From NCBI GenBank assembly GCA_009773645.1, contig WSYB01000001.1:1-64000 (forward strand): a stretch of DNA of 64,000 nucleotides, in the 5' to 3' direction. The translations under genes and the position numbers were made by a program. Below are positions 1 through 64,000 of this stretch, piece after piece (position 1 is the stretch's first letter; each line of letters begins with the position of its first letter). The notes under the pieces were generated by a model. The model made no database searches and was not told the origin of the DNA. It was given only the letters and a program-made list of their open reading frames with translations. The DNA comes from Geobacteraceae bacterium (GTDB lineage: Bacteria; Desulfobacterota; Desulfuromonadia; Geobacterales; Geobacteraceae).

Positions 1-23
1 TACTGCTCGTCTGTGTGAACCAT
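1..23 (-). CDS. istA: Start of putative IS21 transposase IstA (runs off the left edge)
   Basis: ATG at 23 on the minus strand follows GGGGAGGGAAAG and encodes M-V-H-T-D-E-Q before the window edge. Position and spacing from the IS end fit the first gene of an IS21-type element, which would be the DDE transposase. Seven codons are too few for a homology call, so this rests on context. Confidence 0.4.
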
Positions 24-87
24 CTTTCCCTCCCCTGATGTTTTCCAGGGGGGTACTTTTCAATTACCACAGGGGGGTATTTTTACA
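1..87 (-). mobile_element. End of an IS21-family-like insertion sequence (partial)
   Basis: Read on the minus strand the sequence starts TGTAAAAATACCCCCCT at position 87. A second copy of the AAAAGTACCCCCCT block lies at 60-47; the 14-base units at 47-60 and 71-84 differ by one base. Multiple short terminal repeats with a TG end are characteristic of IS21-family ends. A short leader and a GGGGAGGG ribosome-binding site then lead into an ATG at 23 that runs off the window. The family is inferred from end structure; only the first codons of the putative istA are visible. Confidence 0.55.
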
Positions 88-150
88 TTATCGATGACAC
101 CGCAACAACGAGGGTGGCGGTAGAGAGTTGAAAGCCGATCCTGGTTATGC
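88..150 (-). other. Partial attC-like site interrupted by the IS end
   Basis: Directly after the VOC gene stop codon (TAA at 153-151) the minus strand reads GCATAAC, similar to the inverse core (RYYYAAC) that opens integron attC sites, then a segment with CCGC/GCGG complementarity. The site ends where the IS begins at 87, so no 3' core (GTTRRRY) is left. It is called mainly because the two upstream spacers have the same layout. Confidence 0.3.
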
Positions 151-572
151 TTATTCCTCAATTTGCAGTTGCGGGTTCCACGCAACCTCCCACAAATGTC
201 CATCAGGGTCTTGAAAGTACCCAGCGTAGCCACCCCAGAAGGTGTCGTGTGCCTGCTTTACTATCTTCGCCCCTGCGTTTCCGGCTTGCTCCATCACTGC
301 ATCCACTTCTTCTCTCGAGGATACGTTGTTGCCAAGCGTGAATTCTGTCGTGCTTGGAGGGCTTTCTGGGATGCCAGAGTCGTGTGAAATACTCTTTCGT
401 GGCCAGATAGCAAGCTTCACGCCCGCCTGCATGTCAAAGAACGCCACTGCGCCGTGCTCGAATTCCGTGCCCAAAATGCCCTGCGTCGGGAGGCCAAGCC
501 GTCCCGGTAAAACCTGAGCGATCTCTCCAAGTCGTCAACCCCGACTGTGATAACTGTAATCCGTGGTTTCAT
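151..572 (-). pseudogene. VOC (glyoxalase/bleomycin-resistance) family protein, frameshifted
   Basis: The frame from 474 down encodes the C-terminal part of a vicinal-oxygen-chelate protein, ending in a typical FQDPDGHLWEVAWNP segment with the metal-binding Glu. The N-terminal half is in another frame: ATG at 572 gives MKPRITVITVGVDDLERSLR-FYRDGL. The two frames meet near 494, where one G appears to be missing; restoring it gives DGLGLPTQGILGTEFEHG, the usual VOC sequence. The full product would be about 140 aa, the normal single-domain length. Such proteins act in glyoxal detoxification or drug binding and are common integron cassette cargo. A sequencing error is a possible alternative to a real mutation. 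Confidence 0.75.
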
Positions 573-591
573 ATTTGCGCTTCATTTCTAG

Positions 592-661
592 GCGTAACGG
601 GCCAGCCGTTGACCTCTTTCCCAACCGCCGCGTTTCCGCGGTCGGTTGCAGCGGGTTGTGC
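592..661 (-). other. attC-like recombination site between the SDR and VOC genes
   Basis: On the minus strand this 70-base spacer opens with GCACAAC and closes with CCCGTTACGC. Its core is a stem CAACCG-(A)-CCGCG, loop GAAA, CGCGG-CGGTTG, with a single extrahelical base. attC sites show this: inverse core, imperfect palindrome with bulged bases, and a GTT-starting core just before the next cassette. The core GTTACGC deviates from GTTRRRY by one base. Its position just downstream of the SDR gene, on that gene's strand, fits a cassette. Confidence 0.45.
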
Positions 662-681
662 TTTTACAGAATGCGTTCTCT

Positions 682-1371
682 CTAGCTTCCCGTCTTGATT
701 GCAAGCGCCGAGGGTGTTCGGCAGCCGACTATCGCGGGGGCCTCGTGGATGAGTTCGTCGTTCTCAAGGGCCGCAACCATAAAAAGGGCAAAGTCTATGC
801 GGCGCGTGATGTTGCTCGCGAGGACGGGGTCGCCGACATGTCTGCTCCATACGGGAAGTCCTTGGCTCTCTCCTTCTTCGAGGTCGCTGCCGCGGACGAC
901 AGTCCACCGAGTGTTGCTCGAAAAGATCCGTCGGCATGCTTCCACCTGGTCGTCGATGTCCACAGCGTGGAGCATCCGCGCGATCCATCCGATAGCCTTC
1001 ACACCCAAAATGAAGGTCCGCGAGTATACGTCCTGGCCGTCCCGCGTAATGTGCCAGCCACATGAGAATATGAGGCGCGCGCCCGGACGCGCATAGTCGA
1101 GTACCGCCTGCGCCGTTCCCGACGAGTATTGGTGAACCCCCCAAGGAACCAGGACGGTGAGCACACCGTCGCACCCTTCAACTGCCTTCTTGATCACCTC
1201 GCGGTCGTTCGTCGCACCGGGAATGACGGTGATACGCCCCTTGAACCCGTCAAGTTTGCCCACGCTGCGTTCCCGACAAACGCCAACCACCTCGTATCCA
1301 CGATCCAGTGCATGCTGTACCATATACTGCCCGAGTTTCCCGGATGCACCCACAATGCAAATCTTCTTCAT
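682..1371 (-). CDS. NAD(P)-binding Rossmann-fold (NmrA-like/SDR) protein
   Basis: The 229-aa product starts MKKICIVGASGKLGQYMVQH, with the dinucleotide-binding GxxGxxG motif (GASGKLG) of atypical short-chain dehydrogenase/NmrA-like proteins. The middle (residues about 40-100) alternates beta strands and helices as in NAD(P)H-binding domain PF13460. No catalytic YxxxK is obvious, so it may bind dinucleotide without being a classical dehydrogenase. The substrate cannot be told from sequence. A GGAAAAAAC stretch precedes the ATG. It lies between two attC-like spacers, in the same orientation as its neighbours, as expected for an integron cassette gene. Confidence 0.75.
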   Translation of the reverse strand: MKKICIVGASGKLGQYMVQHALDRGYEVVGVCRERSVGKLDGFKGRITVIPGATNDREVIKKAVEGCDGVLTVLVPWGVHQYSSGTAQAVLDYARPGARLIFSCGWHITRDGQDVYSRTFILGVKAIGWIARMLHAVDIDDQVEACRRIFSSNTRWTVVRGSDLEEGESQGLPVWSRHVGDPVLASNITRRIDFALFMVAALENDELIHEAPAIVGCRTPSALAIKTGS

Positions 1372-1394
1372 GTTTTTTCCTTATTCTCAGTAGC

Positions 1395-1459
1395 ACTTAA
1401 CGCTTCCGCTCAACGGCTCAGGGGGTCTGCTGCTTGACAGCAGCACCCCGTTGTTCGGC
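1395..1459 (-). other. attC-like recombination site between the hypothetical and SDR genes
   Basis: The minus strand runs GCCGAAC-AACGG at the 5' side to CCGTTGAGC-GGAAGC-GTTAAGT at the 3' side. AACGG pairs with CCGTT, and the centre forms GGGGTGCTGCTG/CAGCAGACCCCC around TCAAG. GTTAAGT fits the integron core GTTRRRY exactly. Length (65 bases), imperfect palindrome and place between unrelated genes match attC. It is the best of the three candidates. Confidence 0.5.
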
Positions 1460-1469
1460 CTTCTGCACA

Positions 1470-2081
1470 TCAATATCGTAACCGATTTGCCAAAAACATA
1501 TCTACAAGCTTCATCATTGGGTAGCGGAATCCGGTAACGTCTTGAATTTCCATTTGAACCTCAGAAAGCTCATCAAAATTTGCGGCACAAAAGTCACTAA
1601 TCCGCTGAATGAATTGCTGGTTCAGGTAGGAAAACGGAAGGTGGCACTTTTTAAAACCATCAATAAAGAAACGATCACAGGCCGGCAGACATCCAAACGT
1701 TCCGAGAATTACTTTTGTCACAAGTGTATCAGTAGGCTGTTGGGAATTTTCCTTTGTCACAAAAGGTTTATAAGTCGCTTTAATTGCGTTTATGGCATCC
1801 ATTATAAGCGGTCTAAGCTTTGTGTCGTGATATCCAGTGCCATATTCATGTTCCCATAGTGGCTTGAGCCTATCCTCCGCAAGCAGGTCTATTACCCCAC
1901 GATGGACTGTGTACGCGTGTTGCAGAAGAAAACTCGAACCTCGATACATCCCCCAGCTTGCCAAATAGAAACCTAGTTGCAGAGCGGCATGATCCCGCTC
2001 GAAGCCTATGTTTTCGGGGGCAAGTTGCCTGGGAGTCAATGGGGTCAGGGAGTCAATGGGGTCAGGATTGCAACTTTGCAA
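1470..2081 (-). CDS. Conserved hypothetical protein, probably 5'-truncated
   Basis: Up to 203 aa. From about residue 20 the protein looks like a real domain (FERDHAALQLGFYLASWGMY, then RGSSFLLQH and a helical C-terminus), resembling a widespread uncharacterised family whose members have about 40 further N-terminal residues. Here the first 17 residues (SCNPDPIDSLTPLTPRQ) are encoded by a tandem repeat (2036-2075), so the native start seems to have been replaced. No convincing ribosome-binding site precedes the ATG at 2081. Function unknown. It lies upstream of an attC-like site, so it may be a decayed cassette gene. Confidence 0.5.
   Translation of the reverse strand: MQSCNPDPIDSLTPLTPRQLAPENIGFERDHAALQLGFYLASWGMYRGSSFLLQHAYTVHRGVIDLLAEDRLKPLWEHEYGTGYHDTKLRPLIMDAINAIKATYKPFVTKENSQQPTDTLVTKVILGTFGCLPACDRFFIDGFKKCHLPFSYLNQQFIQRISDFCAANFDELSEVQMEIQDVTGFRYPMMKLVDMFLANRLRY
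2036..2075. repeat. Tandem 17-bp repeat, REP-like remnant
   Basis: GGAGTCAATGGGGTCAG occurs twice in direct succession (second copy continuing as GGATTGCAAC). Units of this kind, GGGGTCAGG followed by TTGCAA, are familiar from intergenic DNA near REP-associated (Y1-type) transposases. No transposase is present here. The repeat covers the junction at which the hypothetical gene loses its normal N-terminus. Confidence 0.5.
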
Positions 2082-2209
2082 GTTCCTCCAAAAACCCTTT
2101 GAAATCCACCATCCTCATTGTGAGTTCTGAGTCACTCTTTGCGCGCATTTGCAGGCGCTTTTCTCCCGAACTGAGGGTAAACCGTTCCGTGCGCCTCGGT
2201 GTCGGCATG
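2063..2209 (-). CDS. Small hypothetical ORF (48 aa) downstream of relE
   Basis: ATG at 2209 opens a 48-codon frame (MPTPRRTERFTLSSGEKRLQ, ending LEELAKLQS) that stops in the 17-bp repeat. It starts 24 bases after the toxin stop on the same strand. It is basic at the N-terminus and helical at the C-terminus, and I do not recognise it. The ribosome-binding site (TTAGGG) is weak. It could be a third gene of the toxin-antitoxin operon or the remnant of a longer gene. Confidence 0.25.
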
Positions 2210-2233
2210 GTGCACCCTAAGGTCAGTCAGAGC

Positions 2234-2530
2234 TTACATCCTCTCCTGCCAGTGCTTCGGATCTCTTTTGACATGGAAGAACGCAAGTATAATGATGCGA
2301 GTGCCCTCAACCAGAAAGAACACCGCATATGGAAAGCGGCGAAGGAGCGCCCTGCGCACAGTTTTGTGGACTTTGGCGAATTGCTGAGGCTTACGGGTAA
2401 TCGCATGAACAGTCGCATCGACTGAAATCAGAAACTCCGATCCGAGTCCCTGCACTCGCTCTTCATACCATTCGAACGCTTCCGCCAACTCCGCTTCGGC
2501 TTCGGGCCGTATGATCAATTCGCGTTTCAT
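2234..2530 (-). CDS. Type II toxin, RelE/ParE family
   Basis: A 98-aa protein starting MKRELIIRPEAEAELAEAFE and ending FFHVKRDPKHWQERM. The opening strand plus two helices (AEAELAEAFEWYEERVQGLG) and the RRFPYAVFFLVEG-TRIIILAFFH strand pattern are typical of the RelE/ParE fold. RelE members cleave ribosome-bound mRNA and ParE members poison gyrase; sequence alone does not decide. The ATG overlaps the antitoxin stop (ATGA at 2530-2527), so the ATG at 2530 is preferred to the longer frame. Confidence 0.85.
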   Translation of the reverse strand: MKRELIIRPEAEAELAEAFEWYEERVQGLGSEFLISVDATVHAITRKPQQFAKVHKTVRRALLRRFPYAVFFLVEGTRIIILAFFHVKRDPKHWQERM

Positions 2531-2748
2531 GCCCGCCTTAAGATACGCTCCCGTACTTCTGACCAAGGCGAGCCTGCATGCGGGTCACGGTGGTATGCAT
2601 CCAGCCGGCTGTCCAACTCCTGTTTCTGAGCCGCTGTGAGAGGGACTGCCTCCGGAATTTCCGCGATACTGTCCCAGATGTCCTCAACCAACAGGATGCG
2701 TTCCGGAACGCTAAGGCTAAGAATGTCCACTTTAGCTATTGAACTCAT
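2527..2748 (-). CDS. Antitoxin, addiction-module (Unstab_antitox) family
   Basis: 73 aa, MSSIAKVDILSLSVPERILL. The pattern LSxxERIxLVEDIWDSI followed by LTxAQKxELDxRLDAY is the signature of the short PF09720 antitoxins paired with RelE/ParE toxins. It precedes and overlaps the toxin by 4 bases, so the two are translationally coupled. A GAGGGATT ribosome-binding site precedes the ATG, and a good sigma-70 promoter lies about 70 bases upstream, probably autoregulated as in other modules. Confidence 0.85.
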   Translation of the reverse strand: MSSIAKVDILSLSVPERILLVEDIWDSIAEIPEAVPLTAAQKQELDSRLDAYHRDPHAGSPWSEVRERILRRA

Positions 2749-2815
2749 TAGTAATCCCTCGATTCATTGACTTGATCGGTAAAACGGCTAAAGGAATGAT
2801 GCATATCCTGGTTGG

Positions 2816-2843
2816 ATTATACTGAAAAGCTTCAGAAAATCAA
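2816..2843 (-). promoter_or_regulatory. Sigma-70 promoter of the RelE/ParE module
   Basis: On the minus strand TTGATT (2843-2838), 16 bases, TATAAT (2821-2816). The spacer contains TGAAGCTTTTCA, a near-palindrome that could be the antitoxin operator. The leader to the antitoxin ATG is about 60 bases. Confidence 0.6.
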
Positions 2844-2872
2844 CGTATCAAAGCTGCAAGTGACTTACATAC

Positions 2873-2900
2873 AAAAAAAAGCCCGCTCGAAGCGGGCTTT
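2873..2900 (-). terminator. Rho-independent terminator after glyA
   Basis: On the minus strand AAAGCCCGCT, loop TCG, AGCGGGCTTT is followed by a run of eight T. It lies 28 bases downstream of the glyA stop and closes the fatty-acid operon. The flanking A run would also let it act on the plus strand. Confidence 0.85.
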
Positions 2901-2927
2901 GATTTTTCATGAGTACGGGAAGCTTGT

Positions 2928-4175
2928 CTATTTCAACCGGTGCGCATAGAGCGGAAACCGCTTCATGAGCGCATTCACCCTACCCTTGATCTCCGTCAGC
3001 TTCGCTTCGTTCTCCACGTTGGCCAAGGCCTCCGCGATGAAACCGGCCACTTCCTCCATCTCCGGCTCCATCAGGCCGTGGGTCGTTGCCGCCGGCGTGC
3101 CGATGCGGAACCCCGAAGTGACAAACGGCGACCGGGTTTCAAATGGGACCGTGTTCTTGTTGACCGTGATGCCCGCCTTGTCCAGGGACTCTTCGGCAAC
3201 CTTGCCGGTCAGCTCGGTCGCCGAGAGGTCAACCAGCATCAGGTGGTTGTCGGTCCCACCGGAGACCAGCCTGAAGCCGCGCCGCATAAGGCCGTCCGCC
3301 AAGGCACGGGCGTTCTTCACGATTCTCTCCTGGTAGGCCTTGAATTCAGGGGTGAGGGCCTCCTTGAGGGCCACAGCCTTGGCGGCAATGACATGCATGA
3401 GCGGCCCCCCCTGAATGCCGGGGAAGATATTGGAATTGAGGGTCTTGGCAAATTCCGCGCGACAGAGGATCATGCCGCCGCGGGGGCCGCGCAGTGTCTT
3501 GTGGGTGGTGGTGGTGACAAACTCCGCATAAGGGACAGGACTGGGATGGAGCCCGGCCGCAACCAGTCCGGCTATGTGCGCCATGTCAACCATCACCACG
3601 GCCCCCACCTTGTCGGCAACCCTTCTGAATGCTGCAAAATCAATAGTGCGCGGGTAGGCGCTGGCCCCGACCACGATCATCTTCGGCCTGTGCTCGACAG
3701 CCAGCCGTTCCACCTCATCATAGTCAATGGTCTGGCTCTCCCTGGAGACACCATAGGGGACGACGTTAAAGAACCGTCCGGAGAAGTTCACCGGGCTGCC
3801 GTGGGTAAGGTGCCCGCCGTGGGAGAGGTTCATCCCCATTATGGTGTCGCCGGGCTTCAGCGCCGAGAAATATACCGCCATGTTGGCCTGGGAACCGGAG
3901 TGGGGCTGGACGTTGACGTGATCCGCGCCGAACAGCTCCCTGGCCCGCTCTATGGCCAGGTTCTCCACGATATCCACCTCATGGCATCCGCCGTAATAGC
4001 GCTTGCCCGGATACCCTTCCGCATACTTGTTGGTAAGGACCGAACCCTGGGCCTCCAGCACCGCCTCGGAGACAAAGTTCTCGGAGGCGATCAGCTCCAG
4101 GTTGTATTCCTGCCGCTCGGTCTCCAGCCTTATGGCGCGGGCTACTTCCGGGTCGAATGTTTCAAGAATGGACAT
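2928..4175 (-). CDS. glyA: Serine hydroxymethyltransferase
   Basis: Cytosolic PLP enzyme that interconverts serine + tetrahydrofolate with glycine + 5,10-methylene-tetrahydrofolate, the main one-carbon source for the purine genes further on. 415 aa is the standard length. The start is conserved ([27 protein letters not shown]), and the PLP-lysine motif [15 protein letters not shown] is intact. ATG at 4175 has a good AAAGGAGAAATCAA site. It is last in the fab-rpiB run, separated from rpiB by a hairpin that may be a terminator, so it may have its own promoter. Confidence 0.97.
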
Positions 4176-4194
4176 TTGATTTCTCCTTTCCTTT

Positions 4195-4226
4195 ATTCAA
4201 AAACAAACGGGACTTTAGAGTCCCGT
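4195..4226 (-). terminator. Terminator or attenuator between rpiB and glyA
   Basis: Minus strand ACGGGACT, loop CTAA, AGTCCCGT (perfect 8-bp stem), then TTGTTTTTG. It lies in the 81-base rpiB-glyA spacer and would lower read-through into glyA. Confidence 0.6.
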
Positions 4227-4256
4227 AAATTCAGATGAATGACTGGTTGCCAGTCC

Positions 4257-4718
4257 CTAGTCACGGGTCCCGGTTTTGTAGATCTCCTTCTCCAGGGCGG
4301 CTATCTTGTCGAGTCTTCCCTGGTGGCGCCCCCCCTCGTATGTGGCATCCAGCCAGGTGGCGACCATCTCCCGTGCCTGGTGCTCATCGAGCACCCTTCC
4401 GCCAAGGACGAGGATGTTGGCGTTGTTGTGCTCCTTGGCCATCCGTGCCATGAAGGGGTCGGTAACGAGCGCGGCCCGCACGTGGGGAAACTTGTTGGCC
4501 ACAATCGACATGCCGATCCCGGTGCCGCAGAAAAGGATCCCTTTCTCTACCGCCCCCGCCGCAACCTTGCGCGCCACCTTCTCGCCGTAGTCCGGATAAT
4601 CGACCGAATCGCCATTCTCGGTGCCGCAATCCTCAAATGGTATCCCCCGCTCCCGGAGGAGCTCCTTCACGGCCTCTTTCAAGAGGAGACCGCCGTGGTC
4701 ACTTGCCAATGCAATCAT
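4257..4718 (-). CDS. rpiB: Ribose-5-phosphate isomerase B
   Basis: Interconverts ribose-5-phosphate and ribulose-5-phosphate in the pentose phosphate pathway. 153 aa. It starts MIALASDHGGLLLKEAV (phosphate/sugar-binding DHGG), has the active-site cysteine in FCGTGIGMSI and a conserved C-terminal HQGRLDKI helix. It starts 9 bases after the fabF stop in the same direction, so it is co-transcribed with the fatty-acid genes. Normal length, no oddities. Confidence 0.95.
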   Translation of the reverse strand: MIALASDHGGLLLKEAVKELLRERGIPFEDCGTENGDSVDYPDYGEKVARKVAAGAVEKGILFCGTGIGMSIVANKFPHVRAALVTDPFMARMAKEHNNANILVLGGRVLDEHQAREMVATWLDATYEGGRHQGRLDKIAALEKEIYKTGTRD

Positions 4719-4727
4719 CGCGCCCCC

Positions 4728-5960
4728 CTAAATCTTCTTGAACAGGAGCGTCGCGTTGGTGCCGCCGAAGCCGAAGTTATTGCTCAGGGCGTAGCCGATA
4801 GTGGCGTCGCGGGCGGAATTGGGAACGTAGTCCAGGTCACATTCCGGATCCTGCTCCTGGTAGTTGATGGTGGGAGGGATAACCCCCCGGTCCATCGCCA
4901 TGAGGGTGAAGACCGCCTCCAGGCCGCCGGCTGCGCCGAGGGCATGGCCGGTCATGGACTTGGTGGAGGAAACCATCAGCTTTTTCGCATGGTTGCCGAA
5001 AACGCTCTTGATGGCCATGGTCTCGTAGAGATCGTTCATCGGCGTGGAGGTCCCATGGGCATTGATGTAGGCCACCTCTTCGGGGTTGACGCCGGCGTTC
5101 TTGAGGGCCATCCGCATGCAGCGGGCCGCCCCTTCTCCGCCGGGAGCGGGAGCCGTCAGGTGGTAGGCGTCGCCGGTCAGGCCGTAGCCGACCACCTCGG
5201 CATATATTTTTGCCCCACGCTTGCGGGCGGTTTCGTACTCTTCGAGGATGACGATCCCGGCCCCCTCCCCCATGACGAAGCCGTCACGGTTCTTATCGAA
5301 GGGGCGCGAGGCGCCCTGCGGGTCGTCGTTCCGGTCAGAGAGTGCCTTCATCACGGCAAAGCCGCCGATGCCGAGCGGGGTGACCGTCGACTCGGTTCCG
5401 CCGGCAATCATCGCGTCCGCGTCGCCGCGCCGGATGATCTGGTAGGCGTCGCCGATGGAGTGGGTGCCGGTGGCGCATGCCGAAACCGACGAGATATTGG
5501 GCCCCTTGGCGCCATATTTTATGGATATATGGCCCGGCGCCAGATTTATGATGAGCATGGGGATGAAGAACGGGGATATCTTTTTGTATCCACCCTCCAG
5601 CAGAGCGGTATGGTAGCGTTCTATGGTCGGCAATCCGCCGAGTCCGGCCCCGACCAGGACTCCAACCCGTTCGGCATTTGCCTCATCGATCCGAAGGCCC
5701 GAGTCTTCCATGGCGAAATGGGCTGCACCTAATGAGTACTGGATAAAGAGGTCCATTTTCTTGATCTCTTTTTTGTCGATAAAATCCTCGGCAACAAAGT
5801 CCTTGACTTCACCGGCAATCTTGACAGGGAGATCAGATGCATCAAACCGGGTAATCAAGCCAATGCCTGATGTGCCTGCTGAAACAGCGTCCCAGTTTTT
5901 ACGGTTACCGGTACCCAAGGGGGATACCACGCCGACCCCTGTCACGACAACTCTTCTCAT
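4728..5960 (-). CDS. fabF: 3-oxoacyl-[acyl-carrier-protein] synthase II
   Basis: KAS II condenses malonyl-ACP with acyl-ACP during fatty-acid elongation. 410 aa with the Cys-His-His triad: Cys in [13 protein letters not shown], His in [13 protein letters not shown] and His in [11 protein letters not shown]. The N-terminus [16 protein letters not shown] is canonical and the C-terminal [14 protein letters not shown] loop is complete. It follows acpP after a 93-base spacer with a hairpin and T-run. Typical length. Confidence 0.97.
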
Positions 5961-6019
5961 AAATTAAATCTCCTCGAAGCTCCAGATCCGCTTAAACAAC
6001 AAACAGTGAAAAGCGCTGT

Positions 6020-6046
6020 AAAAAAGGGGAAGATCTCCTCCCCCCT
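6020..6046 (-). terminator. Possible attenuator between acpP and fabF
   Basis: Minus strand GGGGGGAGGAGATCTTCCCC followed by six T. The stem pairs GGGGA(A/G)GA with TCTTCCCC. It lies just after acpP, whose product is needed in large excess over the enzymes, so partial termination here would set the acpP:fabF ratio (inference). Confidence 0.5.
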
Positions 6047-6053
6047 CAACATT

Positions 6054-6290
6054 TTAGGTGTGTTCGGTGATGTAATCAATGGCATCCTGCACGGACTGGA
6101 TCTTCTCGGCGTTCTCATCGGAGATTTCGATATCGAACTCTTCCTCGAGTGCCATAACCAGTTCCACGGTGTCGAGGGAATCGGCCCCGAGATCGTCCAT
6201 GAAGGATGCGTCATTGGTTACCTGTGCCTCGTCAACGCCAAGCTGTTCGGCCACTATCTCTTTCACTCTTTTTTCTATCGATGATGACAT
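6054..6290 (-). CDS. acpP: Acyl carrier protein
   Basis: 78 aa, acidic. The phosphopantetheine attachment serine lies in the canonical [18 protein letters not shown] helix; the rest ([19 protein letters not shown] at the start, [11 protein letters not shown] at the end) is standard four-helix ACP. It carries growing acyl chains between FabD, FabH, FabG and FabF, all encoded here. The ATG is preceded by a strong CGGAGG site. It is separated from fabG by a 148-base spacer that contains a heptamer array. Confidence 0.97.
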
Positions 6291-6355
6291 GGTTTTACCT
6301 CCGTTAGTTTTTTTACCTTTTCAGGTTTCTTGAATTCATTGTTTTTGCTTCATAG

Positions 6356-6438
6356 CACGAAAAACGAAAAATGCAAAAGATATTTTTAAATCTGTTCCAA
6401 GTTCGATGTTCCTCAAACCTCGAACCTCGAACCTTGAA
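6356..6438. repeat. Heptamer repeat array (acpP-fabG spacer)
   Basis: One flank has ACGAAAA, ACGAAAA, ATGCAAA. The other has CCTCAAA, CCTCGAA, CCTCGAA, CCTTGAA (6411-6438), running up to the fabG stop. The middle (GTTCCAAGTTCGATGTTCC) is largely complementary to the right array, so the RNA can fold back. Same period of 7 as the other arrays in this window. Confidence 0.75.
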
Positions 6439-7176
6439 CTACATGTACATGCCGCCGTTTACACCAATCACCTGGCCGGTAATATAGCCGGATTGTTCAG
6501 AAGCGAGAAAGAGTACGGCATTGGCGATATCGTCAGCGGTTCCCAGGCGTTCAAGGGGAATCTGGACCAAGAGTTCCTGCTTGACCTTTTCCGGAAGGGC
6601 TTCTGTCATATCGGTTGCGATAAATCCGGGGGCAACGGCATTCACGGTTACATTACGCCTGGCCAGCTCACGGGCGTTGGATTTGGTCAGTCCCATCAGC
6701 CCCGCTTTGCTGGCGCAGTAGTTGGCCTGCCCTGAATTTCCCATCTGTCCGACAACGGAGGCAATATTGATGATACGGCCGTACCTCTGCTTGCTCATGA
6801 CCTTGGCAGCGGCACGGGAGCAGAGAAACGCCCCTTTGAGATTTACATTCAGAACCGCATCCCATTCCTCGTCCTTCATGCGCAAAAGGAGCGCGTCCCG
6901 GGTAATGCCGGCGTTATTCACCAGAATATCCACGCGGCCGAATGACTCCACCGCACTATCGATCATGCGCTCCACATCAGCGGATACGGTCACATTCCCC
7001 TGGACGGCAACAGCCTCTCCACCCTTTTCCCTGATTTCGGCAACCATTGCCTCGGTTCCTTCCAGGCTGACGTCAACCGCAACAATACGAGCGCCGTTGG
7101 CCGCCAGCGCCAGAGCGATGCTGCGGCCGATACCTCGTGATGCGCCGGTTACAATGGCGACTTTTCCTTTTGGCAT
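6439..7176 (-). CDS. fabG: 3-oxoacyl-[acyl-carrier-protein] reductase
   Basis: NADPH-dependent reduction of beta-ketoacyl-ACP in fatty-acid elongation. 245 aa classical [11 protein letters not shown] cofactor motif, NNAG, catalytic Ser in [11 protein letters not shown], and YCASKAG with the Tyr/Lys pair. The C-terminus VNGGMYM is typical of FabG. ATG at 7176 is chosen because AAAGGAG lies 7 bases upstream; a TTG three bases earlier is too close. Follows fabD by 44 bases. Confidence 0.97.
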
Positions 7177-7220
7177 CAATCATCTCCTTTCATGTAATAA
7201 CAAGGGATGGGAGCTACCCC

Positions 7221-8141
7221 CTAAAGAGACTTCAGAGAGGCCACATCCTCAACGTTCCGGGTCTCGGCGTCTTTGAATATCCGCTTGACAAGGCCTGACA
7301 GCACTTTACCGGGACCTATTTCAATGAAGCGCTCAACTCCCAGTTCCGCCATTTTCTGCACCGACCTGTCCCAGAGCACGGGAGCGCTCACCTGCCTGAC
7401 GAGAAGCTCTTTGACGCGGTCATTGGCGTTGTTGGGCTCGGCCTCCGCATTTGAAATCACGGGAACCTGAAGAGGCAAGATATCAATTCCTTCAAGGTTT
7501 TTTGCAAGGCGTTCACCTGCCGGCACCATGAGGCCGCAATGGAAGGGAGCGCTTACCGGGAGCAGCATCGCCTTCCTGAAGCCTCTGGCTTTCGCGATCT
7601 CTATAGCCCTGTTAACCGCGCCGGCATGACCTGCAATGACAATCTGGCCCGGTGAATTATAGTTGGCCGGCGAAACCACCTCGCCTTGCGCCGCTTCCAT
7701 GCAGATTTCGGTCAAAACTTCCGGCTCGACCCCAAGAATCGCGGCCATTGCACCTACCCCCACCGGCACTGCTTCCTGCATGAAGGTGCCGCGGGAACGG
7801 ACCGTGCGCACGGCGTCAGAAAACCGCATGGCGCCCGCCGCAACCAGCGCCGAGTACTCTCCCAGTGAGTGGCCGGCCAGATATTGAGCAGAAAGCCCGG
7901 TTTCCGCCTGAACGACCCTGAGAGCGGCCACACTGGCCGTGAGTATGGCGGGCTGGGTGTTGGCGGTCAGCTTCAGATCCTGCTCCGGCCCTTCAAAACA
8001 GAGTCTGCTCAGTTTGAAGTTTAAGGCGTCGTCAGCCTCGGCGAAGGTCTCCCCGGCTATCGTAAAGTTTTCCGCCAGTTCTTTCCCCATACCCGGATAC
8101 TGTGATCCCTGGCCCGGAAAAATGAATGCACTCTTCCCCAT
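7221..8141 (-). CDS. fabD: Malonyl-CoA:ACP transacylase
   Basis: Transfers malonyl from CoA to ACP, making the extender unit for FabH and FabF. 306 aa with the FIFPGQGSQYPGMG entry motif and the nucleophile in GHSLGEYSALV. The partner His is in the VSAPFHCGLM segment and the binding Arg in VRSRGTFMQEA. ATG at 8141 is preferred (AAGGAAGG six bases upstream) over the GTG just before it. Sits between fabH and fabG, as in most Gram-negative fab clusters. Confidence 0.96.
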   Translation of the reverse strand: MGKSAFIFPGQGSQYPGMGKELAENFTIAGETFAEADDALNFKLSRLCFEGPEQDLKLTANTQPAILTASVAALRVVQAETGLSAQYLAGHSLGEYSALVAAGAMRFSDAVRTVRSRGTFMQEAVPVGVGAMAAILGVEPEVLTEICMEAAQGEVVSPANYNSPGQIVIAGHAGAVNRAIEIAKARGFRKAMLLPVSAPFHCGLMVPAGERLAKNLEGIDILPLQVPVISNAEAEPNNANDRVKELLVRQVSAPVLWDRSVQKMAELGVERFIEIGPGKVLSGLVKRIFKDAETRNVEDVASLKSL

Positions 8142-8162
8142 CACGTACCTTCCTTATTACAA

Positions 8163-9143
8163 TTACCAGCGCACCAGGGCGGAACTCCAGGTCAAGCCGC
8201 CACCGAACGCGTCGAATAATATAATATCGTCATCTTTGATTTTTCCTGAGCGATTGGCTTCGTCCAGGGCTAACGGTATGGAAGCCGAAGAGGTGTTGCC
8301 GTAGCGTTCGAGATTGACGAACACCTGTTCCCCGTTCAGACCGAGCCTTTTTCCGATGGCGTCTATGATACGCCGGTTGGCCTGGTGGGGAATAAAGATA
8401 TTGATATCCGAGCCTGAAAGATTATTGGCGGCAAGCGCTTCCAGGGCGGCTTCTTCCATGGCCCTGACCGCCAGCTTGAACACCTCATTTCCCTGCATAT
8501 TAATGTAAATAAGCTTTTCGTCCAGGGTCTTCCGGACAGCCGGGTTCCTGTTGCCGGTGCCCGGCTGGTAGAGAAGATCCCAGTAGCTCCCGTCACTGTG
8601 TATATGGGTGGAGAGAATGCCCTTTTCGTCCTCGCTTGCTTCAACCACTACAGCCCCGGCGCCGTCACCAAACAGACAGCAGGTGTTACGGTCGGTCCAG
8701 TCAACAATCCGCGACAGAACTTCAGCGCCTATAACCAGCGCTTTCCTGGCGGCGCCGGTCCTGATAAATTTTTCTACCATGGCCAGGCCGTAAAGAAACC
8801 CGGAACAGGCCGCAGAAATATCAAAAGCTGCTGCTTTCGAAGCCCTCAAATTGTTTTGAACAAGACAGGCTGTCGCAGGAAACGGGAAATCGGGGGTAAC
8901 GGTTGCCAGAACTATCAGGTCGAGCTCATCAGGCTTGACACCCGCCATCTGAAGAGCATTTTCAGCCGCTCTGGTGGCGAATGTGGAGGTATATTCACCT
9001 TCTGCGGCAATATGTCTCTGTTTAATGCCGGTCCTGGTGATGATCCACTCATCACTGGTATCTACCAGTTTTTCAATATCATTATTGGTTAAAACTTTAT
9101 CCGGAACGGCAGAACCGGTTCCGGTGATTTTCGCATGCACCAT
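8163..9143 (-). CDS. fabH: 3-oxoacyl-[acyl-carrier-protein] synthase III
   Basis: KAS III starts each fatty acid by condensing acetyl-CoA with malonyl-ACP. 326 aa. Triad residues are visible: Cys in FDISAACSGFLYGL, His in IFIPHQANRRI, Asn in LERYGNTSSASIP. ATG at 9143 (MVHAKITGTGSAVPD) is chosen because AAGGTGGGACTG precedes it and the product then has the usual length; the frame extends 22 codons further but overlaps plsX. Starts 13 bases after the plsX stop. Confidence 0.96.
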   Translation of the reverse strand: MVHAKITGTGSAVPDKVLTNNDIEKLVDTSDEWIITRTGIKQRHIAAEGEYTSTFATRAAENALQMAGVKPDELDLIVLATVTPDFPFPATACLVQNNLRASKAAAFDISAACSGFLYGLAMVEKFIRTGAARKALVIGAEVLSRIVDWTDRNTCCLFGDGAGAVVVEASEDEKGILSTHIHSDGSYWDLLYQPGTGNRNPAVRKTLDEKLIYINMQGNEVFKLAVRAMEEAALEALAANNLSGSDINIFIPHQANRRIIDAIGKRLGLNGEQVFVNLERYGNTSSASIPLALDEANRSGKIKDDDIILFDAFGGGLTWSSALVRW

Positions 9144-9156
9144 CAGTCCCACCTTT

Positions 9157-10197
9157 TTAACCGGCCGCCAACTCTTTATCGGGTTCCAGTTGTTGCATGT
9201 AAATCGCAAAATTTTCCTGCAGCTTCTCAGCCATCTTTTGGTTTACCCCTTTTTGCGCATATTCGTGAGCAAAACGGATGGCATTCTTGACCGCCTTGGC
9301 GTTGGAGCCGCCATGGCAGATCATGCCTACGCCGTTGATCCCAAGGAGAGGGGCGCCGCCATATTCTGCGTAGTCCACCTTTTTCATAAAGCTGTAAAAG
9401 GCCTTGCAGGCCAGCAGATAACCGATCTTGCGCAGAAAACCCTTTTTGATTTCTTCTTTGAGCATCCTGATGGCGGCTTCAACGAGCCCTTCCGAGAGTT
9501 TCAGCACCACATTGCCGACAAAACCGTCACAGACAACCACATCCACCAGACCGGTGAATATGTCGCGTCCCTCAACATATCCCGCGTATTCCAATGAAAT
9601 CTTCTTCAATATGGCATTGGTCTCACGGGTCAGATCGTTCCCCTTGCTTTCCTCTTCGCCATTGGAAAGGAGCCCGATGCGGGGGTTCTCGATCCCCATG
9701 GCATACCTGGAATAAACCTCCCCCATAATGGCAAACTGCACAAGATGAACCGGCTTGCAATCTACATTGCCGCCAACGTCAAGGACGAGGGTTCTGTCAC
9801 GCAGTGTCGGGAATATCTGGGCAATGGCGGGACGGTCTATCCCCTTGAGACGCTTGAGGACAAACATGCCTGCGGCCATGGTGGCGCCGGAATTGCCTGC
9901 ACTGACGACGGCTTCGGCCTCACCTTTCTTGACCAGCTCAAAGGCAACCCTGATGGACGAGTCCTTTTTCTTTCTTATGGCGTCCGAAGGGGAGTCGTGC
10001 ATTCCCACCACTTCACTGGCATGTTGCACCGATATATCAAGCCCATTGCAGTCGTGTTTCGCAAGTTCCCGACGAAGCGTTTCCGTGTCGCCTACCAAAG
10101 TAACGGGAATACCAAATTCTTTAACGGCGGCGACAGCGCCCTCTACTTCGACTACAGGAGCGTTATCGCCGCCCATTGCATCAACAGCAACTCTCAT
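9157..10197 (-). CDS. plsX: Phosphate acyltransferase
   Basis: Converts acyl-ACP to acyl-phosphate, the acyl donor for PlsY in phosphatidic acid synthesis, linking fatty-acid to membrane lipid synthesis. 346 aa, [14 protein letters not shown] at the start, [10 protein letters not shown] in the middle and [18 protein letters not shown] near the end, all PlsX hallmarks. A peripheral membrane protein in characterised cases. Between rpmF and fabH, the usual order. Normal length. Confidence 0.96.
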
Positions 10198-10239
10198 ATT
10201 TCCCCTGGGGAGTGGATTCTCGGAAATACAACGGAGATA

Positions 10240-10422
10240 TTACAGTTCTTCAGCCTTCAATACTTCTTTACCTTTGTAGGTGCCGCAGGATAGGCAGGCA
10301 CGGTGAGGAAGCTTGGGGGCCTTGCATTGCGGACAGGTGGAAACTGTGGGAGCAACAAGGAAGTCATGCGCCCTTCTCATATTTTTGCGGGACTTGGAAG
10401 TCTTTTTCTTGGGTACTGCCAT
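10240..10422 (-). CDS. rpmF: 50S ribosomal protein L32
   Basis: 60 aa. [20 protein letters not shown] is the standard L32 start, and the zinc ribbon with two Cys pairs is intact (CPQC and CLSC). It is co-directional with yceD, 13 bases downstream of it, the usual pairing in bacteria. Keeps all four zinc cysteines, unlike zinc-independent paralogues. Confidence 0.97.
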
Positions 10423-10435
10423 GTTAGTTTCTCCT

Positions 10436-10972
10436 TTACTTTTTTATCTTGAAGTTTTTCAACGCGCTCAGTTTGACGTTTTCGACGGTACGGTCACAGC
10501 CGCACTCAGCGCCGTTAAGGTCGGCGCCGCACCTGGTGCACAATCCCCGGCAATCCTCTTTACAGAGAGGTTGAAAGGGGATTTCCATTGCCACCTGTTC
10601 TGCGATTTCCGATGTAAAATCGATCTCATCCCCCCCATAGGTTGCCGAAATCAGGTCTTCCTCCGCCAATTCGACCTCTTCGTCCTGAGGCATACCCGCC
10701 GCCGGGGTATAAAAGATGGTGAAAGAGGAGAAAACCTCAGTTTCATACTCCTTAAGGCAACGGGAACAATTGAGCCTGACCCTGGCTTCCACCCGGCCAT
10801 TAACCCTGATGTGGTCGTATTCCCTGACGACGGTAAGCTGTAACCGTATCGGGGATAGGAACCCGCATTCACCGGCATTCTGCATCGCCGCAAGGATTGG
10901 ATAATCACCGACCGACTCATCGGTTGAAAAAACCAGTGCTTTATCTTTTATATCTGCTATGCTGACTTTCAA
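10436..10972 (-). CDS. yceD: YceD/DUF177 family protein
   Basis: 178 aa. DUF177 proteins almost always precede rpmF and have been linked to 23S rRNA accumulation and ribosome assembly; the molecular role is not settled. Visible Cys pairs ([11 protein letters not shown] in the middle, [20 protein letters not shown] near the end) suggest metal binding. It is the first gene of the fab operon, with a good promoter about 40 bases upstream. Confidence 0.85.
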
Positions 10973-11007
10973 GGTCTTTTACCGGAGCCCCGCATTCAAA
11001 GCCATTC

Positions 11008-11035
11008 AGTATATATATGGAGCAATTTTTGTCAA
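11008..11035 (-). promoter_or_regulatory. Sigma-70 promoter of the yceD-rpmF-plsX-fab operon
   Basis: Minus strand TTGACA (11035-11030), 16 bases, TATACT (11013-11008), about 35 bases before the yceD ATG. It is the only strong promoter I see ahead of this operon. No clear FadR or FapR operator is visible. Confidence 0.7.
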
Positions 11036-11206
11036 GAAAAATCAACCTTTGTCGACGTGTAGCCAAAGAGCGCTGCCGGGTTTTCTTAATAACCCATCCG
11101 CCGGTTGATTGCAAGCATAAAGAAAACAGACCGGTCAATCGACAAAGTGCGCTCGTCGCCGTTGCAATCAGAAACAGTCAAGGGCATAGAGGTTGATATC
11201 ATTTCC

Positions 11207-11560
11207 TCAAATGGTGATGGTTTCGCCTGGGCGCAGCCTCGGCTGTTCAGAATTGGTGAACGAGGAGAACAACAGGAAAATAAAGAGCAGAGCGACAGCG
11301 ACAAGGATAATCACGGCCGGGACAAGAGTAATCTCCTGTCTGTTGACAGTGCCACGAAGAAAGCCGGCAACCGTCACGACAATCCCCAGGCAACCGGCCA
11401 TGCCGCCCCAGAAAAGCCCCAGAAATACAAAACGCGTTTCACTGCCGTGTGACAGGGACAGTATCCAGGCGATCTGTTCGTGGAAAAAGGTCGCCAGCGT
11501 GACCAACACTATACCCGCACTGACGAGATTTAATCCGGACTTCACCGTGCTTTTGCGCAT
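11207..11560 (-). CDS. Hypothetical small membrane protein
   Basis: About 117 aa with three hydrophobic segments: near residues 13-35 (LVSAGIVLVTLATFF), 45-70 (FVFLGLFWGGMAGCLGIVV), and 80-105 (LVPAVIILVAVALLFIFLLF), then a short polar tail. No known domain is recognised. ATG at 11560 gives MRKSTVKSG; a GTG eight codons upstream is also possible and would overlap the yciO stop. It is the last gene of the long rimP-to-yciO run. A bioenergetic or transport accessory role would be a guess. Confidence 0.6.
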   Translation of the reverse strand: MRKSTVKSGLNLVSAGIVLVTLATFFHEQIAWILSLSHGSETRFVFLGLFWGGMAGCLGIVVTVAGFLRGTVNRQEITLVPAVIILVAVALLFIFLLFSSFTNSEQPRLRPGETITI

Positions 11561-11574
11561 GAACGGGGGATCCT

Positions 11575-12183
11575 TCAACCGCACCAGCTTACATCACCCA
11601 CACCTTTGCGGAGCACAACAGGGACATCGCCGATCAGACTGACCACGGAACTCGAATCCGGCGGGAGCATGCCGCCGCCGATCACCATGTCCAGTTGGTT
11701 CCCCATTTCACTGTCAACCAGAAAGGGGTCTCCTATCGGTTCTTCCCCGGAGCGGTTGGCGCTGGTGGTAATAATGGGATGCCCCAGTTCCCTGACAATG
11801 GCAAGACAAATCCTGTTGGCGGGGATCCGTATCCCGACGGTTTTCTGTTTGGTCACCAAAAGGTCGGGAACAACCGAGGTAGCATCGAGGACAAAGGTAT
11901 AGGGGCCGGGGAGGAAACGCTTCATTATCTTGAAGGCGTAATTGCTTACCCTGGCGTAACGGGTCACATCGGAAAGATCGGCGCAGATAAAGGAAAAGGG
12001 TTTTTTCTTTTCTCTCTGCTTGATGACATATATCCGGTCGATCCCCCGTTTATTGAATATACTGCACCCGATGCCGTAGGTGGTGTCGGTGGGATAAGCG
12101 ATGACGCCGCCATTTGTGAGGATTTCTGCAACTTTTGCAATGAGCCTTGGCTGCGGATTTTCAGGGTTTATCTCGAGAAGCAT
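11575..12183 (-). CDS. yciO: YciO-family (Sua5/YrdC/YwlC-like) protein
   Basis: 202 aa YrdC-fold protein: GGVIAYPTDTTYGIGC, KQREKKKPFSF and TTSANRSGEEP are present. The C-terminus VPVVLRKGVGDVSWCG and the start INPENPQPRL resemble E. coli YciO more than TsaC/Sua5, the enzyme that makes threonylcarbamoyl-AMP for t6A tRNA modification. It keeps a SAN motif, so some threonylcarbamoyl-adenylate activity is possible. It starts just after the aminopeptidase stop. Confidence 0.8.
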   Translation of the reverse strand: MLLEINPENPQPRLIAKVAEILTNGGVIAYPTDTTYGIGCSIFNKRGIDRIYVIKQREKKKPFSFICADLSDVTRYARVSNYAFKIMKRFLPGPYTFVLDATSVVPDLLVTKQKTVGIRIPANRICLAIVRELGHPIITTSANRSGEEPIGDPFLVDSEMGNQLDMVIGGGMLPPDSSSVVSLIGDVPVVLRKGVGDVSWCG

Positions 12184-12185
12184 GG

Positions 12186-13289
12186 TCAGTCACGCGGGTT
12201 CAGGCCCAGGAGATCTTTATGAACAAACCGCCCATCCTTCTGGATGAGCAGGTCGTCAAACCATATCTCGCCGTCGCCTTGCAGAATTTTCACCATGTCC
12301 CAGTGGACGGCAGAGCGGTTGCCGTTGTCGCATTCATCGTAACACTGGCCGGGAGTGAAGTGTATGGAACCGAATATCTTCTCGTCAAACAGGATGTTGC
12401 GCGCAGGCAGCCGGATCCCCGGATTGACGCCGATGGCAAATTCACCGATGTATCTGGCGCCTTCATCCGTATCGAGAATCTTGTTGAGGGGGGCGTCCAT
12501 CCCTTGCGCAGTAGCACCGACAATGCGCCCCTTCTTGAATTCGAGTCTGATGTTGTTGAACTCTTTCCCCTGGTAAATGGTCGGGCAGTTGTAGGTGATA
12601 TACCCTTCGGCTGAATCCTTGACCGGCGCGGTAAAGACTTCGCCGTCGGGAATATTGAAGCGGCCGTCGCACTTCATGCCGGGGAGCCCCCGGATACTGA
12701 ACGCCAGATCGGTGTCCGAAGCCTTGATCCGCACCCTATCGGTCTTATCCATCAATTTTTTCAGTTTTTCCTGCTTGCGCGATTCGGCGCTCCAGTCGAT
12801 ACAGCAGGCGGAGAAGAGATAATCCTCAAACTCCTCCAGGCTCATTTTTGCCTCCTGGGCTGCGCCATGGGTTGGATAACGGGTGATCACCCAGCGGGTA
12901 TGCTTTACCCGCCGGTCGACGATGGGGCGCACGACCTTTGCATAAGCGATCATGCTGGCCTGATCGGCCTGGGCCATGACCATGGAATTTTCGGCGGCGG
13001 AGATGGCGATATATACGTTCACCTGCTTCATGAAGTCCAGCTTGTGCTGCGGGAAGTAGGCGAGTTGATCCTTACCGGCGTTGTTGTAAAAGTGGCGGTT
13101 GATCTCGGGAAGGGAAAAATCGTACTCCACATATTTTGCCCCTTTGTGGAGACAGAGGACGTACAGCTCCCTCACCAGCGGGGCGCACTCGAAGCCGCTG
13201 GCGCTGATCAGGACAACGTCCCCCTTTTTTACCCGGGTGGAATAGTTCACCAGTACTTCGGCCAGTTGTTTCACTCGCGGATCGCGCAT
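12186..13289 (-). CDS. M29-family aminopeptidase
   Basis: 367 aa metallo-aminopeptidase of the thermophilic (M29) family. It has a VVLISASGFECAPLVREL-type N-terminal region and C-terminal metal-site segments (EFAIGVNPGI, GSIHFTPGQC, SAVHWDMVKI), with Glu/His ligands typical of M29. ATG at 13289 follows GAGGGGTAAGAGT; a longer frame starting five codons earlier lies in a heptamer array. Likely releases N-terminal amino acids from peptides in the cytoplasm. Between dut and yciO. Confidence 0.85.
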   Translation of the reverse strand: MRDPRVKQLAEVLVNYSTRVKKGDVVLISASGFECAPLVRELYVLCLHKGAKYVEYDFSLPEINRHFYNNAGKDQLAYFPQHKLDFMKQVNVYIAISAAENSMVMAQADQASMIAYAKVVRPIVDRRVKHTRWVITRYPTHGAAQEAKMSLEEFEDYLFSACCIDWSAESRKQEKLKKLMDKTDRVRIKASDTDLAFSIRGLPGMKCDGRFNIPDGEVFTAPVKDSAEGYITYNCPTIYQGKEFNNIRLEFKKGRIVGATAQGMDAPLNKILDTDEGARYIGEFAIGVNPGIRLPARNILFDEKIFGSIHFTPGQCYDECDNGNRSAVHWDMVKILQGDGEIWFDDLLIQKDGRFVHKDLLGLNPRD

Positions 13290-13300
13290 ACTCTTACCCC

Positions 13301-13328
13301 TCACTCCTCACACTTCACTCCTCACTGC
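13301..13328. repeat. Heptamer repeat array (dut-aminopeptidase spacer)
   Basis: Four units in a row: TCACTCC, TCACACT, TCACTCC, TCACTGC. They fill nearly the whole 41-base spacer. On the minus strand they read GAGGAGTGA-like, rich in Shine-Dalgarno character, just upstream of the aminopeptidase start. Confidence 0.75.
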
Positions 13329-13330
13329 CT

Positions 13331-13780
13331 TTACCTTCCCGTGTGGCCGAAACCGCCGTCGCCCCTGCCGGTCTCTTCCAGGTTGTCCGCTTCCCGGAAG
13401 AGAGCCCTGACAAAAGGGGCGAAGACCATCTGCGCAATCCGTTCCCCGCACTTGACGGTAAACGGTGCATTGCTGTGGTTTATGACTATCACCCCTATTT
13501 CGCCGCGGTAGTCCGGGTCTATGGTACCGGGAGAATTCACCAGAGAAATGCCGTGCTTAAGCGCCAGACCACTGCGCGGTCTGATCTGCGCCTCATATCC
13601 ATCCGGCAATGCTATGGCAATGCCTGTGGGTATAAGAGCCCTGCCGCCGGGTTCAAGAATCAGATCTTCCGCAAGTTCAGCATAGAGATCCATGCCTGCG
13701 GCATGGGAGGTCATGTATCGAGGAAAAGGATTCGCACTTCCGGAACGAACCCTTTTAATTGTGACGTGCATAAGGTCCAT
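13331..13780 (-). CDS. dut: dUTP diphosphatase
   Basis: Hydrolyses dUTP to dUMP, keeping uracil out of DNA and feeding dTMP synthesis. 149 aa with the five trimeric dUTPase motifs: [38 protein letters not shown] and the C-terminal [12 protein letters not shown] that closes over the active site. ATG at 13780 or the ATG three codons later (MHVTIKRVR) could be the start; neither has a strong site. Starts four bases after the M16 peptidase stop. Confidence 0.96.
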
Positions 13781-13784
13781 GAGT

Positions 13785-15041
13785 CTACAGGGTTATGTCG
13801 GCAAGGAAAGGACTATCCCTTTCCACCTTACCCATAAGAACAAGTGTCAAGTAATCGCCATCGATTAATCGTTCGCACAACCCGAGGAGGCTTTCGGAGG
13901 TGACCCGGTCGAAGCCTTTGATAATCTCCGGAAGGGGTTGATAACATCCAAAATATATTTCATTTTTGGCAAGCTTGGACATTCGGTTGTCGCTGCTCTC
14001 CAAAGAGAGGAGAATATTCCCCTTCAACTGCTCCTTTGCGGAATCCAGCTCCGCCGGCGAAAGCGGGTCGGTCTTGAGCTTTTTGAATTCCCGCAGAATT
14101 ATCTCGATGACTTCGTTCACACGCTCCTGGCTGGTGCCGGCATAGACGGCAAGCGAACCGGTATCTGAATGGGAAGCCATGTATGAGTAAATGGAATAGG
14201 CAAGCCCCAGTTTCTCACGTACCTCCTGAAAAAGCCGGGAACTCATGCTCCCTCCCAGAACGGTATTCAGTATGTACGCCTCATACCGGTTCGGGTGATT
14301 CTGCGGCAACGCCCGTGTGCCGAGACAGAGGTGAACCTGTTCGAGGTCTTTCTCGATGATATCTATCTTTTTTTCATGGGTTGCCAGGTAAGGCTCCTCC
14401 GAGCTTTTGCCTGAAGGTATCCGGGCGAACAACCCGCCCAGAAGGCGCAGAAGCTCCTGGTGTTCGACCTTCCCGGCAGCGGCGATGATTATGTCCCCTG
14501 CCCGGTATTTATCCTGTTTATAGCTGACAATGAAGTCGCGTGACAGTCCCCCTACGCTCTCTTCATTGCCGATGATCGGCATACCCAGTGGATGCCCCTG
14601 CCAGAAGTTCTGGGAGAAGAGGTCATGGATATAATCATCGGGGGTATCCTCCAGCATGCTTATTTCCTGGAGGATGACCTTTCGCTCCTTTTCAATCTCT
14701 TCGGAGTTGAACAAGGAATTAAGAAAAATATCCGAGAGGAGATCGACGGCGTTGGGGAGGAATTTATCGAGGACCTTTGCATAATAACAGACATACTCAC
14801 GGCTGGTAAACGCATTTAGAATCCCGCCGATGGAATCTATCTCCCTGGCGATATCCAGTGCGCCGCGCCGCTCAGTCCCCTTAAACAACAGATGTTCGAT
14901 AAAGTGGGCAACGCCGTTGGACTCCCGCCCTTCGTGGCGGGAGCCATTGGCGACCCATATACCGATGGAGACGGAATACGCATGGGGGATGTTTTCGCTG
15001 ATCACGCGTATGCCGCTATCTAAAATTGACTTGTAGATCAT
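13785..15041 (-). CDS. M16-family zinc peptidase (processing-peptidase-like)
   Basis: 418 aa. The inverted zinc motif [11 protein letters not shown] (HxxEH) is near residue 47, with the downstream Glu in a helix about 75 residues later, then the family's second half ([21 protein letters not shown]). Members of this group (YmxG/PqqL-like) follow pnp in many bacteria; the physiological substrate is unknown. No signal peptide, so cytoplasmic. Lies 45 bases after the pnp stop. Confidence 0.9.
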
Positions 15042-15086
15042 GGTTAAACTATACCCGTCAATACCCGAATATCAAGAGCACTGCTA

Positions 15087-17180
15087 TTAATTGTCAGGCA
15101 GAGCAGCCCCTAAAGCCTCTTTACGGGATAGTTTGATTTTCCCTTGCTTATCAATGCCGATACATTTGACCAGTACCTGGTCACCTTCTTTAAGGATGTC
15201 GGTGACATTCTTGACACGTTCTGTATCAAGCTCGGATATGTGCACAAGGCCGTCCGTGCCGGGGAAAATCTCCACAAAGGCGCCGAATTCCATGATTTTC
15301 CTCACCGTCCCCATGTAGAGCTTGCCTTCTTCGGCCTCGGCGGTCAGGTCGCGGATCATCTTGATGGCCAGGTCGCAGGCGGCCTTGTCGTGGCTGGCAA
15401 TGTTGATCTTGCCGGTATCCTCGATGTCGATGCTGACGCCGGTTGCCTCGGTGATGCCCCGCACGTTCTTACCGCCTGCGCCGATAACGTCGCGGATCTT
15501 GTCGGTCTTGACCCAGATGGTGGTGATGCGCGGTGCATAGGTAGAAAGGTCGGGCCGTGGCGCAGCAATGGTCTCAGCCATCTTGCCGAGGATATGGAGT
15601 CGTCCCTCGCGGGCCTGAGCCAGAGCCTTTTTCATGATCTCCTTGGAGACACCGGTGATCTTGATGTCCATCTGCAGAGCGGTGACCCCTTCGGCAGTAC
15701 CCGCCACCTTGAAGTCCATATCCCCGAGGTGGTCTTCATCACCGAGGATGTCGGAGAGGATGGCAACATCGTCCCCCTCCTTGATAAGCCCCATGGCAAT
15801 CCCTGCCACGGGCGCCTTGATGGGAATGCCGGCATCCATCATGGACATGGAGCCGCCGCAAACCGTGGCCATGGACGACGAACCGTTGCTTTCAAGTGTA
15901 TCGGAAACGATCCGGACGGTGTAGGGGAAATCATCGTGCTTGGGGAGCACCCTTTCCAAGGCGCGCTCGGCCAGGGCGCCGTGACCGATCTCACGCCGGC
16001 CCGGAGCCAGGCGAAAACTGGTCTCGCCCACCGAAAACGGCGGGAAATTGTAGTGAAGCAGGAAGCGCTTCTTGCTCTCGCCGTAGAGAGAGTCAATCCG
16101 CTGCTCGTCACTGGAGGTCCCAAGGGTGGCGGCGACCAGGGCCTGGGTTTCCCCCCTGGTGAAGAGAGCCGAACCGTGCACCCGGGGGAGCAGGCTCACC
16201 TCGGTGGTGATCGGCCGGATGGTCTTGGTGTCGCGGCCATCGATCCGTTCGCCGTCCTTCAGGATATGTTCGCGCACCAGTTCGTACTCGAAATCGCCGA
16301 CAATCCCTTTGATCTCTTTGTCGCGCCCTTCGTAGTCGGGAAGGATTGCCATCAGCACCTCTGCGGTGATGGCATCGATCCAGTCATGCCGCTCTCCCTT
16401 CGACTTGATCCTGACTGCCTCTTTCATCCTGCCGTAGGCCAGCTCCCTGACCTTGGCCGTGAGCACTTCATCAACTACCGGCGGTGCGATCTCGCGCTTG
16501 GCAACGCCGGCGTTTTTGCGCAGTTCCTCCTGGGCTACCAGGATCGGCTGCACGGCGGCATGACCGAAGAAGATCGCTTCCAGCATATCCTCTTCGGAAA
16601 CGATGGCTGCGCCCCCCTCTACCATGCAAACCGCATCCCTGCTGGCCGCCACGATGATTTCGATGTCGCTCTTGGCAAGCTCCTCCGCAGTGGGATTGGC
16701 CACGTACCGGCCATCGACCCGGCCCACCTTGACGCCGGCAATCGGGCCGAAGAAGGGGATGTCCGAGACCTCGAGGGCGGCCGAGGCGCCGATCATGGCG
16801 AGAATGCCCGGGTCGTTGTCCTGGTCGGCGGAAATAACGGTGGCCATGATCTGGGTATCGTTGAGGAAATTTTCCGGGAAAAGCGGCCGGATCGGCCGGT
16901 CGATGAGGCGACAGGTCAGGGTCTCGTTATCGGAAGGGCGACCTTCCCGCTTGAAGAAGCCGCCGGGGATTTTGCCGCCGGCATAGGCCTTTTCCTGGTA
17001 ATTGACGGTCAAGGGGAAGAAGTCCTGACCTTCCTTGGCGGTTTTTGCCGCCACCGCCGTCACCAGCACCACCGTATCCCCGCAACTCACCACCACGGCG
17101 CCGTTGGCCTGCTTGGCCATTTTTCCCGTGGCAATGGCAATGGTCCTGCCGCTGAATTCAATCTGAACTTTTTTTTCCAT
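15087..17180 (-). CDS. pnp: Polyribonucleotide nucleotidyltransferase (PNPase)
   Basis: Phosphorolytic 3'-5' exoribonuclease of mRNA decay, working as a trimer. 697 aa: two RNase PH domains (residues about 1-230 and 300-540) around an alpha-helical domain, then a KH domain with [10 protein letters not shown] and a C-terminal S1 domain ([19 protein letters not shown]). Normal length. The rpsO-pnp spacer contains hairpins at which, in other bacteria, RNase III and PNPase autoregulate the transcript. Confidence 0.98.
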
Positions 17181-17241
17181 ATCGTTTACGGTCTCCTAAC
17201 CTTTAATGATGCGTTGGGGCCGTCGATAAAAAGACCAAAAG

Positions 17242-17315
17242 CGAGGATCGAGGTCAAAGGAACGAGGATAGAGGATAAAACCCTCGTACCTCGTGCCTAG
17301 CTCCTCGTACCTCGT
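17242..17315. repeat. Heptamer repeat array (pnp-rpsO spacer)
   Basis: Left arm about five units (GAGGATC, GAGGTCA, AAGGAAC, GAGGATA, GAGGATA). Right arm five units (CGTACCT, CGTGCCT, AGCTCCT, CGTACCT, CGTTCAG). The arms are partly complementary (GAGG- against CCTCG-), so the transcript can form a long imperfect hairpin about 60 bases ahead of pnp. Confidence 0.8.
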
Positions 17316-17347
17316 TCAGCCGCTTTATCCACGCCCCCAACAAAATA

Positions 17348-17420
17348 AATGGGCACAAAGCGCCCATTCCCAAAAAAATGAAAAAGCAATATACCCCTTG
17401 CCAGCGGAGAGGTATACTGC
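17348..17420 (-). terminator. Two hairpins downstream of rpsO
   Basis: Minus strand GCAGTATACCTC pairs with GGGGTATATTGC (17420-17386, right after the rpsO stop). Then AATGGGC, loop GCTTTGT, GCCCATT (17368-17348), followed by TATTTTG. The second looks like a weak intrinsic terminator. Together they sit where rpsO-pnp transcripts are processed in other proteobacteria. Confidence 0.5.
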
Positions 17421-17426
17421 CTTTTC

Positions 17427-17693
17427 TTACCTTCTTATACCGAGTTTTTCAATGATTGCTTTATATCTTTCGACGTCTTTCTTTTTGACATAGTCAAGCA
17501 GTCTTCTTCTCTGGCCTACGATCTTCAACAGACCACGGCGGCTGTGATGATCCTTTTTATGAACCTTAAAATGTTCAGTCAGATACGTGATCCGTTCGGT
17601 CAAAATGGCTATCTGCACTTCGGGAGACCCGGTATCACTATCGTGGGTTTTGTACTTATTGATGATTTCCTGTTTTTTCTCCGTTGCCAGCAT
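17427..17693 (-). CDS. rpsO: 30S ribosomal protein S15
   Basis: 88 aa, the standard S15 length. [20 protein letters not shown] at the start and [20 protein letters not shown] in the rRNA-binding helices are diagnostic. It has an excellent AAAGGAGGTGTTGAAAT ribosome-binding site. S15 binds 16S rRNA early in 30S assembly and in E. coli also represses its own mRNA. Placed between truB and pnp. Confidence 0.98.
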
Positions 17694-17807
17694 ATTTCAA
17701 CACCTCCTTTCCAATCTTGATTTTATGGGCCTACGCCTCTTGTCTGAAGAAAATCCTGATGCAATGTGTCTTTTAACACAATGACCCCGTCATGTAAAGG
17801 GTAAAGC

Positions 17808-18755
17808 TCATCGGTGGCCAACCGGAAACACGGATGGACACTGATTAAACACCCTTAACAGCCGAAGACTTCCCCTCGCTTCCGTCCGGCCGTCGGCAAC
17901 GATTTCAGCCACGGCCAGCAGTATTCCACCATGGGAGAGTCTTACCCGTTCTCCCGGAAATAGCGCTGCGGACGGATATCCCGGCATATCTGCCATATCG
18001 GGAGCAATACCGTGCGCTACCTTTGCAATTCCACTCTCCGTCATCGGCACTTCCTTAAGCTGGGCCAGGGCTGCGCAGGGGGAAATGACAACTTCCGACA
18101 GTCTCCCCTCCCCCGCAAGGTCGGACAGCCCTTCCAGCGAGACGGCGTTTTCGATGTGAAACGGGCCGCTCACTGTCCGGCGAAGCTTTGTCAGATAGGC
18201 GCCGCACCCCAGTTTCTCCCCCATATCACTGGCCAGGGTCCGCACGTAGGTGCCGCGGGAGCAGCGTACCGTAAAGGCAACTTCCGGAAGATTAACTTGA
18301 TCTATGACGAGGGAGAAAACCTCTATATCCCGCGATTCCCGCTCAACGCTTTCTCCGCGGCGGGCCAGCTTGTAAAGCGGCACACCATTACGCTTAAGGG
18401 CTGAAAACATGGGAGGAACCTGGCTGATTCTGCCGGTAAAACAGTGGGCCATATCCTCCACAACAGCAGGAGTAATCGGCCGCCAGTCCCCTTCCGCGAC
18501 TATCGTTCCGGTAAAGTCCTGGGTGTCGGTAGTCGCTCCCAGGACCATCGTAGCCTGATACTCTTTAACCGATTCATCCAGGAAATGGATAGTCTTGGTC
18601 CCTTCCCCCAGAGCCAGCGGCAAAACGCCGGTGGCAAAAGGGTCGAGGGTCCCGGTGTGGCCGGCCTTTTTCTCTCCCGTTATCCGGCGGACGGAGCGCA
18701 CCACATCATGGGAAGTCATTCCAGACGGCTTGTCAACGACAATAAAACCGTCCAT
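17808..18755 (-). CDS. truB: tRNA pseudouridine-55 synthase
   Basis: Makes pseudouridine 55 in the T-loop of tRNAs. 315 aa. The catalytic Asp is in GHTGTLDPFATGVLPL, with MDGFIVVDKPSGMTSHDVVR at the start and CSRGTYVRTLASDMG in the middle. A C-terminal PUA-like region follows. The last dozen residues (FNQCPSVFPVGHR) are encoded by a dispersed repeat (17812-17852), so the native 3' end was probably remodelled. Starts just before the end of nrnA. Confidence 0.95.
   Translation of the reverse strand: MDGFIVVDKPSGMTSHDVVRSVRRITGEKKAGHTGTLDPFATGVLPLALGEGTKTIHFLDESVKEYQATMVLGATTDTQDFTGTIVAEGDWRPITPAVVEDMAHCFTGRISQVPPMFSALKRNGVPLYKLARRGESVERESRDIEVFSLVIDQVNLPEVAFTVRCSRGTYVRTLASDMGEKLGCGAYLTKLRRTVSGPFHIENAVSLEGLSDLAGEGRLSEVVISPCAALAQLKEVPMTESGIAKVAHGIAPDMADMPGYPSAALFPGERVRLSHGGILLAVAEIVADGRTEARGSLRLLRVFNQCPSVFPVGHR
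17812..17852. repeat. Dispersed repeat overlapping the truB 3' end
   Basis: Contains AACCGGAAACACGGATGGA and ACTGATTAAACAC, of the degenerate ACGGATGGACACTGATT type common in intergenic DNA of many bacteria. A related stretch lies at 28017-28049. Here it is translated as the tail of TruB. Confidence 0.5.
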
Positions 18756-18758
18756 TCC

Positions 18759-19729
18759 TCAAAGAACTTTTTCCAGGTAGGCAAACACCGCTTCCCTGGC
18801 TTCGTCGAGCGTGCACGCCATTGTGCAGCCAGCTGCATTGTGGTGACCACCGCCGCCAAAGGCGGCCGCCAGCGCCGACACGTCCACCTTACCCTTGGAA
18901 CGAAACCCGACCTTGAACAGGCAGGGGCTGATTTCCCTGAAAAATACCGCCACTTCCACACCGCGGATGGAGCGGGGATAATTGACAAAACCGTCGGTCA
19001 ATTCCACAGTGGCGCCGGTCTTTTCATACATATCCAGTGTAACGGTTACGGCGGCAAAGTCGCCGCGCGGGGAAACATACAGGGTGCCAAGTGCCAGGGC
19101 CAGGAGTTCAAGCCGCTTTTGCGGCTGGCTCTCATAGAGTTTTTCCGCGACGGACCAGGCATTTACTCCCTTCCCCACCATTTCACCGGCTATGGCAAAG
19201 GCCTCGGGGTTGGCGTTGGAATAACGGAATGAGCCGGTATCGGTAATTACCGCGGTGTAGATGCAGAGGGCAGTATCGTAATCCATATCATGCCCGGCGG
19301 CCCTGATGGTCCTGTAGATGAGCGCCCCTGTGGCACAGGCCTGGGGATCTATCAGATTTATGGCGCCGAAGTGGTCACAGTTTAAGTGATGATCGATATT
19401 GATGAACTTTCCGATCCCTTTGAATGCACCCACCTCCGGACCGGCGCGGCGGAATTCACCCACATCCAGCACAAAGCAGACATCATAATATCCGGCGGGA
19501 ATGGTGTTTACCACCGAATCGGCCATGGGAAGGAACGTATAGAGTTCAGGGAACGGGTCACAGAAGTAGACCGTCACCTCTTTACCCTGCCCGTCACCTC
19601 TTTACCCTGCCTTTTCAGGTAATTGGCGAGGGCAAGACTGGAGCCCACTGCGTCACCGTCAGGATTTTCATGGGTGGTGATGAGAAAGGTCCGGTTCCCG
19701 GCAATTTCTTCGATAACGTTACTTATCAT
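18759..19729 (-). pseudogene. nrnA: DHH-family phosphoesterase NrnA, frameshifted by a 20-bp duplication
   Basis: NrnA degrades short oligoribonucleotides (nanoRNA) and in some species removes the 3' phosphate of pAp. ATG at 19729 (overlapping the rbfA stop) encodes MISNVIEEIAGNRTFLITTH, then the DHH-domain motif ENPDGDAVGSSLALANYLK, but stops after a perfect 20-bp tandem duplication at 19571-19610. Removing one copy joins it to TVYFCDPFPELYTF and gives about 315 aa with DHH (INIDHHLNCD) and DHHA1 (GGGGHHNAAG). Genomic order rbfA-nrnA-truB is the usual one. Could be a recent mutation, a reversible switch, or an assembly error. Confidence 0.85.
19571..19610. repeat. Perfect 20-bp tandem duplication inside nrnA
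   Basis: CCGTCACCTCTTTACCCTGC occurs at 19571-19590 and again at 19591-19610 without mismatch. Because 20 is not a multiple of 3 it breaks the nrnA frame. Confidence 0.95.
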
Positions 19730-20078
19730 CTCCCTCTTCCGTGGTGTGAATTTCCCTTATGAGGGATTCGATACGATTGCCGTAAGCCACCGAAACATCG
19801 TATTTAAAAACAAGATCGGGGACGTAGCGCATACGGAGACTCTTCCCCATCTCTTTGCGGATAAAGCCTCTGGCACTGTTTAATCCCTGCTCCGTCGCCT
19901 TTTTCTCCTCATCGTTCCCGATAACGGTAAAATAGACCGTCGCCAGATGGAGATCGTCGGTAACCTTGACCCCCGTTACGGTTACAAAACCGATGCGAGG
20001 GTCCTTCAACCCCTTCACCAGGAGCTCGGACACCATTTCGTGAATCGCCTCGGCCACTTTTTCTGAACGCTTGAACAT
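19719..20078 (-). CDS. rbfA: 30S ribosome-binding factor A
   Basis: Late 30S maturation factor that binds 16S rRNA near the helix 1 region. 119 aa with the KH-like fold pattern: RSEKVAEAIHEMVSELLVKG, LKDPRIGFVTVTGVKVTDDL, and MRYVPDLVFKYDVSVAYG near the end. Start ATG at 20078. Its 3' end overlaps the nrnA start by 11 bases. Downstream of infB, as usual. Confidence 0.95.
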   Translation of the reverse strand: MFKRSEKVAEAIHEMVSELLVKGLKDPRIGFVTVTGVKVTDDLHLATVYFTVIGNDEEKKATEQGLNSARGFIRKEMGKSLRMRYVPDLVFKYDVSVAYGNRIESLIREIHTTEEGDDK

Positions 20079-20087
20079 TTAAGATCC

Positions 20088-20140
20088 GTGATTCGGGATT
20101 CGTATTTCCGGTTCTCGGTTCCCGAGTCCCGAGTCCCGTC
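20088..20140. repeat. Heptamer repeat array (infB-rbfA spacer)
   Basis: Units GATTCGG, GATTCGT, ATTTCCG, GTTCTCG, GTTCCCG, AGTCCCG, AGTCCCG fill almost the whole 62-base spacer between the infB stop and the rbfA start. CGGGATTCG against CGAGTCCCG allows pairing between left and right parts. Confidence 0.8.
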
Positions 20141-22813
20141 CTATAGTGTTGCAGCGACCTTTTCGATCTCGAATGCCTCGATGATATCGCCGGTCTTGAT
20201 GTCGTTGTAGTTTTCCAGCGAGATACCGCATTCGTAGTTGGACGCCACTTCTTTCACGTCATCCTTGAAACGGCGCAGACTGGCCATTTTGCCCTCGTAA
20301 ACGACCACGTTGTCACGCAGCAGGCGAACCTGGGCGTTTCGCACCATCTTGCCGTCCGTAACATAACATCCGGCGACATTTCCATGCTTGGGAACGGAAA
20401 ATACCTCGCGGATTTCCGCCCGGCCCAGGTGTTTTTCACGGAGAGTCGGCTCAAGGAGCCCTTCCATGGCCTTTTTGATATCATCAACCGCATCGTAGAT
20501 GATGTTGTAAAGGCGGATGTCGACCCCTTCCTTCTCCGCCATCGCCTGCGCCTTCACTTCCGGGCGCACGTTAAAGCCGAGAATGATGGCATTACTGGCT
20601 GTGGCGAGGTTTACGTCCGTCTCAGTGATGGCTCCAACCGAGGCGTGGATAACGTTCAGGCGGATGGCGTCGGTAGAGAGCTTGCGCAATGATTCGGAAA
20701 CCGCCTCGACGGAACCATGGACGTCCCCCTTGACGATGGTATTGAGCTCCTTGACCTCTCCCTTCTGGATCTTTTCATACAGCTGCTCCAGGGAAAGCCT
20801 GCTCGATTTTGCCAGCGCCGTCTCACGGATCTTCTGCTGGCGGTGCTGGGCGATTTCCTTGGATTGCTTCTCATCGGGAAGAACCACGAAGACATCGCCG
20901 GCATCGGGCACACCGGTAAACCCTATCACCTCCACGGGCATGGCCGGGCCTGCGGCCAACACCTTGTCGCCACGGTCGTTCTGCATTGCGCGGACCCGAC
21001 CTGAGTGAACCCCGGCGACAAAATAATCACCGGTCTTGAGGGTCCCTTCCTGGACCAGCACGGTAGCCAGCGGTCCACGGCCCCTGTCCAGCTTCGCCTC
21101 GACAATGGTGCCGCGGGCGGGCTTATTCGGATTGGCCTTAAGCTCAAGCACATCAGCCTGGAGGAGCACCATCTCCAGAAGCGCCGGCAGATTGATCCGT
21201 TTCTTGGCTGAAACTTCGACGAATATGGTATCGCCGCCAAACTCCTCCGGAACGAGGCCGAGTTGGATCAACTCCTGCTTGACCCGGTCAGGCTTGGCTT
21301 CCGGCTTGTCAATCTTGTTGACTGCGACGATGATCGGAACGCCGGCGGCCTTGGAATGGTTGACCGCTTCCCGGGTCTGGGGCATGACGCCGTCATCGGC
21401 AGCCACCACCAGAATGACGATGTCAGTGACCTTGGCTCCCCTGGCGCGCATAGCGGTAAACGCCTCGTGTCCCGGCGTGTCGAGGAAGGTGATTTTTCTT
21501 CCGTTCAGCTCCACGTCGTAAGCGCCGATATGCTGGGTGATGCCTCCCGCCTCGCCGGCAATGACGTTGGCTTCGCGGATTGCATCCAGGAGCGAGGTCT
21601 TGCCGTGATCCACATGCCCCATGATGGTTACCACAGGGGAACGTTTCTGAAGGCTCTCCGGCGCATCGGGAGCGGCTTCCAGCATTACATCCAGGTCAAG
21701 GGCGACATTTTCGATCTCATAGCCGAATTCTCCAGCCAACAATGTTGCAGTTTCAATATCTAGAGGATGGTTTATGGTGGCCATCATCCCCATTTTCATC
21801 AGGGAACGAATGAGGTCGTTCGCCTTTATCCCCATTCGTTTGGCCAGTTCACCCACGGTGATGGTTTCGGAAATCTTGATGATGCGCTTGATGGCCTTGG
21901 GGATTGTAATCTCGGTCTTCCGCCCCTCCGGAGCGCGTCCCCTCTCCTTCTTCTTCCCCTTGCCTGCACGGGGACCAGGCTCAAAGACCCGCTCGCGCTT
22001 TTCCAGGAGCTCGGCCTTCTTTAAGGCCTCTTTCTTTTTGACGTCAGGGGCACCCTTCTTGACACCCTTTCCTATTTCCGAGACCGGCGGCAGTTCTTTT
22101 CCCTTGCGTCCCTTCTTGCGATCCTCCGGCATTACAGGCACTTCCACCGGAGCCGGCATGGCCGGCCTTCCCGGGCCCCGTGACGGTGCTGGCCGTTCGA
22201 AAGGCCGCGACGGTGCCGGCCGTTCCGTACCACGTGCTGGAGCAGGTCGTTCGGAAGGACGCGACAGGGCCGGACGGTCCGTACCACGTGGTGGAGCAGG
22301 TTTTTGAAACTCCTTCCGCTCGGGCCTCACTTCCCTCGGTTGTGCTCCCTGGATTTCAACCCGGCCGAGAATAACGGCCCTGGTGGGAGTAGCCTTGGTC
22401 ACGGGATGCTCCTCCAGATGGACGGCAGCAGGTTTCTCCAAAACCGGAGCCGCTTCCTTTACCGGCTCTTTGGTCTCTTCTTCCTTGCTAGGAGCGGCTT
22501 CCTCGGCTTTGGCCATTATTTTTTCTTCAACGGGAGGTTCCGGAGCTGCAGGCGCTTCAGGAGGAGGCTCCACAACCTTGGCCCGACGCCGTATGAGTGT
22601 TGTAGTCACACGAACTTCTTCCTTTACTTCGCTAATCGGAGCAGGAGCCGCAGCAGGAGCTTTCGTCGGCGCCATCAGTTTATTGGCATCCGCTTCATCA
22701 ATAACGGCCATGTGGTTTTTTACCTCAACCCCTATGTCCTTCAATCTGGACATAAGCTCCTTGTTATCAATGCCCATCTTCTGTGCCAGCTCATATACGC
22801 GGATTTTACTCAT
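20141..22813 (-). CDS. infB: Translation initiation factor IF-2
   Basis: 890 aa GTPase that places initiator tRNA on the 30S subunit. N-terminal IF2_N motif ([20 protein letters not shown]), a long Pro/Arg/Glu-rich linker (about residues 65-300) with degenerate RPAPSRG-type repeats, a second IF2_N, then the G domain ([40 protein letters not shown]) and domains II-IV. The repeat linker is variable in length across species and here is GC-rich. The ATG overlaps the ylxRQ stop (ATGA). Confidence 0.97.
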
Positions 22814-23409
22814 TGTGACTGCGTCCCTCCCTCGAAGAAGTTCCTGTAACGTTTCAACTCTCGTGTAATAGTTTCAACAAAGCCGCTCTGTTCTATTGCC
22901 GCAACACTCCGTAACTCCTTGCCGAGAAGCGCTCCAAGACGTCCCTTGTCAAGAAGATTGAAGCAGGGAACTCCTGACTTGCACGCCAGATGGGCAAACT
23001 TTTGCCCGATTTCCGGAGAGATGTCGGCGGCAATGAATAAAACCCCCGGAGAACGCTTTCTCAAGGCCTCGGCAACCATATCGCTGCCGGAAACCACCTT
23101 GCCGGCCTTATTGGCAAGCGCCAGGTATGAGACGATCCTCTCTTCCAGACGAAGAGCCACCTGATTGACAAGTTCATCCGCGCCGGCATGTTTCACTTCT
23201 CCCCTGTAGGACCTGGCGAACTGTTTCCGGTCCGCCGCCGCCTTCAGACACAATTTACTCATGCACGTATAGGCGCCCCGCCCGGGGAGTTTATTCAGCA
23301 AGTCCGGCACCAGCGTCCGGTCGGGTGCCAGGACAAAGCGAAGCAGGTCCTTCTTGTCCTTTACCTCCCGACATCCGAGACAGCTCCTCTGCGGTTCGGT
23401 TCTCGGCAT
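22810..23409 (-). CDS. YlxR-YlxQ fusion (DUF448 + L7Ae-like RNA-binding protein)
   Basis: 199 aa. Residues 1-75 are YlxR/DUF448 ([20 protein letters not shown], then [16 protein letters not shown]), and residues about 90-190 are an L7Ae/YlxQ domain ([20 protein letters not shown], then [20 protein letters not shown]). The two are separate genes between nusA and infB in Gram-positives; a fused form is common in proteobacteria. YlxR has been reported to bind RNase P RNA in some bacteria; YlxQ-type proteins bind kink-turns. Precise role here unknown. Confidence 0.9.
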
Positions 23410-23411
23410 GA

Positions 23412-24569
23412 TTACTCTTCCGACCGCTCCTCTGCTTCGACAGCAGCCGGCTCGGTATTTTCGATCCCCTCAGATGCCTCCGCCTCTTCAACAGCACCGT
23501 CAAAGGAGGCGTATTGCAGCAGTTCGGCCTCAGCCGCTCTCGATTCACTCTTTATGTCTATCTTCCAGCCGGTCAGTTTTGCGGCGAGACGGACATTCTG
23601 TCCACGCTTGCCGATTGCCAGAGAAAGCTGGTCATCCGCCACAATGATCTCCATGGAGCGGTTCTCCTCATCCACATAGACCTTGGAAACCGCCGCAGGC
23701 GCCAGGGCGTTGCAGGCAAAACGGGCGATATCCTCAGACCATGGGATGATGTCGATCTTCTCCCCCCTGAGCTCCGAAACCACATTCTGTACACGGCTGC
23801 CCCGCATGCCGACACAGGCGCCCACCGGGTCCACATCCGAATCGTGGGAATAAACGGCGATCTTAGCCCGGCTTCCCGGCTCCCGGACCACCCCCATCAC
23901 CTCGACAATTCCCTCGGCAATCTCCGGCACCTCGGCCTCGAACAGTTTATCGAGCACGCCGGAGTGTATCCGAGACAGCATGATCTGCGGTCCCTTCGTG
24001 GTCATGCGGATATCCGTTATCAGGGCCTTGACCCGGTCTCCTTGCCGATAGACCTCGCGCGGGGCTTGTTCCTTGTGGGGGAGAACGGCCTCGGCGCGCC
24101 CGAGATCAACGACCAGGTCCCCCTTCTCAAAACGCCGCACCACACCGTTGATCAGCTCACCCAAGCGGTCCTTGAATTCGTTGAAGATGGTTTCGCGCTC
24201 CGCCTCCCGCACCCGCTGGATAATGACCTGTTTTGCGGTCTGAGCGGCTATCCGGGAAAAATCACTGGCATCCATCTTCATGCCGATGGAGTCGCCGACC
24301 TCCACTTCGGGATCCTGTTCTTTCGCCTCTTCCAGACTGATTTCCTTGTAAGAGTCCTGGACCTCATCGACCACGGTAACGAATTCGAACAGTTCAACCT
24401 CACCGACCTCCTCGTTGTAGTGAGCCTCCAGATCGCGCGTGTTGCGGTATTTCTTGTTGGCGGCTGTAAGAACCGCCTGCTCGAGCGCTTCCAGAACCAC
24501 GGCCTTGTCGATGGCCTTCTCCTTTACGATCTGATCGATAGTATGCTTGAGGTTAAAGCTCGTTTCCAC
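23412..24569 (-). CDS. nusA: Transcription termination/antitermination protein NusA
   Basis: 385 aa. N-terminal RNA-polymerase-binding domain (residues 1-125), S1 domain (about 135-200, [18 protein letters not shown]), then two KH domains ([19 protein letters not shown]-type region, and [20 protein letters not shown]). A short acidic tail ends the protein; the C-terminal AR repeats of E. coli NusA are absent. Acts in pausing, termination and rRNA antitermination. Lies between rimP and ylxRQ. Confidence 0.96.
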
Positions 24570-24592
24570 GTCCCTATCTCCTATTTTTTAAA

Positions 24593-24613
24593 ATTTCACT
24601 TTTCACTTTTCAC
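24593..24613. repeat. Short heptamer array (nusA-rimP spacer)
   Basis: TTCACTT, TTCACTT, TTCACGT: two identical units and a third diverged, filling the 49-base spacer just upstream of nusA. Short, so weaker than the other arrays, but the unit resembles the right arm at 60830. Confidence 0.55.
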
Positions 24614-24618
24614 GTAGT

Positions 24619-25098
24619 TTAAAATTCAAACTCCAGGTTGGCCTTGGCAACTTTTTCCATTGGAATCCCGGCGGTCTGCCCTTCGGTCAGCCTGACCCTG
24701 ACAACCCCATTTTCCACCGCCAGAAGTTCTCCCAGGAAGGTCTTCCGGCGGTTCCCCGCATCATCCGGCAAGGGTTCGAAGGTCCTGATTTTGACCAGCT
24801 TCCCCCGGTATCTTTGGAAGTCGCTCTCCTTCTTCAGCGGGCGGTTAAGGCCGGGCGAGGAGACCTCCAGGTTGTAGTGTCCCGGAATAAAGTCCTCCAC
24901 ATCAAGCAGCTCCGACAACTCCCTGCTGACGGTGGCGCAGTCGTCCAGGGTCACGCCCCCCTCCCTGTCGATGAAGAGGCGCAGGACCATGCTCTGTCCT
25001 TCCCGCTTGTATTCCAGATCGACCAGCTCCAACCCGAGATGGGAAAGGAGCAGTTCCGCCTGCTCCGTCACCTTTGAGACCACATCAACAGTCGCCAT
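24619..25098 (-). CDS. rimP: Ribosome maturation factor RimP
   Basis: 159 aa, small-subunit assembly factor. LGLELVDLEYKREGQSMVLRLFID and DFIPGHYNLEVSSPGLNRPL are the conserved RimP segments, followed by the SH3-like C-terminal domain. First gene of the rimP-nusA-infB operon. The start ATG at 25098 has only a weak GGA site and lies about 15 bases after a rho-independent hairpin. Confidence 0.95.
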   Translation of the reverse strand: MATVDVVSKVTEQAELLLSHLGLELVDLEYKREGQSMVLRLFIDREGGVTLDDCATVSRELSELLDVEDFIPGHYNLEVSSPGLNRPLKKESDFQRYRGKLVKIRTFEPLPDDAGNRRKTFLGELLAVENGVVRVRLTEGQTAGIPMEKVAKANLEFEF

Positions 25099-25113
25099 AA
25101 ACTAAATTTTCCA

Positions 25114-25146
25114 TAAAAAAAAGTGAGCCGGAGGAGCTCACTTTTT
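25114..25146 (-). terminator. Rho-independent terminator upstream of rimP
   Basis: Minus strand AAAAAGTGAGC, loop TCCTCCG, GCTCACTTTTTTTT. It lies between the pyrophosphatase stop (25210) and the rimP ATG (25098). A weak promoter (TTGCAT-16-TTAATA) is the only candidate before it, so the hairpin may either end the upstream transcript or attenuate the rimP operon. Confidence 0.75.
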
Positions 25147-25209
25147 AGTGAACATTAACTTGTGCCATTACTATTAACACGTGCCTAGTGGAAATGCAAG
25201 CGTTTTTTT

Positions 25210-26898
25210 TCAGAGTTTTCCCTGTAAAAGTGCCGGCTCGGAAGGCTGACTCTGCAGAGAGCCCAACACCTTCAAAAGGTGCGGCACCATCTGCTTCTTG
25301 CGCGACATGACCCCCTTGAGTTCGTAGAGATGGGGCTCCATCTGGGGATACCCCATGACGTGGGCGAGCTCGTTCTTCCCTTCTGCCAGGAACAGGGTTG
25401 TCTCGGTATGGATGTCGGTAACCATGAGCCCCGCCAGGTGGAGACGGTCATCGTCCTTCACCCGTTTCAGCGCCTCGCGAAGTGATTCCTTCAGGTCAAA
25501 AAACTCGTCGAAACCGACCACCTCCACTTGCCCGACCCCAAAAAGCGTGTCCGCGGCGGCAAAATGCTTGAAGTCGGCCCTGATCGCCTTCTCCGGCGAA
25601 CCGTAGGCGGCAAAGCCGCTGCACGAGGAGAATATCTCCCTGCCGAATTCCTTGTGATCGATGCCGGCCTTCTCCTCGAGCCAGATGACCATTTCCCGGT
25701 CCCGGTTCGTGGTGGTGGGTGACTTGAGGATAACCGTGTCGGACAGGATTCCGGCCAGCAGCAGCGCGGCGATCTTCTGTTCGGGAACCACTCCCCGCTC
25801 CCGATAGAGGGAGGCGACGACGGTGCAGGTGCTGCCGACAGGCGCCGCCATGAAGGTGATCGGTTGGTTAGTGGGAGGATTGCCGAGCTTGTGATGGTCG
25901 AGCACCTCGAGGATATCCACCGACTCGGCGCCCGTCACCGCTTGGCCCAGCTCGTTATGGTCGACAAGAATCAAGGCGTAGGGGACCGGGGTAAGGAGCG
26001 ACGACTTGGTGGCGACCCCTGCGATGGTGCCATCCTCCTCCACGGCAATCACTGCCGGCTCCCCCGAATGGAGGAGTTTGAGGCGCAAGTGCTCGAGGGG
26101 TTCGGCGACTCCGATCTTCTCAAACCTGGATTCGACGTAACAGGCCAGAGGGGTGGAAAGCCGGGCCAGCCATGCGGCGGTTGCGGTGTCATGGGAGGTG
26201 GAGATGACAGCAACTCCGGTCTCCCTTGCCCGCGCCAGGAGATCGCCGGCAACCTCCAGACCGCCGGTTACCACGAGAAGCCGCACCCCCTTTTCTATGG
26301 CCGCCTGCTGGATGGAACGGCGGTCACCGGTCATGATCAGCAGCGACGCCGGGTCATACCCCTCGATACGACTCGAAAACGACTCCTTGAGCATGGCGCC
26401 GATGAAGAGGTGGAGATGCTCAATCTCATCCGCAGGCGCGCCGGCAAGGAACACTCCCCCGAGACAGCCGGCCAGGGAACGGAGGGAGGTGTCGATCCCT
26501 CTTTTGCGATCCGTGCCGGCCACCAGGTATTTCTCCGACAACTTCAGGAGAGAGACGGTGCCCAAAGGAACGTTTCCTTGGCCGACTACCGGCAGAACCC
26601 GTATGGCATGGCGGTGGAAGAGCTCAAGCGCCTCCTTGAGAGGCATGGCGGCACCGGCGGTGATAGGCTGACGGTTTATGACATCCCGAACCTTGGGGTG
26701 GACGTCCGCAAGATATACCGGCGTTTCCAGCCCAAGCCGGTCGAGGATGTAGCGGGTCTGGGGATTCGGTTCCCCCGCCGTCGCGGCAGCCACATTCCCC
26801 TGACCGAGCTTTTTCTTCAGTTCGGCATAGGCAATGGCCGATGCAATGGAATCGGTATCGGGGTTCCTGTGCCCGATCACGTAAATCTGTCTGTCCAT
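25210..26898 (-). CDS. Manganese-dependent inorganic pyrophosphatase with CBS and DRTGG domains
   Basis: Family II PPase that hydrolyses PPi. 562 aa against about 310 for the short form. The N-terminal DHH motifs (YVIGHRNPDTDSIASAIAYA) are followed by a CBS pair split by a DRTGG domain (about residues 70-300, IRVLPVVGQGNVPLGTVSL and EDGTIAGVATKSSL). Then come the second DHH part (DILEVLDHHKLGN), ILSDT, and the C-terminal DHHA2 domain with SRKKQ. Such CBS-PPases are regulated by adenine nucleotides. ATG at 26898 has a GGAG site. Confidence 0.93.
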   Translation of the reverse strand: MDRQIYVIGHRNPDTDSIASAIAYAELKKKLGQGNVAAATAGEPNPQTRYILDRLGLETPVYLADVHPKVRDVINRQPITAGAAMPLKEALELFHRHAIRVLPVVGQGNVPLGTVSLLKLSEKYLVAGTDRKRGIDTSLRSLAGCLGGVFLAGAPADEIEHLHLFIGAMLKESFSSRIEGYDPASLLIMTGDRRSIQQAAIEKGVRLLVVTGGLEVAGDLLARARETGVAVISTSHDTATAAWLARLSTPLACYVESRFEKIGVAEPLEHLRLKLLHSGEPAVIAVEEDGTIAGVATKSSLLTPVPYALILVDHNELGQAVTGAESVDILEVLDHHKLGNPPTNQPITFMAAPVGSTCTVVASLYRERGVVPEQKIAALLLAGILSDTVILKSPTTTNRDREMVIWLEEKAGIDHKEFGREIFSSCSGFAAYGSPEKAIRADFKHFAAADTLFGVGQVEVVGFDEFFDLKESLREALKRVKDDDRLHLAGLMVTDIHTETTLFLAEGKNELAHVMGYPQMEPHLYELKGVMSRKKQMVPHLLKVLGSLQSQPSEPALLQGKL

Positions 26899-26971
26899 CA
26901 CTGCTCCAATTGAGTTTGCCGGGTTTTTCCCTTGCACTTGCTGAGTGGGATGCCAGGGCCTGTTACGACCC

Positions 26972-27973
26972 TCACGGCATGGTACCGGCGATGACCCCGG
27001 CGCCGTTGGGGAGCTCCAGGGGGAGACGCCGCACGTGGGAGATGCCGGCCGCTTCCATCATGGCGCAGAGTTGCCCTTCGGAATAGGCCTGTCCGGCCGG
27101 AGTCCCCAGCAGCATGTTGAGGGAGAAGAGGGCCGGGAAGAGCGGACCGTCCAGGGAGTCGTGGAGGATGAACTCCTGCACCAGGATCAGCCCCCCCGGC
27201 TCCAGGGCTGCCACGGCCTTCTCCAGGATGACTGCGCACCCTTCCGGCCCCTCGCCGTGCAGGATGTGGGAGAGCCAGGCGACGTCGAAGCGCCCCGTGA
27301 TCCCTTCGGCAATGAAGTCACCGGACTCGAAGGCGATCCGGTCGGAGAGGCCGAAGCGGGCGATGGTCTTTTCGGCAAAGGGGCGGGTGGACGGCAGGTC
27401 GTAAACCACGGCCGTAAGGCCCGGGTTCTGCCCGCAGAAGTGAATGGCATAGGTGCCGGGGCCGCCCCCCATATCGAGAAGCCGCCGGCGGCCGGAGAGG
27501 TCGATGCCGGATACGATCCGGGGTGCTATCTGCATGGCAAGGTTGAACATCCCCATCTCGAAACTTTCCCTGGCCGTCTCGTCGTTCCCGTGGGAGACGC
27601 GCTCCCGGATCGGTTCTCCCTCCTTGACCGCCTCGTCCAGGTGAGCCCAGCTCTCCATCAGGTGGTGGTGGTGCAGGATGATGTGCCCCAGGTATTGCGG
27701 CGAGGTTTTGGCGAGAAACCCGGCGGCGAAAGGGGTGGCGGTGTAGGTTTCCCCTTTTTTCTCCAGCAGATCCATGGCCGTCAGGGCGTTCAAGAGCATG
27801 GCCAGGCCGCGGGCGTCCATTTTTTGAACCCCGGCCAGTTCCGGCGCGGTGAGCGCCCGATCGGCCAGGGGGGTGAACACATCGAGCTTCACTCCGGCAT
27901 GCAGGGCGCAGGCGCTCCAATAGCCGCCCGAGAGCTGCAAAAGGTCAGCTGGGGTCCACAATTTCTTTTCCAT
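26972..27973 (-). CDS. SAM-dependent O-methyltransferase (dimerisation-domain type)
   Basis: 333 aa. N-terminal winged-helix dimerisation domain (LLQLSGGYWSACALHAGVKL, then a polar helix with LLNALTAMDLLEKKG), then a Rossmann methyltransferase domain with the SAM motif LLDMGGGPGTYAIHFCG and a catalytic-type His (LSHILHGEGPEG). It resembles the acetylserotonin/hydroxyneurosporene O-methyltransferase group. Substrate unknown; no pathway genes flank it. Just upstream of the pyrophosphatase, same strand, probably its own unit or a short operon. Confidence 0.85.
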   Translation of the reverse strand: MEKKLWTPADLLQLSGGYWSACALHAGVKLDVFTPLADRALTAPELAGVQKMDARGLAMLLNALTAMDLLEKKGETYTATPFAAGFLAKTSPQYLGHIILHHHHLMESWAHLDEAVKEGEPIRERVSHGNDETARESFEMGMFNLAMQIAPRIVSGIDLSGRRRLLDMGGGPGTYAIHFCGQNPGLTAVVYDLPSTRPFAEKTIARFGLSDRIAFESGDFIAEGITGRFDVAWLSHILHGEGPEGCAVILEKAVAALEPGGLILVQEFILHDSLDGPLFPALFSLNMLLGTPAGQAYSEGQLCAMMEAAGISHVRRLPLELPNGAGVIAGTMP

Positions 27974-28016
27974 GGAGTCCTCCCGATATATTATTCTTTA
28001 TCCGAAAAAACTCAGG

Positions 28017-28049
28017 TAACCGCAGATGAACGCAGATGGCCGCGGATAC
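28017..28049. repeat. Dispersed repeat between the O-methyltransferase and a small membrane gene
   Basis: Contains AACCGCAGATGAACGCAGAT followed by GGCCGCGGATAC, a 12-13 base periodic motif (CGCAGATGAA). It is related to the degenerate repeat at the truB end. It occupies the 92-base spacer. Confidence 0.45.
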
Positions 28050-28065
28050 CGGCAAGCCTTGCCCC

Positions 28066-28422
28066 TCATTTTCCCAGCAGAAAGATGAGCACGGCCAGTG
28101 ACAGCACGGCAGAGATAACCGTCATTGTCATGAATATGTTCAATCGTGCCTGCAATGTTTTACCGTTTTGTTCAAGGAGTTCAATGGTGCGATTGTGTTG
28201 TTGAATGATTTCATCCTGCGTGATCAGCATGCGTTCCAGTTCCCGGATTCTCTCGCTCAAAGGATCGACCGCTGCCGTCTCTTCGTTTTCCGTTGTCGAG
28301 CGCGGTTGTATCCGTTCCTTGATTCTCCTGACGAAATCCGGTCCGTACTGCATCGCGATATGAGCGACCTGGTCCCAGGAAATATGCTTCATGGCAGCTG
28401 ACAAAATGGCTGAAATACCCAT
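28066..28422 (-). CDS. Hypothetical coiled-coil protein with a C-terminal membrane anchor
   Basis: 118 aa from ATG at 28422 (AGAGGAATT upstream). MGISAILSAAMKHISWDQVA at the start, a predicted coiled coil in the middle (LSERIRELERMLITQDEIIQ, then QHNRTIELLEQNG), and a single C-terminal hydrophobic segment of about 22 residues. No known domain. The upstream extension of the frame lies in repeat DNA and is unlikely to be real. Between ychF and the O-methyltransferase; function unknown. Confidence 0.6.
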   Translation of the reverse strand: MGISAILSAAMKHISWDQVAHIAMQYGPDFVRRIKERIQPRSTTENEETAAVDPLSERIRELERMLITQDEIIQQHNRTIELLEQNGKTLQARLNIFMTMTVISAVLSLAVLIFLLGK

Positions 28423-28433
28423 AATTCCTCTTA

Positions 28434-28528
28434 TACCCTCACCCCTGCCCCTCTCCCCCAAGGAGAGGGGAAAAATCTAACCCTCGCCCTCTGGGAGAGG
28501 GTGGCGCGGAGCGCCGGGTGAGGGGGTT
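28434..28528. repeat. Inverted repeat element (CCCTCACCC ... GGGTGAGGG)
   Basis: The 95-base block opens with ACCCTCACCCCTGCCCCTC and closes with CCGGGTGAGGGGG. Inside are two hairpins, CCCCTCTCC/GGAGAGGGG and CCCTC/GAGGG. It fills the spacer between ychF and the small coiled-coil gene. Elements with the same termini are common in many proteobacterial genomes. Confidence 0.7.
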
Positions 28529-28534
28529 TCACCC

Positions 28535-29620
28535 CTACACGTTAAACCTGAAATTGATGATATCCCCGTCTTTCACTTCGTAGGTTTTCCCCTCGAGCCG
28601 CACGAGCCCTTTATCCCGGGCGGCGGACATGGAGCCGTGGGTGATGAAATCATCATAGGCGACGACCTCGGCCCGGATGAATCCCCGCTCGATATCGGAA
28701 TGGATCTTCCCTGCCGCCCTCTGGGCATCGGTCCCCTTCCGGATCGTCCATGCCCGCACCTCGTCTTCCCCAACGGTAAGGAACGAGATGAGGCCGAGGA
28801 GGTCGTAAGAGAGGTGAATGAGCTTATTGAGGGCGGGCTCCGCAATCCCGAGGTCATCGAGAAATGCCATGGCCTCGTCGGGAGAGAGTTGTGCTATTTC
28901 CATCTCGATCTTCCCGCAGAGATCCAGGACCCTGACCTGCCTCCCCGTGAAGAACCCCTGCAATCCCGCTGTTTCCGCCCGTGTCCTGTCCGTGCCCATT
29001 TCCTCTTCGGAAACGTTGAGCACAATCAGCTGCGGCTTGATGGACATGAACTGCAGGGCTCTCATCGCCTTCTGCTCTTCATCGGTAAAATCCACGTCCC
29101 GGAGCGCTGTCTCCTTTTCCAGCGCCTCCTTGCACTTGAGCAGCAGTTTATGCTCGACTTCGTCGGGCTTTTTCCCCCGTTGTGCCCCCTGTTCCATGCG
29201 TTCGAGACGTTTTTCCACTAGCTCCAGATCGCCGAATATCATCTCCAGTTCGACGGTCTCGGCATCACGCCGCGGAGTGACACTCCCCATGGGATGCATG
29301 ATCGATTCATCCTCAAATCCCCGCACCACGTGAACAATGGCATCCGCATCCCTGATGAGGTCAAAGACCTTCCGGTTCTGCTCCATATCCCCCTTGGTGA
29401 GGCCGATGTAATCGATGTACTCCACCGTTGCCCGGGTGGTCTTCTTGGGTTTGAATATCTCAGTAAGCCTCGTGATCCGCGCATCGGGAACCCTGACGAC
29501 CCCAGTATGATGATCCTGAGAGAGGGTTGGAAACGTCGTCACCTCCAGATTGAGGCCGGTCAGGGCATTAAAGATGGTGGTCTTGCCCGAGTTTGCAAGT
29601 CCGATGATCGCAGTTTTCAT
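28535..29620 (-). CDS. ychF: Redox-regulated GTPase/ATPase YchF (Obg-like)
   Basis: 361 aa, TRAFAC-class P-loop protein. G1 is GLANSGKTTIFNALTG. Then comes a divergent G4 region, a coiled-coil insert (KRLERMEQGAQRG) and a C-terminal TGS domain (VRLEGKTYEVKDGDIINFRF). YchF prefers ATP over GTP and acts in stress and translation responses. Slightly divergent from E. coli YchF, so it may be the second Obg-like paralogue. Normal length, single gene. Confidence 0.9.
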   Translation of the reverse strand: MKTAIIGLANSGKTTIFNALTGLNLEVTTFPTLSQDHHTGVVRVPDARITRLTEIFKPKKTTRATVEYIDYIGLTKGDMEQNRKVFDLIRDADAIVHVVRGFEDESIMHPMGSVTPRRDAETVELEMIFGDLELVEKRLERMEQGAQRGKKPDEVEHKLLLKCKEALEKETALRDVDFTDEEQKAMRALQFMSIKPQLIVLNVSEEEMGTDRTRAETAGLQGFFTGRQVRVLDLCGKIEMEIAQLSPDEAMAFLDDLGIAEPALNKLIHLSYDLLGLISFLTVGEDEVRAWTIRKGTDAQRAAGKIHSDIERGFIRAEVVAYDDFITHGSMSAARDKGLVRLEGKTYEVKDGDIINFRFNV

Positions 29621-29692
29621 GTTACCTCTCCATGTATGTTTCCGAAGGCATTCACTTTGAATAACGGGAATGCCGTTATGCTCTGAGCACCT

Positions 29693-30343
29693 TTATATCT
29701 TTTGCAGATCGATCATGGTGATACCCCCGTTATAGCAGGTCTTTTCAGCCTTTGAGGCAAAAGCCAACCGTTCGGTAATCTGCCTGATCCTTCCAAGTTC
29801 CTTATGTATCCCCAGAAGGCTTTGCTGAATATTTTCCGGAAAGTCGGACAGTTCCCGTTGCAGGACATGCAGATAGGCATAAACCGTAGTTAAGGGGTTA
29901 TTTATCTCATGGTTGAGTGCAACCGCCATTTCCTTGAAGACGTTCAGTCTTTCCAGTTCAACGGCTTGCTGCTTGGCCCTGCGCAAAGCTAAATGAACCT
30001 TGACACGTGCCAATAGCTCTTCCAGATAAAAAGGCTTGACGACATAATCCTCTGCGCCCGCCTCAAACCCCTTTACTCTCTCCAACGCCGAATCCATGGA
30101 GGTAATAAACAATATCGGAATCTCTCTGGTTTTCTCTTCCATCTTCAAGGTCCGACAGACATCATAACCATCCATCTTCGGCAGATGAATATCAAGCAGG
30201 ATAAGGTCCGGCGGGTTTCGTTTTACCGCCGTGATCCCGGCCAGGCCGTCATCCTGAAAATCCAGCTCATATTTTCCGGTCAGGATTTCCGCCACAAGCA
30301 TTTGCGTAATTTTGCTGTCATCTATAACCAGTATTTTTTCCAT
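29693..30343 (-). CDS. Response regulator with a histidine-kinase dimerisation domain but no ATPase
   Basis: 216 aa from ATG at 30343. Residues 1-120 form a CheY-like receiver (MEKILVIDD, phosphoacceptor Asp51 in LILLDIHLP, Lys in YVVKPFY). Residues about 125-205 form a HisKA-like helical pair with an H-box, VALNHEINNPLTTVY. The protein stops before any ATP-binding domain. It may relay phosphate through the His or act as a signalling partner to a separate kinase; inference. Divergent from efp. Confidence 0.8.
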   Translation of the reverse strand: MEKILVIDDSKITQMLVAEILTGKYELDFQDDGLAGITAVKRNPPDLILLDIHLPKMDGYDVCRTLKMEEKTREIPILFITSMDSALERVKGFEAGAEDYVVKPFYLEELLARVKVHLALRRAKQQAVELERLNVFKEMAVALNHEINNPLTTVYAYLHVLQRELSDFPENIQQSLLGIHKELGRIRQITERLAFASKAEKTCYNGGITMIDLQKI

Positions 30344-30508
30344 TAAAACACTCCGGGAGAGCGTAGTTTTACGCTTCATTAATCGTATAAGCCATTATTC
30401 ATGGTTGTCAACAGAATTTCCTGTACGGTGAACAAAAATTGTACATGACCTGCCGCCCCTACTGTTTAATTGCCGCCGTAATTAAATACCCGTAATTGCA
30501 TTTTTTAC

Positions 30509-30536
30509 TTAACAAACCGGCTGATTTAGGTTAAAT
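30509..30536 (+). promoter_or_regulatory. Possible promoter of efp
   Basis: TTAACA, 16 bases, TTAAAT, about 40 bases upstream of the efp ATG (30577). The spacer between the divergent genes is AT-rich. Weak match. Confidence 0.35.
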
Positions 30537-30576
30537 ATCTACACTTATATCATTACATGAAAAGGAACGACGGCTT

Positions 30577-31140
30577 ATGTACACAGTGGCGGATTTGAGA
30601 AAAGGATTGAAAGTTACCCTCGACGGCGACCCTTATATCGTCATCGCCTTCGATTTTGCCAAACCGGGCAAGGGACAGGCACTCTATCGCACCAAGCTGC
30701 GCAACATGATCAACGGCACGATTCTCGACAGGACCTACCGGTCCGGCGAAACCTTTGACCCCGCCCATCTGGAGGAGCGCAAAATGCAGTTCCTCTACAA
30801 AGAGGACGACCACTACTGCTTCATGGACAACCAGACCTATGAGCAGACCCATGTCAGCGAGGATGCACTGGGTGACGCCAAGAACTACCTGATTGACAAC
30901 CTTCCGGTCAGCGTTCTCCTGTTCAAGGAAAAGGCCATTGGCGTGGATGTTCCCAACTTCGTCAACCTGAGGGTGATCAAGACCGATCCCTGGGCAAAGG
31001 GTGACACCTCAGGGAGCGATTCCAAGCCGGCCACCGTGGAAACAGGCTACGTTCTCCGTGTTCCCCCCTTCATAGAGGAGGGTGAGCTGATCACCATCGA
31101 CACCCGGACAGGAGAGTATTCCACAAGGGTCAAAGGATAG
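30577..31140 (+). CDS. efp: Elongation factor P
   Basis: 187 aa, three-domain EF-P that rescues ribosomes stalled at polyproline. The N-terminal KOW-like domain has the loop KPGKGQA, with the modifiable lysine at residue 32. The C-terminal OB domain ends ITIDTRTGEYSTRVKG. The lysine loop matches the type modified by EpmA/EpmB, and both enzymes are encoded here, so EF-P is probably beta-lysylated. A GAAAAGGAA site precedes the ATG. Confidence 0.96.
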   Translation: MYTVADLRKGLKVTLDGDPYIVIAFDFAKPGKGQALYRTKLRNMINGTILDRTYRSGETFDPAHLEERKMQFLYKEDDHYCFMDNQTYEQTHVSEDALGDAKNYLIDNLPVSVLLFKEKAIGVDVPNFVNLRVIKTDPWAKGDTSGSDSKPATVETGYVLRVPPFIEEGELITIDTRTGEYSTRVKG

Positions 31141-31146
31141 CGTAGA

Positions 31147-32070
31147 ATGGCGAAAAACTGGCCCCTGGCAAGGCGGCGCTCGGCGCTCCAGGCCAGAGCG
31201 CGGATTATACAAGAGATCAGAAGGTTTTTCAATGGGGAGGGGTATCTCGAAGTAGAGACCCCTCTTCGCATTCCGGCGCCCGCTCCCGAATCCCATATCG
31301 ACGCGGTTCCTTCCGGCGCCTGGTTCCTCCATACTTCTCCCGAACTTTGCATGAAACGGATGTTGGCAGCCGGCTATGGGCGCATTTTCCAGATATGTCA
31401 TTGCTGGCGGGATGGAGAGCGCGGGTCGCTCCACTTGCCCGAGTTTACCATGTTGGAATGGTACAGGATCGATGCCGACTACCGGGATATGATGGATGAC
31501 TGCGAGGCGCTCGTCCGGGCGGTGGCGCACATCATGGGCTTCGGAAACACGATACGCTGCATGGACGGGGAAATATCCTTGAACGGTCCGTGGGAGCGGC
31601 TGAGAGTAGGGGAAGCGTTTGAGCGCTACGGTGGCATGTCGATGGAAGAGGCTCTGGAGCGGGACCTGTTCGATGAGATCATGGTGCGGGATATCGAACC
31701 GCAGCTCGGTATCGGGAAACCGACCTTTATCTGTGATTATCCCGCCGCGCGGGGGGCGCTCGCCCGACTCCAGGAGAACAATCCTGTCGTGGCGGAACGC
31801 TTCGAACTCTATATCGGCGGACTGGAGTTGGCCAATGCCTTTTCCGAGCTGACCGATGCCGTGGAGCAGAAACGGCGTTTTCTTGCCGAGGAGGAATACA
31901 GACGGTCGCAGGGACGGCCCCCCTACCCGCTGCCGGGAAATTTTCTCGATGAACTTTCCAACATGCCGCCATCTGCCGGGATCGCCCTGGGGGTAGACCG
32001 GCTCGTCATGGTGCTCCTGAATGCGGAGAGCATCGACGAAGTGGTGGCGTTCACACCGGAAGAGTTATAA
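31147..32070 (+). CDS. epmA: EF-P--(R)-beta-lysine ligase
   Basis: 307 aa, truncated class II lysyl-tRNA synthetase-like catalytic domain without the anticodon-binding domain. Motif 2 is ICHCWRDGERGSLHLPEFTM and motif 3 is GIALGVDRLVMVLL. EpmA activates beta-lysine and attaches it to the EF-P lysine. Starts 6 bases after the efp stop, so translationally linked. No epmC (hydroxylase) is seen. Confidence 0.94.
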   Translation: MAKNWPLARRRSALQARARIIQEIRRFFNGEGYLEVETPLRIPAPAPESHIDAVPSGAWFLHTSPELCMKRMLAAGYGRIFQICHCWRDGERGSLHLPEFTMLEWYRIDADYRDMMDDCEALVRAVAHIMGFGNTIRCMDGEISLNGPWERLRVGEAFERYGGMSMEEALERDLFDEIMVRDIEPQLGIGKPTFICDYPAARGALARLQENNPVVAERFELYIGGLELANAFSELTDAVEQKRRFLAEEEYRRSQGRPPYPLPGNFLDELSNMPPSAGIALGVDRLVMVLLNAESIDEVVAFTPEEL

Positions 32071-32086
32071 ATAATACCGTAGCCGG

Positions 32087-32473
32087 TCAGCTCCCCGGCT
32101 CACACTTCTTGACGCCGATGACCTCATGGATCTGGGCGACGATGGTCAGGGGGTCGATCGGTTTCTCGAAGTAGCCGGTGCAGCCGGCCGCCAGAATCCG
32201 CTCCCGGTCCCCCATCATGGCGTGGGAAGTGATGACGATTAAGGGAACGGAGCCGTCGGCCGGGGAATTGCGGATCCGCCTGGTCACCTCGAACCCGTCG
32301 ATGTCCGGAAGATTGATGTCGATGACGACAAAAAAGTATTTCTCCTTCAGGGCGAGCTCGACCCCCTCCAGACCGGTTTCGGCGGCGGCGACATCATACC
32401 CATCCCTCTTGAGGGCGTAGGTGATGAGCCGCAGGTTGTCCCGGTTATCCTCGATGACCAGCACCCGTTTCAT
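32087..32473 (-). CDS. CheY-like response regulator
   Basis: 128 aa single receiver domain. Acidic pair Glu8-Asp9, phosphoacceptor Asp52 (VVIDINLPDIDGFE), Thr/Ser in ITSHAMMG, Lys in FEKPIDPL. No output domain, so it signals by protein contacts. It is the last gene of a three-gene signalling operon; its start overlaps the stop of the phosphatase gene by 4 bases. The operon order suggests phosphorylation by the kinase at 34093-36735. Confidence 0.92.
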   Translation of the reverse strand: MKRVLVIEDNRDNLRLITYALKRDGYDVAAAETGLEGVELALKEKYFFVVIDINLPDIDGFEVTRRIRNSPADGSVPLIVITSHAMMGDRERILAAGCTGYFEKPIDPLTIVAQIHEVIGVKKCEPGS

Positions 32474-34089
32474 AGGTCCTCCTTGCAGTACACGACCAAT
32501 ACCGTCAGGTCGTCCGGGGGAGGGGCCGCCAGGGCCGGTATGGCAGTAAGCCGCTCAACCATCTCCAGGGAACTGCCGGCCCCCGCCAGACGGTCTGCCA
32601 GCACTTCCCTGGTGAGCTCCAACTCCGGCCGGGCGTCGATCAATCCGTCGCTGTAAAGTACCAGGACATCACCCCGTTCGAAGGTAAGCGCCCCCTCCTG
32701 GTACCTTTCCCGGGACGGCACCCCGAGCGGGAGGCCGCGCGGGAGGAGCTCTTCAACCGCGCCATTGGCGCGCCGCAGGAATACGTAGCCGTGCCCGCAG
32801 TCCACGTAGGTCAGGGTGCGGCCGGCCGCATTGAGCCGGGCGTGGAAGAGGGTAACGAAGCTCTCGGAGCTTTCCAGGTCGTGCCGGAGGGCGTACTCCA
32901 CCAGCTGCATGGCCGTTTCCGGCTCGTGCTGAATGCTCAGCGACCGGACGGTGGCCCTCACCTCGGCCATTAGCACGGCGGCGGCCATGCCGCTCCCCAT
33001 CACATCGCCGAGGGTCAGGGTGACGATGCCTGGGGCCGCTTCCTGCCAATCGTAGAAATCGCCACCCACCTGGTGGGCGGGAAAGCAGCCGGCAGAGATC
33101 TCGAAGCCGGGAATGACCGGGGAGTGGCGGGGGAGGAGCTTCGCCTGCACCTCGGCGGCGCACATCAGTTCCGCCTGGAGCAGGTAGCGCTTCCTCTCGC
33201 TTTCCCGCAGCGCTTCTTCCGCCCGTTTCCGCTCGCTGATGTCCCTGATTATTCCGATGTTCCCGGTCGGGACCCCCTCCTCGCCCAAACGTTTGATGAC
33301 GCACAGCTCGGCCATGAAGGTCCTGCCGTCCTTCTCCCGGCCGCCCACCTCCAGGACCTTCGCCTTGCCCGGCTCTGTGAGATCGGCGAGCTCCGCGCCG
33401 GCCGCCCGGTACCCTTCGTCATCGGCATAGAGGAGGCGGGAGTTCCTCCCCTGCACCTCTTCCAGCTCATAGCCGAAGGTCTCCCGCAATGCCGGCTGGT
33501 TGGCGTCGAGAATGATGCGGTTGTCGTCGGTGACGATAATGACGTCCCGGATGCTGTTGAAAAGGTTGCGGTAGCTCTTCGCGCTCTGCCGTATCTCCGC
33601 ATTGGCCTTTTCCAGTTCACTCACCTTCTCCTCGATCTTGGCGGTGATGATGTGGGAATACTGGCGCAGGTACTCCTCTTCCTCCGCGATCAGCCCGGCC
33701 TTTGCCGTTCTCCGCGCCGGTTTCTCCCTCTCAATGACGGCCCTGATCTCCCGCCAGAGTATGTCGGGCTCTTGCGGTTTCACCATGAAGGCATCGGCCC
33801 CCAGTGCCAGGGCGAGCTTTTCATCCTTGTCGCCGGTGTAGACCGCGGAGTAGAAGATGAAGGGGATCTTTTGCAACTCCGGAGCCACCTTGATCCGGTG
33901 CAGGAACTGGAAACCGTCCATACGCGGCATGAGCGCGTCGGAGACGATCAGGCCGGGCCTGCGGCTTTCAGCCATCTCCAGCCCCTCTAAGCCGTCTCCC
34001 GCTTCGATGACCTCGCACCCCTGCCGCTCCAGCACGTATCGCAGAATCTTTCTGTCCTCCGCATTGTCATCGACCACCAGTACTTTCAT
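32470..34089 (-). CDS. Response regulator with PAS and SpoIIE-type phosphatase domains
   Basis: 539 aa. Receiver (residues 1-120, Asp51 in LIVSDALMP), a coiled-coil linker (EEYLRQYSHIITAKIEEKVS), a PAS domain (about 170-290), a second coiled coil, then a PP2C/SpoIIE-like serine phosphatase (about 320-530, HQVGGDFYDW, GDVMGSGMAAA, VLVLYSDGLIDARP). Such RsbU-like proteins act on anti-sigma-factor antagonists or STAS proteins. No STAS or RsbW gene is in the window. Its ATG follows the kinase stop by 3 bases. Confidence 0.92.
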   Translation of the reverse strand: MKVLVVDDNAEDRKILRYVLERQGCEVIEAGDGLEGLEMAESRRPGLIVSDALMPRMDGFQFLHRIKVAPELQKIPFIFYSAVYTGDKDEKLALALGADAFMVKPQEPDILWREIRAVIEREKPARRTAKAGLIAEEEEYLRQYSHIITAKIEEKVSELEKANAEIRQSAKSYRNLFNSIRDVIIVTDDNRIILDANQPALRETFGYELEEVQGRNSRLLYADDEGYRAAGAELADLTEPGKAKVLEVGGREKDGRTFMAELCVIKRLGEEGVPTGNIGIIRDISERKRAEEALRESERKRYLLQAELMCAAEVQAKLLPRHSPVIPGFEISAGCFPAHQVGGDFYDWQEAAPGIVTLTLGDVMGSGMAAAVLMAEVRATVRSLSIQHEPETAMQLVEYALRHDLESSESFVTLFHARLNAAGRTLTYVDCGHGYVFLRRANGAVEELLPRGLPLGVPSRERYQEGALTFERGDVLVLYSDGLIDARPELELTREVLADRLAGAGSSLEMVERLTAIPALAAPPPDDLTVLVVYCKEDL

Positions 34090-34092
34090 CGG

Positions 34093-36735
34093 CTACTCCT
34101 GTCCCCTGTTCAGCGTCATCGGGATTTTCATTACAAACCTGCTGCCGCGGCCGTATTCGCTGGTGAAGGTGATCTCCCCCCGCAGCACCTCCGCAACCAG
34201 CTTTCTGGTCAGGTAGAGGCCGAGGCCGGTGCCGTAGACCTTTGTCATGAGCAGCGATTCGAGGCGGACAAACGGCTTGAAGATCTTTGCCTTGTCCTCC
34301 TCTCTGATGCCGATGCCGCTGTCTTCGATACTGATTTCGACGAAATCGGCTTGAGGATCGAGGTTCGAGGACCGAGGTTCTAGGAGTTCTTCATTCTCTC
34401 CCCGCTCCTCGTTCCCCGCGCCTCGGACCATCCGTGCGCTGACGCGCACGAAGCCCCGTTCCGTATACTTAGCCGCGTTGCTCAGCAGGTTGAGGACGCA
34501 CTGCAGAAGCCGGCGCCGGTCGGTGTTTATGCTTTGCCGCAGGTTGTTGACCTCCAGTTCCAGCCCCTTGTCCCTTATCTCCTTCTCCAGGGCGGTTACC
34601 GCCTCCGCGATCAGGTCATGGAGATCGAACTCTTCTCCCCGGACCTCGATCTGTCCGGCCTCGATCTTCGACACATCGATGACGTCGTTGATCAGCATCA
34701 GCAGGTATCTGCCGGCGCGCAGCACGGTGGCCATGTTCTCCTTCTGCTCATCGTTCAACGGTCCAACCCATTCGTTGAGGAGAATGCTGGAAAAACCGAT
34801 GACCGAGTTGAGCGGGGTCCGCAATTCGTGGCTCATGGAAGCGATGAACATCGACTTGAGGCGGTCGAGCTCCATGAGCTTGCGGTTGGCCTCCTCCATC
34901 TCTCTGGTCCGTTCCGTCACCTTCTTTTCGAGGGTGGCGGTTTGGAACAGGGTCTCCTCATGGAGGCGGGCCGCCTCGATGAGGAGCGCCACGTGGGCGG
35001 TCACGGTTTCCAGGAGGCGGAGGCTCCGCTCGCTCGGCTTCTTATCGGTAGTGGTGAAGACGCACAGCACGCCGACGCATTTGCGCCTCGGGGTGACGAG
35101 GGGAAAGGCGGCGTTAAAGCGGATATCCGCCTGGCTGCTCTCATAGCCGGTCGCGACCCGAAGAACCGCTTTACGGTCCGGGAGGATGAGCGGTTTGAGC
35201 TCCCGGGCGCAGCTCCCATAGGCACACTCCCCGATCCGCATCATCCGGTTGGCGAGGTCGATGACCTCAACCCGGCCGGTGCCGTGATGGGCCGCAAGCT
35301 GCAGGATTCCGTCGGGGGCCAGGAGGCAGATGCTCCCCTCTTCCAGGCCGGCAATCTTCAGGGACTCTTCCAGGACCCGCGCGAGGATTTCCCGCTGGTC
35401 GAGAATGTTCGCGTAGGCGGTGACCACCCGGTTGATGGCGGAAAGCTCCTCGTTGGTCGCCTTCAGCGCTTCCTCCGCTTCTTTTCGTTCGGTGATGTCC
35501 GCAACGAGGCCGTCGTAGGCGACTAGGCGCCTTTCCCGGTCGTAGCGGGGGACCGGGGTGTTCTTGATCCAGTGAATCCGGCCGTCCTTGTGCATGATGC
35601 GGTGCTCGATGGGGGGAGCTTCTCCCCCCGCAAGTACTTTAGCGGCCTGGTCCAGGACGGCTTGCCGGTCATCCTCATGGACCATGCGCAGCCAGAAGCC
35701 GGGGTCGGCGGCGTACTCGTCGGGGGCATAGCCGGTCACCGCCACGCACCCCGGTCCGTGCGACGTGCCGGAAGGCCTGCCGTCCTCCACCCGGACCGTA
35801 TAAATGTAGTCCGTCACCGACTCGAGGAGACGGCGGTAGCGCGCCTCGCTCTCCCTGAGGGCCTCCTCTGCCTCCGTCCGTTCTGCTATTTCTTGCGACA
35901 GCTGCGCGGTCCGTTCCGTTACCCGCTGTTCCAGCAATGCGTTGAGCCCTTTCAGTTCCGCCAGGGTCTGCTGGTAGATGAAGAAGAGGTAGTAGAGGAT
36001 GTGGAGAAATGCCACCTGCCGCAACAGGTGCCAGAACCACCAGTCGGCAAACCATATCTCGGAGAACGGAAACAGAATGCCGGCCATGCCGAAGAGGAGG
36101 CAGAGGCTGGCGAACAGGAAGTCGTCAAAGCCTTTTGCGGAGCAGTACCGGCGAACGAAGTAGATTGCCGCGACTAGGAAGAAAAATCCTCCGAGGGAGG
36201 TGATGGCTTTGGCGGCGGGAGTAAAGACATTCTGGCCTATCATTACCGGAAAAAGATCGGGAAATGCGATCGCGAGATATCCGAGACCGCCGACAGTGGC
36301 AACGGTGACAAGCGGCAGCAGGTCGGTTGCGTGCGACCGGGAAAGACGCGACGGCAGCCAGACGAGGGTGAACAGGAAGCCGCCGGTCAAGGAGGACGCG
36401 CAGCGCAGCCAGACGAAAGTGGTATTAACCGTCTGTACGGCATGCAGCCCGTCCAGCATCCCAATGGCGAGGAGCCCGCTGGCGATCCAGATGTGGTGAT
36501 CCATGCCTCTGCTCTGTTTCCTCAGGAAGATGAGGAGGGCGGCCAGCAGGAAGGCGGCCTGCACCCCCAGCGCTTCCAGGAACGCGTGGAGCGGTTCGTG
36601 AAGCAGACGCCAATCGCGGAAGAACAGACGCAGGAACACCGTACCGCCGACCGGGATGACAACCCCCAGGAGCAATATGCCGAGTATGCCGCGTTTAAAC
36701 CTTTTTGTCGCCGGACCTCTCTCCATTCCGCCCAT
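34093..36735 (-). CDS. Membrane sensor histidine kinase (MASE3-like, PAS, GAF, HisKA, HATPase)
   Basis: About 880 aa. N-terminal eight-helix membrane domain like MASE3 (residues about 15-265), a coiled coil (LNALLEQRVTERTAQLSQEI), PAS (about 290-420), GAF (about 440-590), HisKA with ASMSHELRTPLNSVIGFSS, and HATPase_c (NAAKYTERGFV, DSGIGI, GTGLGLYLTRKLV). The ATPase domain has an extra segment (GAGNEERGENEELLEPRSSN) encoded by a heptamer array at 34351-34430. ATG at 36735 is a likely start; a GGCGGGAAG site is close. Operon with the phosphatase and CheY genes. Confidence 0.92.
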   Translation of the reverse strand: MGGMERGPATKRFKRGILGILLLGVVIPVGGTVFLRLFFRDWRLLHEPLHAFLEALGVQAAFLLAALLIFLRKQSRGMDHHIWIASGLLAIGMLDGLHAVQTVNTTFVWLRCASSLTGGFLFTLVWLPSRLSRSHATDLLPLVTVATVGGLGYLAIAFPDLFPVMIGQNVFTPAAKAITSLGGFFFLVAAIYFVRRYCSAKGFDDFLFASLCLLFGMAGILFPFSEIWFADWWFWHLLRQVAFLHILYYLFFIYQQTLAELKGLNALLEQRVTERTAQLSQEIAERTEAEEALRESEARYRRLLESVTDYIYTVRVEDGRPSGTSHGPGCVAVTGYAPDEYAADPGFWLRMVHEDDRQAVLDQAAKVLAGGEAPPIEHRIMHKDGRIHWIKNTPVPRYDRERRLVAYDGLVADITERKEAEEALKATNEELSAINRVVTAYANILDQREILARVLEESLKIAGLEEGSICLLAPDGILQLAAHHGTGRVEVIDLANRMMRIGECAYGSCARELKPLILPDRKAVLRVATGYESSQADIRFNAAFPLVTPRRKCVGVLCVFTTTDKKPSERSLRLLETVTAHVALLIEAARLHEETLFQTATLEKKVTERTREMEEANRKLMELDRLKSMFIASMSHELRTPLNSVIGFSSILLNEWVGPLNDEQKENMATVLRAGRYLLMLINDVIDVSKIEAGQIEVRGEEFDLHDLIAEAVTALEKEIRDKGLELEVNNLRQSINTDRRRLLQCVLNLLSNAAKYTERGFVRVSARMVRGAGNEERGENEELLEPRSSNLDPQADFVEISIEDSGIGIREEDKAKIFKPFVRLESLLMTKVYGTGLGLYLTRKLVAEVLRGEITFTSEYGRGSRFVMKIPMTLNRGQE
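34351..34430. repeat. Heptamer array in frame within a histidine kinase gene
   Basis: About 11 units of 7 with alternating GAGGATC/GAGGTTC-type sequence on one side (from 34353) and CCGCTCC/TCGTTCC/CCGCGCC on the other (to 34430). The arms are partly complementary (GAGG- against CCTC-). Encoded residues are about 769-795 of the kinase, between strands of the ATPase domain. No stop codon arises. Confidence 0.8.
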
Positions 36736-36920
36736 TCTTCCCGCCGACGTTGGCGCCAAGCCCCGATTACCGGCTGATAAATGTGCTTGCATCTCAATTG
36801 TAGCATGGAAATGGAGGTGTGCAACGATCCACTGCGGTCAACGGCACAGGCGAGCTGAAGGTGTAAAAAGCAGTTGCACGATTCGAATGTGTCGATGGTT
36901 ATTTTTCATCGGTCTGCTGG

Positions 36921-38054
36921 TCAGAAAGAGCCGAAGATCGTCTCTAACCGCAGGAGGACCCCCGGAGTGTACTTGTAGTCCCGGTCCCGGGGGAAGGTGA
37001 GCTGGGGGGCGACTTCAAAGAAGAGCCATTTCCGCCAAAACTGCTGCCGGTACAGGACCCGCAGCCGGATCTCCTCCAGATTGTGGTTGGGGCTGGTCCG
37101 GAAGAAGTTGTTCCATTGGTACTCCATCACGATTCGGGGATTCAGGCGGTGAAAAGTGGTGAACCGCACGTCGTAGAAGTAGCCATGCTGTTCACTGAAC
37201 CAGGAGCCGTCGAAGGTGTGACGGAAGAGCATCTTGTCGTTGATCGGCCGGTCGAGGTCGACGGTGGTCCGCACCTCCATGGTGTAGTCCACGAGGGCGA
37301 TCACCCGCTGGTTGAAGCGCAGAAGCCACTCGGAGAAGGCGAAATTCTGTCGGTAACGCGGCTCCAGGAAGGGGGTCGGCACGAAGCGCGGAAAGCGTAT
37401 CCCCACCTGGAGGCTGATGCTGCGGTCCAGGGTCGACTCGAAGAAGTAGCGCAGCGAGGCGAAGAAGCTCTCCCTGTTGGCGTCGAGGAACTGCTGCCGG
37501 ACCTCCTGCAGGGGGGCGGGTTGGAACTCGTTTTCCTCCTCGTCTCCTGCCAGCAGAAAATTCACGCGGTTCTTGAGCACCGGCATCTCGAGCCGGAAGT
37601 TGAGACGGGCATCGTACTTGACGTCCTCTCTCTCTTTGATCAGGGCGGAGAGACCGAGTTTAAGGTGGGATCTCTGGCACTCGCTCACGACCCGCTCATC
37701 GGCGAAGAATGAGTCGAACCACTCGGCCGTAGCCAAAAGCCCATGGGATATCCTGGCATGGGTCTCGTCGATTACCACTTCCGACTCTTCCAGTATCTCC
37801 TCCAACTGCTCGCCGAGCCCTTCCGTCTCTTCCTCTTCCTCTTCCTCTTCCTCCTCGGTCTCTGTCTCTTCCGACGGCGCCTGGAGACTCTCCGGAGGAA
37901 CACTCTCCCCCCCTTCGACAGCCGGCGAGGGGAGAGGGGCTGCCAAGGCCGCTGCCACCGGAATCGGGACAAAACGCGCGACGACCGGGGGGAAGCCCGG
38001 TCCGGAGCTGCCCAGCAGAATGAGGGTCAGGAAAAAGAGGATGCGTTTCGACAC
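36921..38054 (-). CDS. Hypothetical outer-membrane protein with an acidic linker
   Basis: 377 aa. A signal peptide (MSKRILFFLTLILLGSSGPG, cleavage likely near residue 37-40), then a Pro/Glu-rich stretch with a run of about ten Glu (37827-37857 on DNA, a TCTTCC microsatellite). Then about 280 residues of alternating hydrophobic strands rich in aromatic residues (KYDARLNFRLEMPVLKNRVN), ending in aromatic F, as in beta-barrels. No domain recognised. It precedes the signalling operon, same strand, and is followed by no clear terminator. Confidence 0.7.
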   Translation of the reverse strand: MSKRILFFLTLILLGSSGPGFPPVVARFVPIPVAAALAAPLPSPAVEGGESVPPESLQAPSEETETEEEEEEEEEETEGLGEQLEEILEESEVVIDETHARISHGLLATAEWFDSFFADERVVSECQRSHLKLGLSALIKEREDVKYDARLNFRLEMPVLKNRVNFLLAGDEEENEFQPAPLQEVRQQFLDANRESFFASLRYFFESTLDRSISLQVGIRFPRFVPTPFLEPRYRQNFAFSEWLLRFNQRVIALVDYTMEVRTTVDLDRPINDKMLFRHTFDGSWFSEQHGYFYDVRFTTFHRLNPRIVMEYQWNNFFRTSPNHNLEEIRLRVLYRQQFWRKWLFFEVAPQLTFPRDRDYKYTPGVLLRLETIFGSF

Positions 38055-38137
38055 TGGTCGCCCCTTGGCCGTAAGAAAAACAGCTTCATGATGAAGAATA
38101 CCATAAAATTATTCCGCTGAACAGGGTGGCGCTTAAC

Positions 38138-39184
38138 TTACCCTTCCTCCCCGATGTCGGGATACTCCTCTTCCTCTCCCAGGTAGTTTCGCACGAGTAG
38201 TCTCCCTTCTTCACGCCGCACGTACTCCGGGAGAATAGGCACCTTTCCCTTCCCTCCCGGCAGATCGATGACGTAATAGGGGGTGGCAAGCCCGGAAGTA
38301 TGACCGCGCAGCCCTTCCATGATCCCGATCCCCCGCTGTACCCCAGTGCGGAAGTGTCCGGTCCCCCTGACCAGGTCCATCTGGTGGATGTAGTAGGGGC
38401 GCACCCGGATGGCGAGAAGTTTCTGCATGAGACTCTTCATCACTGCCGGCTCGTCGTTCACCCCGCGCAGCAGCACGGTCTGGTTGCCGAGGGGGATGCC
38501 TGCGTCGGCAAGTTTTGCGCAGGCCGCCGCGGATTCCAGGGTGATCTCCCGGGGGTGGTTGAATTGGGTGTTGAGGTAGAGGGGGTGGTGTTTTTGCAGC
38601 ATCCGGCAGAGCGCCGGCGTCACCCGCTCCGGCATGGTCACCGGGACGCGGCTGCCGATCCTTATGATCTCCACGTGGTCGATCTCGCGCAGCCGGGAGA
38701 GGATGTCGTCCAGCACGTCGTCGGGCAGTAAGAGCGGGTCGCCGCCGGAGAGGATGACGTCCCGGATCTCACGGTTGCCGGCGATATAGGCGAGGGGTTG
38801 ATCGAAGGAGGACGGCAAGGGGGTCCCGCCGGCGCATCCGACGCTTCTCTTGCGCATGCAGAACCGGCAGTAGACCGCGCAGGTATTGGAAATGAGCCAG
38901 ACGACCCGGTCCGGGTAGCGGTGAATGATCCCCGGCACGGGGGAGAGCCGCTCCTCGTCGAGGGGGTCTGCCGACTGGTCATCTTCAAGCTCAAGCGGGT
39001 CGGGGACGCACTGCCGCCAGATGGGGTCGCCAACCTCTAGGATGAGACTCAGGTAATGCGGCGTGATCCGCATGGGGTAGCGCTGCGCCACTTTCCTGAG
39101 CGGCTCAGGGTCTATCTCAAAACGCCCGAGCAACTCTTCCGGGTCCTTTAAACTATTGGCAAGGCTTATCCGCCAATGCTCCAT
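38138..39184 (-). CDS. epmB: EF-P beta-lysylation protein (lysine 2,3-aminomutase-like radical SAM)
   Basis: 348 aa. Radical-SAM cluster motif CAVYCRFC (CxxxCxxC), followed by RKRSVGCAGG and the KamA-type PLP segment. EpmB converts (S)-alpha-lysine to (R)-beta-lysine for EpmA. ATG at 39184 (MEHWRISLANS) is preferred; the longer frame begins with TTG and lacks a good site. The gene is 6 kb from efp-epmA but in the same block, and its C-terminus (ERVRREEGRLLVR-type region) is typical of EpmB. Confidence 0.9.
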   Translation of the reverse strand: MEHWRISLANSLKDPEELLGRFEIDPEPLRKVAQRYPMRITPHYLSLILEVGDPIWRQCVPDPLELEDDQSADPLDEERLSPVPGIIHRYPDRVVWLISNTCAVYCRFCMRKRSVGCAGGTPLPSSFDQPLAYIAGNREIRDVILSGGDPLLLPDDVLDDILSRLREIDHVEIIRIGSRVPVTMPERVTPALCRMLQKHHPLYLNTQFNHPREITLESAAACAKLADAGIPLGNQTVLLRGVNDEPAVMKSLMQKLLAIRVRPYYIHQMDLVRGTGHFRTGVQRGIGIMEGLRGHTSGLATPYYVIDLPGGKGKVPILPEYVRREEGRLLVRNYLGEEEEYPDIGEEG

Positions 39185-39268
39185 CGTAGGTCCAATTTCT
39201 GTGAACAAATCAAAGAAGGCGGAGATCAAATCCCCGCCACAGAAGGTGTTTCGCTGGATTCTCCTTCG

Positions 39269-40186
39269 TTACACTTCGAGGGCGCCGATCAGTTCTTTTA
39301 CGTCCGCGATCCCGTTTTCCACCAGATAGCGCTCCATATCCCGTGCTATGGTCTGGGCAGCGGAGGGGTCGAGAAAATTTGCCGTGCCGATCTGGACCGC
39401 AGTGGCGCCGGCAAGGATGAACTCCAGGGCGTCGATGGCGGACATTATCCCGCCGATGCCGATGATGGGGAGTTTCACCGCCCTGGCCACCTGCCAGACC
39501 ATCCGCAGCGCCACCGGTTTGATGGCGGGACCGGACAGCCCGCCGGTCACGTTTGCCAGCACCGGCCGCCGCTTTTGCAGGTCAATGGCCATGCCGGTCA
39601 GGGTGTTGATGAGCGACAGGGCGTCGGCATCGGCGTCGGCGCAGGCATGGGCCATCTCCACGATGTCGGTGACGTTGGGAGAAAGCTTGACGATGACCGG
39701 CTTGACGGTCGCTTCGCGCACCGCCCGGACCACGGAATAGGCCGCCTTCGGGTCGGTGCCGAAGACGATTCCCCCCAACTTGACATTGGGGCAGGAGATG
39801 TTCACTTCCACCCCGGCCACTTCCGGCACCCGATCCAGGTGGAAGGCCAACTCCGCGTACTCCTCGATGGTGTTGCCGAACAGATTGACGATGACCGGCG
39901 TGTCGACGGTGCGGAGAAAGGGGGTCTTCGTTTTTATAAAGGCTTCGAGACCGACATTCTGCAGCCCGATGGCGTTCAGCATCCCCCCCGGCGTCTCGAC
40001 GATGCGGGGAGTCGGGTTGCCGGCCCTGGGCTTGAGGGAAAGCCCCTTAGTAATGATGGCGCCGATCGTTTCGAGGTCCACATACCCGGCAAATTCCTCG
40101 CCATACCCGAAGGTCCCCGATGCGGTCATGACGGGATTCCGCATGTTGATTCCGGCAATTTCCACCGACATGTCAGGTCTTTTCAT
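39269..40186 (-). CDS. pyrD: Dihydroorotate dehydrogenase B, catalytic subunit
   Basis: 305 aa, FMN enzyme oxidising dihydroorotate to orotate. [20 protein letters not shown] at the start, [11 protein letters not shown] and [10 protein letters not shown] in the middle, [14 protein letters not shown] near the FMN phosphate site. A class 1B enzyme, as it is followed by pyrK. ATG at 40186 ([10 protein letters not shown]) has a TTTGGAGAATCG site; the longer frame would translate a repeat array. Upstream of epmB on the same strand. Confidence 0.96.
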
Positions 40187-40198
40187 CGATTCTCCAAA

Positions 40199-40224
40199 GA
40201 GGGGCGTATGCCATACGCCCCTAC
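40199..40224. repeat. Inverted repeat (AGGGGCGTAT/ATACGCCCCT) ahead of pyrD
   Basis: AGGGGCGTAT, GCC, ATACGCCCCT is a perfect 10-bp stem, followed by ACG. Its end GCCCCTACG is shared with the repeat at 55023-55094. It lies just upstream of the pyrD ribosome-binding site. Confidence 0.7.
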
Positions 40225-40234
40225 GATCAAATAT

Positions 40235-40290
40235 CCGTTCCCCGTTCCCCGCTTTTCGTTTTCCGATTCCCGGTTCCCGATTCCCGGTCC
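40235..40290. repeat. Heptamer repeat array (pyrD-pyrK spacer)
   Basis: Eight consecutive units: CCGTTCC, CCGTTCC, CCGCTTT, TCGTTTT, CCGATTC, CCGGTTC, CCGATTC, CCGGTCC. The last unit abuts the pyrK stop codon (TAG at 40293-40291). It is a single arm, with no complementary partner nearby. Confidence 0.85.
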
Positions 40291-41106
40291 CTAGATCCAC
40301 TGGAGTTCACGGAAATCGAACACCGGCCCGTCCTTGCAGACGCACCGATAGTCCGGGCGGTAATCCTCATGTTCACGTCCTTTTACGACGCATCCAAGGC
40401 ATGCCCCCATTCCGCATGCCATGTACGCTTCCAGTGATACCTGGCAGGGGATGGCGTTACGTCGGGCGATCTCCGCCACAGCCTTGAGCATCGGCATCGG
40501 ACCGCAGGCAAACATGGTCTTTGCCTGATTCTTTTCCGTCAGGTGCCGCTCCATTACCTCGGTCACCAGGCCGCTCACCCCCAGGGTGCCGTCGTCGGTG
40601 GCCACGTATGTCTCGACCCCAAGACGCTCGAATTCGGTAACGCAGAGGATATCCTCCCTGGTTCTGCCGCCGATGAAGAGCCTGACCGGGGATTCCTTTA
40701 CCAGCTCTTTGGCCAGGTAGTAAAGGGGCGCAAGCCCGACCCCCCCTCCCACCAGTATCTTTTCTTCAGTGGGGGTGCCCTGTTCAAACCCCTTCCCCAA
40801 AGGGCCGAGAATGTCCAGGTGATCACCGTGATGGAGGGTTGCGAGCATGACTGTCCCCCTGCCGACAACGCGGTAGAGTATCTCCAGATAGGTCTGCTCG
40901 CTTCCGTCTCCAAATTCCGCAACGGAGCTTCCCAGGTCGAATATTCCGAAGGGACGTCTTAACAGCGGGTCTATGGCATCCCGCACCTTTACCATGACAA
41001 ACTGACCCGGCCTTGACGTCGACAGTCCGTGGGGAGCTGTCAACCGCATCCTGTAATAACCCGGAGATGCCTCTGTATTGGAAATAACCATGGATTTAAA
41101 CTGCAT
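40291..41106 (-). CDS. pyrK: Dihydroorotate dehydrogenase B, electron transfer subunit
   Basis: 271 aa, ferredoxin-reductase-like FAD/[2Fe-2S] protein that passes electrons from PyrD to NAD+. FAD motif [11 protein letters not shown] part [11 protein letters not shown], and a C-terminal iron-sulphur cluster with Cys in [14 protein letters not shown] and [10 protein letters not shown]. Complete and of normal length. Overlaps the rimI stop region (11 bases). The pyrK-pyrD spacer is mostly a repeat array. Confidence 0.95.
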
Positions 41107-41581
41107 CGCGCTCTTCCCTGTCCTCTTTGAATATATATTCCATCATGATGGCATCTTCGCCGTTTTCGTAATATCTCTTGCGCCGGCCGGTTTCTTTGAA
41201 GCCGAGTTTTCGGTAAAGCGCAATGGCGGCGTGGTTGGAGGGGCGCACTTCCAGCGAGACAAAGTCGGCTCCCCCTTCCCGGCACTCAGCGATGACCCTT
41301 TCCACCAGCAGTTTTCCCAAGCCGTAACCGCGGAAATCCTTATGGACAGCCACATCAAGAATATGCCCCTCATCGAGGAGGAGCATGGGGCAAATGTAAC
41401 CGATTACCCCCCCTTCAGGACCCAGGGTGACCAGGGGAAAGGCATAGGACGATCTGAGTTCATCGAGAAAATGGGCCCGGTTCCACGGATTGGGAAAAGA
41501 ATTGGACTCTATGGCCAGAACTCCCTCCAGATCCGCTTCGGTCATCGGACAAATGGTAAATTCGGTGAGTTTCTCCTTCAT
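41096..41581 (-). CDS. rimI: Ribosomal-protein-S18-alanine N-acetyltransferase (RimI-type)
   Basis: 161 aa GNAT. MTEADLEGVLAIESNSFPNP at the start, the acetyl-CoA loop in KDFRGYGLGKLLVERVIAEC, and EVRPSNHAAIALYRKLGFKE are the RimI pattern. RimI acetylates the N-terminus of S18 in E. coli and may act on others. First gene of the minus-strand rimI-pyrK-pyrD-epmB run, divergent from purM. Confidence 0.88.
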   Translation of the reverse strand: MKEKLTEFTICPMTEADLEGVLAIESNSFPNPWNRAHFLDELRSSYAFPLVTLGPEGGVIGYICPMLLLDEGHILDVAVHKDFRGYGLGKLLVERVIAECREGGADFVSLEVRPSNHAAIALYRKLGFKETGRRKRYYENGEDAIMMEYIFKEDREERDAV

Positions 41582-41633
41582 TTTCCACGCATCATAAGCA
41601 AACGAAAATGGGTTGTAAACTCTTTTTTCGCGT

Positions 41634-41661
41634 TTGACTTTTCCGTCCGTATAGTTTAGAT
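41634..41661 (+). promoter_or_regulatory. Probable promoter of purM
   Basis: TTGACT, 16 bases, TTAGAT, about 30 bases upstream of the purM start. No PurR-like box is recognised. Confidence 0.5.
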
Positions 41662-41691
41662 TTCCTATTTCAATTCATGGGAGGAACTGCG

Positions 41692-42738
41692 TTGAGCGAT
41701 ACGAAAATCACCTACAAGGATGCCGGAGTGGATATCGATGCCGGCAACAAGTTTGTCAATCTGATAAAACCTCTGGTGAAGGCCACATCGCGGCCGGAGG
41801 TCATTGCGGACATCGGCGGTTTCGGCGGACTATTCTCGCTGAACACCAATAAGTACAAAAATCCGGTGCTGGTGTCCGGCACCGACGGCGTAGGGACCAA
41901 GCTTAAAGTGGCTTTCATGGCCGGAAAACACGATACGGTCGGCATAGACCTGGTCGCCATGTGCGTTAACGACATTATCGTCCAGGGGGCTGAACCTCTC
42001 TTCTTCCTCGACTATCTGGCCACCGGCAAATTGCATCCGGAGAAGGCCGCCGAAATTGTCAAGGGGATTTCCGACGGCTGCGTACAGGCGGGATGTGCTC
42101 TCATCGGCGGGGAAACAGCTGAGATGCCCGGCTTTTACGCCAAGGACGAATATGATCTGGCGGGCTTCACTGTCGGTGTCGTGGAGCGTGACAACATCAT
42201 AGACGGATCATCCATCACGGTCGGCAACAAATTGATCGGCATCACATCCAGCGGCCTGCACAGCAATGGTTTTTCCCTGGCCCGTAAGGTTATCTTCGAA
42301 ATAATGGGCCTCACCATCCATGCTCCCCTCCCCGGCCTCGGCAAGACCGTGGCCGAAGAGCTGCTGACCCCCACCCGCATTTACGTGAAGACCATTCTCA
42401 ACCTGCGTCGGGATTTCCGGGTCAACGGCATTGCCCATATAACCGGCGGAGGACTTCTGGAAAATATCCCCAGGATTTTGCCCCACGGTTGCAAGGCAGT
42501 GATTCATCGGGACAGTTGGCAGATGCCGGACATTTTCAAAATGTTGCAGGAGTCCGGCAATATTGAGGAATCCGAGCTGTTCCGCACCTTTAACTGCGGT
42601 ATCGGCATGGTGTTGGCAGTCCCTGAGAATGAAGCGGAGGAAATTCTGATCAGGCTCTCAGGACTGAATGAACAGGCATTTCCCATTGGCGAAGTTGCCA
42701 AGTGCAAACCTGGCGAAGAGTGCGTAGAACTGGTGTGA
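41692..42738 (+). CDS. purM: Phosphoribosylformylglycinamidine cyclo-ligase
   Basis: AIR synthetase, fifth step of purine synthesis. 348 aa from TTG at 41692. The TTG is chosen because GGGAGGA lies 6 bases upstream and MSDTKITYKDAGVDI is the family start; the ATG at 41677 is inside that ribosome-binding site. VSGTDGVGTKLKVAF, GGETAEMPGFY and FNCGIGMVLAV are PurM signatures. Followed by purN. Confidence 0.96.
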   Translation: MSDTKITYKDAGVDIDAGNKFVNLIKPLVKATSRPEVIADIGGFGGLFSLNTNKYKNPVLVSGTDGVGTKLKVAFMAGKHDTVGIDLVAMCVNDIIVQGAEPLFFLDYLATGKLHPEKAAEIVKGISDGCVQAGCALIGGETAEMPGFYAKDEYDLAGFTVGVVERDNIIDGSSITVGNKLIGITSSGLHSNGFSLARKVIFEIMGLTIHAPLPGLGKTVAEELLTPTRIYVKTILNLRRDFRVNGIAHITGGGLLENIPRILPHGCKAVIHRDSWQMPDIFKMLQESGNIEESELFRTFNCGIGMVLAVPENEAEEILIRLSGLNEQAFPIGEVAKCKPGEECVELV

Positions 42739-42750
42739 CGACGGTGAAAC

Positions 42751-42771
42751 GTGAGGAGTGAGGAGTGAGGA
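42751..42771 (+). repeat. Heptamer array forming the purN start region
   Basis: GTGAGGA three times in a row (42751-42771). The third unit begins at the purN start codon (GTG at 42765), and earlier units provide GAGGA ribosome-binding sequence seven bases before it. Confidence 0.85.
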
Positions 42772-43445
42772 GTAAAACCTTAAAGATAGGGGTCCTGGCA
42801 TCGGGTAGCGGCACAAACCTTCAATCCATCATCGACCGCATCGAAGAGGGAACGCTTCAGGCTGAAATCGCCTGTGTGATCAGCAACAATGTCGGGGCCT
42901 TTGCGTTGGAGCGGGCACGCAGGCACAATATCCCATCCGTGTATCTTGACCACCGGCTCTTTTCCGGCAGAAGCGCTTACGACGCCGCGCTCGTTGAAAC
43001 GCTGCTCGATCACCAGGTTGAACTGGTGGTGCTGGCAGGATTTATGCGCATACTGACGCCGGTGATCATAGACGCATTCCCCATGAAGATCATGAACATC
43101 CACCCTGCCCTTCTTCCCGCGTTTCCCGGCCTCCATGCGCAAAAACAGGCCCTTGACTATGGTGTCAAGATCGCCGGCTGTACCGTCCATTTTGTGGACG
43201 CGGGGACCGACACCGGTCCGATAATCATCCAGGCCGCCGTGCCGGTTCAGGAAGATGATACGGAAGAGACCCTCTCTGCCAGGATTCAGGTAGAGGAGCA
43301 CCGCATCTATCCGGAAGCTGTCAGGCTCTTTGTCGAAGGGCGCCTGCGGACGGACGGAAGAAGGGTGATAGTGAGCGGGCAGCCTGAGTATACCAGCAAT
43401 TCTTTCGCAAACCCATCTGCTTTGTATTCCCTCGGGGATACTTAA
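42765..43445 (+). CDS. purN: Phosphoribosylglycinamide formyltransferase
   Basis: 226 aa GAR transformylase, third step of purine synthesis, using 10-formyl-THF. IGVLASGSGTNLQSIID at the start, the formyl-THF region NIHPALLPAFPGLHAQ with the catalytic Asn/His, and HFVDAGTDTGPIIIQA. Start GTG at 42765 is supplied by a repeat array; the first codons (MRSKTLKIGVL) are thus partly repeat-derived. C-terminal tail of about 20 residues is longer than in E. coli PurN. Confidence 0.95.
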   Translation: MRSKTLKIGVLASGSGTNLQSIIDRIEEGTLQAEIACVISNNVGAFALERARRHNIPSVYLDHRLFSGRSAYDAALVETLLDHQVELVVLAGFMRILTPVIIDAFPMKIMNIHPALLPAFPGLHAQKQALDYGVKIAGCTVHFVDAGTDTGPIIIQAAVPVQEDDTEETLSARIQVEEHRIYPEAVRLFVEGRLRTDGRRVIVSGQPEYTSNSFANPSALYSLGDT

Positions 43446-43570
43446 CGGCAGGTCTAACTCTTGCTGCCCTTATTCTTACCCCTTTTTAAGGGCAACTACC
43501 CTTTTTCCGCCACAACCCCCCCGGACCTCCCCTTATTTCTCCACCATCCTTATCGAACCGTGCCTGCTGC

Positions 43571-43753
43571 TCAGCCGCTTTGCTTAGGCGTTTTCCGACG
43601 TCTGGCAATATCCACAATCTTTCCGTCCTTAACCACATAGCATGGGGTTTTTGTTTGCCTCGCCAGCGTACGGGCTGATTTGGCAGCCCGTTTCAAGGCC
43701 TTGTCAACTCCTGCCAGGTCAGGATCTTTGGGCAATTCTTTTTTAACACTCAT
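43571..43753 (-). CDS. Small basic protein, putative antitoxin partner of the zeta-like kinase
   Basis: 60 aa, MSVKKELPKDPDLAGVDKAL, rich in Lys and Arg, with LARQTKTPCYVVKDGKIVDI. The start overlaps the 3' end of the zeta-like gene by 11 bases. Small proteins of this pattern sit next to zeta-like AAA ATPases in other genomes, so it may be the antidote, but this is inference. ATG at 43753 is preferred to a much longer frame that overlaps the kinase. Confidence 0.6.
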   Translation of the reverse strand: MSVKKELPKDPDLAGVDKALKRAAKSARTLARQTKTPCYVVKDGKIVDIARRRKTPKQSG

Positions 43754-44273
43754 TTTTCTCTCCCCACTCCAGTAACACCGGCACGTTGCCCGAGTTATCG
43801 TAAAGAATCCAGGCATCCACGATAGATTTGTACAGGTTTGCGAAATTCCGTAAGCCATGATCGAATCTGCGACGAACGACATGCTCAGGCACGTTGTGGC
43901 CGCCCTGTGCGACCCGACCGGCAACCCGCGCAACAGCCATGTCTGCATTCGGCAGACTCAGGAATATGAGCTTAACGTGGTAGCCAAGCTTCCGCCACTC
44001 GCTGATTTTGTAGAGATAAGAGCGCCCGCTCAGGGTCGTCTCAAAGGCAAAACTCCGCCTGGTGCGCACACAATTCTCAATCTCTTCGAGCATCATGCGA
44101 CCTGCGCGGACAGCCACCTTCTCGGGTTCGAAGGGGGCGAGCCCCGCTGCTATGAGATCGGCGTTGATAAAGGTCGGGCAGTGGGCTTCGTTAGGGAGAA
44201 ACTCACGGGCAAAGGTGGTCTTGCCGGCCCCGTTCGGGCCGGCGATGATGACGATTTTCAGTTCAGTGTTCAT
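43743..44273 (-). CDS. Zeta-toxin-like P-loop kinase
   Basis: 176 aa. Walker A IAGPNGAGKTTFAREF, then INADLIAAGLAPFEPE, FAFETTLSGRSYL and RVAGRVAQGGHNVPEHVV match zeta-type UDP-GlcNAc kinases or related P-loop phosphotransferases. Zeta toxins phosphorylate UDP-N-acetylglucosamine and block the cell wall pathway; for this subgroup the substrate is not known. Paired with the small gene downstream. An upstream direct repeat may bind the antitoxin. Confidence 0.8.
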   Translation of the reverse strand: MNTELKIVIIAGPNGAGKTTFAREFLPNEAHCPTFINADLIAAGLAPFEPEKVAVRAGRMMLEEIENCVRTRRSFAFETTLSGRSYLYKISEWRKLGYHVKLIFLSLPNADMAVARVAGRVAQGGHNVPEHVVRRRFDHGLRNFANLYKSIVDAWILYDNSGNVPVLLEWGEKNEC

Positions 44274-44294
44274 AACTCTTGATGTGTCATATTG

Positions 44295-44329
44295 CTTTCT
44301 ACCTGCAAATTGACTTGTTACTTTCTACC
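44295..44329. repeat. Direct repeat upstream of the zeta-like gene
   Basis: CTTTCTACC at 44295-44303 and 44321-44329, separated by 17 bases, within the presumed promoter region of the minus-strand zeta-like gene. Could be an operator. Confidence 0.35.
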
Positions 44330-44376
44330 AGAATCCAACCACATTTTCCATGAAAACTTTTTCGAGCAAATTAGGC

Positions 44377-44402
44377 AAAAAAGGCGGGTTATCACGCCGC
44401 CT
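44377..44402 (-). terminator. Rho-independent terminator downstream of the YkgJ-like gene
   Basis: Minus strand AAGGCGGCGTGATAACCCGCC then TTTTTTG. Stem AAGGCGG/CCGCCTT with loop, followed by a T run. Lies 7 bases after the YkgJ-like stop. Confidence 0.7.
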
Positions 44403-44408
44403 TCGCTT

Positions 44409-45089
44409 TCACCGTGCCAGCTTTTCCCCCCATTCCTTCCAGTCAAACCGATCAAAATCGATCAGAAGCGCAGTCGGAATGAAGGTGTCCAGCTCATTAA
44501 AGGGATGCTTAAAGAGTATGGTTGTAAACTGTCGGAAAAGCAGCAGTTCCTCTTTGAACAGTCGTGTGAATTCCCAACGCAGTTTCTCCATCTCAAGGGG
44601 ATTATCCCCGGTAAAATTAAGGGTGCACCATTCGTCGTGCAGGAGCTCGCCAGACACATCCAAGAGCGGTATGCCGTGGAGACGGCAGGTCATGGGGCGG
44701 TGGTCGTAGACGAGGCATCTGCCGTCCTCCGCGAGAAGGGGACAGGGGGTCTCGTCGTCGTCCGGCATAAGCGCCTCCCACTCCTCCTCGGGGCGGTAAT
44801 TGAGGAGATAGGGGCGGTCGAAGTCCGGCCAAAGCTCCTTAAGCCCAACGAGGCGCTGGAGGACCTTCTCCCGCACTTCCTCCCGCACTATAGAAGGAAG
44901 ACTGTTAAAACCGCTCTTGAGATAGCATGCGTCGAGCAGGGTGATGTCGAACAGCCCCCGGCAACATTCGGAACAGCCGGAACGACAGGCAATGGCCTGC
45001 GGATGGGCCGCAAGGCAACGGGTAAACCAGGCGTCAACCTCGGCGAGGAGGCGACCGTAGCTGTTTAGGGTTGTTTCAAGCTGTTTCAT
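44409..45089 (-). CDS. YkgJ-family cysteine-cluster protein
   Basis: About 226 aa. Cysteines cluster in ACRSGCSECCRG near residue 38-46, then CPLLAEDGRCLVYDHRPMTC about 80 residues later. This is the UPF0153/YkgJ zinc- or iron-sulphur-cluster pattern, of unknown function. ATG at 45089 is one option; an ATG 10 codons earlier (45119) also has no clear site. Last gene of the mazEF-fic run. Confidence 0.85.
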   Translation of the reverse strand: MKQLETTLNSYGRLLAEVDAWFTRCLAAHPQAIACRSGCSECCRGLFDITLLDACYLKSGFNSLPSIVREEVREKVLQRLVGLKELWPDFDRPYLLNYRPEEEWEALMPDDDETPCPLLAEDGRCLVYDHRPMTCRLHGIPLLDVSGELLHDEWCTLNFTGDNPLEMEKLRWEFTRLFKEELLLFRQFTTILFKHPFNELDTFIPTALLIDFDRFDWKEWGEKLAR

Positions 45090-45172
45090 CAGACTTTCAC
45101 CGGCGACTTTATACCTCATCGGCCGTCACCACATCAAACGGCACACCCAGTGCCTGGCGTCAAACTGAATCT

Positions 45173-45925
45173 TCATTGCGCATCACCCACAACCTTCAAC
45201 CCTTGCCGGGCGGAAGCCAGCACGTAGCCGGCAATCAACCGGTGAAACTCTTCTTTATCGCCGCCAATCTCAAGGGCGTGATAGTAGGCAAGCCGGCTTT
45301 CCGTTTCGCCCGGGATATTGGCAATGGGATAGCCATGCTGCAGCAAAATAAGATTCATAACCAGTCGAACCGTACGACCGTTTCCGTCAACAAAAGGATG
45401 AATGGTCACAATCCGCTCGTGCATCTCGGCTGCCAGAATAACCGGATGCAGCACCTGCCGCTGCTCCTCATAGAATCTGAAACAGTCCTCCATCAGTGAT
45501 GGAACCTGCCAAGGCTGGGGCGGAATATGGCGGCTGCCGCTGATGCTGACTGGGACACTGCGGTAGAGTCCGGCCTTTTCCCGATCGATGCTGTGCAGCA
45601 CGATGGCGTGGAGTTGCTTGACCAGGCTCTCGGTAAGCGGGGTAGCCTGCTGTACCAACTCGCGCAGGAACAACACCGCTTCATAGTGATTGATCGCCTC
45701 CAGATGCTCCCGCATCGACTTTCCCGCAACGGTCAACCCCTTGTGAATCACCAGATCGGTTTCGCGCAGGGTCAGCGTATTCCCTTCAATCCGGTTGCTT
45801 TCGTAGGTGTATTCGACCGCCAGCGCCTCGGAAATGCTCTCGTTATCCAGAGGCCGCAGTACATCAAGGCGTTTTTTCAGGTCATCAATTTCAGCCAGCA
45901 GTGAGTTTAATTCCAAATTCTCCAT
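45173..45925 (-). CDS. Fic-family adenylyltransferase with an N-terminal inhibitory motif
   Basis: 250 aa. The Fic core HPFVDGNGRTVRLVMN (HPFxxGNGR) is near residue 168. A [ST]xxxE[GN] motif, SNRIEGNT, lies N-terminally (about residue 38), so this is a class II, auto-inhibited Fic enzyme that AMPylates Tyr/Ser/Thr of targets. Target unknown. It follows mazF by 38 bases on the same strand with an AAAGGTAAACAT site. Confidence 0.93.
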   Translation of the reverse strand: MENLELNSLLAEIDDLKKRLDVLRPLDNESISEALAVEYTYESNRIEGNTLTLRETDLVIHKGLTVAGKSMREHLEAINHYEAVLFLRELVQQATPLTESLVKQLHAIVLHSIDREKAGLYRSVPVSISGSRHIPPQPWQVPSLMEDCFRFYEEQRQVLHPVILAAEMHERIVTIHPFVDGNGRTVRLVMNLILLQHGYPIANIPGETESRLAYYHALEIGGDKEEFHRLIAGYVLASARQGLKVVGDAQ

Positions 45926-45963
45926 ATGTTTACCTTTCCCGCGGCTTGAATTGTTCGAGTTGC

Positions 45964-46314
45964 TTATCGTCGAATATCCACCGCGGCAAGCAGCGCCTGC
46001 TCAACCTGGGTCAGCAACTCATCCGGAACCGCGCCGACTTTGTCAGTCAACTTGGCACGGTCAAGAGGGGTGATCTTGTGGCAAAGGGCGATGCTGTCGT
46101 TGGAGAGTCCGGTCATGCCGGCCGGGAGCGCCACTACGGTAGGGCCGCGGCGCTTTTGCCCGGCCGAGGTTGAGATAGGAACAACGATGATGGATCGCCA
46201 TCCGGGGGTCTGATTGAAGGCGTCGTGAGAAATGATGATGACCGGCCGCCGGCCGCTCTGTTCCGAACCCGAACGTGGCGCAAGGTTTGCCCAGTAGATG
46301 TCACCCCGGTTCAA
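45964..46314 (-). CDS. mazF: MazF/PemK-family endoribonuclease toxin
   Basis: 116 aa. MNRGDIYWANLAPRSGSEQS and RPVIIISHDAFN are the MazF signature. MazF toxins cleave mRNA, tRNA or rRNA at short sequences. The ATG overlaps the antitoxin stop (ATGA at 46314-46311), which gives translational coupling. Confidence 0.93.
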   Translation of the reverse strand: MNRGDIYWANLAPRSGSEQSGRRPVIIISHDAFNQTPGWRSIIVVPISTSAGQKRRGPTVVALPAGMTGLSNDSIALCHKITPLDRAKLTDKVGAVPDELLTQVEQALLAAVDIRR

Positions 46315-46580
46315 GGATGTTTCTCCGTATCGCTCAGGTGCTCAAGTGAAGCTGCCTCAAGGCTTTCATCCAGATCATCGGCGGTACCCGCACTCTGTGC
46401 GGCATAGCGGGCAATCTCCTCGTGAAGCGCCTGCTTTTCTTGCTGTTCAAGCCAGTATTCCACCGCCTGCTTTACCAACTGCGTGGCGGGCTTGCGCTGA
46501 CGTTGCGCCTCTGATCTGAGCCGGCTGTAAACATCAGTGGGGAGTGGAACGTGAAAGTTGTGGGATGTCACAGTTTTCAT
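46311..46580 (-). CDS. mazE: Antitoxin of the MazF pair, ribbon-helix-helix-like
   Basis: 89 aa from ATG at 46580 (AGGAGATATGCC upstream). MKTVTSHNFHVPLPTDVYSR then LRSEAQRQRKPATQLVKQAV resembles a CopG/ribbon-helix-helix DNA-binding domain, followed by an acidic helical C-terminus that would bind MazF. The frame extends further upstream but that part has no ribosome-binding site. A TATAAT (46605-46600) lies about 20 bases before the start. Confidence 0.85.
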   Translation of the reverse strand: MKTVTSHNFHVPLPTDVYSRLRSEAQRQRKPATQLVKQAVEYWLEQQEKQALHEEIARYAAQSAGTADDLDESLEAASLEHLSDTEKHP

Positions 46581-46654
46581 GGCATATCTCCTGCCATACA
46601 TTATAAGCCATAACAGTGGGCCAAACCGAAAAGAAATGAGGGAGGCGATTATGG

Positions 46655-46682
46655 AAAAGGCGGCCTGTCCAGGCCGCCTTTT
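46655..46682. terminator. Bidirectional rho-independent terminator (pyrE / mazE)
   Basis: AAAAGGCGGCCTGTCCAGGC continuing CGCCTTTT is a perfect 12-bp stem with a four-base loop (TGTC region), flanked by A and T runs. It lies 22 bases after the pyrE stop. Confidence 0.85.
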
Positions 46683-46704
46683 CATCGATATGCTATGAAG
46701 TTCC

Positions 46705-47253
46705 TTACCCCACTACCTCCGACTTGGTGAATATCGCCTTCAGCCAGTACCCTTCCTTCTCGATATTCTCCCGTCCCCCCTCTTCCCGGTCGACGAGAGT
46801 GACGATGCCGAGGACCTTGAGACCTTCCTCTTCCGCCCGGCGCACCGCCTTCATGGAAGAGCCGCCGGTAGTGACCACATCCTCGACGATGACCACCTTT
46901 GAGCCCGGCGGAAGGTTCTTGCGCCCTTCCAGCCACTGGCCGGTCCCGTGTCCCTTGGGCTCCTTGCGGATGATGAATGCGTGCATCGGCTTCCCGGCAA
47001 GATGCGCGGCGATGGAGGTGGCAGTTGCGATCGGGTCGGCTCCCAGCGTGATCCCCCCTACCCCGTCAATCCCTTCAATATCCTTGATCGCGTCGAAGAA
47101 GAGCTTCCCCACCAGGAGGCCCCCCTCGGCGTGGAGAGTGGTTTGCTTGCCGTCAAAATAAAAGTCGCTCTCCCGGCCTGAGGCAAGGGTGACTTTTCTT
47201 TTTTCGTAAGAGAGCTCTATGATGATCCGCTTCAGTCTTTCCCGTTCCGTCAT
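46705..47253 (-). CDS. pyrE: Orotate phosphoribosyltransferase
   Basis: 182 aa. PRPP motif VVIVEDVVTTGGSSMKAVRR, plus the flexible-loop segment RKEPKGHGTGQWLEG. Makes OMP from orotate, the step after PyrD/PyrK. ATG at 47253 is preferred (AAGGAG 8 bases upstream); a GTG at 47262 overlaps the purF stop. Last gene of the purB-to-pyrE run. Confidence 0.95.
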   Translation of the reverse strand: MTERERLKRIIIELSYEKRKVTLASGRESDFYFDGKQTTLHAEGGLLVGKLFFDAIKDIEGIDGVGGITLGADPIATATSIAAHLAGKPMHAFIIRKEPKGHGTGQWLEGRKNLPPGSKVVIVEDVVTTGGSSMKAVRRAEEEGLKVLGIVTLVDREEGGRENIEKEGYWLKAIFTKSEVVG

Positions 47254-47258
47254 GTATC

Positions 47259-48674
<1,416 letters not shown>

Positions 48675-48729
48675 GACAAACTCCTTAATTATCAGTCGTC
48701 AACCTGTGCCCGATTTTACCATGACGAGC

Positions 48730-48797
48730 AGGCAAAAGGCAAAGGGCAAAAGGCAAAACATATTTTCCGTTGGCCTTTTGCCGTTAGCCCTTTGCCG
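48730..48797. repeat. Heptamer hairpin array (purQ-purF spacer)
   Basis: Left arm AGGCAAA, AGGCAAA, GGGCAAA, AGGCAAA. Loop ACATATTTTCCG. Right arm TTGGCCT, TTTGCCG, TTAGCCC, TTTGCCG. Four units each, arms complementary (GGCAAA against TTTGCC). It begins three bases after the purQ stop codon on the minus strand. Confidence 0.9.
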
Positions 48798-48799
48798 GT

Positions 48800-49627
48800 T
48801 TATAGATGCTTCTTAACATATTCAGCGGCATTTTTAAACAGAATGAGGCCGTCCCCCTCTTCCGGGAGGTTTTCCCTGGTCCAGCGGGGATGGTTGACCC
48901 GGTGGACGAACGCCTCAGGATGGGGCATGAGTCCCATGAGGCGGCCTGTCTCATCGCAGATACCGGCAATGGCATTCACCGAGCCGTTGGGATTTAACGG
49001 GAATTCCATGGTAGGGGTACGGAACGCAGGATCGGAATATTTCAGGACCGCCAGGTTGTCTCGCTCGATTCTTTCCAGAGCCTCCGTGGAAGCCGCGACG
49101 AATTTCCCCTCCCCGTGGCGGATGGGGAGGTAGATCCCCTTTTCGATCCCCCCGGTAAAAATAGACGGGGAAGCGGGGTTGTTTTTCAGGTAGACCCAGC
49201 GGTCCTGGAAGCGACCGCAGTCGTTGAAGGTGAGGGTCGCCTCCTGCCTGAAATAATTGCCGTCAAAGGCCGGCAAAAGCCCCATCTTCACCATGAGTTG
49301 AAAGCCGTTGCAGACCCCTAGTATCGGCTTGCCGTCGTTGATAAAGCGCAGAAGCTGGTCGAACAGGTGCTCGGCCAGCTCGTCCACCCTGGCGTATTTG
49401 AAGCGGTTCGCCTGGGCCTTGGCGCTCCCCAGGTCGTCTCCGTCGAGAAAGCCGCCGGTCAGATTGAGAAAATGGAAGTCATCCAGCCGGATATCTCCCG
49501 CCAGAAGGTCGGAGATGTGGGCGATGACGGTCTCGTCGAACCCCCCCAGCCTGCAGGCATGGGCCGCCTCCCTCTCGCAGTTGGTGCCGTTGCCGGTAAT
49601 GACGATCGCGCGTGTTTTCTGTACCAT
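48800..49627 (-). CDS. purQ: Phosphoribosylformylglycinamidine synthase subunit PurQ
   Basis: 275 aa glutaminase. Nucleophile Cys in ILGVCNGFQLMVKMG, His/Glu in PHPEAFVH. It makes ammonia for PurL. It is longer than the ~230-aa B. subtilis PurQ because of inserts. Start ATG at 49627 overlaps the purL stop region. Works with the PurS-PurL fusion encoded next to it. Confidence 0.95.
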   Translation of the reverse strand: MVQKTRAIVITGNGTNCEREAAHACRLGGFDETVIAHISDLLAGDIRLDDFHFLNLTGGFLDGDDLGSAKAQANRFKYARVDELAEHLFDQLLRFINDGKPILGVCNGFQLMVKMGLLPAFDGNYFRQEATLTFNDCGRFQDRWVYLKNNPASPSIFTGGIEKGIYLPIRHGEGKFVAASTEALERIERDNLAVLKYSDPAFRTPTMEFPLNPNGSVNAIAGICDETGRLMGLMPHPEAFVHRVNHPRWTRENLPEEGDGLILFKNAAEYVKKHL

Positions 49628-49628
49628 C

Positions 49629-52625
49629 TCAGAGTTCCCTCAAGGTTTTTTGCCATGCTTCCTTCAGTTCGGCCAGGTCCGCCTTGACAACGGTCGATCC
49701 GTTCAAGCCGGTAATGGCGAGGTCGGGCTCCTCCGTCACGACACCAATCGAGGCAAAGCAATTGCCGCTCATGACCGCCTCGAACTCGTCCCGCTTTTCG
49801 GGATGGACGGTGACCAGATGACGCGAGGCGGATTCGGAGAAGAGGAGCGTCACGTCATTGCGGTCCGACTCATTCCCCTTCCAGAGCACCCGGCTGAGGT
49901 CCAGGCCGAAGCCGAAGCCGCCGGCAAAGGCCGACTCGGCCGCTGCCACGGCCAGCCCTCCGTCGGAGAGGTCGTGGCAGGAGGCCACCAGTCCCTGCGT
50001 GACCGCCAGGTGATAGGCCTGGTAGCGTTTGTATGCCTTGGTCGTGTCGACCACCGGCACCTTGTTGCCGATGGCCCCCTTCAGGGCAAAATATTCAGAC
50101 CCTCCCAGCTCGTCTCCGGTCTTGCCGAGGAGATAGACGATGTCACCGGGCCGTTTGACGTCCATGGTGACCGCCTTGCGCGCATCCTCTATCTTTCCGA
50201 TCACCGAGAAGAGGATGGTCGGCGGGATGGATATCTTGGTCCCCCCGTCGTAGAAATCGTTCTTCATCGAGTCCTTGCCGGAAATGAGCGGTAGATTATA
50301 GGCGAGGCAGACGTCATAGAGGGCCTGGTTCGCCCGCACCAGCTGGGCCATCTTGTAGGGGCCGTCGGGGGTCTTCTCCGACAGGACCGGATCGCACCAG
50401 CAGAAGTTGTCGAGTCCGGCGACGAGATCGAGGGAGCCGCCGACCGCCACGTAATTGCGCAGCCCCTCATCGATGGCATTGGCGGTCATATGGTAGGTAT
50501 CGATGTCGCTGTAACGGGGACAGATGCCGTGGGCCACCACCACCCCCTCGAAGGAATCGAGGATGGGACGCACCACCGCAGCATCGGACGGCCCGTCGTC
50601 GGCCACGCCGGTGAAGGGCTTGACCACTGAGCCTCCCTGCACCTCGTGGTCGTAACGGCGAACCACGGACTCCTTGGAGCAGATGTTGAGTGAGGAGAGA
50701 AGGGAGATCAGATCGGCAGTCAGGTTCTCGGTCACCACGACGTGCGGCTCCTCGTGCCGTGGAGGCTCCCATTTCGCCGGCAGTTGCATGGGAGGGAGCC
50801 CCTCGTGCATGAACGCAACCGGGAGGTAGGCGACGGTGCGGTCGCCGAAGAGGATATGGAAGTACCCCGAGTCCGTAAACTCACCCAGGACCGTCGCCTC
50901 CACGCCGAAGCGCCGGGCCATCGCCATGAATTCATCGATCCGTTCCGGCGGAACGGCCAGGGACATCCGCTCCTGGGCCTCGGAGATAAGTATCTCCCAT
51001 GGATTCAGACCGGGATATTTGAGCGGCGCCTTGGAGATATCCATACGGCAGCCGCCGCATTCCCCGGACATCTCGCCGATGGACGAAGAGAGCCCGCCGG
51101 CGCCGTTGTCGGTGATGAAGCGATAGAGCCCTTTGTCCCTGGCCCGGATAAGGAAGTCGAACATCCGCTTCTGGGTTATCGGGTCGCCGATCTGTACCGC
51201 CGATACGGGCGACGACTCGGACAGCTCCTCGGAGGAAAAGGTTGCCCCGTGAATGCCGTCCTTGCCGATCCGGCCGCCGGTCATGACGATCAGGTCCCCC
51301 GGGCTGATGGACTTCTCAAAGCTGGGCTCGCCGTTGATCTCCGCCGGCATGATCCCGGCGGTGCCGCAGAAGACCAGCGGCTTGCCGGCGAAACGCTCGT
51401 CGAAAACCAGGGAACCGTTGACGGTGGGTATCCCGCTCTTGTTGCCGCCGTGTTCTACCCCTTCCACAACTCCCTCAAAGATGCGGCGTGGATGGAGGAG
51501 GCGCGACGGCAGAGGCTTCGCGTAGAACGGATCGGCAAAACAGAAGACGTCGGTGTTGAAAATCAGGCTGGCGCCCTTGCCGGTCCCGAACGGGTCGCGA
51601 TTGACTCCGACGATGCCGGTAAGCGCACCGCCGTAAGGGTCGAGGGCCGACGGGGAGTTGTGGGTTTCCACCTTGAAGACCAGGGAGTGGGTGTCATTGA
51701 ACCTGATCACCCCTGCGTTATCCTTGAAGACCGAAAGACAGAAATCATTGGCACCCAGCTTCTCCCGCACGTCGCTGGTAGTGCGCTGGATGAACGATTT
51801 GAAGAGGGAGCGGATCTCCTGTTTGTTTCCCTGTTCGTCCTCGTAGTGGACAGTGCCGGCAAAAATCTTGTGCTTGCAGTGCTCCGACCAGGTCTGGGCC
51901 AGACACTCCAGCTCAACGTCGGTGGGCTTTGCGCCCAGCTCCATCTTACGCCGCTCCTCCTGCACCTGCGGGTCGCGGTAGTGATCCCGGATGATCCGCA
52001 TCTCCTCCAGGGAGAGCGCCAGCACCCCGTCCCGGCTGATTCTGACGAGCTCTTCATCCGAGACGTTCAGGTCTATTTCCCGTACGGCCGCAGCATGCTG
52101 CGTCCCTACCTCGACCTTCGGCACATAGACCGGCATCCCCCCCTGGACCGCAAAAGTTGCACTATCCACGACCTGGTAACGCTGGATGAGCGTATTGCAG
52201 AGGAGATCGGTGGCAATCCGCTCCACGTCGGCAACGGCGAGGCGCCCGGAAATCAGGTACTGGACCGACGTGTAGACCCCCTCGCCCGCCCGGAACGGCC
52301 GGCCGGTGATGTACTCGATCGCCTCCCTTGCGGTACGTCCCACATTGTCGGTCACACCGGGACGAAAGCCTACCTCCACGAGGAAATCGAAATCCGCAGC
52401 CTGCGGGTGGTCGATGCCGTACGTCTGGATAACCGGGTCGCAATAAGGTTCGGAGGCGGCCTTTTCCAGTTCCATTTCGGAAAGTGCGGCGTCCACGGTG
52501 TAAACGTCTATGGTGCGGACTCTCTCCACCGGCAGGCGGAGGAAATGCTCGATCTCCCGCTTGATCCGTTCGCCGCGGGCGTCGCGGACACTGTCTTTAA
52601 GGGCAACTTCGATTCTGTGGGCCAT
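49629..52625 (-). CDS. purL: Phosphoribosylformylglycinamidine synthase, PurS-PurL fusion
   Basis: 998 aa. Residues 1-75 (MAHRIEVALKDSVRDARGER, then VERVRTIDVYTVDAALSEME) look like PurS, and a second such segment follows around residues 90-170 (DFLVEVGFRPGVTDNVGRTA, then VYTSVQYLISGRLAVADVER), as in tandem PurS-like parts. The AIRS-like catalytic part follows (LAQTWSEHCKHKIFAGTVHY, FKVETHNSPSALDPYGGALT, LSDGGLAVAAAESAFA). No glutaminase domain; PurQ supplies it. TAATG overlap with the mscS stop. Confidence 0.94.
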   Translation of the reverse strand: MAHRIEVALKDSVRDARGERIKREIEHFLRLPVERVRTIDVYTVDAALSEMELEKAASEPYCDPVIQTYGIDHPQAADFDFLVEVGFRPGVTDNVGRTAREAIEYITGRPFRAGEGVYTSVQYLISGRLAVADVERIATDLLCNTLIQRYQVVDSATFAVQGGMPVYVPKVEVGTQHAAAVREIDLNVSDEELVRISRDGVLALSLEEMRIIRDHYRDPQVQEERRKMELGAKPTDVELECLAQTWSEHCKHKIFAGTVHYEDEQGNKQEIRSLFKSFIQRTTSDVREKLGANDFCLSVFKDNAGVIRFNDTHSLVFKVETHNSPSALDPYGGALTGIVGVNRDPFGTGKGASLIFNTDVFCFADPFYAKPLPSRLLHPRRIFEGVVEGVEHGGNKSGIPTVNGSLVFDERFAGKPLVFCGTAGIMPAEINGEPSFEKSISPGDLIVMTGGRIGKDGIHGATFSSEELSESSPVSAVQIGDPITQKRMFDFLIRARDKGLYRFITDNGAGGLSSSIGEMSGECGGCRMDISKAPLKYPGLNPWEILISEAQERMSLAVPPERIDEFMAMARRFGVEATVLGEFTDSGYFHILFGDRTVAYLPVAFMHEGLPPMQLPAKWEPPRHEEPHVVVTENLTADLISLLSSLNICSKESVVRRYDHEVQGGSVVKPFTGVADDGPSDAAVVRPILDSFEGVVVAHGICPRYSDIDTYHMTANAIDEGLRNYVAVGGSLDLVAGLDNFCWCDPVLSEKTPDGPYKMAQLVRANQALYDVCLAYNLPLISGKDSMKNDFYDGGTKISIPPTILFSVIGKIEDARKAVTMDVKRPGDIVYLLGKTGDELGGSEYFALKGAIGNKVPVVDTTKAYKRYQAYHLAVTQGLVASCHDLSDGGLAVAAAESAFAGGFGFGLDLSRVLWKGNESDRNDVTLLFSESASRHLVTVHPEKRDEFEAVMSGNCFASIGVVTEEPDLAITGLNGSTVVKADLAELKEAWQKTLREL

Positions 52626-53707
52626 TATCCTTCCTTTTCCAGCAATACCGTCCTGGTCGGATACGGTATCTCAATGCCTCTTTCCCGGAAACGGTCACAA
52701 ATCAACGTGCTTATCTTGTCCGTCACCGGGAATACCTTTGTGTAGTCATCCACCCAGAAAAAGAGCGACATGTTGAGGGCGCTGTCGCCAAAGGAAACAA
52801 AGAACGCCTCCGGTGCCGGGTCTTTCAGCACTTCCGGGACTTCCAGGGCAATCTCCACAAGAAGCTGTTTGACCCGTGTCACGTCGCTGCCGTAGGCAAT
52901 CCCCACGTTGATGCGCCCCTTGGAGCGGACATCGGGAAACGCCATATTGACAAGGGTGGTATTGCAGAGGTCTGAATTTGGGATGATGAGGAGAGTATTA
53001 TCAACAGTCTTGATCTTGGTGCTGCGCAGTCCGATATCTTCCACATCCCCCCACTGGCCCGAAGTCAGCTGAATCCGGTCGCCAATACGAAATGGGCGGT
53101 CGATCATCAGGGTAAATCCCGATATCATGTTGGCCAGGGTATCCTTGGCCGCCATCCCGATGGCCAGAGAGCCGATCCCGAGGGCGGTGACCAGGGAGAG
53201 GATGTCATAGTTGAAGTGTTTGAGGGTAATGATGAGGGCGGTGCCGATCAGGAAAATGGTGATGATCTTTTCCAGCAGCGGGATCAGTTGTCGGTCAAGC
53301 CCACCCCTGTCCTTTTCGGCCAGACGGGAGGCGTACCAGTTGAGGAGTTCGTCCGTTGCGCGGTAGGCGATGTTGGTAAAGATGATGATATTTACCACAA
53401 AGATGGCGCCGGAGACGGCCAGTTGGACCTTGTCCGGGAGCGGAAGTGATCTGACGGCGTAATAGAGGCCGGCAAACACCACCAGAAGAGAAGCCGGCGG
53501 CGTTATGCGCAAGAGGATGCGGTCATCCAGATCGGTACTGGTGAAGGAGGTGAATCGTGGCCCCCAGGTGACGAGAAGGTAGCGGAGCAGCCGGGAGAGG
53601 CCCCAGAAAACCGCAAATATGACGGTCGCCACCAGAATTTCCTTCAGCCAGAAAAGGTAGAGGCCGTCGGTTTCCTGGAGCCGGTAGAAATCCAGTATTT
53701 TATTCAC
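52625..53707 (-). CDS. MscS-family mechanosensitive channel
   Basis: 360 aa. N-terminal hydrophobic segments near residues 20-40, 68-88 and 95-115, then the pore and beta domain with SLAIGMAAKDTLANMISGFT, IDRPFRIGDRIQLTSGQWGD and IPNSDLCNTTLVNM, all MscS-type. Releases solutes on hypo-osmotic shock. It lies inside the pur operon between purB and purL, with overlaps at both ends, so it is co-expressed with purine synthesis genes; the functional link is unclear. Confidence 0.92.
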   Translation of the reverse strand: MNKILDFYRLQETDGLYLFWLKEILVATVIFAVFWGLSRLLRYLLVTWGPRFTSFTSTDLDDRILLRITPPASLLVVFAGLYYAVRSLPLPDKVQLAVSGAIFVVNIIIFTNIAYRATDELLNWYASRLAEKDRGGLDRQLIPLLEKIITIFLIGTALIITLKHFNYDILSLVTALGIGSLAIGMAAKDTLANMISGFTLMIDRPFRIGDRIQLTSGQWGDVEDIGLRSTKIKTVDNTLLIIPNSDLCNTTLVNMAFPDVRSKGRINVGIAYGSDVTRVKQLLVEIALEVPEVLKDPAPEAFFVSFGDSALNMSLFFWVDDYTKVFPVTDKISTLICDRFRERGIEIPYPTRTVLLEKEG

Positions 53708-54995
53708 CGAATACCCTCTTGAAAATGGTATCGACGTGTTTTAAGTGGTAGCCGAGATCGAACTTCTCCCGTATTTCCCCTTCGGAGAGGTAGTTGCGCA
53801 CCTCTGCATCGTTCAGGAGTTCGGCCTGGAAGTCTTTTCCCTCTTCCCAGACCTTCATGGCGTTGCGCTGGACCAGGGCATAGGCGTTTTCCCGCGACGC
53901 CCCCTTTTCGGCAAGGGCCAGGAGGACCCGCTGGGAAAATATCAACCCCCGCATGAGGTTCAGGTTCCGCATCATGTTTTCCGGGTACACCACCAGGTTT
54001 TCAATGAGACCTGCGGTGCGGTTCAGCATGAAGTCCAACAGGATGGTTGCGTCGGGGCCGATCACCCTTTCCACCGAAGAGTGGGAGATGTCCCGCTCGT
54101 GCCAGAGAGGAATGTTCTCCATGGCGGAGACGGCATATCCGCGAATCAACCGCGCCAGGCCGGAGAGGTTCTCCGAAAGGACCGGGTTCCGCTTGTGGGG
54201 CATTGCCGAAGAGCCCTTCTGTCCCTTACTGAAAAACTCCTCCGCCTCCAGCACCTCGGTCCGCTGCAGATGGCGGATTTCCACGGCAAACTTCTCGATG
54301 GATGAGGCAATAATTGCCAGGGTGGAAAAAAATTCCGCATGCCGGTCACGCTGGATAATCTGGGTGGAACAGGGTGCCGGCTTGAGACCCGCCTTGGTGC
54401 AGACAAACTCCTCCACCTTGGGATCGATATTGGCAAAAGTGCCGACTGCGCCGGAAATCTTGCCGTAGGCGATGGTCTCCCTGGCCGATTCCATCCGCCT
54501 GAGGTTTCTGCGCATTTCATCGTACCAGAGCGCCATCTTGAGCCCGAACGTGACCGGCTCGGCATGGATGCCGTGGGAACGGCCCATCATCGGAGTGTTT
54601 TTGTGTTCAAACGCCCTCTTTTTGATGGCCTCCATGAGCCGCCTGATGTCGGCGATGATCAGGTCGCTCGCCTCTGCCAGCAGCATGGCAAAGGAGGTGT
54701 CGAGGACGTCCGACGAGGTGAGCCCCAGGTGGACGAAACGGGAGTCGTCGCCGATGTAGTCGGCCACCGACGTGAGAAAGGCGATCACGTCATGCTTGAC
54801 CACCTTTTCTATCTCATCGATGCGGGAGACGTCGAATCGTGCCTTTGTCCTGATCCGGTCCACCGCTTCCATCGGGATGGTACCCATCCGGGCGTGGGCC
54901 TCGCAGGCGTAAATCTCTATATCAAGCCACTTCTGGTAGCGGTTTTCCGGTTCCCATATCCGGGCCATTTCTGGTCTGCTGTAGCGTTCTATCAC
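53700..54995 (-). CDS. purB: Adenylosuccinate lyase
   Basis: 431 aa. Fumarase/aspartase superfamily signature SSAMPHKRNPVLSENL plus TSSDVLDTSFAMLL and MGRSHGIHAEPVTFG. Acts twice in purine synthesis (SAICAR and adenylosuccinate cleavage). Start is GTG at 54995 (AAGGGAG upstream). First gene of the purB-mscS-purL-purQ-purF-pyrE run. Overlaps the mscS start by 8 bases. Confidence 0.95.
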   Translation of the reverse strand: MIERYSRPEMARIWEPENRYQKWLDIEIYACEAHARMGTIPMEAVDRIRTKARFDVSRIDEIEKVVKHDVIAFLTSVADYIGDDSRFVHLGLTSSDVLDTSFAMLLAEASDLIIADIRRLMEAIKKRAFEHKNTPMMGRSHGIHAEPVTFGLKMALWYDEMRRNLRRMESARETIAYGKISGAVGTFANIDPKVEEFVCTKAGLKPAPCSTQIIQRDRHAEFFSTLAIIASSIEKFAVEIRHLQRTEVLEAEEFFSKGQKGSSAMPHKRNPVLSENLSGLARLIRGYAVSAMENIPLWHERDISHSSVERVIGPDATILLDFMLNRTAGLIENLVVYPENMMRNLNLMRGLIFSQRVLLALAEKGASRENAYALVQRNAMKVWEEGKDFQAELLNDAEVRNYLSEGEIREKFDLGYHLKHVDTIFKRVFGE

Positions 54996-55022
54996 GGATC
55001 AATCTCCCTTCGGTATATTCAT

Positions 55023-55094
55023 GTAGGGGCACCCCTTGCGGGTGCACGTTTCAGTTGGCGGCCATGGTTGGGCAGGCGCAAGACCTGCCCCTAC
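55023..55094. repeat. Composite inverted repeat (GTAGGGGC ... GCCCCTAC)
   Basis: Termini GTAGGGGC (55023-55030) and GCCCCTAC (55087-55094). Between them two hairpins, GCACCCCTTGCGGGTGC and GGCAGGCGCAAGACCTGCC. The right terminus supplies the TAG stop codon of the metallo-beta-lactamase-fold gene. Related to 40199-40224. Confidence 0.75.
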
Positions 55095-55867
55095 GTTTGC
55101 CATTTTAAAACCCCGCTGACCCGGTGCTGTTCGCCGATGAAAAGCTGCGGCGAGCAGACGTTTTGACCTGCAAGCATGGCCGAGGCAACGCCGAGGGCAA
55201 CTGCGGGGTCGTTGTTGACCTCGGATAGATGAGCCAGAAAAATCCCTTCGAGTCCCGGGTGAATGATCTCGTCGAGGAGCGCTGCTGACTCAAGATTGGA
55301 CAGGTGGCCGTGACGGGATTTTATCCGCTGTTTCAAGTGCCATGGGTATGGGCCGTTCAACAGCATTTCTTCATCGTGGTTGGATTCCAACACCAGGGCC
55401 CGGCACCCCTTAAGCTTGTCCTTTACCAATCCGGTAGCCGTGCCCAGGTCGGTGGCTATTCCGATTCTGCCGTCAAGGCACTCGATCAGGAAACCTACCG
55501 GATCGCAAGCGTCATGGGTAGTGGGAAAAGGATCGATCTGAATATCCTTGAGTGTAAAGGGGTAGCCGGATTCAAATTCTACGAGTTCCGTTTTTCCAAT
55601 GAATGAGAGACACTCCCTGCTGGTTGGATAACTGATAAGGAGAGGTATCCTGAGTTTTCGCGACAGGGCGCCGGCGCCTCTTATGTGGTCCGAGTGCTCA
55701 TGGCTGATGAGAATGGCGTCCAGTTCCGTGCCGTCGATACCGATAAGAGCCAGTCTGTGCAGTACCTCACGGGCGGAAAGCCCGGCGTCCACAAGGATTT
55801 TGGTCGAGCCTGCCTCAACAAAAATAGCATTGCCCTTGCTGCCGCTGGCAAGCAGGCAAACCCGCAC
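55091..55867 (-). CDS. Metallo-beta-lactamase-fold hydrolase (YycJ/WalJ-like)
   Basis: 258 aa. HxHxDH metal motif ISHEHSDHIRGAG near residue 60, then TTHDACDPVGFLIEC, ATDLGTATG and ESNHDEEMLL, as in YycJ-type nucleases or hydrolases. Start is GTG at 55867, which has an excellent AAGGAGGGAAC site; an ATG 13 codons upstream has none. Substrate unknown; YycJ is linked to DNA repair or cell wall control in Gram-positives. Stop codon lies in a repeat. Confidence 0.88.
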   Translation of the reverse strand: MRVCLLASGSKGNAIFVEAGSTKILVDAGLSAREVLHRLALIGIDGTELDAILISHEHSDHIRGAGALSRKLRIPLLISYPTSRECLSFIGKTELVEFESGYPFTLKDIQIDPFPTTHDACDPVGFLIECLDGRIGIATDLGTATGLVKDKLKGCRALVLESNHDEEMLLNGPYPWHLKQRIKSRHGHLSNLESAALLDEIIHPGLEGIFLAHLSEVNNDPAVALGVASAMLAGQNVCSPQLFIGEQHRVSGVLKWQT

Positions 55868-56097
55868 GTTCCCTCCTTGACGCCTGCTTCTCAATGTCAA
55901 ACGCATTCCGGCCGCGATTAACAGCTAGAGGACGTCGCTCATAACAGATATGATAAAATACGGGTTCCCAGGCTCTCTTGCCGTTCTCGCGATAAATCCG
56001 CGGCGGTAACGGCCGGACTCACGTCCTGAGCCATCGGGCAGAACTTCATCTATATACAGGAAACCGGGGTGAGATTCAAGATTAAACTTGGGGACGG

Positions 56098-58173
56098 TTA
56101 CCTCAGCAGATTCATATAATCCAGCGATGCGTCTCCAATAAGCGGATTCAGGGGGAGGAGAATATGGAAGGTGGAGCCGGGGTACTGGGAAGGGTTGTAG
56201 CCGGGCGATTCAACCCAAATCTCTCCGCCGTGCATTTCAACAATCCCCTTGGCAATGGCGAGCCCCAGCCCTGCGCCCTTGGCCTTGAATGCAACCTTAC
56301 CGGAGCTGTGCTCTTCAATTTTTCCTGCCTCGTAAAACTTCTCAAAAATACGAAGCTGATCTTCTCTGTCAATTCCGATGCCGGTATCCTTGACGGTAAC
56401 TTCCACATAGAGGTGGTGTTCCTTGCCGATATTCACTACCGGTTTCATGTGATCGGAATCGTCGCTCTGCTTGCTGCGAAGCAGGTACTTGGCGCTGGTG
56501 GAAACGGTTATACAGCCGCCGTCAGGGGTAAACTTTATGGCATTGCCCAATACATTCGACAAAAGCTGCATGAGTCTCAAGCTATCCCCTCTGATAGTCG
56601 GAATGGATTCATCCAGCTGCAAAACCAGCCCTTGCTTCCTCATGGAAAAAAAGAACCGCAGCTCATTGACGGTTGACTCAACAATGTGATTCAGGTTGAC
56701 ATCATCCAGCTTGAGCTGAAGTCTCTTTTCATCAATCATGGATACGTCCACCATATCCTTGATTATATTATCCAGCCGGGCTGCGGCATTGGCGATATTC
56801 TCCACCATTTCGAGCACTGTCTTGTCAACCTTGTCGTCCATATCCGTCAAGATCAGTTCGGCATATCCCATTATTACGGTCAAAGGTGTTTTCAACTCGT
56901 GGGAAGCGAGCCCCAGGAAAGAATCTTTCATTTTATTGAGCCTTGCCAGATCAGCGGCGCTCTTCCCCAGATTGTTCAGAATCTCCCTCTCCTTGGTTAT
57001 ATCCCGGAATATGGCCTGAACCAGTCGTTCACTACCGCTTTTTATACTGCTGACATTAACCCTTCCCAGCACCGACTCCCCATCCTTTTTCACAAACTGC
57101 ATCTCTTCGGCGATGTGCAAGCCATTGAGGGCATCTTTGAACATCTTGTGCATTCTCGGAATGTTTTCCACATCCAGTAACAAGAGCAGCTTGGTCAATG
57201 GCAGACCAACCATTTCCTGGGCGGCATAGCCGAAAAACTCTTCAGCCAGCTTATTAACCATCTTGACGATTTCGTCGTCACCGATAACCACGATGGCATC
57301 GCCTGAATCCTCCATGAGGGATTTATAGAGCTCTTCCGACCTTTCCAGTTCCAGGCTCAGACTCTCCAGTTTCAGATATGAGGAGTGAAGCTTGTTATGT
57401 GCGCCCTCCAGATCTCTATAGCTTTTTTGTACCTCCTCTTCCCGAAATTTAAGGGATTCGGACATGAAGTTGATATTTTTTGCCAGCTCATTGAATTCGT
57501 AAACCGGAACCTCTTCTATTCGTGTGTCAAACGCGCCTTCGGAGATCTTTTTAACGCCGTTCAGCAGAGAAGAAATCGGCTGCATGATGCTTTTTTTCAC
57601 AAAAACCACCACAAGGGTAAACGCAACGAGAAAAAAGAAAAGGAGGATAAAGATGGAACGAAGTATCATCTTTTCGATTTTATTGGAAACCTCGTTCTCC
57701 GGAAAACCGATGTGGATAAGGGCAAGATGTTTGCCATCGGGAGATTTTATCGGGGTGACCGTATCGTAATAACGTCTGTCAACGCCTATAAGACGGACTT
57801 GTTTCTGTGCGTTCAAAGTAAGGGATTCCACAATATGGTTGAAAGGGAGGCTGTTAAAGAAGGGATCACTGAGAAACAGGGTCTTCCCTTCCATATCAGT
57901 GATTACGCAGTAGTCGCCGGCCGGTGGATTGGCCCCCACCACTTCCCGGCATTTTTCGGTAATCCCGGGAATGTCTTTGATATCGATGCCCAGGCCGATG
58001 ACCTTTTCAATATTACCCTTAAGTGATGCGCCAAGACTTTGGGAGCTGAAAATGAGGGCCTTTTTATAGTCCCGCCGGTATGCGGCGATATCCATGCCGG
58101 TATTTGCGAGGATCGTGAGAAAGAGGATTATGAACGAAAAAAGGATTATCCTTTTTTCCAGCGTGTTTTTCAT
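56098..58173 (-). CDS. Membrane sensor histidine kinase (periplasmic sensor, HAMP, PAS)
   Basis: 691 aa. TM1 (residues about 8-28), a periplasmic sensor of roughly 145 residues that looks Cache-like, TM2 (about 175-197, ILLFFFLVAFTLVVVFVKK), HAMP, coiled coil, PAS (about 280-400), HisKA (GLASHELKTPLTVIMGYAEL), HATPase_c (GNAIKFTPDGG, DTGIGI, GAGLGLAIAKGIVEM). No receiver. No cognate response regulator is adjacent. A promoter lies just upstream; gap is divergent. Confidence 0.92.
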   Translation of the reverse strand: MKNTLEKRIILFSFIILFLTILANTGMDIAAYRRDYKKALIFSSQSLGASLKGNIEKVIGLGIDIKDIPGITEKCREVVGANPPAGDYCVITDMEGKTLFLSDPFFNSLPFNHIVESLTLNAQKQVRLIGVDRRYYDTVTPIKSPDGKHLALIHIGFPENEVSNKIEKMILRSIFILLFFFLVAFTLVVVFVKKSIMQPISSLLNGVKKISEGAFDTRIEEVPVYEFNELAKNINFMSESLKFREEEVQKSYRDLEGAHNKLHSSYLKLESLSLELERSEELYKSLMEDSGDAIVVIGDDEIVKMVNKLAEEFFGYAAQEMVGLPLTKLLLLLDVENIPRMHKMFKDALNGLHIAEEMQFVKKDGESVLGRVNVSSIKSGSERLVQAIFRDITKEREILNNLGKSAADLARLNKMKDSFLGLASHELKTPLTVIMGYAELILTDMDDKVDKTVLEMVENIANAAARLDNIIKDMVDVSMIDEKRLQLKLDDVNLNHIVESTVNELRFFFSMRKQGLVLQLDESIPTIRGDSLRLMQLLSNVLGNAIKFTPDGGCITVSTSAKYLLRSKQSDDSDHMKPVVNIGKEHHLYVEVTVKDTGIGIDREDQLRIFEKFYEAGKIEEHSSGKVAFKAKGAGLGLAIAKGIVEMHGGEIWVESPGYNPSQYPGSTFHILLPLNPLIGDASLDYMNLLR

Positions 58174-58192
58174 ATGTCGTTTTTGTGTTTAT

Positions 58193-58220
58193 AAGATATT
58201 ATTAACATTGGAGCTGTCAA
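58193..58220 (-). promoter_or_regulatory. Sigma-70 promoter of the sensor kinase gene
   Basis: Minus strand TTGACA (58220-58215), 16 bases, TATCTT (58198-58193), about 20 bases before the kinase ATG. Confidence 0.6.
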
Positions 58221-58320
58221 CATTATCACAATTTAAGTAATATTTATAGTTTTTTGAGGTGGTTGTGCATATATGAACGGTAAAATTATTATAACTTCAA
58301 TATGAACCGTTTCGCTATAG

Positions 58321-59475
<1,155 letters not shown>

Positions 59476-59491
59476 AAGTTAACAATATGCA

Positions 59492-59520
59492 GGGGGGGTA
59501 ATTCCCCCCTTTTTATTTTT
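59492..59520 (+). terminator. Intrinsic terminator-like hairpin between gap and pgk
   Basis: GGGGGGG (59492-59498), loop TAATT, CCCCCC (59504-59509), then TTTTTATTTTT. Strong G-C stem plus T run, inside the operon. It would give a separate gap transcript and reduce read-through into pgk. Confidence 0.8.
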
Positions 59521-59581
59521 ACCCCCTGGAAACACCTGCCAGTGCATTTCGACAACTCATACAAATATTTTTGGAGGGTTT

Positions 59582-60781
59582 ATGGCGATCCGTTATATTG
59601 ATGAGATAGAAGACCTTAGAGAAAAAAAAGTATTCATGAGGGTCGACTTCAATGTTCCCCTCGACGAAAATCAGAATATCACCGAAGACACCCGGATCAG
59701 GGCGGTCCTCCCTACCATAAACTACGCCCTGGACTTTAATGCTAAAGTCATCCTTGCCTCCCACCTGGGGCGCCCCAAAGGGGAAAGAAAACCCAAATAC
59801 TCCATGGCCCCTGCGGCCAAAAGACTTTCCCGCCTCCTCGGCAAGGAGGTTACCCTCGCCCCGGACTGTATCGGCGACGACGTGGAAAAGATCATTAACG
59901 CCATGAAACCCGGCGATGTGGTGATGCTGGAAAATCTCCGCTTTTATCCCGGCGAAGAAAAAAATGATGAGAATTTTGCCCGAGCCCTTGCCGACAATTG
60001 CGATATATATGTTAACGACGCCTTTGCCGTTTCCCACCGCGCCCACGCTTCGGTCGAAGCTATAACCAAATTCTTTCCGGACGTGGTTGCCGGATTTCTC
60101 ATGAAGAATGAGATGAACTACTTTGAAAAAGCCATGAAAAATCCGATCAGGCCTCTGGTAGCCATTCTCGGGGGGGCAAAGGTGTCCGGCAAGCTGGAGG
60201 TACTGGAGAATCTCTGCACCAAGGTGGACAAGATCATTATCGGCGGCGGGATGGCATTCACATTCCTGAAAGCGCTTGGCTACAATGTGGGAAAATCGCT
60301 GGTGGAAGAAGACCTCATTGAAACAGCGCGCAAGACGTATAACAAGGCGAGGGAAAACGGGATCAAATTCTATCTGCCGGTTGATTGCGTTGTGGCAGAC
60401 CAGTTCAACCCGGAAGCGGAAACCAAGGTAACCACCATACAGGAAATACCCGAGGGGTGGATGGCCCTCGATATCGGACCCGCAACGGTCACCCTCTTCG
60501 CGGAAGCGTTGCAAAACGCCAAGACCATCATCTGGAACGGTCCCATGGGTGTATTTGAAATGGACGCTTTCTCTCGTGGGACCTTTGCCATGGTTAGCGC
60601 AGTGGCCAACTCCTATGCCCTCACCATCGTGGGGGGCGGCGATACAGACGTGGCCGTGCATCGTGCCGGTGAATATGCCAAGATCAGCTATATATCCACC
60701 GGCGGTGGCGCTTTCCTGGAGCTTCTGGAAGGGAAAAAACTTCCCGGCATTAAAGTGCTGGAAGAAAACGGCACCAAATAA
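59582..60781 (+). CDS. pgk: Phosphoglycerate kinase
   Basis: 399 aa. N-domain [32 protein letters not shown], and the nucleotide C-domain GGGDTDVAV and [18 protein letters not shown]. Makes ATP from 1,3-bisphosphoglycerate. ATG at 59582 after TTTGGAGGGTTT. Middle gene of the glycolytic cluster. Confidence 0.97.
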
Positions 60782-60787
60782 AAAATC

Positions 60788-60857
60788 AGTGAAGAGTGAA
60801 CAGTGAAAAGTGAATAAATATCTTTCCGATTCACCTTTCACCCTTCACCTTTCACGC
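60788..60857. repeat. Heptamer hairpin array (pgk-tpiA spacer)
   Basis: Left arm AGTGAAG, AGTGAAC, AGTGAAA, AGTGAAT. Loop AAATATCTTTCCGA. Right arm TTCACCT, TTCACCC, TTCACCT, TTCACGC. Four units each, arms complementary (GTGAA against TTCAC). Fills almost the whole spacer. Confidence 0.9.
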
Positions 60858-60871
60858 CCTTGGAGATTTTT

Positions 60872-61627
60872 ATGCGCACACCCCTTATAGCCGGCAACTG
60901 GAAGCTCTATAAGACCACCGATGAGGCGATCACACTGGTAGATGGCCTAAAATCCCTGGTCAAGGACGTACGTAGTGTGGAAATCGTCGTCGCACCGGTT
61001 TTCACTGTCCTTGCAAACGTAAAGAAGGCCCTTACGGACACCAACATCCTCCTCTCCGGCCAGGACTGTTTCTGGGAGGAAGAAGGAGCATTTACCGGCG
61101 AAGTTTCCCCAAAAATGCTCCTGGATGCCGGCTGCAGCCATGTTATTATAGGCCACTCGGAGCGGCGGCAATACTTCAGCGAAACCGATGAAACAGTAAA
61201 CAAAAAGGTCAAGGCTGCACTAAAAGCAAACCTTTCCGTGCTGTTCTGCATAGGGGAAACCCTTGCGGAACGGGAGGCGGGAAAAACTTTCGACGTCATA
61301 AAAAAGCAGGTGACAGGCGGCCTGTCCGGCGTAACAAAGGAACAGCTCGACAAGGCCGTCATAGCCTATGAACCGGTCTGGGCGATCGGCACCGGCAAAA
61401 CAGCTTCCGACAGCCAGGCCCAGGAGGTCCATTCCTTTATCAGAGGAGTCGTAGCGGAACTCTTCGGTCGGGAGGAAGCCGACAACATAAGGATACTTTA
61501 CGGTGGCAGCGTGAAACCGGACAATATCAAGGGACTCATGGCCCAGCCGGACATTGACGGAGCGTTGGTAGGGGGCGCCAGTCTCAAAGCCGACTCATTC
61601 GCTTCCATTGTCCGTTTTGAAGAGTAA
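60872..61627 (+). CDS. tpiA: Triosephosphate isomerase
   Basis: 251 aa TIM barrel. MRTPLIAGNWKLYK at the start, His in VIIGHSERR, catalytic Glu in AYEPVWAIGTGK, and the phosphate-loop region GGSVKPDNIKGL. ATG at 60872 preceded by TTGGAG; the four-codon extension is not supported. Interconverts dihydroxyacetone phosphate and glyceraldehyde-3-phosphate. Confidence 0.97.
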   Translation: MRTPLIAGNWKLYKTTDEAITLVDGLKSLVKDVRSVEIVVAPVFTVLANVKKALTDTNILLSGQDCFWEEEGAFTGEVSPKMLLDAGCSHVIIGHSERRQYFSETDETVNKKVKAALKANLSVLFCIGETLAEREAGKTFDVIKKQVTGGLSGVTKEQLDKAVIAYEPVWAIGTGKTASDSQAQEVHSFIRGVVAELFGREEADNIRILYGGSVKPDNIKGLMAQPDIDGALVGGASLKADSFASIVRFEE

Positions 61628-61636
61628 TTAGTTTCT

Positions 61637-61655
61637 CATCCGGAGTTTCCGGATG
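61637..61655 (+). terminator. Hairpin downstream of tpiA
   Basis: CATCCGGA, loop GTT, TCCGGATG: a perfect 8-bp stem 10 bases after the tpiA stop. The downstream sequence is AT-rich but has no immediate T run, so it may stabilise the 3' end or weakly terminate. Confidence 0.5.
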
Positions 61656-61735
61656 TAAATAAATAATACTTTGATTTTTTTGGCTGTTATGCTATTAAGT
61701 ATTGCTTGTTAATTGTTCCGGAGGAAAACCCGATA

Positions 61736-62134
61736 ATGACAATCTTTCTGATCATACTTCACATCACGGTAAGCATTGCCCTGATTGCGATTGTTCTTCT
61801 GCAATCGGGAAAAGGTGCGGAAATGGGCGCATCCTTTGGCGCCAGCGGGAGTCAGTCGGTATTCGGTGCGGGCGGCGGAAGCACCTTTATGAGCAAACTG
61901 ACCACCGGCGCCGCCATCATCTTCATGCTGACCTCTCTTACCCTGGCATACTTATCCGGTCAACCGGGCAGTTCCTCCATTATGTCGTCCAAAGGAACTT
62001 CCAAGGTTGCACCACAGAAACCAGCGCTTCCTGCACAGCAACCGGGAAAACCGGCAACCGTCCCGGCTGCAACACCGCAACCGGCACCGCAGGCGCCACA
62101 AACTCCCCAGGCGCCGGCAACGCCTAAAAAGTAA
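61736..62134 (+). CDS. secG: Preprotein translocase subunit SecG
   Basis: 132 aa. Two membrane helices (about residues 3-22 and 53-72) around the conserved loop LLQSGKGAEMGASFGASGSQ, then a long Ala/Pro/Gln-rich cytoplasmic tail (about 45 residues) typical of deltaproteobacterial SecG. Assists SecYE export. ATG at 61736 has a CCGGAGGAAAA site. Follows tpiA, as often in bacteria, with a tRNA-Leu downstream. Confidence 0.93.
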   Translation: MTIFLIILHITVSIALIAIVLLQSGKGAEMGASFGASGSQSVFGAGGGSTFMSKLTTGAAIIFMLTSLTLAYLSGQPGSSSIMSSKGTSKVAPQKPALPAQQPGKPATVPAATPQPAPQAPQTPQAPATPKK

Positions 62135-62153
62135 AGTCATATTCAATTTCCTG

Positions 62154-62182
62154 TTGACACCCAGCAGGCTTAATGATAAATA
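62154..62182 (+). promoter_or_regulatory. Promoter upstream of the tRNA-Leu region
   Basis: TTGACA (62154-62159), 17 bases, TAAATA (62177-62182). It precedes the tRNA fragment at 62197 by 14 bases, the usual place for a tRNA promoter, and may drive the intact tRNA-Leu. Confidence 0.6.
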
Positions 62183-62196
62183 GATTGCTCTTTCCT

Positions 62197-62235
62197 GCCG
62201 AAGTGGTGGAATTGGCAGACACGCCGTCTTGAGGG
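62197..62235 (+). pseudogene. 5' half of a tRNA-Leu(GAG) gene
   Basis: GCCGAAG acceptor strand, TGG, D-arm TGGAATTGGCAGACACG, anticodon 5' stem CCGTC and loop TTGAGGG (anticodon GAG). Right after the loop the sequence changes to AATCAAATC, with no 3' anticodon stem, variable arm, T-arm or acceptor. A complete gene of the same specificity follows 77 bases later. Confidence 0.85.
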
Positions 62236-62312
62236 AATCAAATCTTTAATCAGTCGTTATTTCAGGCTGTTTTCACTCAGTTTTTAGGCACACTTTTCGT
62301 GCACTTTGCAGC

Positions 62313-62399
62313 GCGGTCATGGCGGAATTGGTAGACGCACCAGCTTGAGGGGCTGGCGGGGGTTCCCCCGTGGGAGTTCGACTCTCCCTGACCGCACCA
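62313..62399 (+). tRNA. tRNA-Leu (anticodon GAG)
   Basis: 87 nt including encoded CCA. Acceptor GCGGTCA pairs with TGACCGC. The anticodon stem is CCAGC/GCTGG with loop TTGAGGG. A long variable arm (GGGGGTTCCCCC) marks class II. T-arm GGGAGTTCGACTCTCCC. Discriminator A. Reads CUC/CUU codons. Followed by a terminator. Confidence 0.97.
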
Positions 62400-62434
62400 A
62401 GTTTAACTTCTTTTTCTTGAAACAGACTGGTAAC

Positions 62435-62470
62435 AAAAAAGCCCATGAAGGTAGAATTCACGGGCTTTTA
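62435..62470. terminator. Bidirectional rho-independent terminator after tRNA-Leu
   Basis: AAAAGCCC-A-TGAA, loop GGTAGA, ATTCA-C-GGGCTTTT. Stem of 12 with one mismatch, A and T runs on both sides. Lies between the tRNA (plus) and the activator gene (minus). Confidence 0.85.
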
Positions 62471-62514
62471 TTATTGTTCTCACGCTTACTGGAGCAATCC
62501 ATTGTGGCAAGCTG

Positions 62515-64000
62515 TCAGGAGATGCCGTACTCTTTCATCTTGCGATAAAGGGTATTTCTGCCGATGCCCAGCTTGGCGGCAGCCTTCTGAATATTTCCTT
62601 CGTAAAACGCCAGGGCTTCTGAGATGACATCGTTCTCAACTTCCCGCAAGGACTTGATTTGGGTTATCTTTGCTTCCATTTTCGGCAGCTCCCGGCTATG
62701 GAAGTCCAGCAGTTCAGCAGTCAGAATACCGTCCTCTCCCGCCCGAATTATCGCCCTCTCAATCGCATTCTCAAGTTCCCTGATATTGCCGGGCCAGGTG
62801 TGCGACTGGATTTTTCTCAAAAAACCATCCTGGATATGGATCGCGTTTCTGTTGAGCTTTATCGCGATCTTCTGCGCCAGATGCCCGGTGAGAATGGGGA
62901 GGTCTTCGATTCTTTCCCGCAGTGATGGAATTCGTATGCCCAGGACGTTCAGCCGGTAGTAGAGGTCCTGCCTGAAATTCCCGTTCTGCGCCTCGGCATT
63001 CAGGTCCTTATGGGTGGCGGCGATAATCCGGATATCGACCTGCCTTTCCTTGGCGGAGCCGATTCGGGCGACCTTCTTCTCCTGGATCACCCGCAACAGC
63101 TTCGCCTGCACGCTGAGAGACATGTCGCCGATTTCATCAAGAAAAATCGTGCCGCTATCGGCAATCTCGAACTTGCCCGCCTGCCCTCCCCTTTTCGCAC
63201 CGGTAAAAGCCCCCTCTTCGTAACCAAACAGCTCGCTCTCGATGAGGTTTTCCGGCAAAGCGGCACAGTTGATGGCAATGAACTGGCGGTCCCTTCTCGG
63301 ACTGGCATTGTGAATGGCTTGGGCGAAGAGTTCCTTGCCGGTCCCGCTTTCACCGTTAATGAGGATGGTCGAGGAACTGGCGGCCGCCAGTCTGGCCCAC
63401 TCCTTGGATGCTGCAATGGCCGAACTCTCCCCGACAATATCGTCAAATGTATAGAAGTGTGAATGGAGGATCGTCGGACGCTTTGCCGGCTGCCGGTTGT
63501 TCATCTCGCGGAAGACCGCCACCGCGCCTATGATCCCTCCGGAATCGTCCCGCAGCAGCGAGGCGGAGCTGTATATCTTCTTCCCCATCTTCTCAATTAT
63601 GATTTCCCTGTCCTCGTACTCCACTCCGTCCGAGAGGACTTGCAGAATCGTCGGTCGAGCGTTGTATACCTGCTCCACATGTCGGCCCTTAACGAGGGCC
63701 GGATTCACTCCGAAGATCTCCGCCCCCTTTGCGTTGATTTCCGTCACGATACCGTTGTTATTGATTGAAATGAGTCCATCGGACATGTTTTCAAGAAGGG
63801 TATTGGAGTATCGGTAGGCCATATAGAGTTTGTCGGTGGCTTTTTGCAAACGGAGCTGGTTTTCTATGGCATTGACTGCGGCTACGACCATGCCAAGGGT
63901 GTGGGCATTGGCAAAGCGGTAATCGCCGCTTATATCAAGGATTCCTGCCATAGCCCCTTCCGGATCATATATAGGCGATGCCGAACAGGTCAGGAAGTGA
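62515..64000 (-). CDS. Sigma-54-dependent activator (5' end beyond the window)
   Basis: At least 494 aa; the frame runs off the right edge ([20 protein letters not shown], an AcoR-like GAF segment, at the edge). Then a PAS domain (about 250 residues before the AAA+), the AAA+ domain with Walker [15 protein letters not shown], the sigma-54 contact loop [10 protein letters not shown], Walker [10 protein letters not shown], and a C-terminal Fis-type helix-turn-helix ([19 protein letters not shown]). Activates sigma-54 promoters. Effector unknown. Confidence 0.93.

Follow-up and report, generated by a model that had tools for sequence, protein, structure and literature searches.

How a short period-7 repeat came to lie in frame within the ATPase domain of a sensor histidine kinase is the question raised by one gene of a Geobacteraceae bacterium. 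The gene lies in the window, by which we mean the whole 64,000-nucleotide stretch of DNA that was analysed. Our preferred answer, to which we assign a probability of about 0.8, is that the repeat represents a copy of a hairpin element dispersed in this genome, with arms made of heptamers, that landed in frame in a permissive loop before the D-box of the kinase. The features of the locus are as follows.

34093-36792, minus strand: sensor histidine kinase of 899 amino acids (open reading frame list and Pfam)
34348-34428, minus strand: in-frame insert of 81 bp (27 codons, residues ~789-815, VRGAGNEERGENEELLEPRSSNLDPQA), placed by alignment with orthologues and paralogues
34395-34428, minus strand: arm 1, degenerate heptamers of class GAACGAG (GTCCGAG GCGCGGG GAACGAG GAGCGGG GAGAGA)
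34381-34394, minus strand: spacer of 14 nt between the arms (ATGAAGAACTCCTA)
34353-34380, minus strand: arm 2, heptamers of class GAACCTC (GAACCTC GGTCCTC GAACCTC GATCCTC), partly complementary to arm 1
34333-34347, minus strand: GATTTCGTCGAAATC, encoding DFVEI in the beta strand that follows the insert and forming a 6-bp inverted repeat

The kinase and its insert

The kinase consists of a MASE3-like membrane part, whose MASE3 match scores under the Pfam curated cut-off, followed by PAS, GAF, HisKA (residues 646-713, Pfam) and HATPase_c (758-893, Pfam) domains. All of its boxes are intact, namely the H-box HELRTPL at 655, the N-box at 768, the D-box DSGIGI at 824 and the G2 box GTGLGL at 854. 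The gene belongs to an apparent operon (window 32087-36792, minus strand) that also encodes a REC-PAS-SpoIIE phosphatase and a single-domain response regulator. When the HisKA-HATPase part, minus the loop, is compared with that of an orthologue from the related genome G004 (L009, 70% identical), dN is 0.095 and dS is 0.306; the core is thus under purifying selection, and the gene is kept by selection. Despite this constraint, arm 1 of the insert is now unlike its counterpart in the orthologue.

A first-pass annotation had recognized a heptamer insertion in frame inside this ATPase domain, and both the insertion and its DNA coordinates are right. Its length of 27 residues also holds, although the numbering given (769-795) is about 20 residues too low. 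The repeat had been read as a single array, but it consists of two heptamer arms that form an inverted pair across the spacer, with AAGCC following arm 2 on the coding strand. Tandem Repeats Finder (TRF) reports the arms as period-14 arrays at 34353-34385 and 34399-34425. The insert occupies the beta-hairpin just ahead of the DSGIGI box, between strands FVRVSARMV and FVEISIED. Its units are degenerate, those of arm 1 more so than those of arm 2, and about five of seven positions pair between the arms. The corresponding RNA folds as a hairpin (z = -3.3), with none of 200 shuffles equally stable, and two other kinase copies are also RNA hairpins (z = -5.6 and -5.2).

An AlphaFold model of the kinase fragment (36 sequences) has a confident core, with a mean pLDDT of 87, and its predicted fold matches histidine kinase cores. 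Strands are predicted at positions 146-154 and 182-189 of the fragment, and the loop between them is of low confidence, with pLDDT values of 52 and 68 for ten-residue blocks. The model thus predicts that the insert is a disordered loop on an intact kinase fold.

Dispersed heptamer elements of the genome

In the window, ten segments reach a lag-7 score of at least 12 and eight reach at least 14, compared with zero or one at lags 4-6 and 8-13. At the lower threshold, no segment was found in 20 simulated order-2 Markov sequences and three in total were found in 60 order-3 sequences, which rules out chance or low complexity as the origin of the heptamer signal. Likewise, 0.94 Mb of the same genome, sampled as stretches chosen around kinases, contains 84 lag-7 segments compared with 0-8 at lags 5, 6 and 8-11. 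The insert itself might nevertheless be considered a chance or ordinary low-complexity loop unrelated to dispersed elements, given that the window copy is degenerate and that its score of 12.4 is among the weakest of the ten. This idea, already refuted by the counts, is hardly credible when simulated sequences almost lack such segments, when less degenerate twins of the insert are present in kinases on contig 28 (C28), and when intergenic copies share both the classes and the order of the arms (for example, L059 8788-8876).

Approximately 86-90 heptamer elements (107 arrays) are present in the 0.94 Mb sample, and 70 of 86 are intergenic. The class AACCTCG is found at ~25 sites genome-wide with at most one mismatch. 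A strict ungapped test, which undercounts degenerate pairs, identifies inverted pairs in 21 of 86 elements, and many elements are hairpins. The window includes the following representatives.

60788-60855, plus strand: intergenic element with the same two-arm architecture as the kinase insert (AGTGAAN x4, spacer, TTCACCT x4), z = -5.1
48730-48797, plus strand: intergenic element with the same two-arm architecture (AGGCAAA arm, spacer, TTTGCC arm), detected by TRF
6411-6439, plus strand: intergenic array of the unit class of arm 2 (CCTCGAA)
40235-40291, plus strand: element with two arms, of classes CCGTTCC and CGGTTCC, located either at the 5′ end of a predicted open reading frame or just upstream of the true start

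A long CCTCTCA array of ~18 units (L068:4721-4877) runs across an assembly gap of Ns and is likely length-variable. A 54-bp tandem duplication in the window (22194-22301, two copies, 87% matches) is unrelated to the heptamers.

Between genes, the copies occupy tandem or convergent gaps. Only 2 of 106 intergenic elements from three genomes lie in divergent gaps, which make up 138 of all 685 gaps of at least 80 bp (Fisher p = 1.6e-7). Stop codons act as a weak filter at best and are not favored as the main cause of the distribution, because 23 of 33 intergenic elements of at least 45 bp are already open in one or more of the six frames. Mobilisation by Y1/RAYT transposases was also rejected, as no heptamer array was observed within ~1.5 kb of nine Y1-transposase genes where 3.3 were expected.

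Several known systems resemble these elements. Rickettsia palindromic elements are short dispersed palindromes that are tolerated both between genes and in frame within conserved protein genes (PMC2229807, PMC3733652). The first-pass annotation had drawn this parallel, and it is apt: the elements described here are present in many dispersed copies, fold as hairpins, and include an in-frame copy in a conserved gene that has relatives lacking the insert. However, the Rickettsia elements are 105-146 bp long whereas ours are ~50-90 bp, and only ours have arms made of heptamer arrays and fill one protein site repeatedly in many hosts. We claim a likeness by description and not membership in the Rickettsia group proper.

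REP elements of the GTAG and CGTC families are hairpins that chiefly occupy tandem and convergent gaps on the 3′ side of genes, with some inside open reading frames (PMC3733652). The elements of this genome share the preference for tandem and convergent over divergent gaps, but differ in the period-7 arrays of their arms and in the lack of arrays beside the nine Y1 (RAYT) genes; because of this lack of association, REP membership is not claimed either.

Among related bacteria, Geobacter metallireducens carries heptanucleotide elements of four to five tandem units, located between and within genes, that include GGACCGG x4 (Gmet_H4) and a class 3 with paired sites on opposite strands, and that were proposed to be regulatory RNAs and sites for global regulators (PMC2700814). 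Unit number, inter- and intragenic locations and opposite-strand pairs are all shared with the elements described here. In the passages of that account considered here, there is no mention of kinase hairpins, of recurrence at one site or of a change of class between genomes. The units given there are GGACCGG and MTYCTGA. In our genome ACCGGGG makes up 4 of 107 arrays, a single-arm GGGACCG array lies in a hypF-like gene (see below), and the kinase inserts belong to other classes. In Nostoc and Xanthomonas, abundant period-7 arrays (GGGGAYT / GGGAATC) are enriched between genes and prefer about four units (PMC4692102). Those arrays are direct, rich in G and potentially able to form quadruplexes, while the inverted pairs observed here form ordinary hairpins.

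Recurrence at one kinase hairpin

If the repeat was inserted into an established protein, relatives should lack it and similar insertions might exist in other kinases, as the first-pass annotation had proposed. Both expectations were borne out, the second one strongly, in this genome, in genomes G004, G020 and G011, and in public genomes. The orthologue L010 (63% identical) and nearer paralogues have shorter loops without heptamers, with 32-45 residues between N-box and D-box compared with 56 in the window kinase. The orthologue L009 carries an insert of another unit class at the same place, and no loop of equal length without heptamers was found in the comparison with L009 and L010. Heptamer inserts are present in 3 of the ~73 kinases found in the sample of this genome, always in the hairpin before the D-box. 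These are the window kinase and two C28 paralogues that share 62% identity across 261 residues. The distance between N-box and D-box is usually 32-36 residues in insert-free kinases and 53-57 in filled ones. Another kinase in the window (56101-58173, minus strand) has a 56-residue N-to-D loop with no heptamer signal, and therefore long loops have other origins too. Elsewhere, about ten filled kinases are present in G004, one in G020 and one in G011.

Public genomes were searched with the pattern DF[VI]EI..D[ST]G.G and the matches were pooled with those from other loci. Among the distinct kinases in this set, 31 have a heptamer signal (lag-7 score of at least 10) in the 100 bp upstream of the match and 97 do not, although these counts are not unbiased frequencies because the pattern selects one strand sequence. 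Filled kinases occur in five phyla (NCBI names): Nitrospirota, Myxococcota, Methylomirabilota, Bacteroidota and Thermodesulfobacteriota.

When 119 kinase cores were placed on a tree inferred without the loop, 11 changes of the heptamer label were required, at least seven of them forced by starred branches. With a mixture model on a tree of 73 rows, 12 changes are needed, and a single clade of filled kinases is rejected (AU p = 6e-41). Such counts do not separate gain from loss, but three facts favor gains. First, a filled kinase (L257_581) and an empty one (L190_473) are sisters at a support of 97 with cores that are 86% identical, and the insert is of class CCCTCAT, which is matched 64 times in the genome of the filled kinase and twice in that of the empty one. 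Second, the unit class of an insert tracks its host genome: AATGCGG is matched 137 times in G004, several of whose kinases it fills, and once in the genome of the window, where it fills none and the three filled kinases use AACCTCG/AACGAGG. Third, another repeat occupies the same site. The kinase hairpins of L182 and L194 contain a 150-bp palindromic repeat (ATTGCGAGG...CTCGCAATGACA), and the L182 insert is an unrelated dispersed repeat that matches 35 places in its own genome. The inserts at this hairpin thus had several separate origins. In L238, from Nitrospiria bacterium Hainich-H41-bin024-1, a PPLGKGGIEGG stretch is nested between heptamer arms and looks like a second dispersed repeat, and a similar stretch in L156 is a putative repeat only. 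A target-site duplication was sought at the inserts, but none was definable because the loop flanks differ.

These data also bear on the possibility that the inserts descend, vertically and through duplication, from a single ancient insertion in an ancestral kinase domain, with the units altered later in place by slippage and homogenisation. All seven sampled members of the NtrB-like clade carry inserts, of differing classes, the window kinase and L009 are both filled with different units, and a single base per unit may separate neighbouring classes (GAACCTC and GAAACTC). As an explanation for all kinases, however, a single event conflicts with the rejection of one clade, with the 11-12 changes needed, with the close empty and filled pair, with inserts that match the class spectrum of their host genome, and with the unrelated repeat at the same site. 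We therefore consider the ancient insertion quite improbable, although an early insertion in each subfamily, followed by change of its units in situ, is possible for the NtrB-like clade and for the window kinase and L009, and such change may occur within other single subfamilies.

Targeting, selection and tolerance

Heptamer elements are not exclusive to kinases, as six other genes host them internally. Gene functions and names in the following list were assigned by eye.

L408:2460 (G000 C78:20460): heptamer element in frame in a loop of an RND/MMPL-type exporter
L409:1934 (C36:93934): heptamer element in frame in a RecB/AddA-like helicase
L401:1497 (C27:21097): heptamer element in frame in an E2-acyltransferase-like linker
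L061:15462-15500: single-arm array (AAGCGGG x5) in frame in a ValRS-like gene
L030:4888-4916: single-arm array (GGGACCG x4) in frame in a hypF-like gene
L061:19687-19716: single-arm array in frame in an NtrC-like gene

Judged by eye, the elements in these hosts are mostly at loops or linkers. The existence of other hosts indicates that the kinase hairpin is preferred rather than exclusive. Three of eight internal coding elements of this genome lie in kinase hairpins, which constitute 0.3-0.5% of coding sequence (p ~1e-6 to 1e-5, or ~2e-4 to 6e-4 if the C28 paralogue pair is counted once). These values are indicative, because a kinase-centred sample is pooled with a genome-wide look at one class; the E2-like linker, a later addition, makes the share 3 of 9 and leaves the order of magnitude unchanged.

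Such a preference could originate from the DNA. The 6-bp inverted repeat at the DFVEI codons (GATTTC NNN GAAATC) directly follows many kinase inserts and might be seen by a mobilising nuclease. Perfect arms are present in 17 of 31 filled and 14 of 97 insert-free kinases (p = 2e-5), or 15 of 27 and 14 of 52 when matched for GC content (p = 0.015), and the distance from arm 2 to the repeat is nearly constant. However, these associations ignore relatedness among the kinases, and the inverted repeat is largely dictated by the codons it comprises. Inserts also lie beside imperfect versions (L036 7493: GCTTTTATAGAAATC) and in other proteins, and no such motif was noticed by eye beside intergenic elements. 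DNA-directed insertion is therefore unlikely. It is similarly doubtful that the D-box hairpin is a true integration site, where host repeats of several unrelated families are copied next to palindromic DFVEI codons; if it were, the same protein loop would time and again, and in different phyla, be recast in the type of repeat peculiar to its host.

Selection offers another route to recurrence, with the insert serving as a useful linker or its mRNA hairpin tuning kinase translation. The repeated filling of one site and the stable RNA hairpins of the coding copies noted above are consistent with such a role. We nevertheless regard it as very unlikely, given that neither peptide sequence nor unit class is conserved between orthologues, that most kinases lack an insert, close sisters included, and that elements also occupy linkers and loops of other proteins. 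Function of intragenic REPs has been disputed on similar grounds (PMC3733652).

Tolerated insertion of REP- or RPE-like elements at an unusually permissive site is the most likely explanation. Most elements lie downstream of genes, as REPs do, and one copy would have landed in frame in the hairpin loop of the window kinase. Coding copies would persist only if the number of inserted base pairs is divisible by three, both arms are free of stop codons and the peptide falls in a tolerant loop. The hairpin, presumably solvent-exposed, may be permissive enough for heptamer elements, and likewise for dispersed repeats unrelated to them, to have entered it independently in many kinases, each insert having the unit class of its own host genome. 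Its separate filling in other kinases and other phyla makes this loop a natural hot spot for protein insertions made from repeats. The proposal that the arrays are tolerated in coding DNA is supported by this recurrence and by the intact predicted kinase fold. The effect on the kinase is probably near neutral, and the elements probably spread by copying.

Beyond the original observation, the analysis shows that the element is an inverted pair, that one site is filled recurrently in several subfamilies and phyla, and that unit classes are host-specific. Palindromes in coding DNA were previously known as isolated curiosities spread over unrelated proteins, whereas in these kinases a single structural site is filled repeatedly, in differing subfamilies from at least five phyla, by repeats of the host's unit class. 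For annotators, such kinase loops call for caution, as they are repeat-derived and not conserved. Together with their empty sisters, the filled kinases provide natural replicates for learning how noncoding repeats become protein, how repeat hairpins move, and what the catalytic domain of a kinase tolerates.

Follow-up and report, generated by a model that had tools for sequence, protein, structure and literature searches.

A seven-base tandem repeat at the purM-purN junction of a Geobacteraceae bacterium probably supplies the Shine-Dalgarno site and the only start codon of purN

In a Geobacteraceae bacterium, a seven-base tandem repeat lies between purM and purN and extends into the start of purN, which raises the question whether purN is translated from the repeat itself and how such a repeat came to be there. 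The window, the whole stretch of 64,000 nucleotides analysed here, carries three tandem GTGAGGA units at 42751-42771 by direct reading. Variant units stand in register on both sides (GTGAAAC at 42744-42750 and GTAAAAC at 42772-42778), so the array reads GTGAAAC-(GTGAGGA)x3-GTAAAAC at 42744-42778 on the plus strand, as found by direct reading, Tandem Repeats Finder and pattern search. Tandem Repeats Finder called 42751-42773 with period 7, 3.3 copies and 100% matches, which confirmed the three copies described in the first-pass annotation, and 3.3 perfect copies of a tandem 7-nt unit make it a heptamer SSR (at least two copies). The 17-mer array core had 7 matches in the 64-kb window at up to 3 mismatches against 0.13 expected, a count that none of 100 shuffles reached, and the lag-7 score of the purM-purN junction was reached by none of 20000 junction shuffles. 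The array is more than chance. Several other identities could be set aside. GTGAGGA contains no run of three G, so the array is not of the G4 subtype with its four runs of at least three G, and the unit is not TAACTGA. No inverse partner array, as a right (convergent) arm would be, was found within 110 nt of the purN array (best 10 of 18), and an Rfam 15 scan of 39000-46000 gave no family match at E up to 1, which rules out a known RNA family.

The purN ORF (42765-43445, plus strand, 226 aa) starts with a GTG inside the array, and its product matched the equivalog TIGR00639 with 256.6 bits (cut-off 150.1), residues 7-195 aligning to profile positions 2-190; the nearest named PurN relatives are Geobacteraceae. 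The ORF upstream (41677-42738, plus strand), which we take to be purM from its first-pass naming, ends with TGA at 42736-42738, which leaves a gap of 26 nt to the purN GTG. Direct reading showed that a TGA at 42759-42761 (plus strand) closes the purN frame upstream of GTG 42765, and the frame becomes open at +18 of the array. Between this TGA and the conserved KIGVLASG, GTG 42765 is the sole in-frame ATG, GTG or TTG, and the next in-frame candidate is only at residue 38, so the start of purN must lie in the array, and the GTG of the third GTGAGGA is the purN start as had been proposed before.

The other array GTGs are not equivalent to it. GTG 42751 and GTG 42758 lie in the two frames other than that of purN, and each opens a five-codon ORF (VRSEE-stop, plus strand): the one from the first GTGAGGA (42751-42768) is without a Shine-Dalgarno (SD) site and ends in TGA 42766-42768, which overlaps the purN GTG, and the one from the second (42758-42775) ends in TAA 42773-42775 and is without a well-placed SD. 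GTG 42744 shares the purN frame but hits the stop at 42759-42761. Duplex energies were calculated between the anti-SD sequence ACCUCCUU and the 8-mers ending 2-9 nt before each start, and they were -2.8, -3.4, -3.0 and -7.8 kcal/mol for GTG 42744, 42751, 42758 and 42765, respectively. The letters ACCUCCUU are assumed to hold for this organism. A search for the 16S tail found nothing in its own assembly, nor did one for the 16S family, which in a control detected 16S in no more than 9 of 14 known genomes; of 6 relatives tested, 2 carried the tail GGATCACCTCCTTT. By duplex energy, the predicted purN SD is GAGGAG at 42753-42758 (plus strand), 6 nt before the GTG, and its GAGGA (42753-42757) is spaced 7 nt from GTG 42765; neither GTG 42758 nor GTG 42751 has a GAGGA at the equivalent distance. 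Frames and duplex energies thus point to one usable start in the array. The first-pass suggestion of two or three equivalent starts fails, because frame and SD placement rule out several equivalent purN starts. The suggestion that the repeat makes its own ribosome-binding site held in that the repeat itself is the SD, but this is well placed only for GTG 42765 and not for each GTG, and the spacing had been assigned wrongly: the GAGGA directly before each array GTG is spaced 0 nt from it, and the site that can be used stands one repeat earlier. In the predicted RNA folding, the SD was 57-63% unpaired and the GTG only 37-45% unpaired, and the purN ribosome site is partly structured in this prediction. 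Translational coupling by an overlapping stop and start is known from GTGA/ATGA junctions, and each array unit boundary likewise contains GTGA, a start overlapping a stop. Unlike in such coupling, the purM stop and the purN start are 26 nt apart, and the overlapping stop at purN is that of a five-codon ORF lacking an SD.

Homologous junctions were then compared among relatives, a set of 58 genomes that holds no second genome of the same genus. From 55 purN matches in 54 of the 58 genomes, the 30 purN junctions with loci available were read (our genome and 29 others), preferring an ATG within 45 nt if one was present. On this reading 28 of the 29 relatives start purN with ATG and only one (G004) with GTG, and the gap of the latter is weakly period-7 (10/14, shuffle P 0.006); the purM-purN gap of another relative (G006) holds a two-armed GTTCAAC-type element. 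A normal ATG with a conventional site in relatives had been named beforehand as a sign against the array start, and this was found by half, for the ATG. It shows that the array is derived here, and it is not evidence that the GTG is wrong. When arrays were called from a lag-7 score of at least 12/14 within 120 nt upstream of the start, they were present, our genome included, at 2 of 30 purN junctions, at 8 of 28 miaA junctions (L239, a partial match, and L215, with a misplaced start, were dropped) and at 4 of 29 mtaB junctions (L244, with a misplaced start, was dropped), and in 3 of 1033 control windows in those loci. No array of another period was found at purN and miaA; at mtaB, 4 of 29 had period 9 and one had period 8. 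The miaA units were of the GTGAGGA, GGTCGGT, GTGAAGA (two genomes of one genus), TTCACCC, ACAAGCT, CCCGACT and TTACGAA types, and the mtaB units of the GTGAGGA, GGTGATT, GATGGTG and GGGGACC types. Inheritance of one heptamer at a junction therefore fails at miaA and mtaB. Unrelated units at the same junctions, together with the rarity of arrays in control windows, indicate that heptamer arrays arise repeatedly at these junctions and that the unit is mostly not inherited.

The repeat is not shared by all relatives: the degenerate three-unit pattern GTGAGGN x3 was found in 16 of the 58 genomes, ours included, which rules out arrays common to all of them. Among 297 genomes sampled across the phylum, few of them near relatives, 2 had the perfect four-unit pattern, ours included. 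In a genome of the same phylum and another class (G215), a 20-unit GTGAGG array stands directly after a gene end, which shows that the unit also occurs beyond this family. At three mtaB loci (L245, L247 and L249) and one miaA locus (L214) of relatives, units containing ATGGTG or GGTGGTC reach the start, and ATG-bearing heptamers may also supply starts.

To place the purN array among the repeats of its own genome, we used 464 kb, composed of the window and 20 stretches chosen without regard to arrays. This sample contained 48 period-7 runs, and at periods 4, 5, 6, 8, 9, 10, 11, 12 and 13 it contained 0, 0, 3, 2, 4, 0, 1, 3 and 3; the harmonic period 14 gave 18 runs. With a shorter detection window there were 57 runs at 48 loci, a dispersed and mostly intergenic set as in the Xanthomonas/Nostoc-type class: 38 of the 48 loci lay between genes or at the edge of one, and 10 were genic, with called genes covering 79%. 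Five relatives sampled with 80 kb each had 0-2 period-7 runs apiece, which suggests that period-7 runs are expanded in our genome. The units vary by locus (GTGAGGN, GTGAANN, GTTCNAN, CGAGGTN, GGGAANC, AAGGCNA and others). An inverse partner within 110 nt was found for 37 of the 57 runs, against 4 for reversed, 13 for complement and 9 for direct controls, and the G-rich arm leads in 30 of 35 informative arms. In the window, mostly two-armed arrays with differing units lie at 6357-6440, 17243-17315, 34353-34425, 40235-40288, 48729-48797 and 60787-60855, the last between genes that, judged by their ends, look pgk-like and tpiA-like. A one-armed array of five GTGARRN-type units lies at 13291-13325 on the minus strand.

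GTGAGG arrays were then examined in the 464-kb sample plus 27 regions chosen among the matches listed, which is not a census. This DNA held at least 53 GTGAGG arrays, 23 of them one-armed and 30 arms of two-armed elements. Genes were called by codon usage, and a called start is that of the longest ORF, which overcounts starts. For the 23 one-armed arrays among the matches listed, the upstream gene was on the same strand in 16, on the opposite strand in 0 and without a call in 3, and 4 lay inside opposite-strand genes; an earlier, cruder orientation test of the same 23 gave 16 '+', 2 '-' and 5 unclear. Of these 23 listed arrays, 10 contained the upstream stop and 13 a called downstream start; 8 contained the two together. 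In co-directional gaps, one-armed arrays among the matches listed were 13 '++' against 0 '--' (12 against 1 by the cruder test). The 30 two-armed arms among the matches listed divided into 10 '++', 8 '--', 5 with one neighbour called and 7 genic, with a stop inside 8, a called start inside 4 and both in 3. In 20 loci of relatives, selected for holding arrays, there were 22 one-armed arrays: 17 followed a gene on the same strand and 1 a gene on the opposite strand, 3 had no upstream gene called, and 1 was inside a gene; a stop was inside 6, a called start inside 7 and both inside 1. Long uniform arrays of 9, 11 and 12 units occurred at L172, L171 and L164, and proteins entering arrays from upstream end with VRSEE, VKSEE, KSEE or similar (L164-L167, L169, L170, L172 and L175).

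Does any other gene start in an array? Ten downstream proteins from the 23 loci, picked because they had no obvious downstream start, were scanned against protein families, and in 7 of the 10 the family match starts ahead of any alternative start codon. Five of these scored over the cut-off (PurN, LPS heptosyltransferase II, TruD, MiaA and MtaB), and two, one DNA glycosylase-like and one DsrP-like protein, scored below the curated cut-offs. Judged by these matches, no start outside the array fits purN, miaA, truD, mtaB and the heptosyltransferase-like gene. TrmJ and a UbiA-type protein, 2 of the 10, have an alternative start codon. The 61-aa protein at L171 gave no family match in the scan; a longer ORF in G053, from another family of the order, shares a KKHPCPDC start region with it and likewise starts in a GTGAGGA array, which follows a gene with a similar end (L207). 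An array start cannot be read for every array, and it was rejected where the array GTG is a probable ORF extension. The real start is probably downstream of the array at L119, L169 (1213), L170, L175, L177, L179 and L184; at L119, L169 (1213) and window position 13291, an ATG just past the array is at least as likely a start. In the last case, a 372-aa ORF could begin in the 13291-13325 array (minus strand), and the ATG lies 15 nt onward.

Heptamer repeats as a class are already known. Among repeats of 5-11 nt, those of seven bases are reported to be the most frequent in the majority of bacterial genomes surveyed (Mrazek 2007, as cited in PMC4679880 and PMC4692102). They have no agreed function or cause. 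The heptameric repeats GGGAATC/(GGGANTN)n of Xanthomonas and GGGGA(C/T)T of Nostoc form hundreds of arrays per genome, 89-93% of them intergenic, in the portions available of Rehm et al. 2015 (PMC4692102). As described there, they have in common with our arrays a 7-nt unit with conserved and free positions, convergent pairs, a location nearer to the upstream than to the downstream ORF and mostly between co-directional genes, and positions not shared between related species (PMC4692102), and our location pattern matches the Xanthomonas class closely. Unlike those repeats, so far as that text describes them, our genome has many different units, GTGAGGA has only GG runs and no G3 as in their quadruplex model, and it also carries a start, a stop and an SD and extends into the genes (PMC4692102). 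The TAACTGA direct repeats of Beggiatoaceae (MacGregor 2015, PMC4679880, accessible in part) are also heptamer arrays that are mostly intergenic and point toward and lie near a start codon, and stops in the forward direction restrict their gene overlap to 18 nt. GTGAGGA is itself SD and start, whereas TAACTGA is described in that part as having little SD character, its genes being mostly without an SD (PMC4679880). Nearer to our organism, the available portion of the Geobacter metallireducens report describes multicopy elements of four or five tandem heptanucleotides, GGACCGG and MTYCTGA (PMC2700814). These elements resemble ours in coming from related bacteria, in some opposite-strand pairs and in being both intergenic and intragenic; they differ in their units and in being annotated as putative regulator-binding or RNA elements, and that portion describes no start or stop function (PMC2700814). 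Multicopy sequences have also been reported from G. bemidjiensis (PMC2996986, accessible in part). A literature search, with most subscription papers not covered, found no heptamer array reported as stop, SD and start at once, so that we count the GTGAGGA stop-SD-start form as new within a known class. The letters of the purN array also turn up in the literature on sheep (one match, in the accessible text).

We consider it likely that the purN array is a local product of genome-wide 7-base repeat turnover and that it supplies the SD and the only start of purN. Seven-base tandem repeats would turn over throughout the genome at intergenic, mainly operon-internal sites, and at purM-purN such a repeat would have replaced the short gap and ATG start found in nearly all relatives read. 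The array would now provide the SD GAGGAG (42753-42758) and the sole start codon GTG 42765. The GTGAGGA unit is suited to this role, since it combines the start codon GTG, the stop TGA overlapping it and the SD core GAGGA. As 7 is 1 modulo 3, all three array frames are equivalent, and none runs for more than 21 nt before it has met both a stop and a GTG. Of 2344 circular heptamers, 11, GTGAGGA among them, combine a stop with an ATG or GTG that has an SD core ending 4-9 nt upstream of it. A sufficiently long array should end whatever frame enters it from upstream with no more than VRSEE added, and the downstream gene should open from the last unit regardless of copy number. The arrays presumably grow and shrink by slippage, ribosomes would use them as stop and start, and frame neutrality may be the reason for keeping GTGAGGA on the coding strand; tolerance of copy number may also let long uniform arrays persist between genes. 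The GTGAGGA arrays show how a microsatellite could come to serve real genes for termination, ribosome binding and initiation, and a junction of this type could be buffered against copy-number change. Unrelated heptamers at the same places and a period 7 far above background point to a mutational process with 7-nt steps at junctions, for whose study aligned sites with and without arrays are available.

A more far-reaching reading, which we hold only tentatively, is that GTGAGGA arrays are evolved frame-neutral operon junctions with an interchangeable stop, SD and start. In these bacteria, some process would create and remove seven-base arrays at gene junctions again and again, and an array with GTGAGGA as its unit would fuse onto both neighbouring proteins, as C-terminal VRSEE and N-terminal MRSEE. 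If this is true, copy number tunes downstream translation stepwise with neither gene broken, and core genes such as purN, miaA and mtaB rely on a microsatellite for initiation. The main rival, to which we give slightly less credence still, is that the arrays are neutral slippage debris surviving where tolerated, and that purN uses a start that happened to be there. GTGAGGA has stops on one strand only, so it would persist on the coding strand only at gene ends and junctions, and this tolerance alone explains part of the distribution. Debris also agrees with the unrelated heptamers at identical junctions and with the four one-armed arrays, among the matches listed, inside opposite-strand genes, where GTGAGGA has no stop; TAACTGA has an equal asymmetry, and its author argues for such a filter in the accessible part of that paper (PMC4679880). 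But the filter alone leaves the 0 '--' against 13 '++' one-armed co-directional arrays among the matches listed unexplained, and two-armed elements in co-directional gaps occur in both orientations. That contrast may shrink, at worst to 13 against 4, as reverse junction arrays can be called as 'inside'.

Two regulatory explanations carry less weight. GGA is the core motif of CsrA, and the GGA motifs could be sites at which CsrA or another RNA-binding protein blocks the purN ribosome-binding site; our genome encodes CsrA (PF02599, E 2.7e-22), and CsrA-like, S1 and cold-shock proteins are listed as TAACTGA candidates in the available part of MacGregor 2015 (PMC4679880). Many array units have no GGA, both in our genome and at identical junctions, and the predicted folding at purN shows no hairpin presenting GGA, which makes this very unlikely. 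Less probable again, and hardly credible to us, is a phase-variable contingency locus whose copy number switches purN by frame. In its favour, seven is not divisible by three, and tandem repeats in principle tend to slip. But purM terminates before the array, and the start is the last GTGAGGA unit, so that gain or loss of units upstream keeps purN in frame; no frame shift by copy number is predicted, and phase variation by frame was rejected. Of the two effects that the first-pass annotation gave to a change of unit number, the changed distance to purM stands and the changed purN frame does not. Copy number would alter only that distance and the count of SD copies. The context before GTG 42758 is what purN would have after losing one unit, which would leave it with a weak site. 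A good purN SD thus seems to need at least three GTGAGGA units, and only a fall below three is predicted to matter.

Some other features of the window were also recorded. A 54-bp tandem repeat of 2 copies with an inner 27-bp period lies at 22194-22301, and a perfect 20-bp tandem repeat at 19571-19611. After purN, a P-loop ORF on the minus strand (43571-44273, MNTELKIVIIAGPNGAGKTTFAREF), which we presume to be zeta-toxin-like, overlaps a 125-aa ORF on the same strand.
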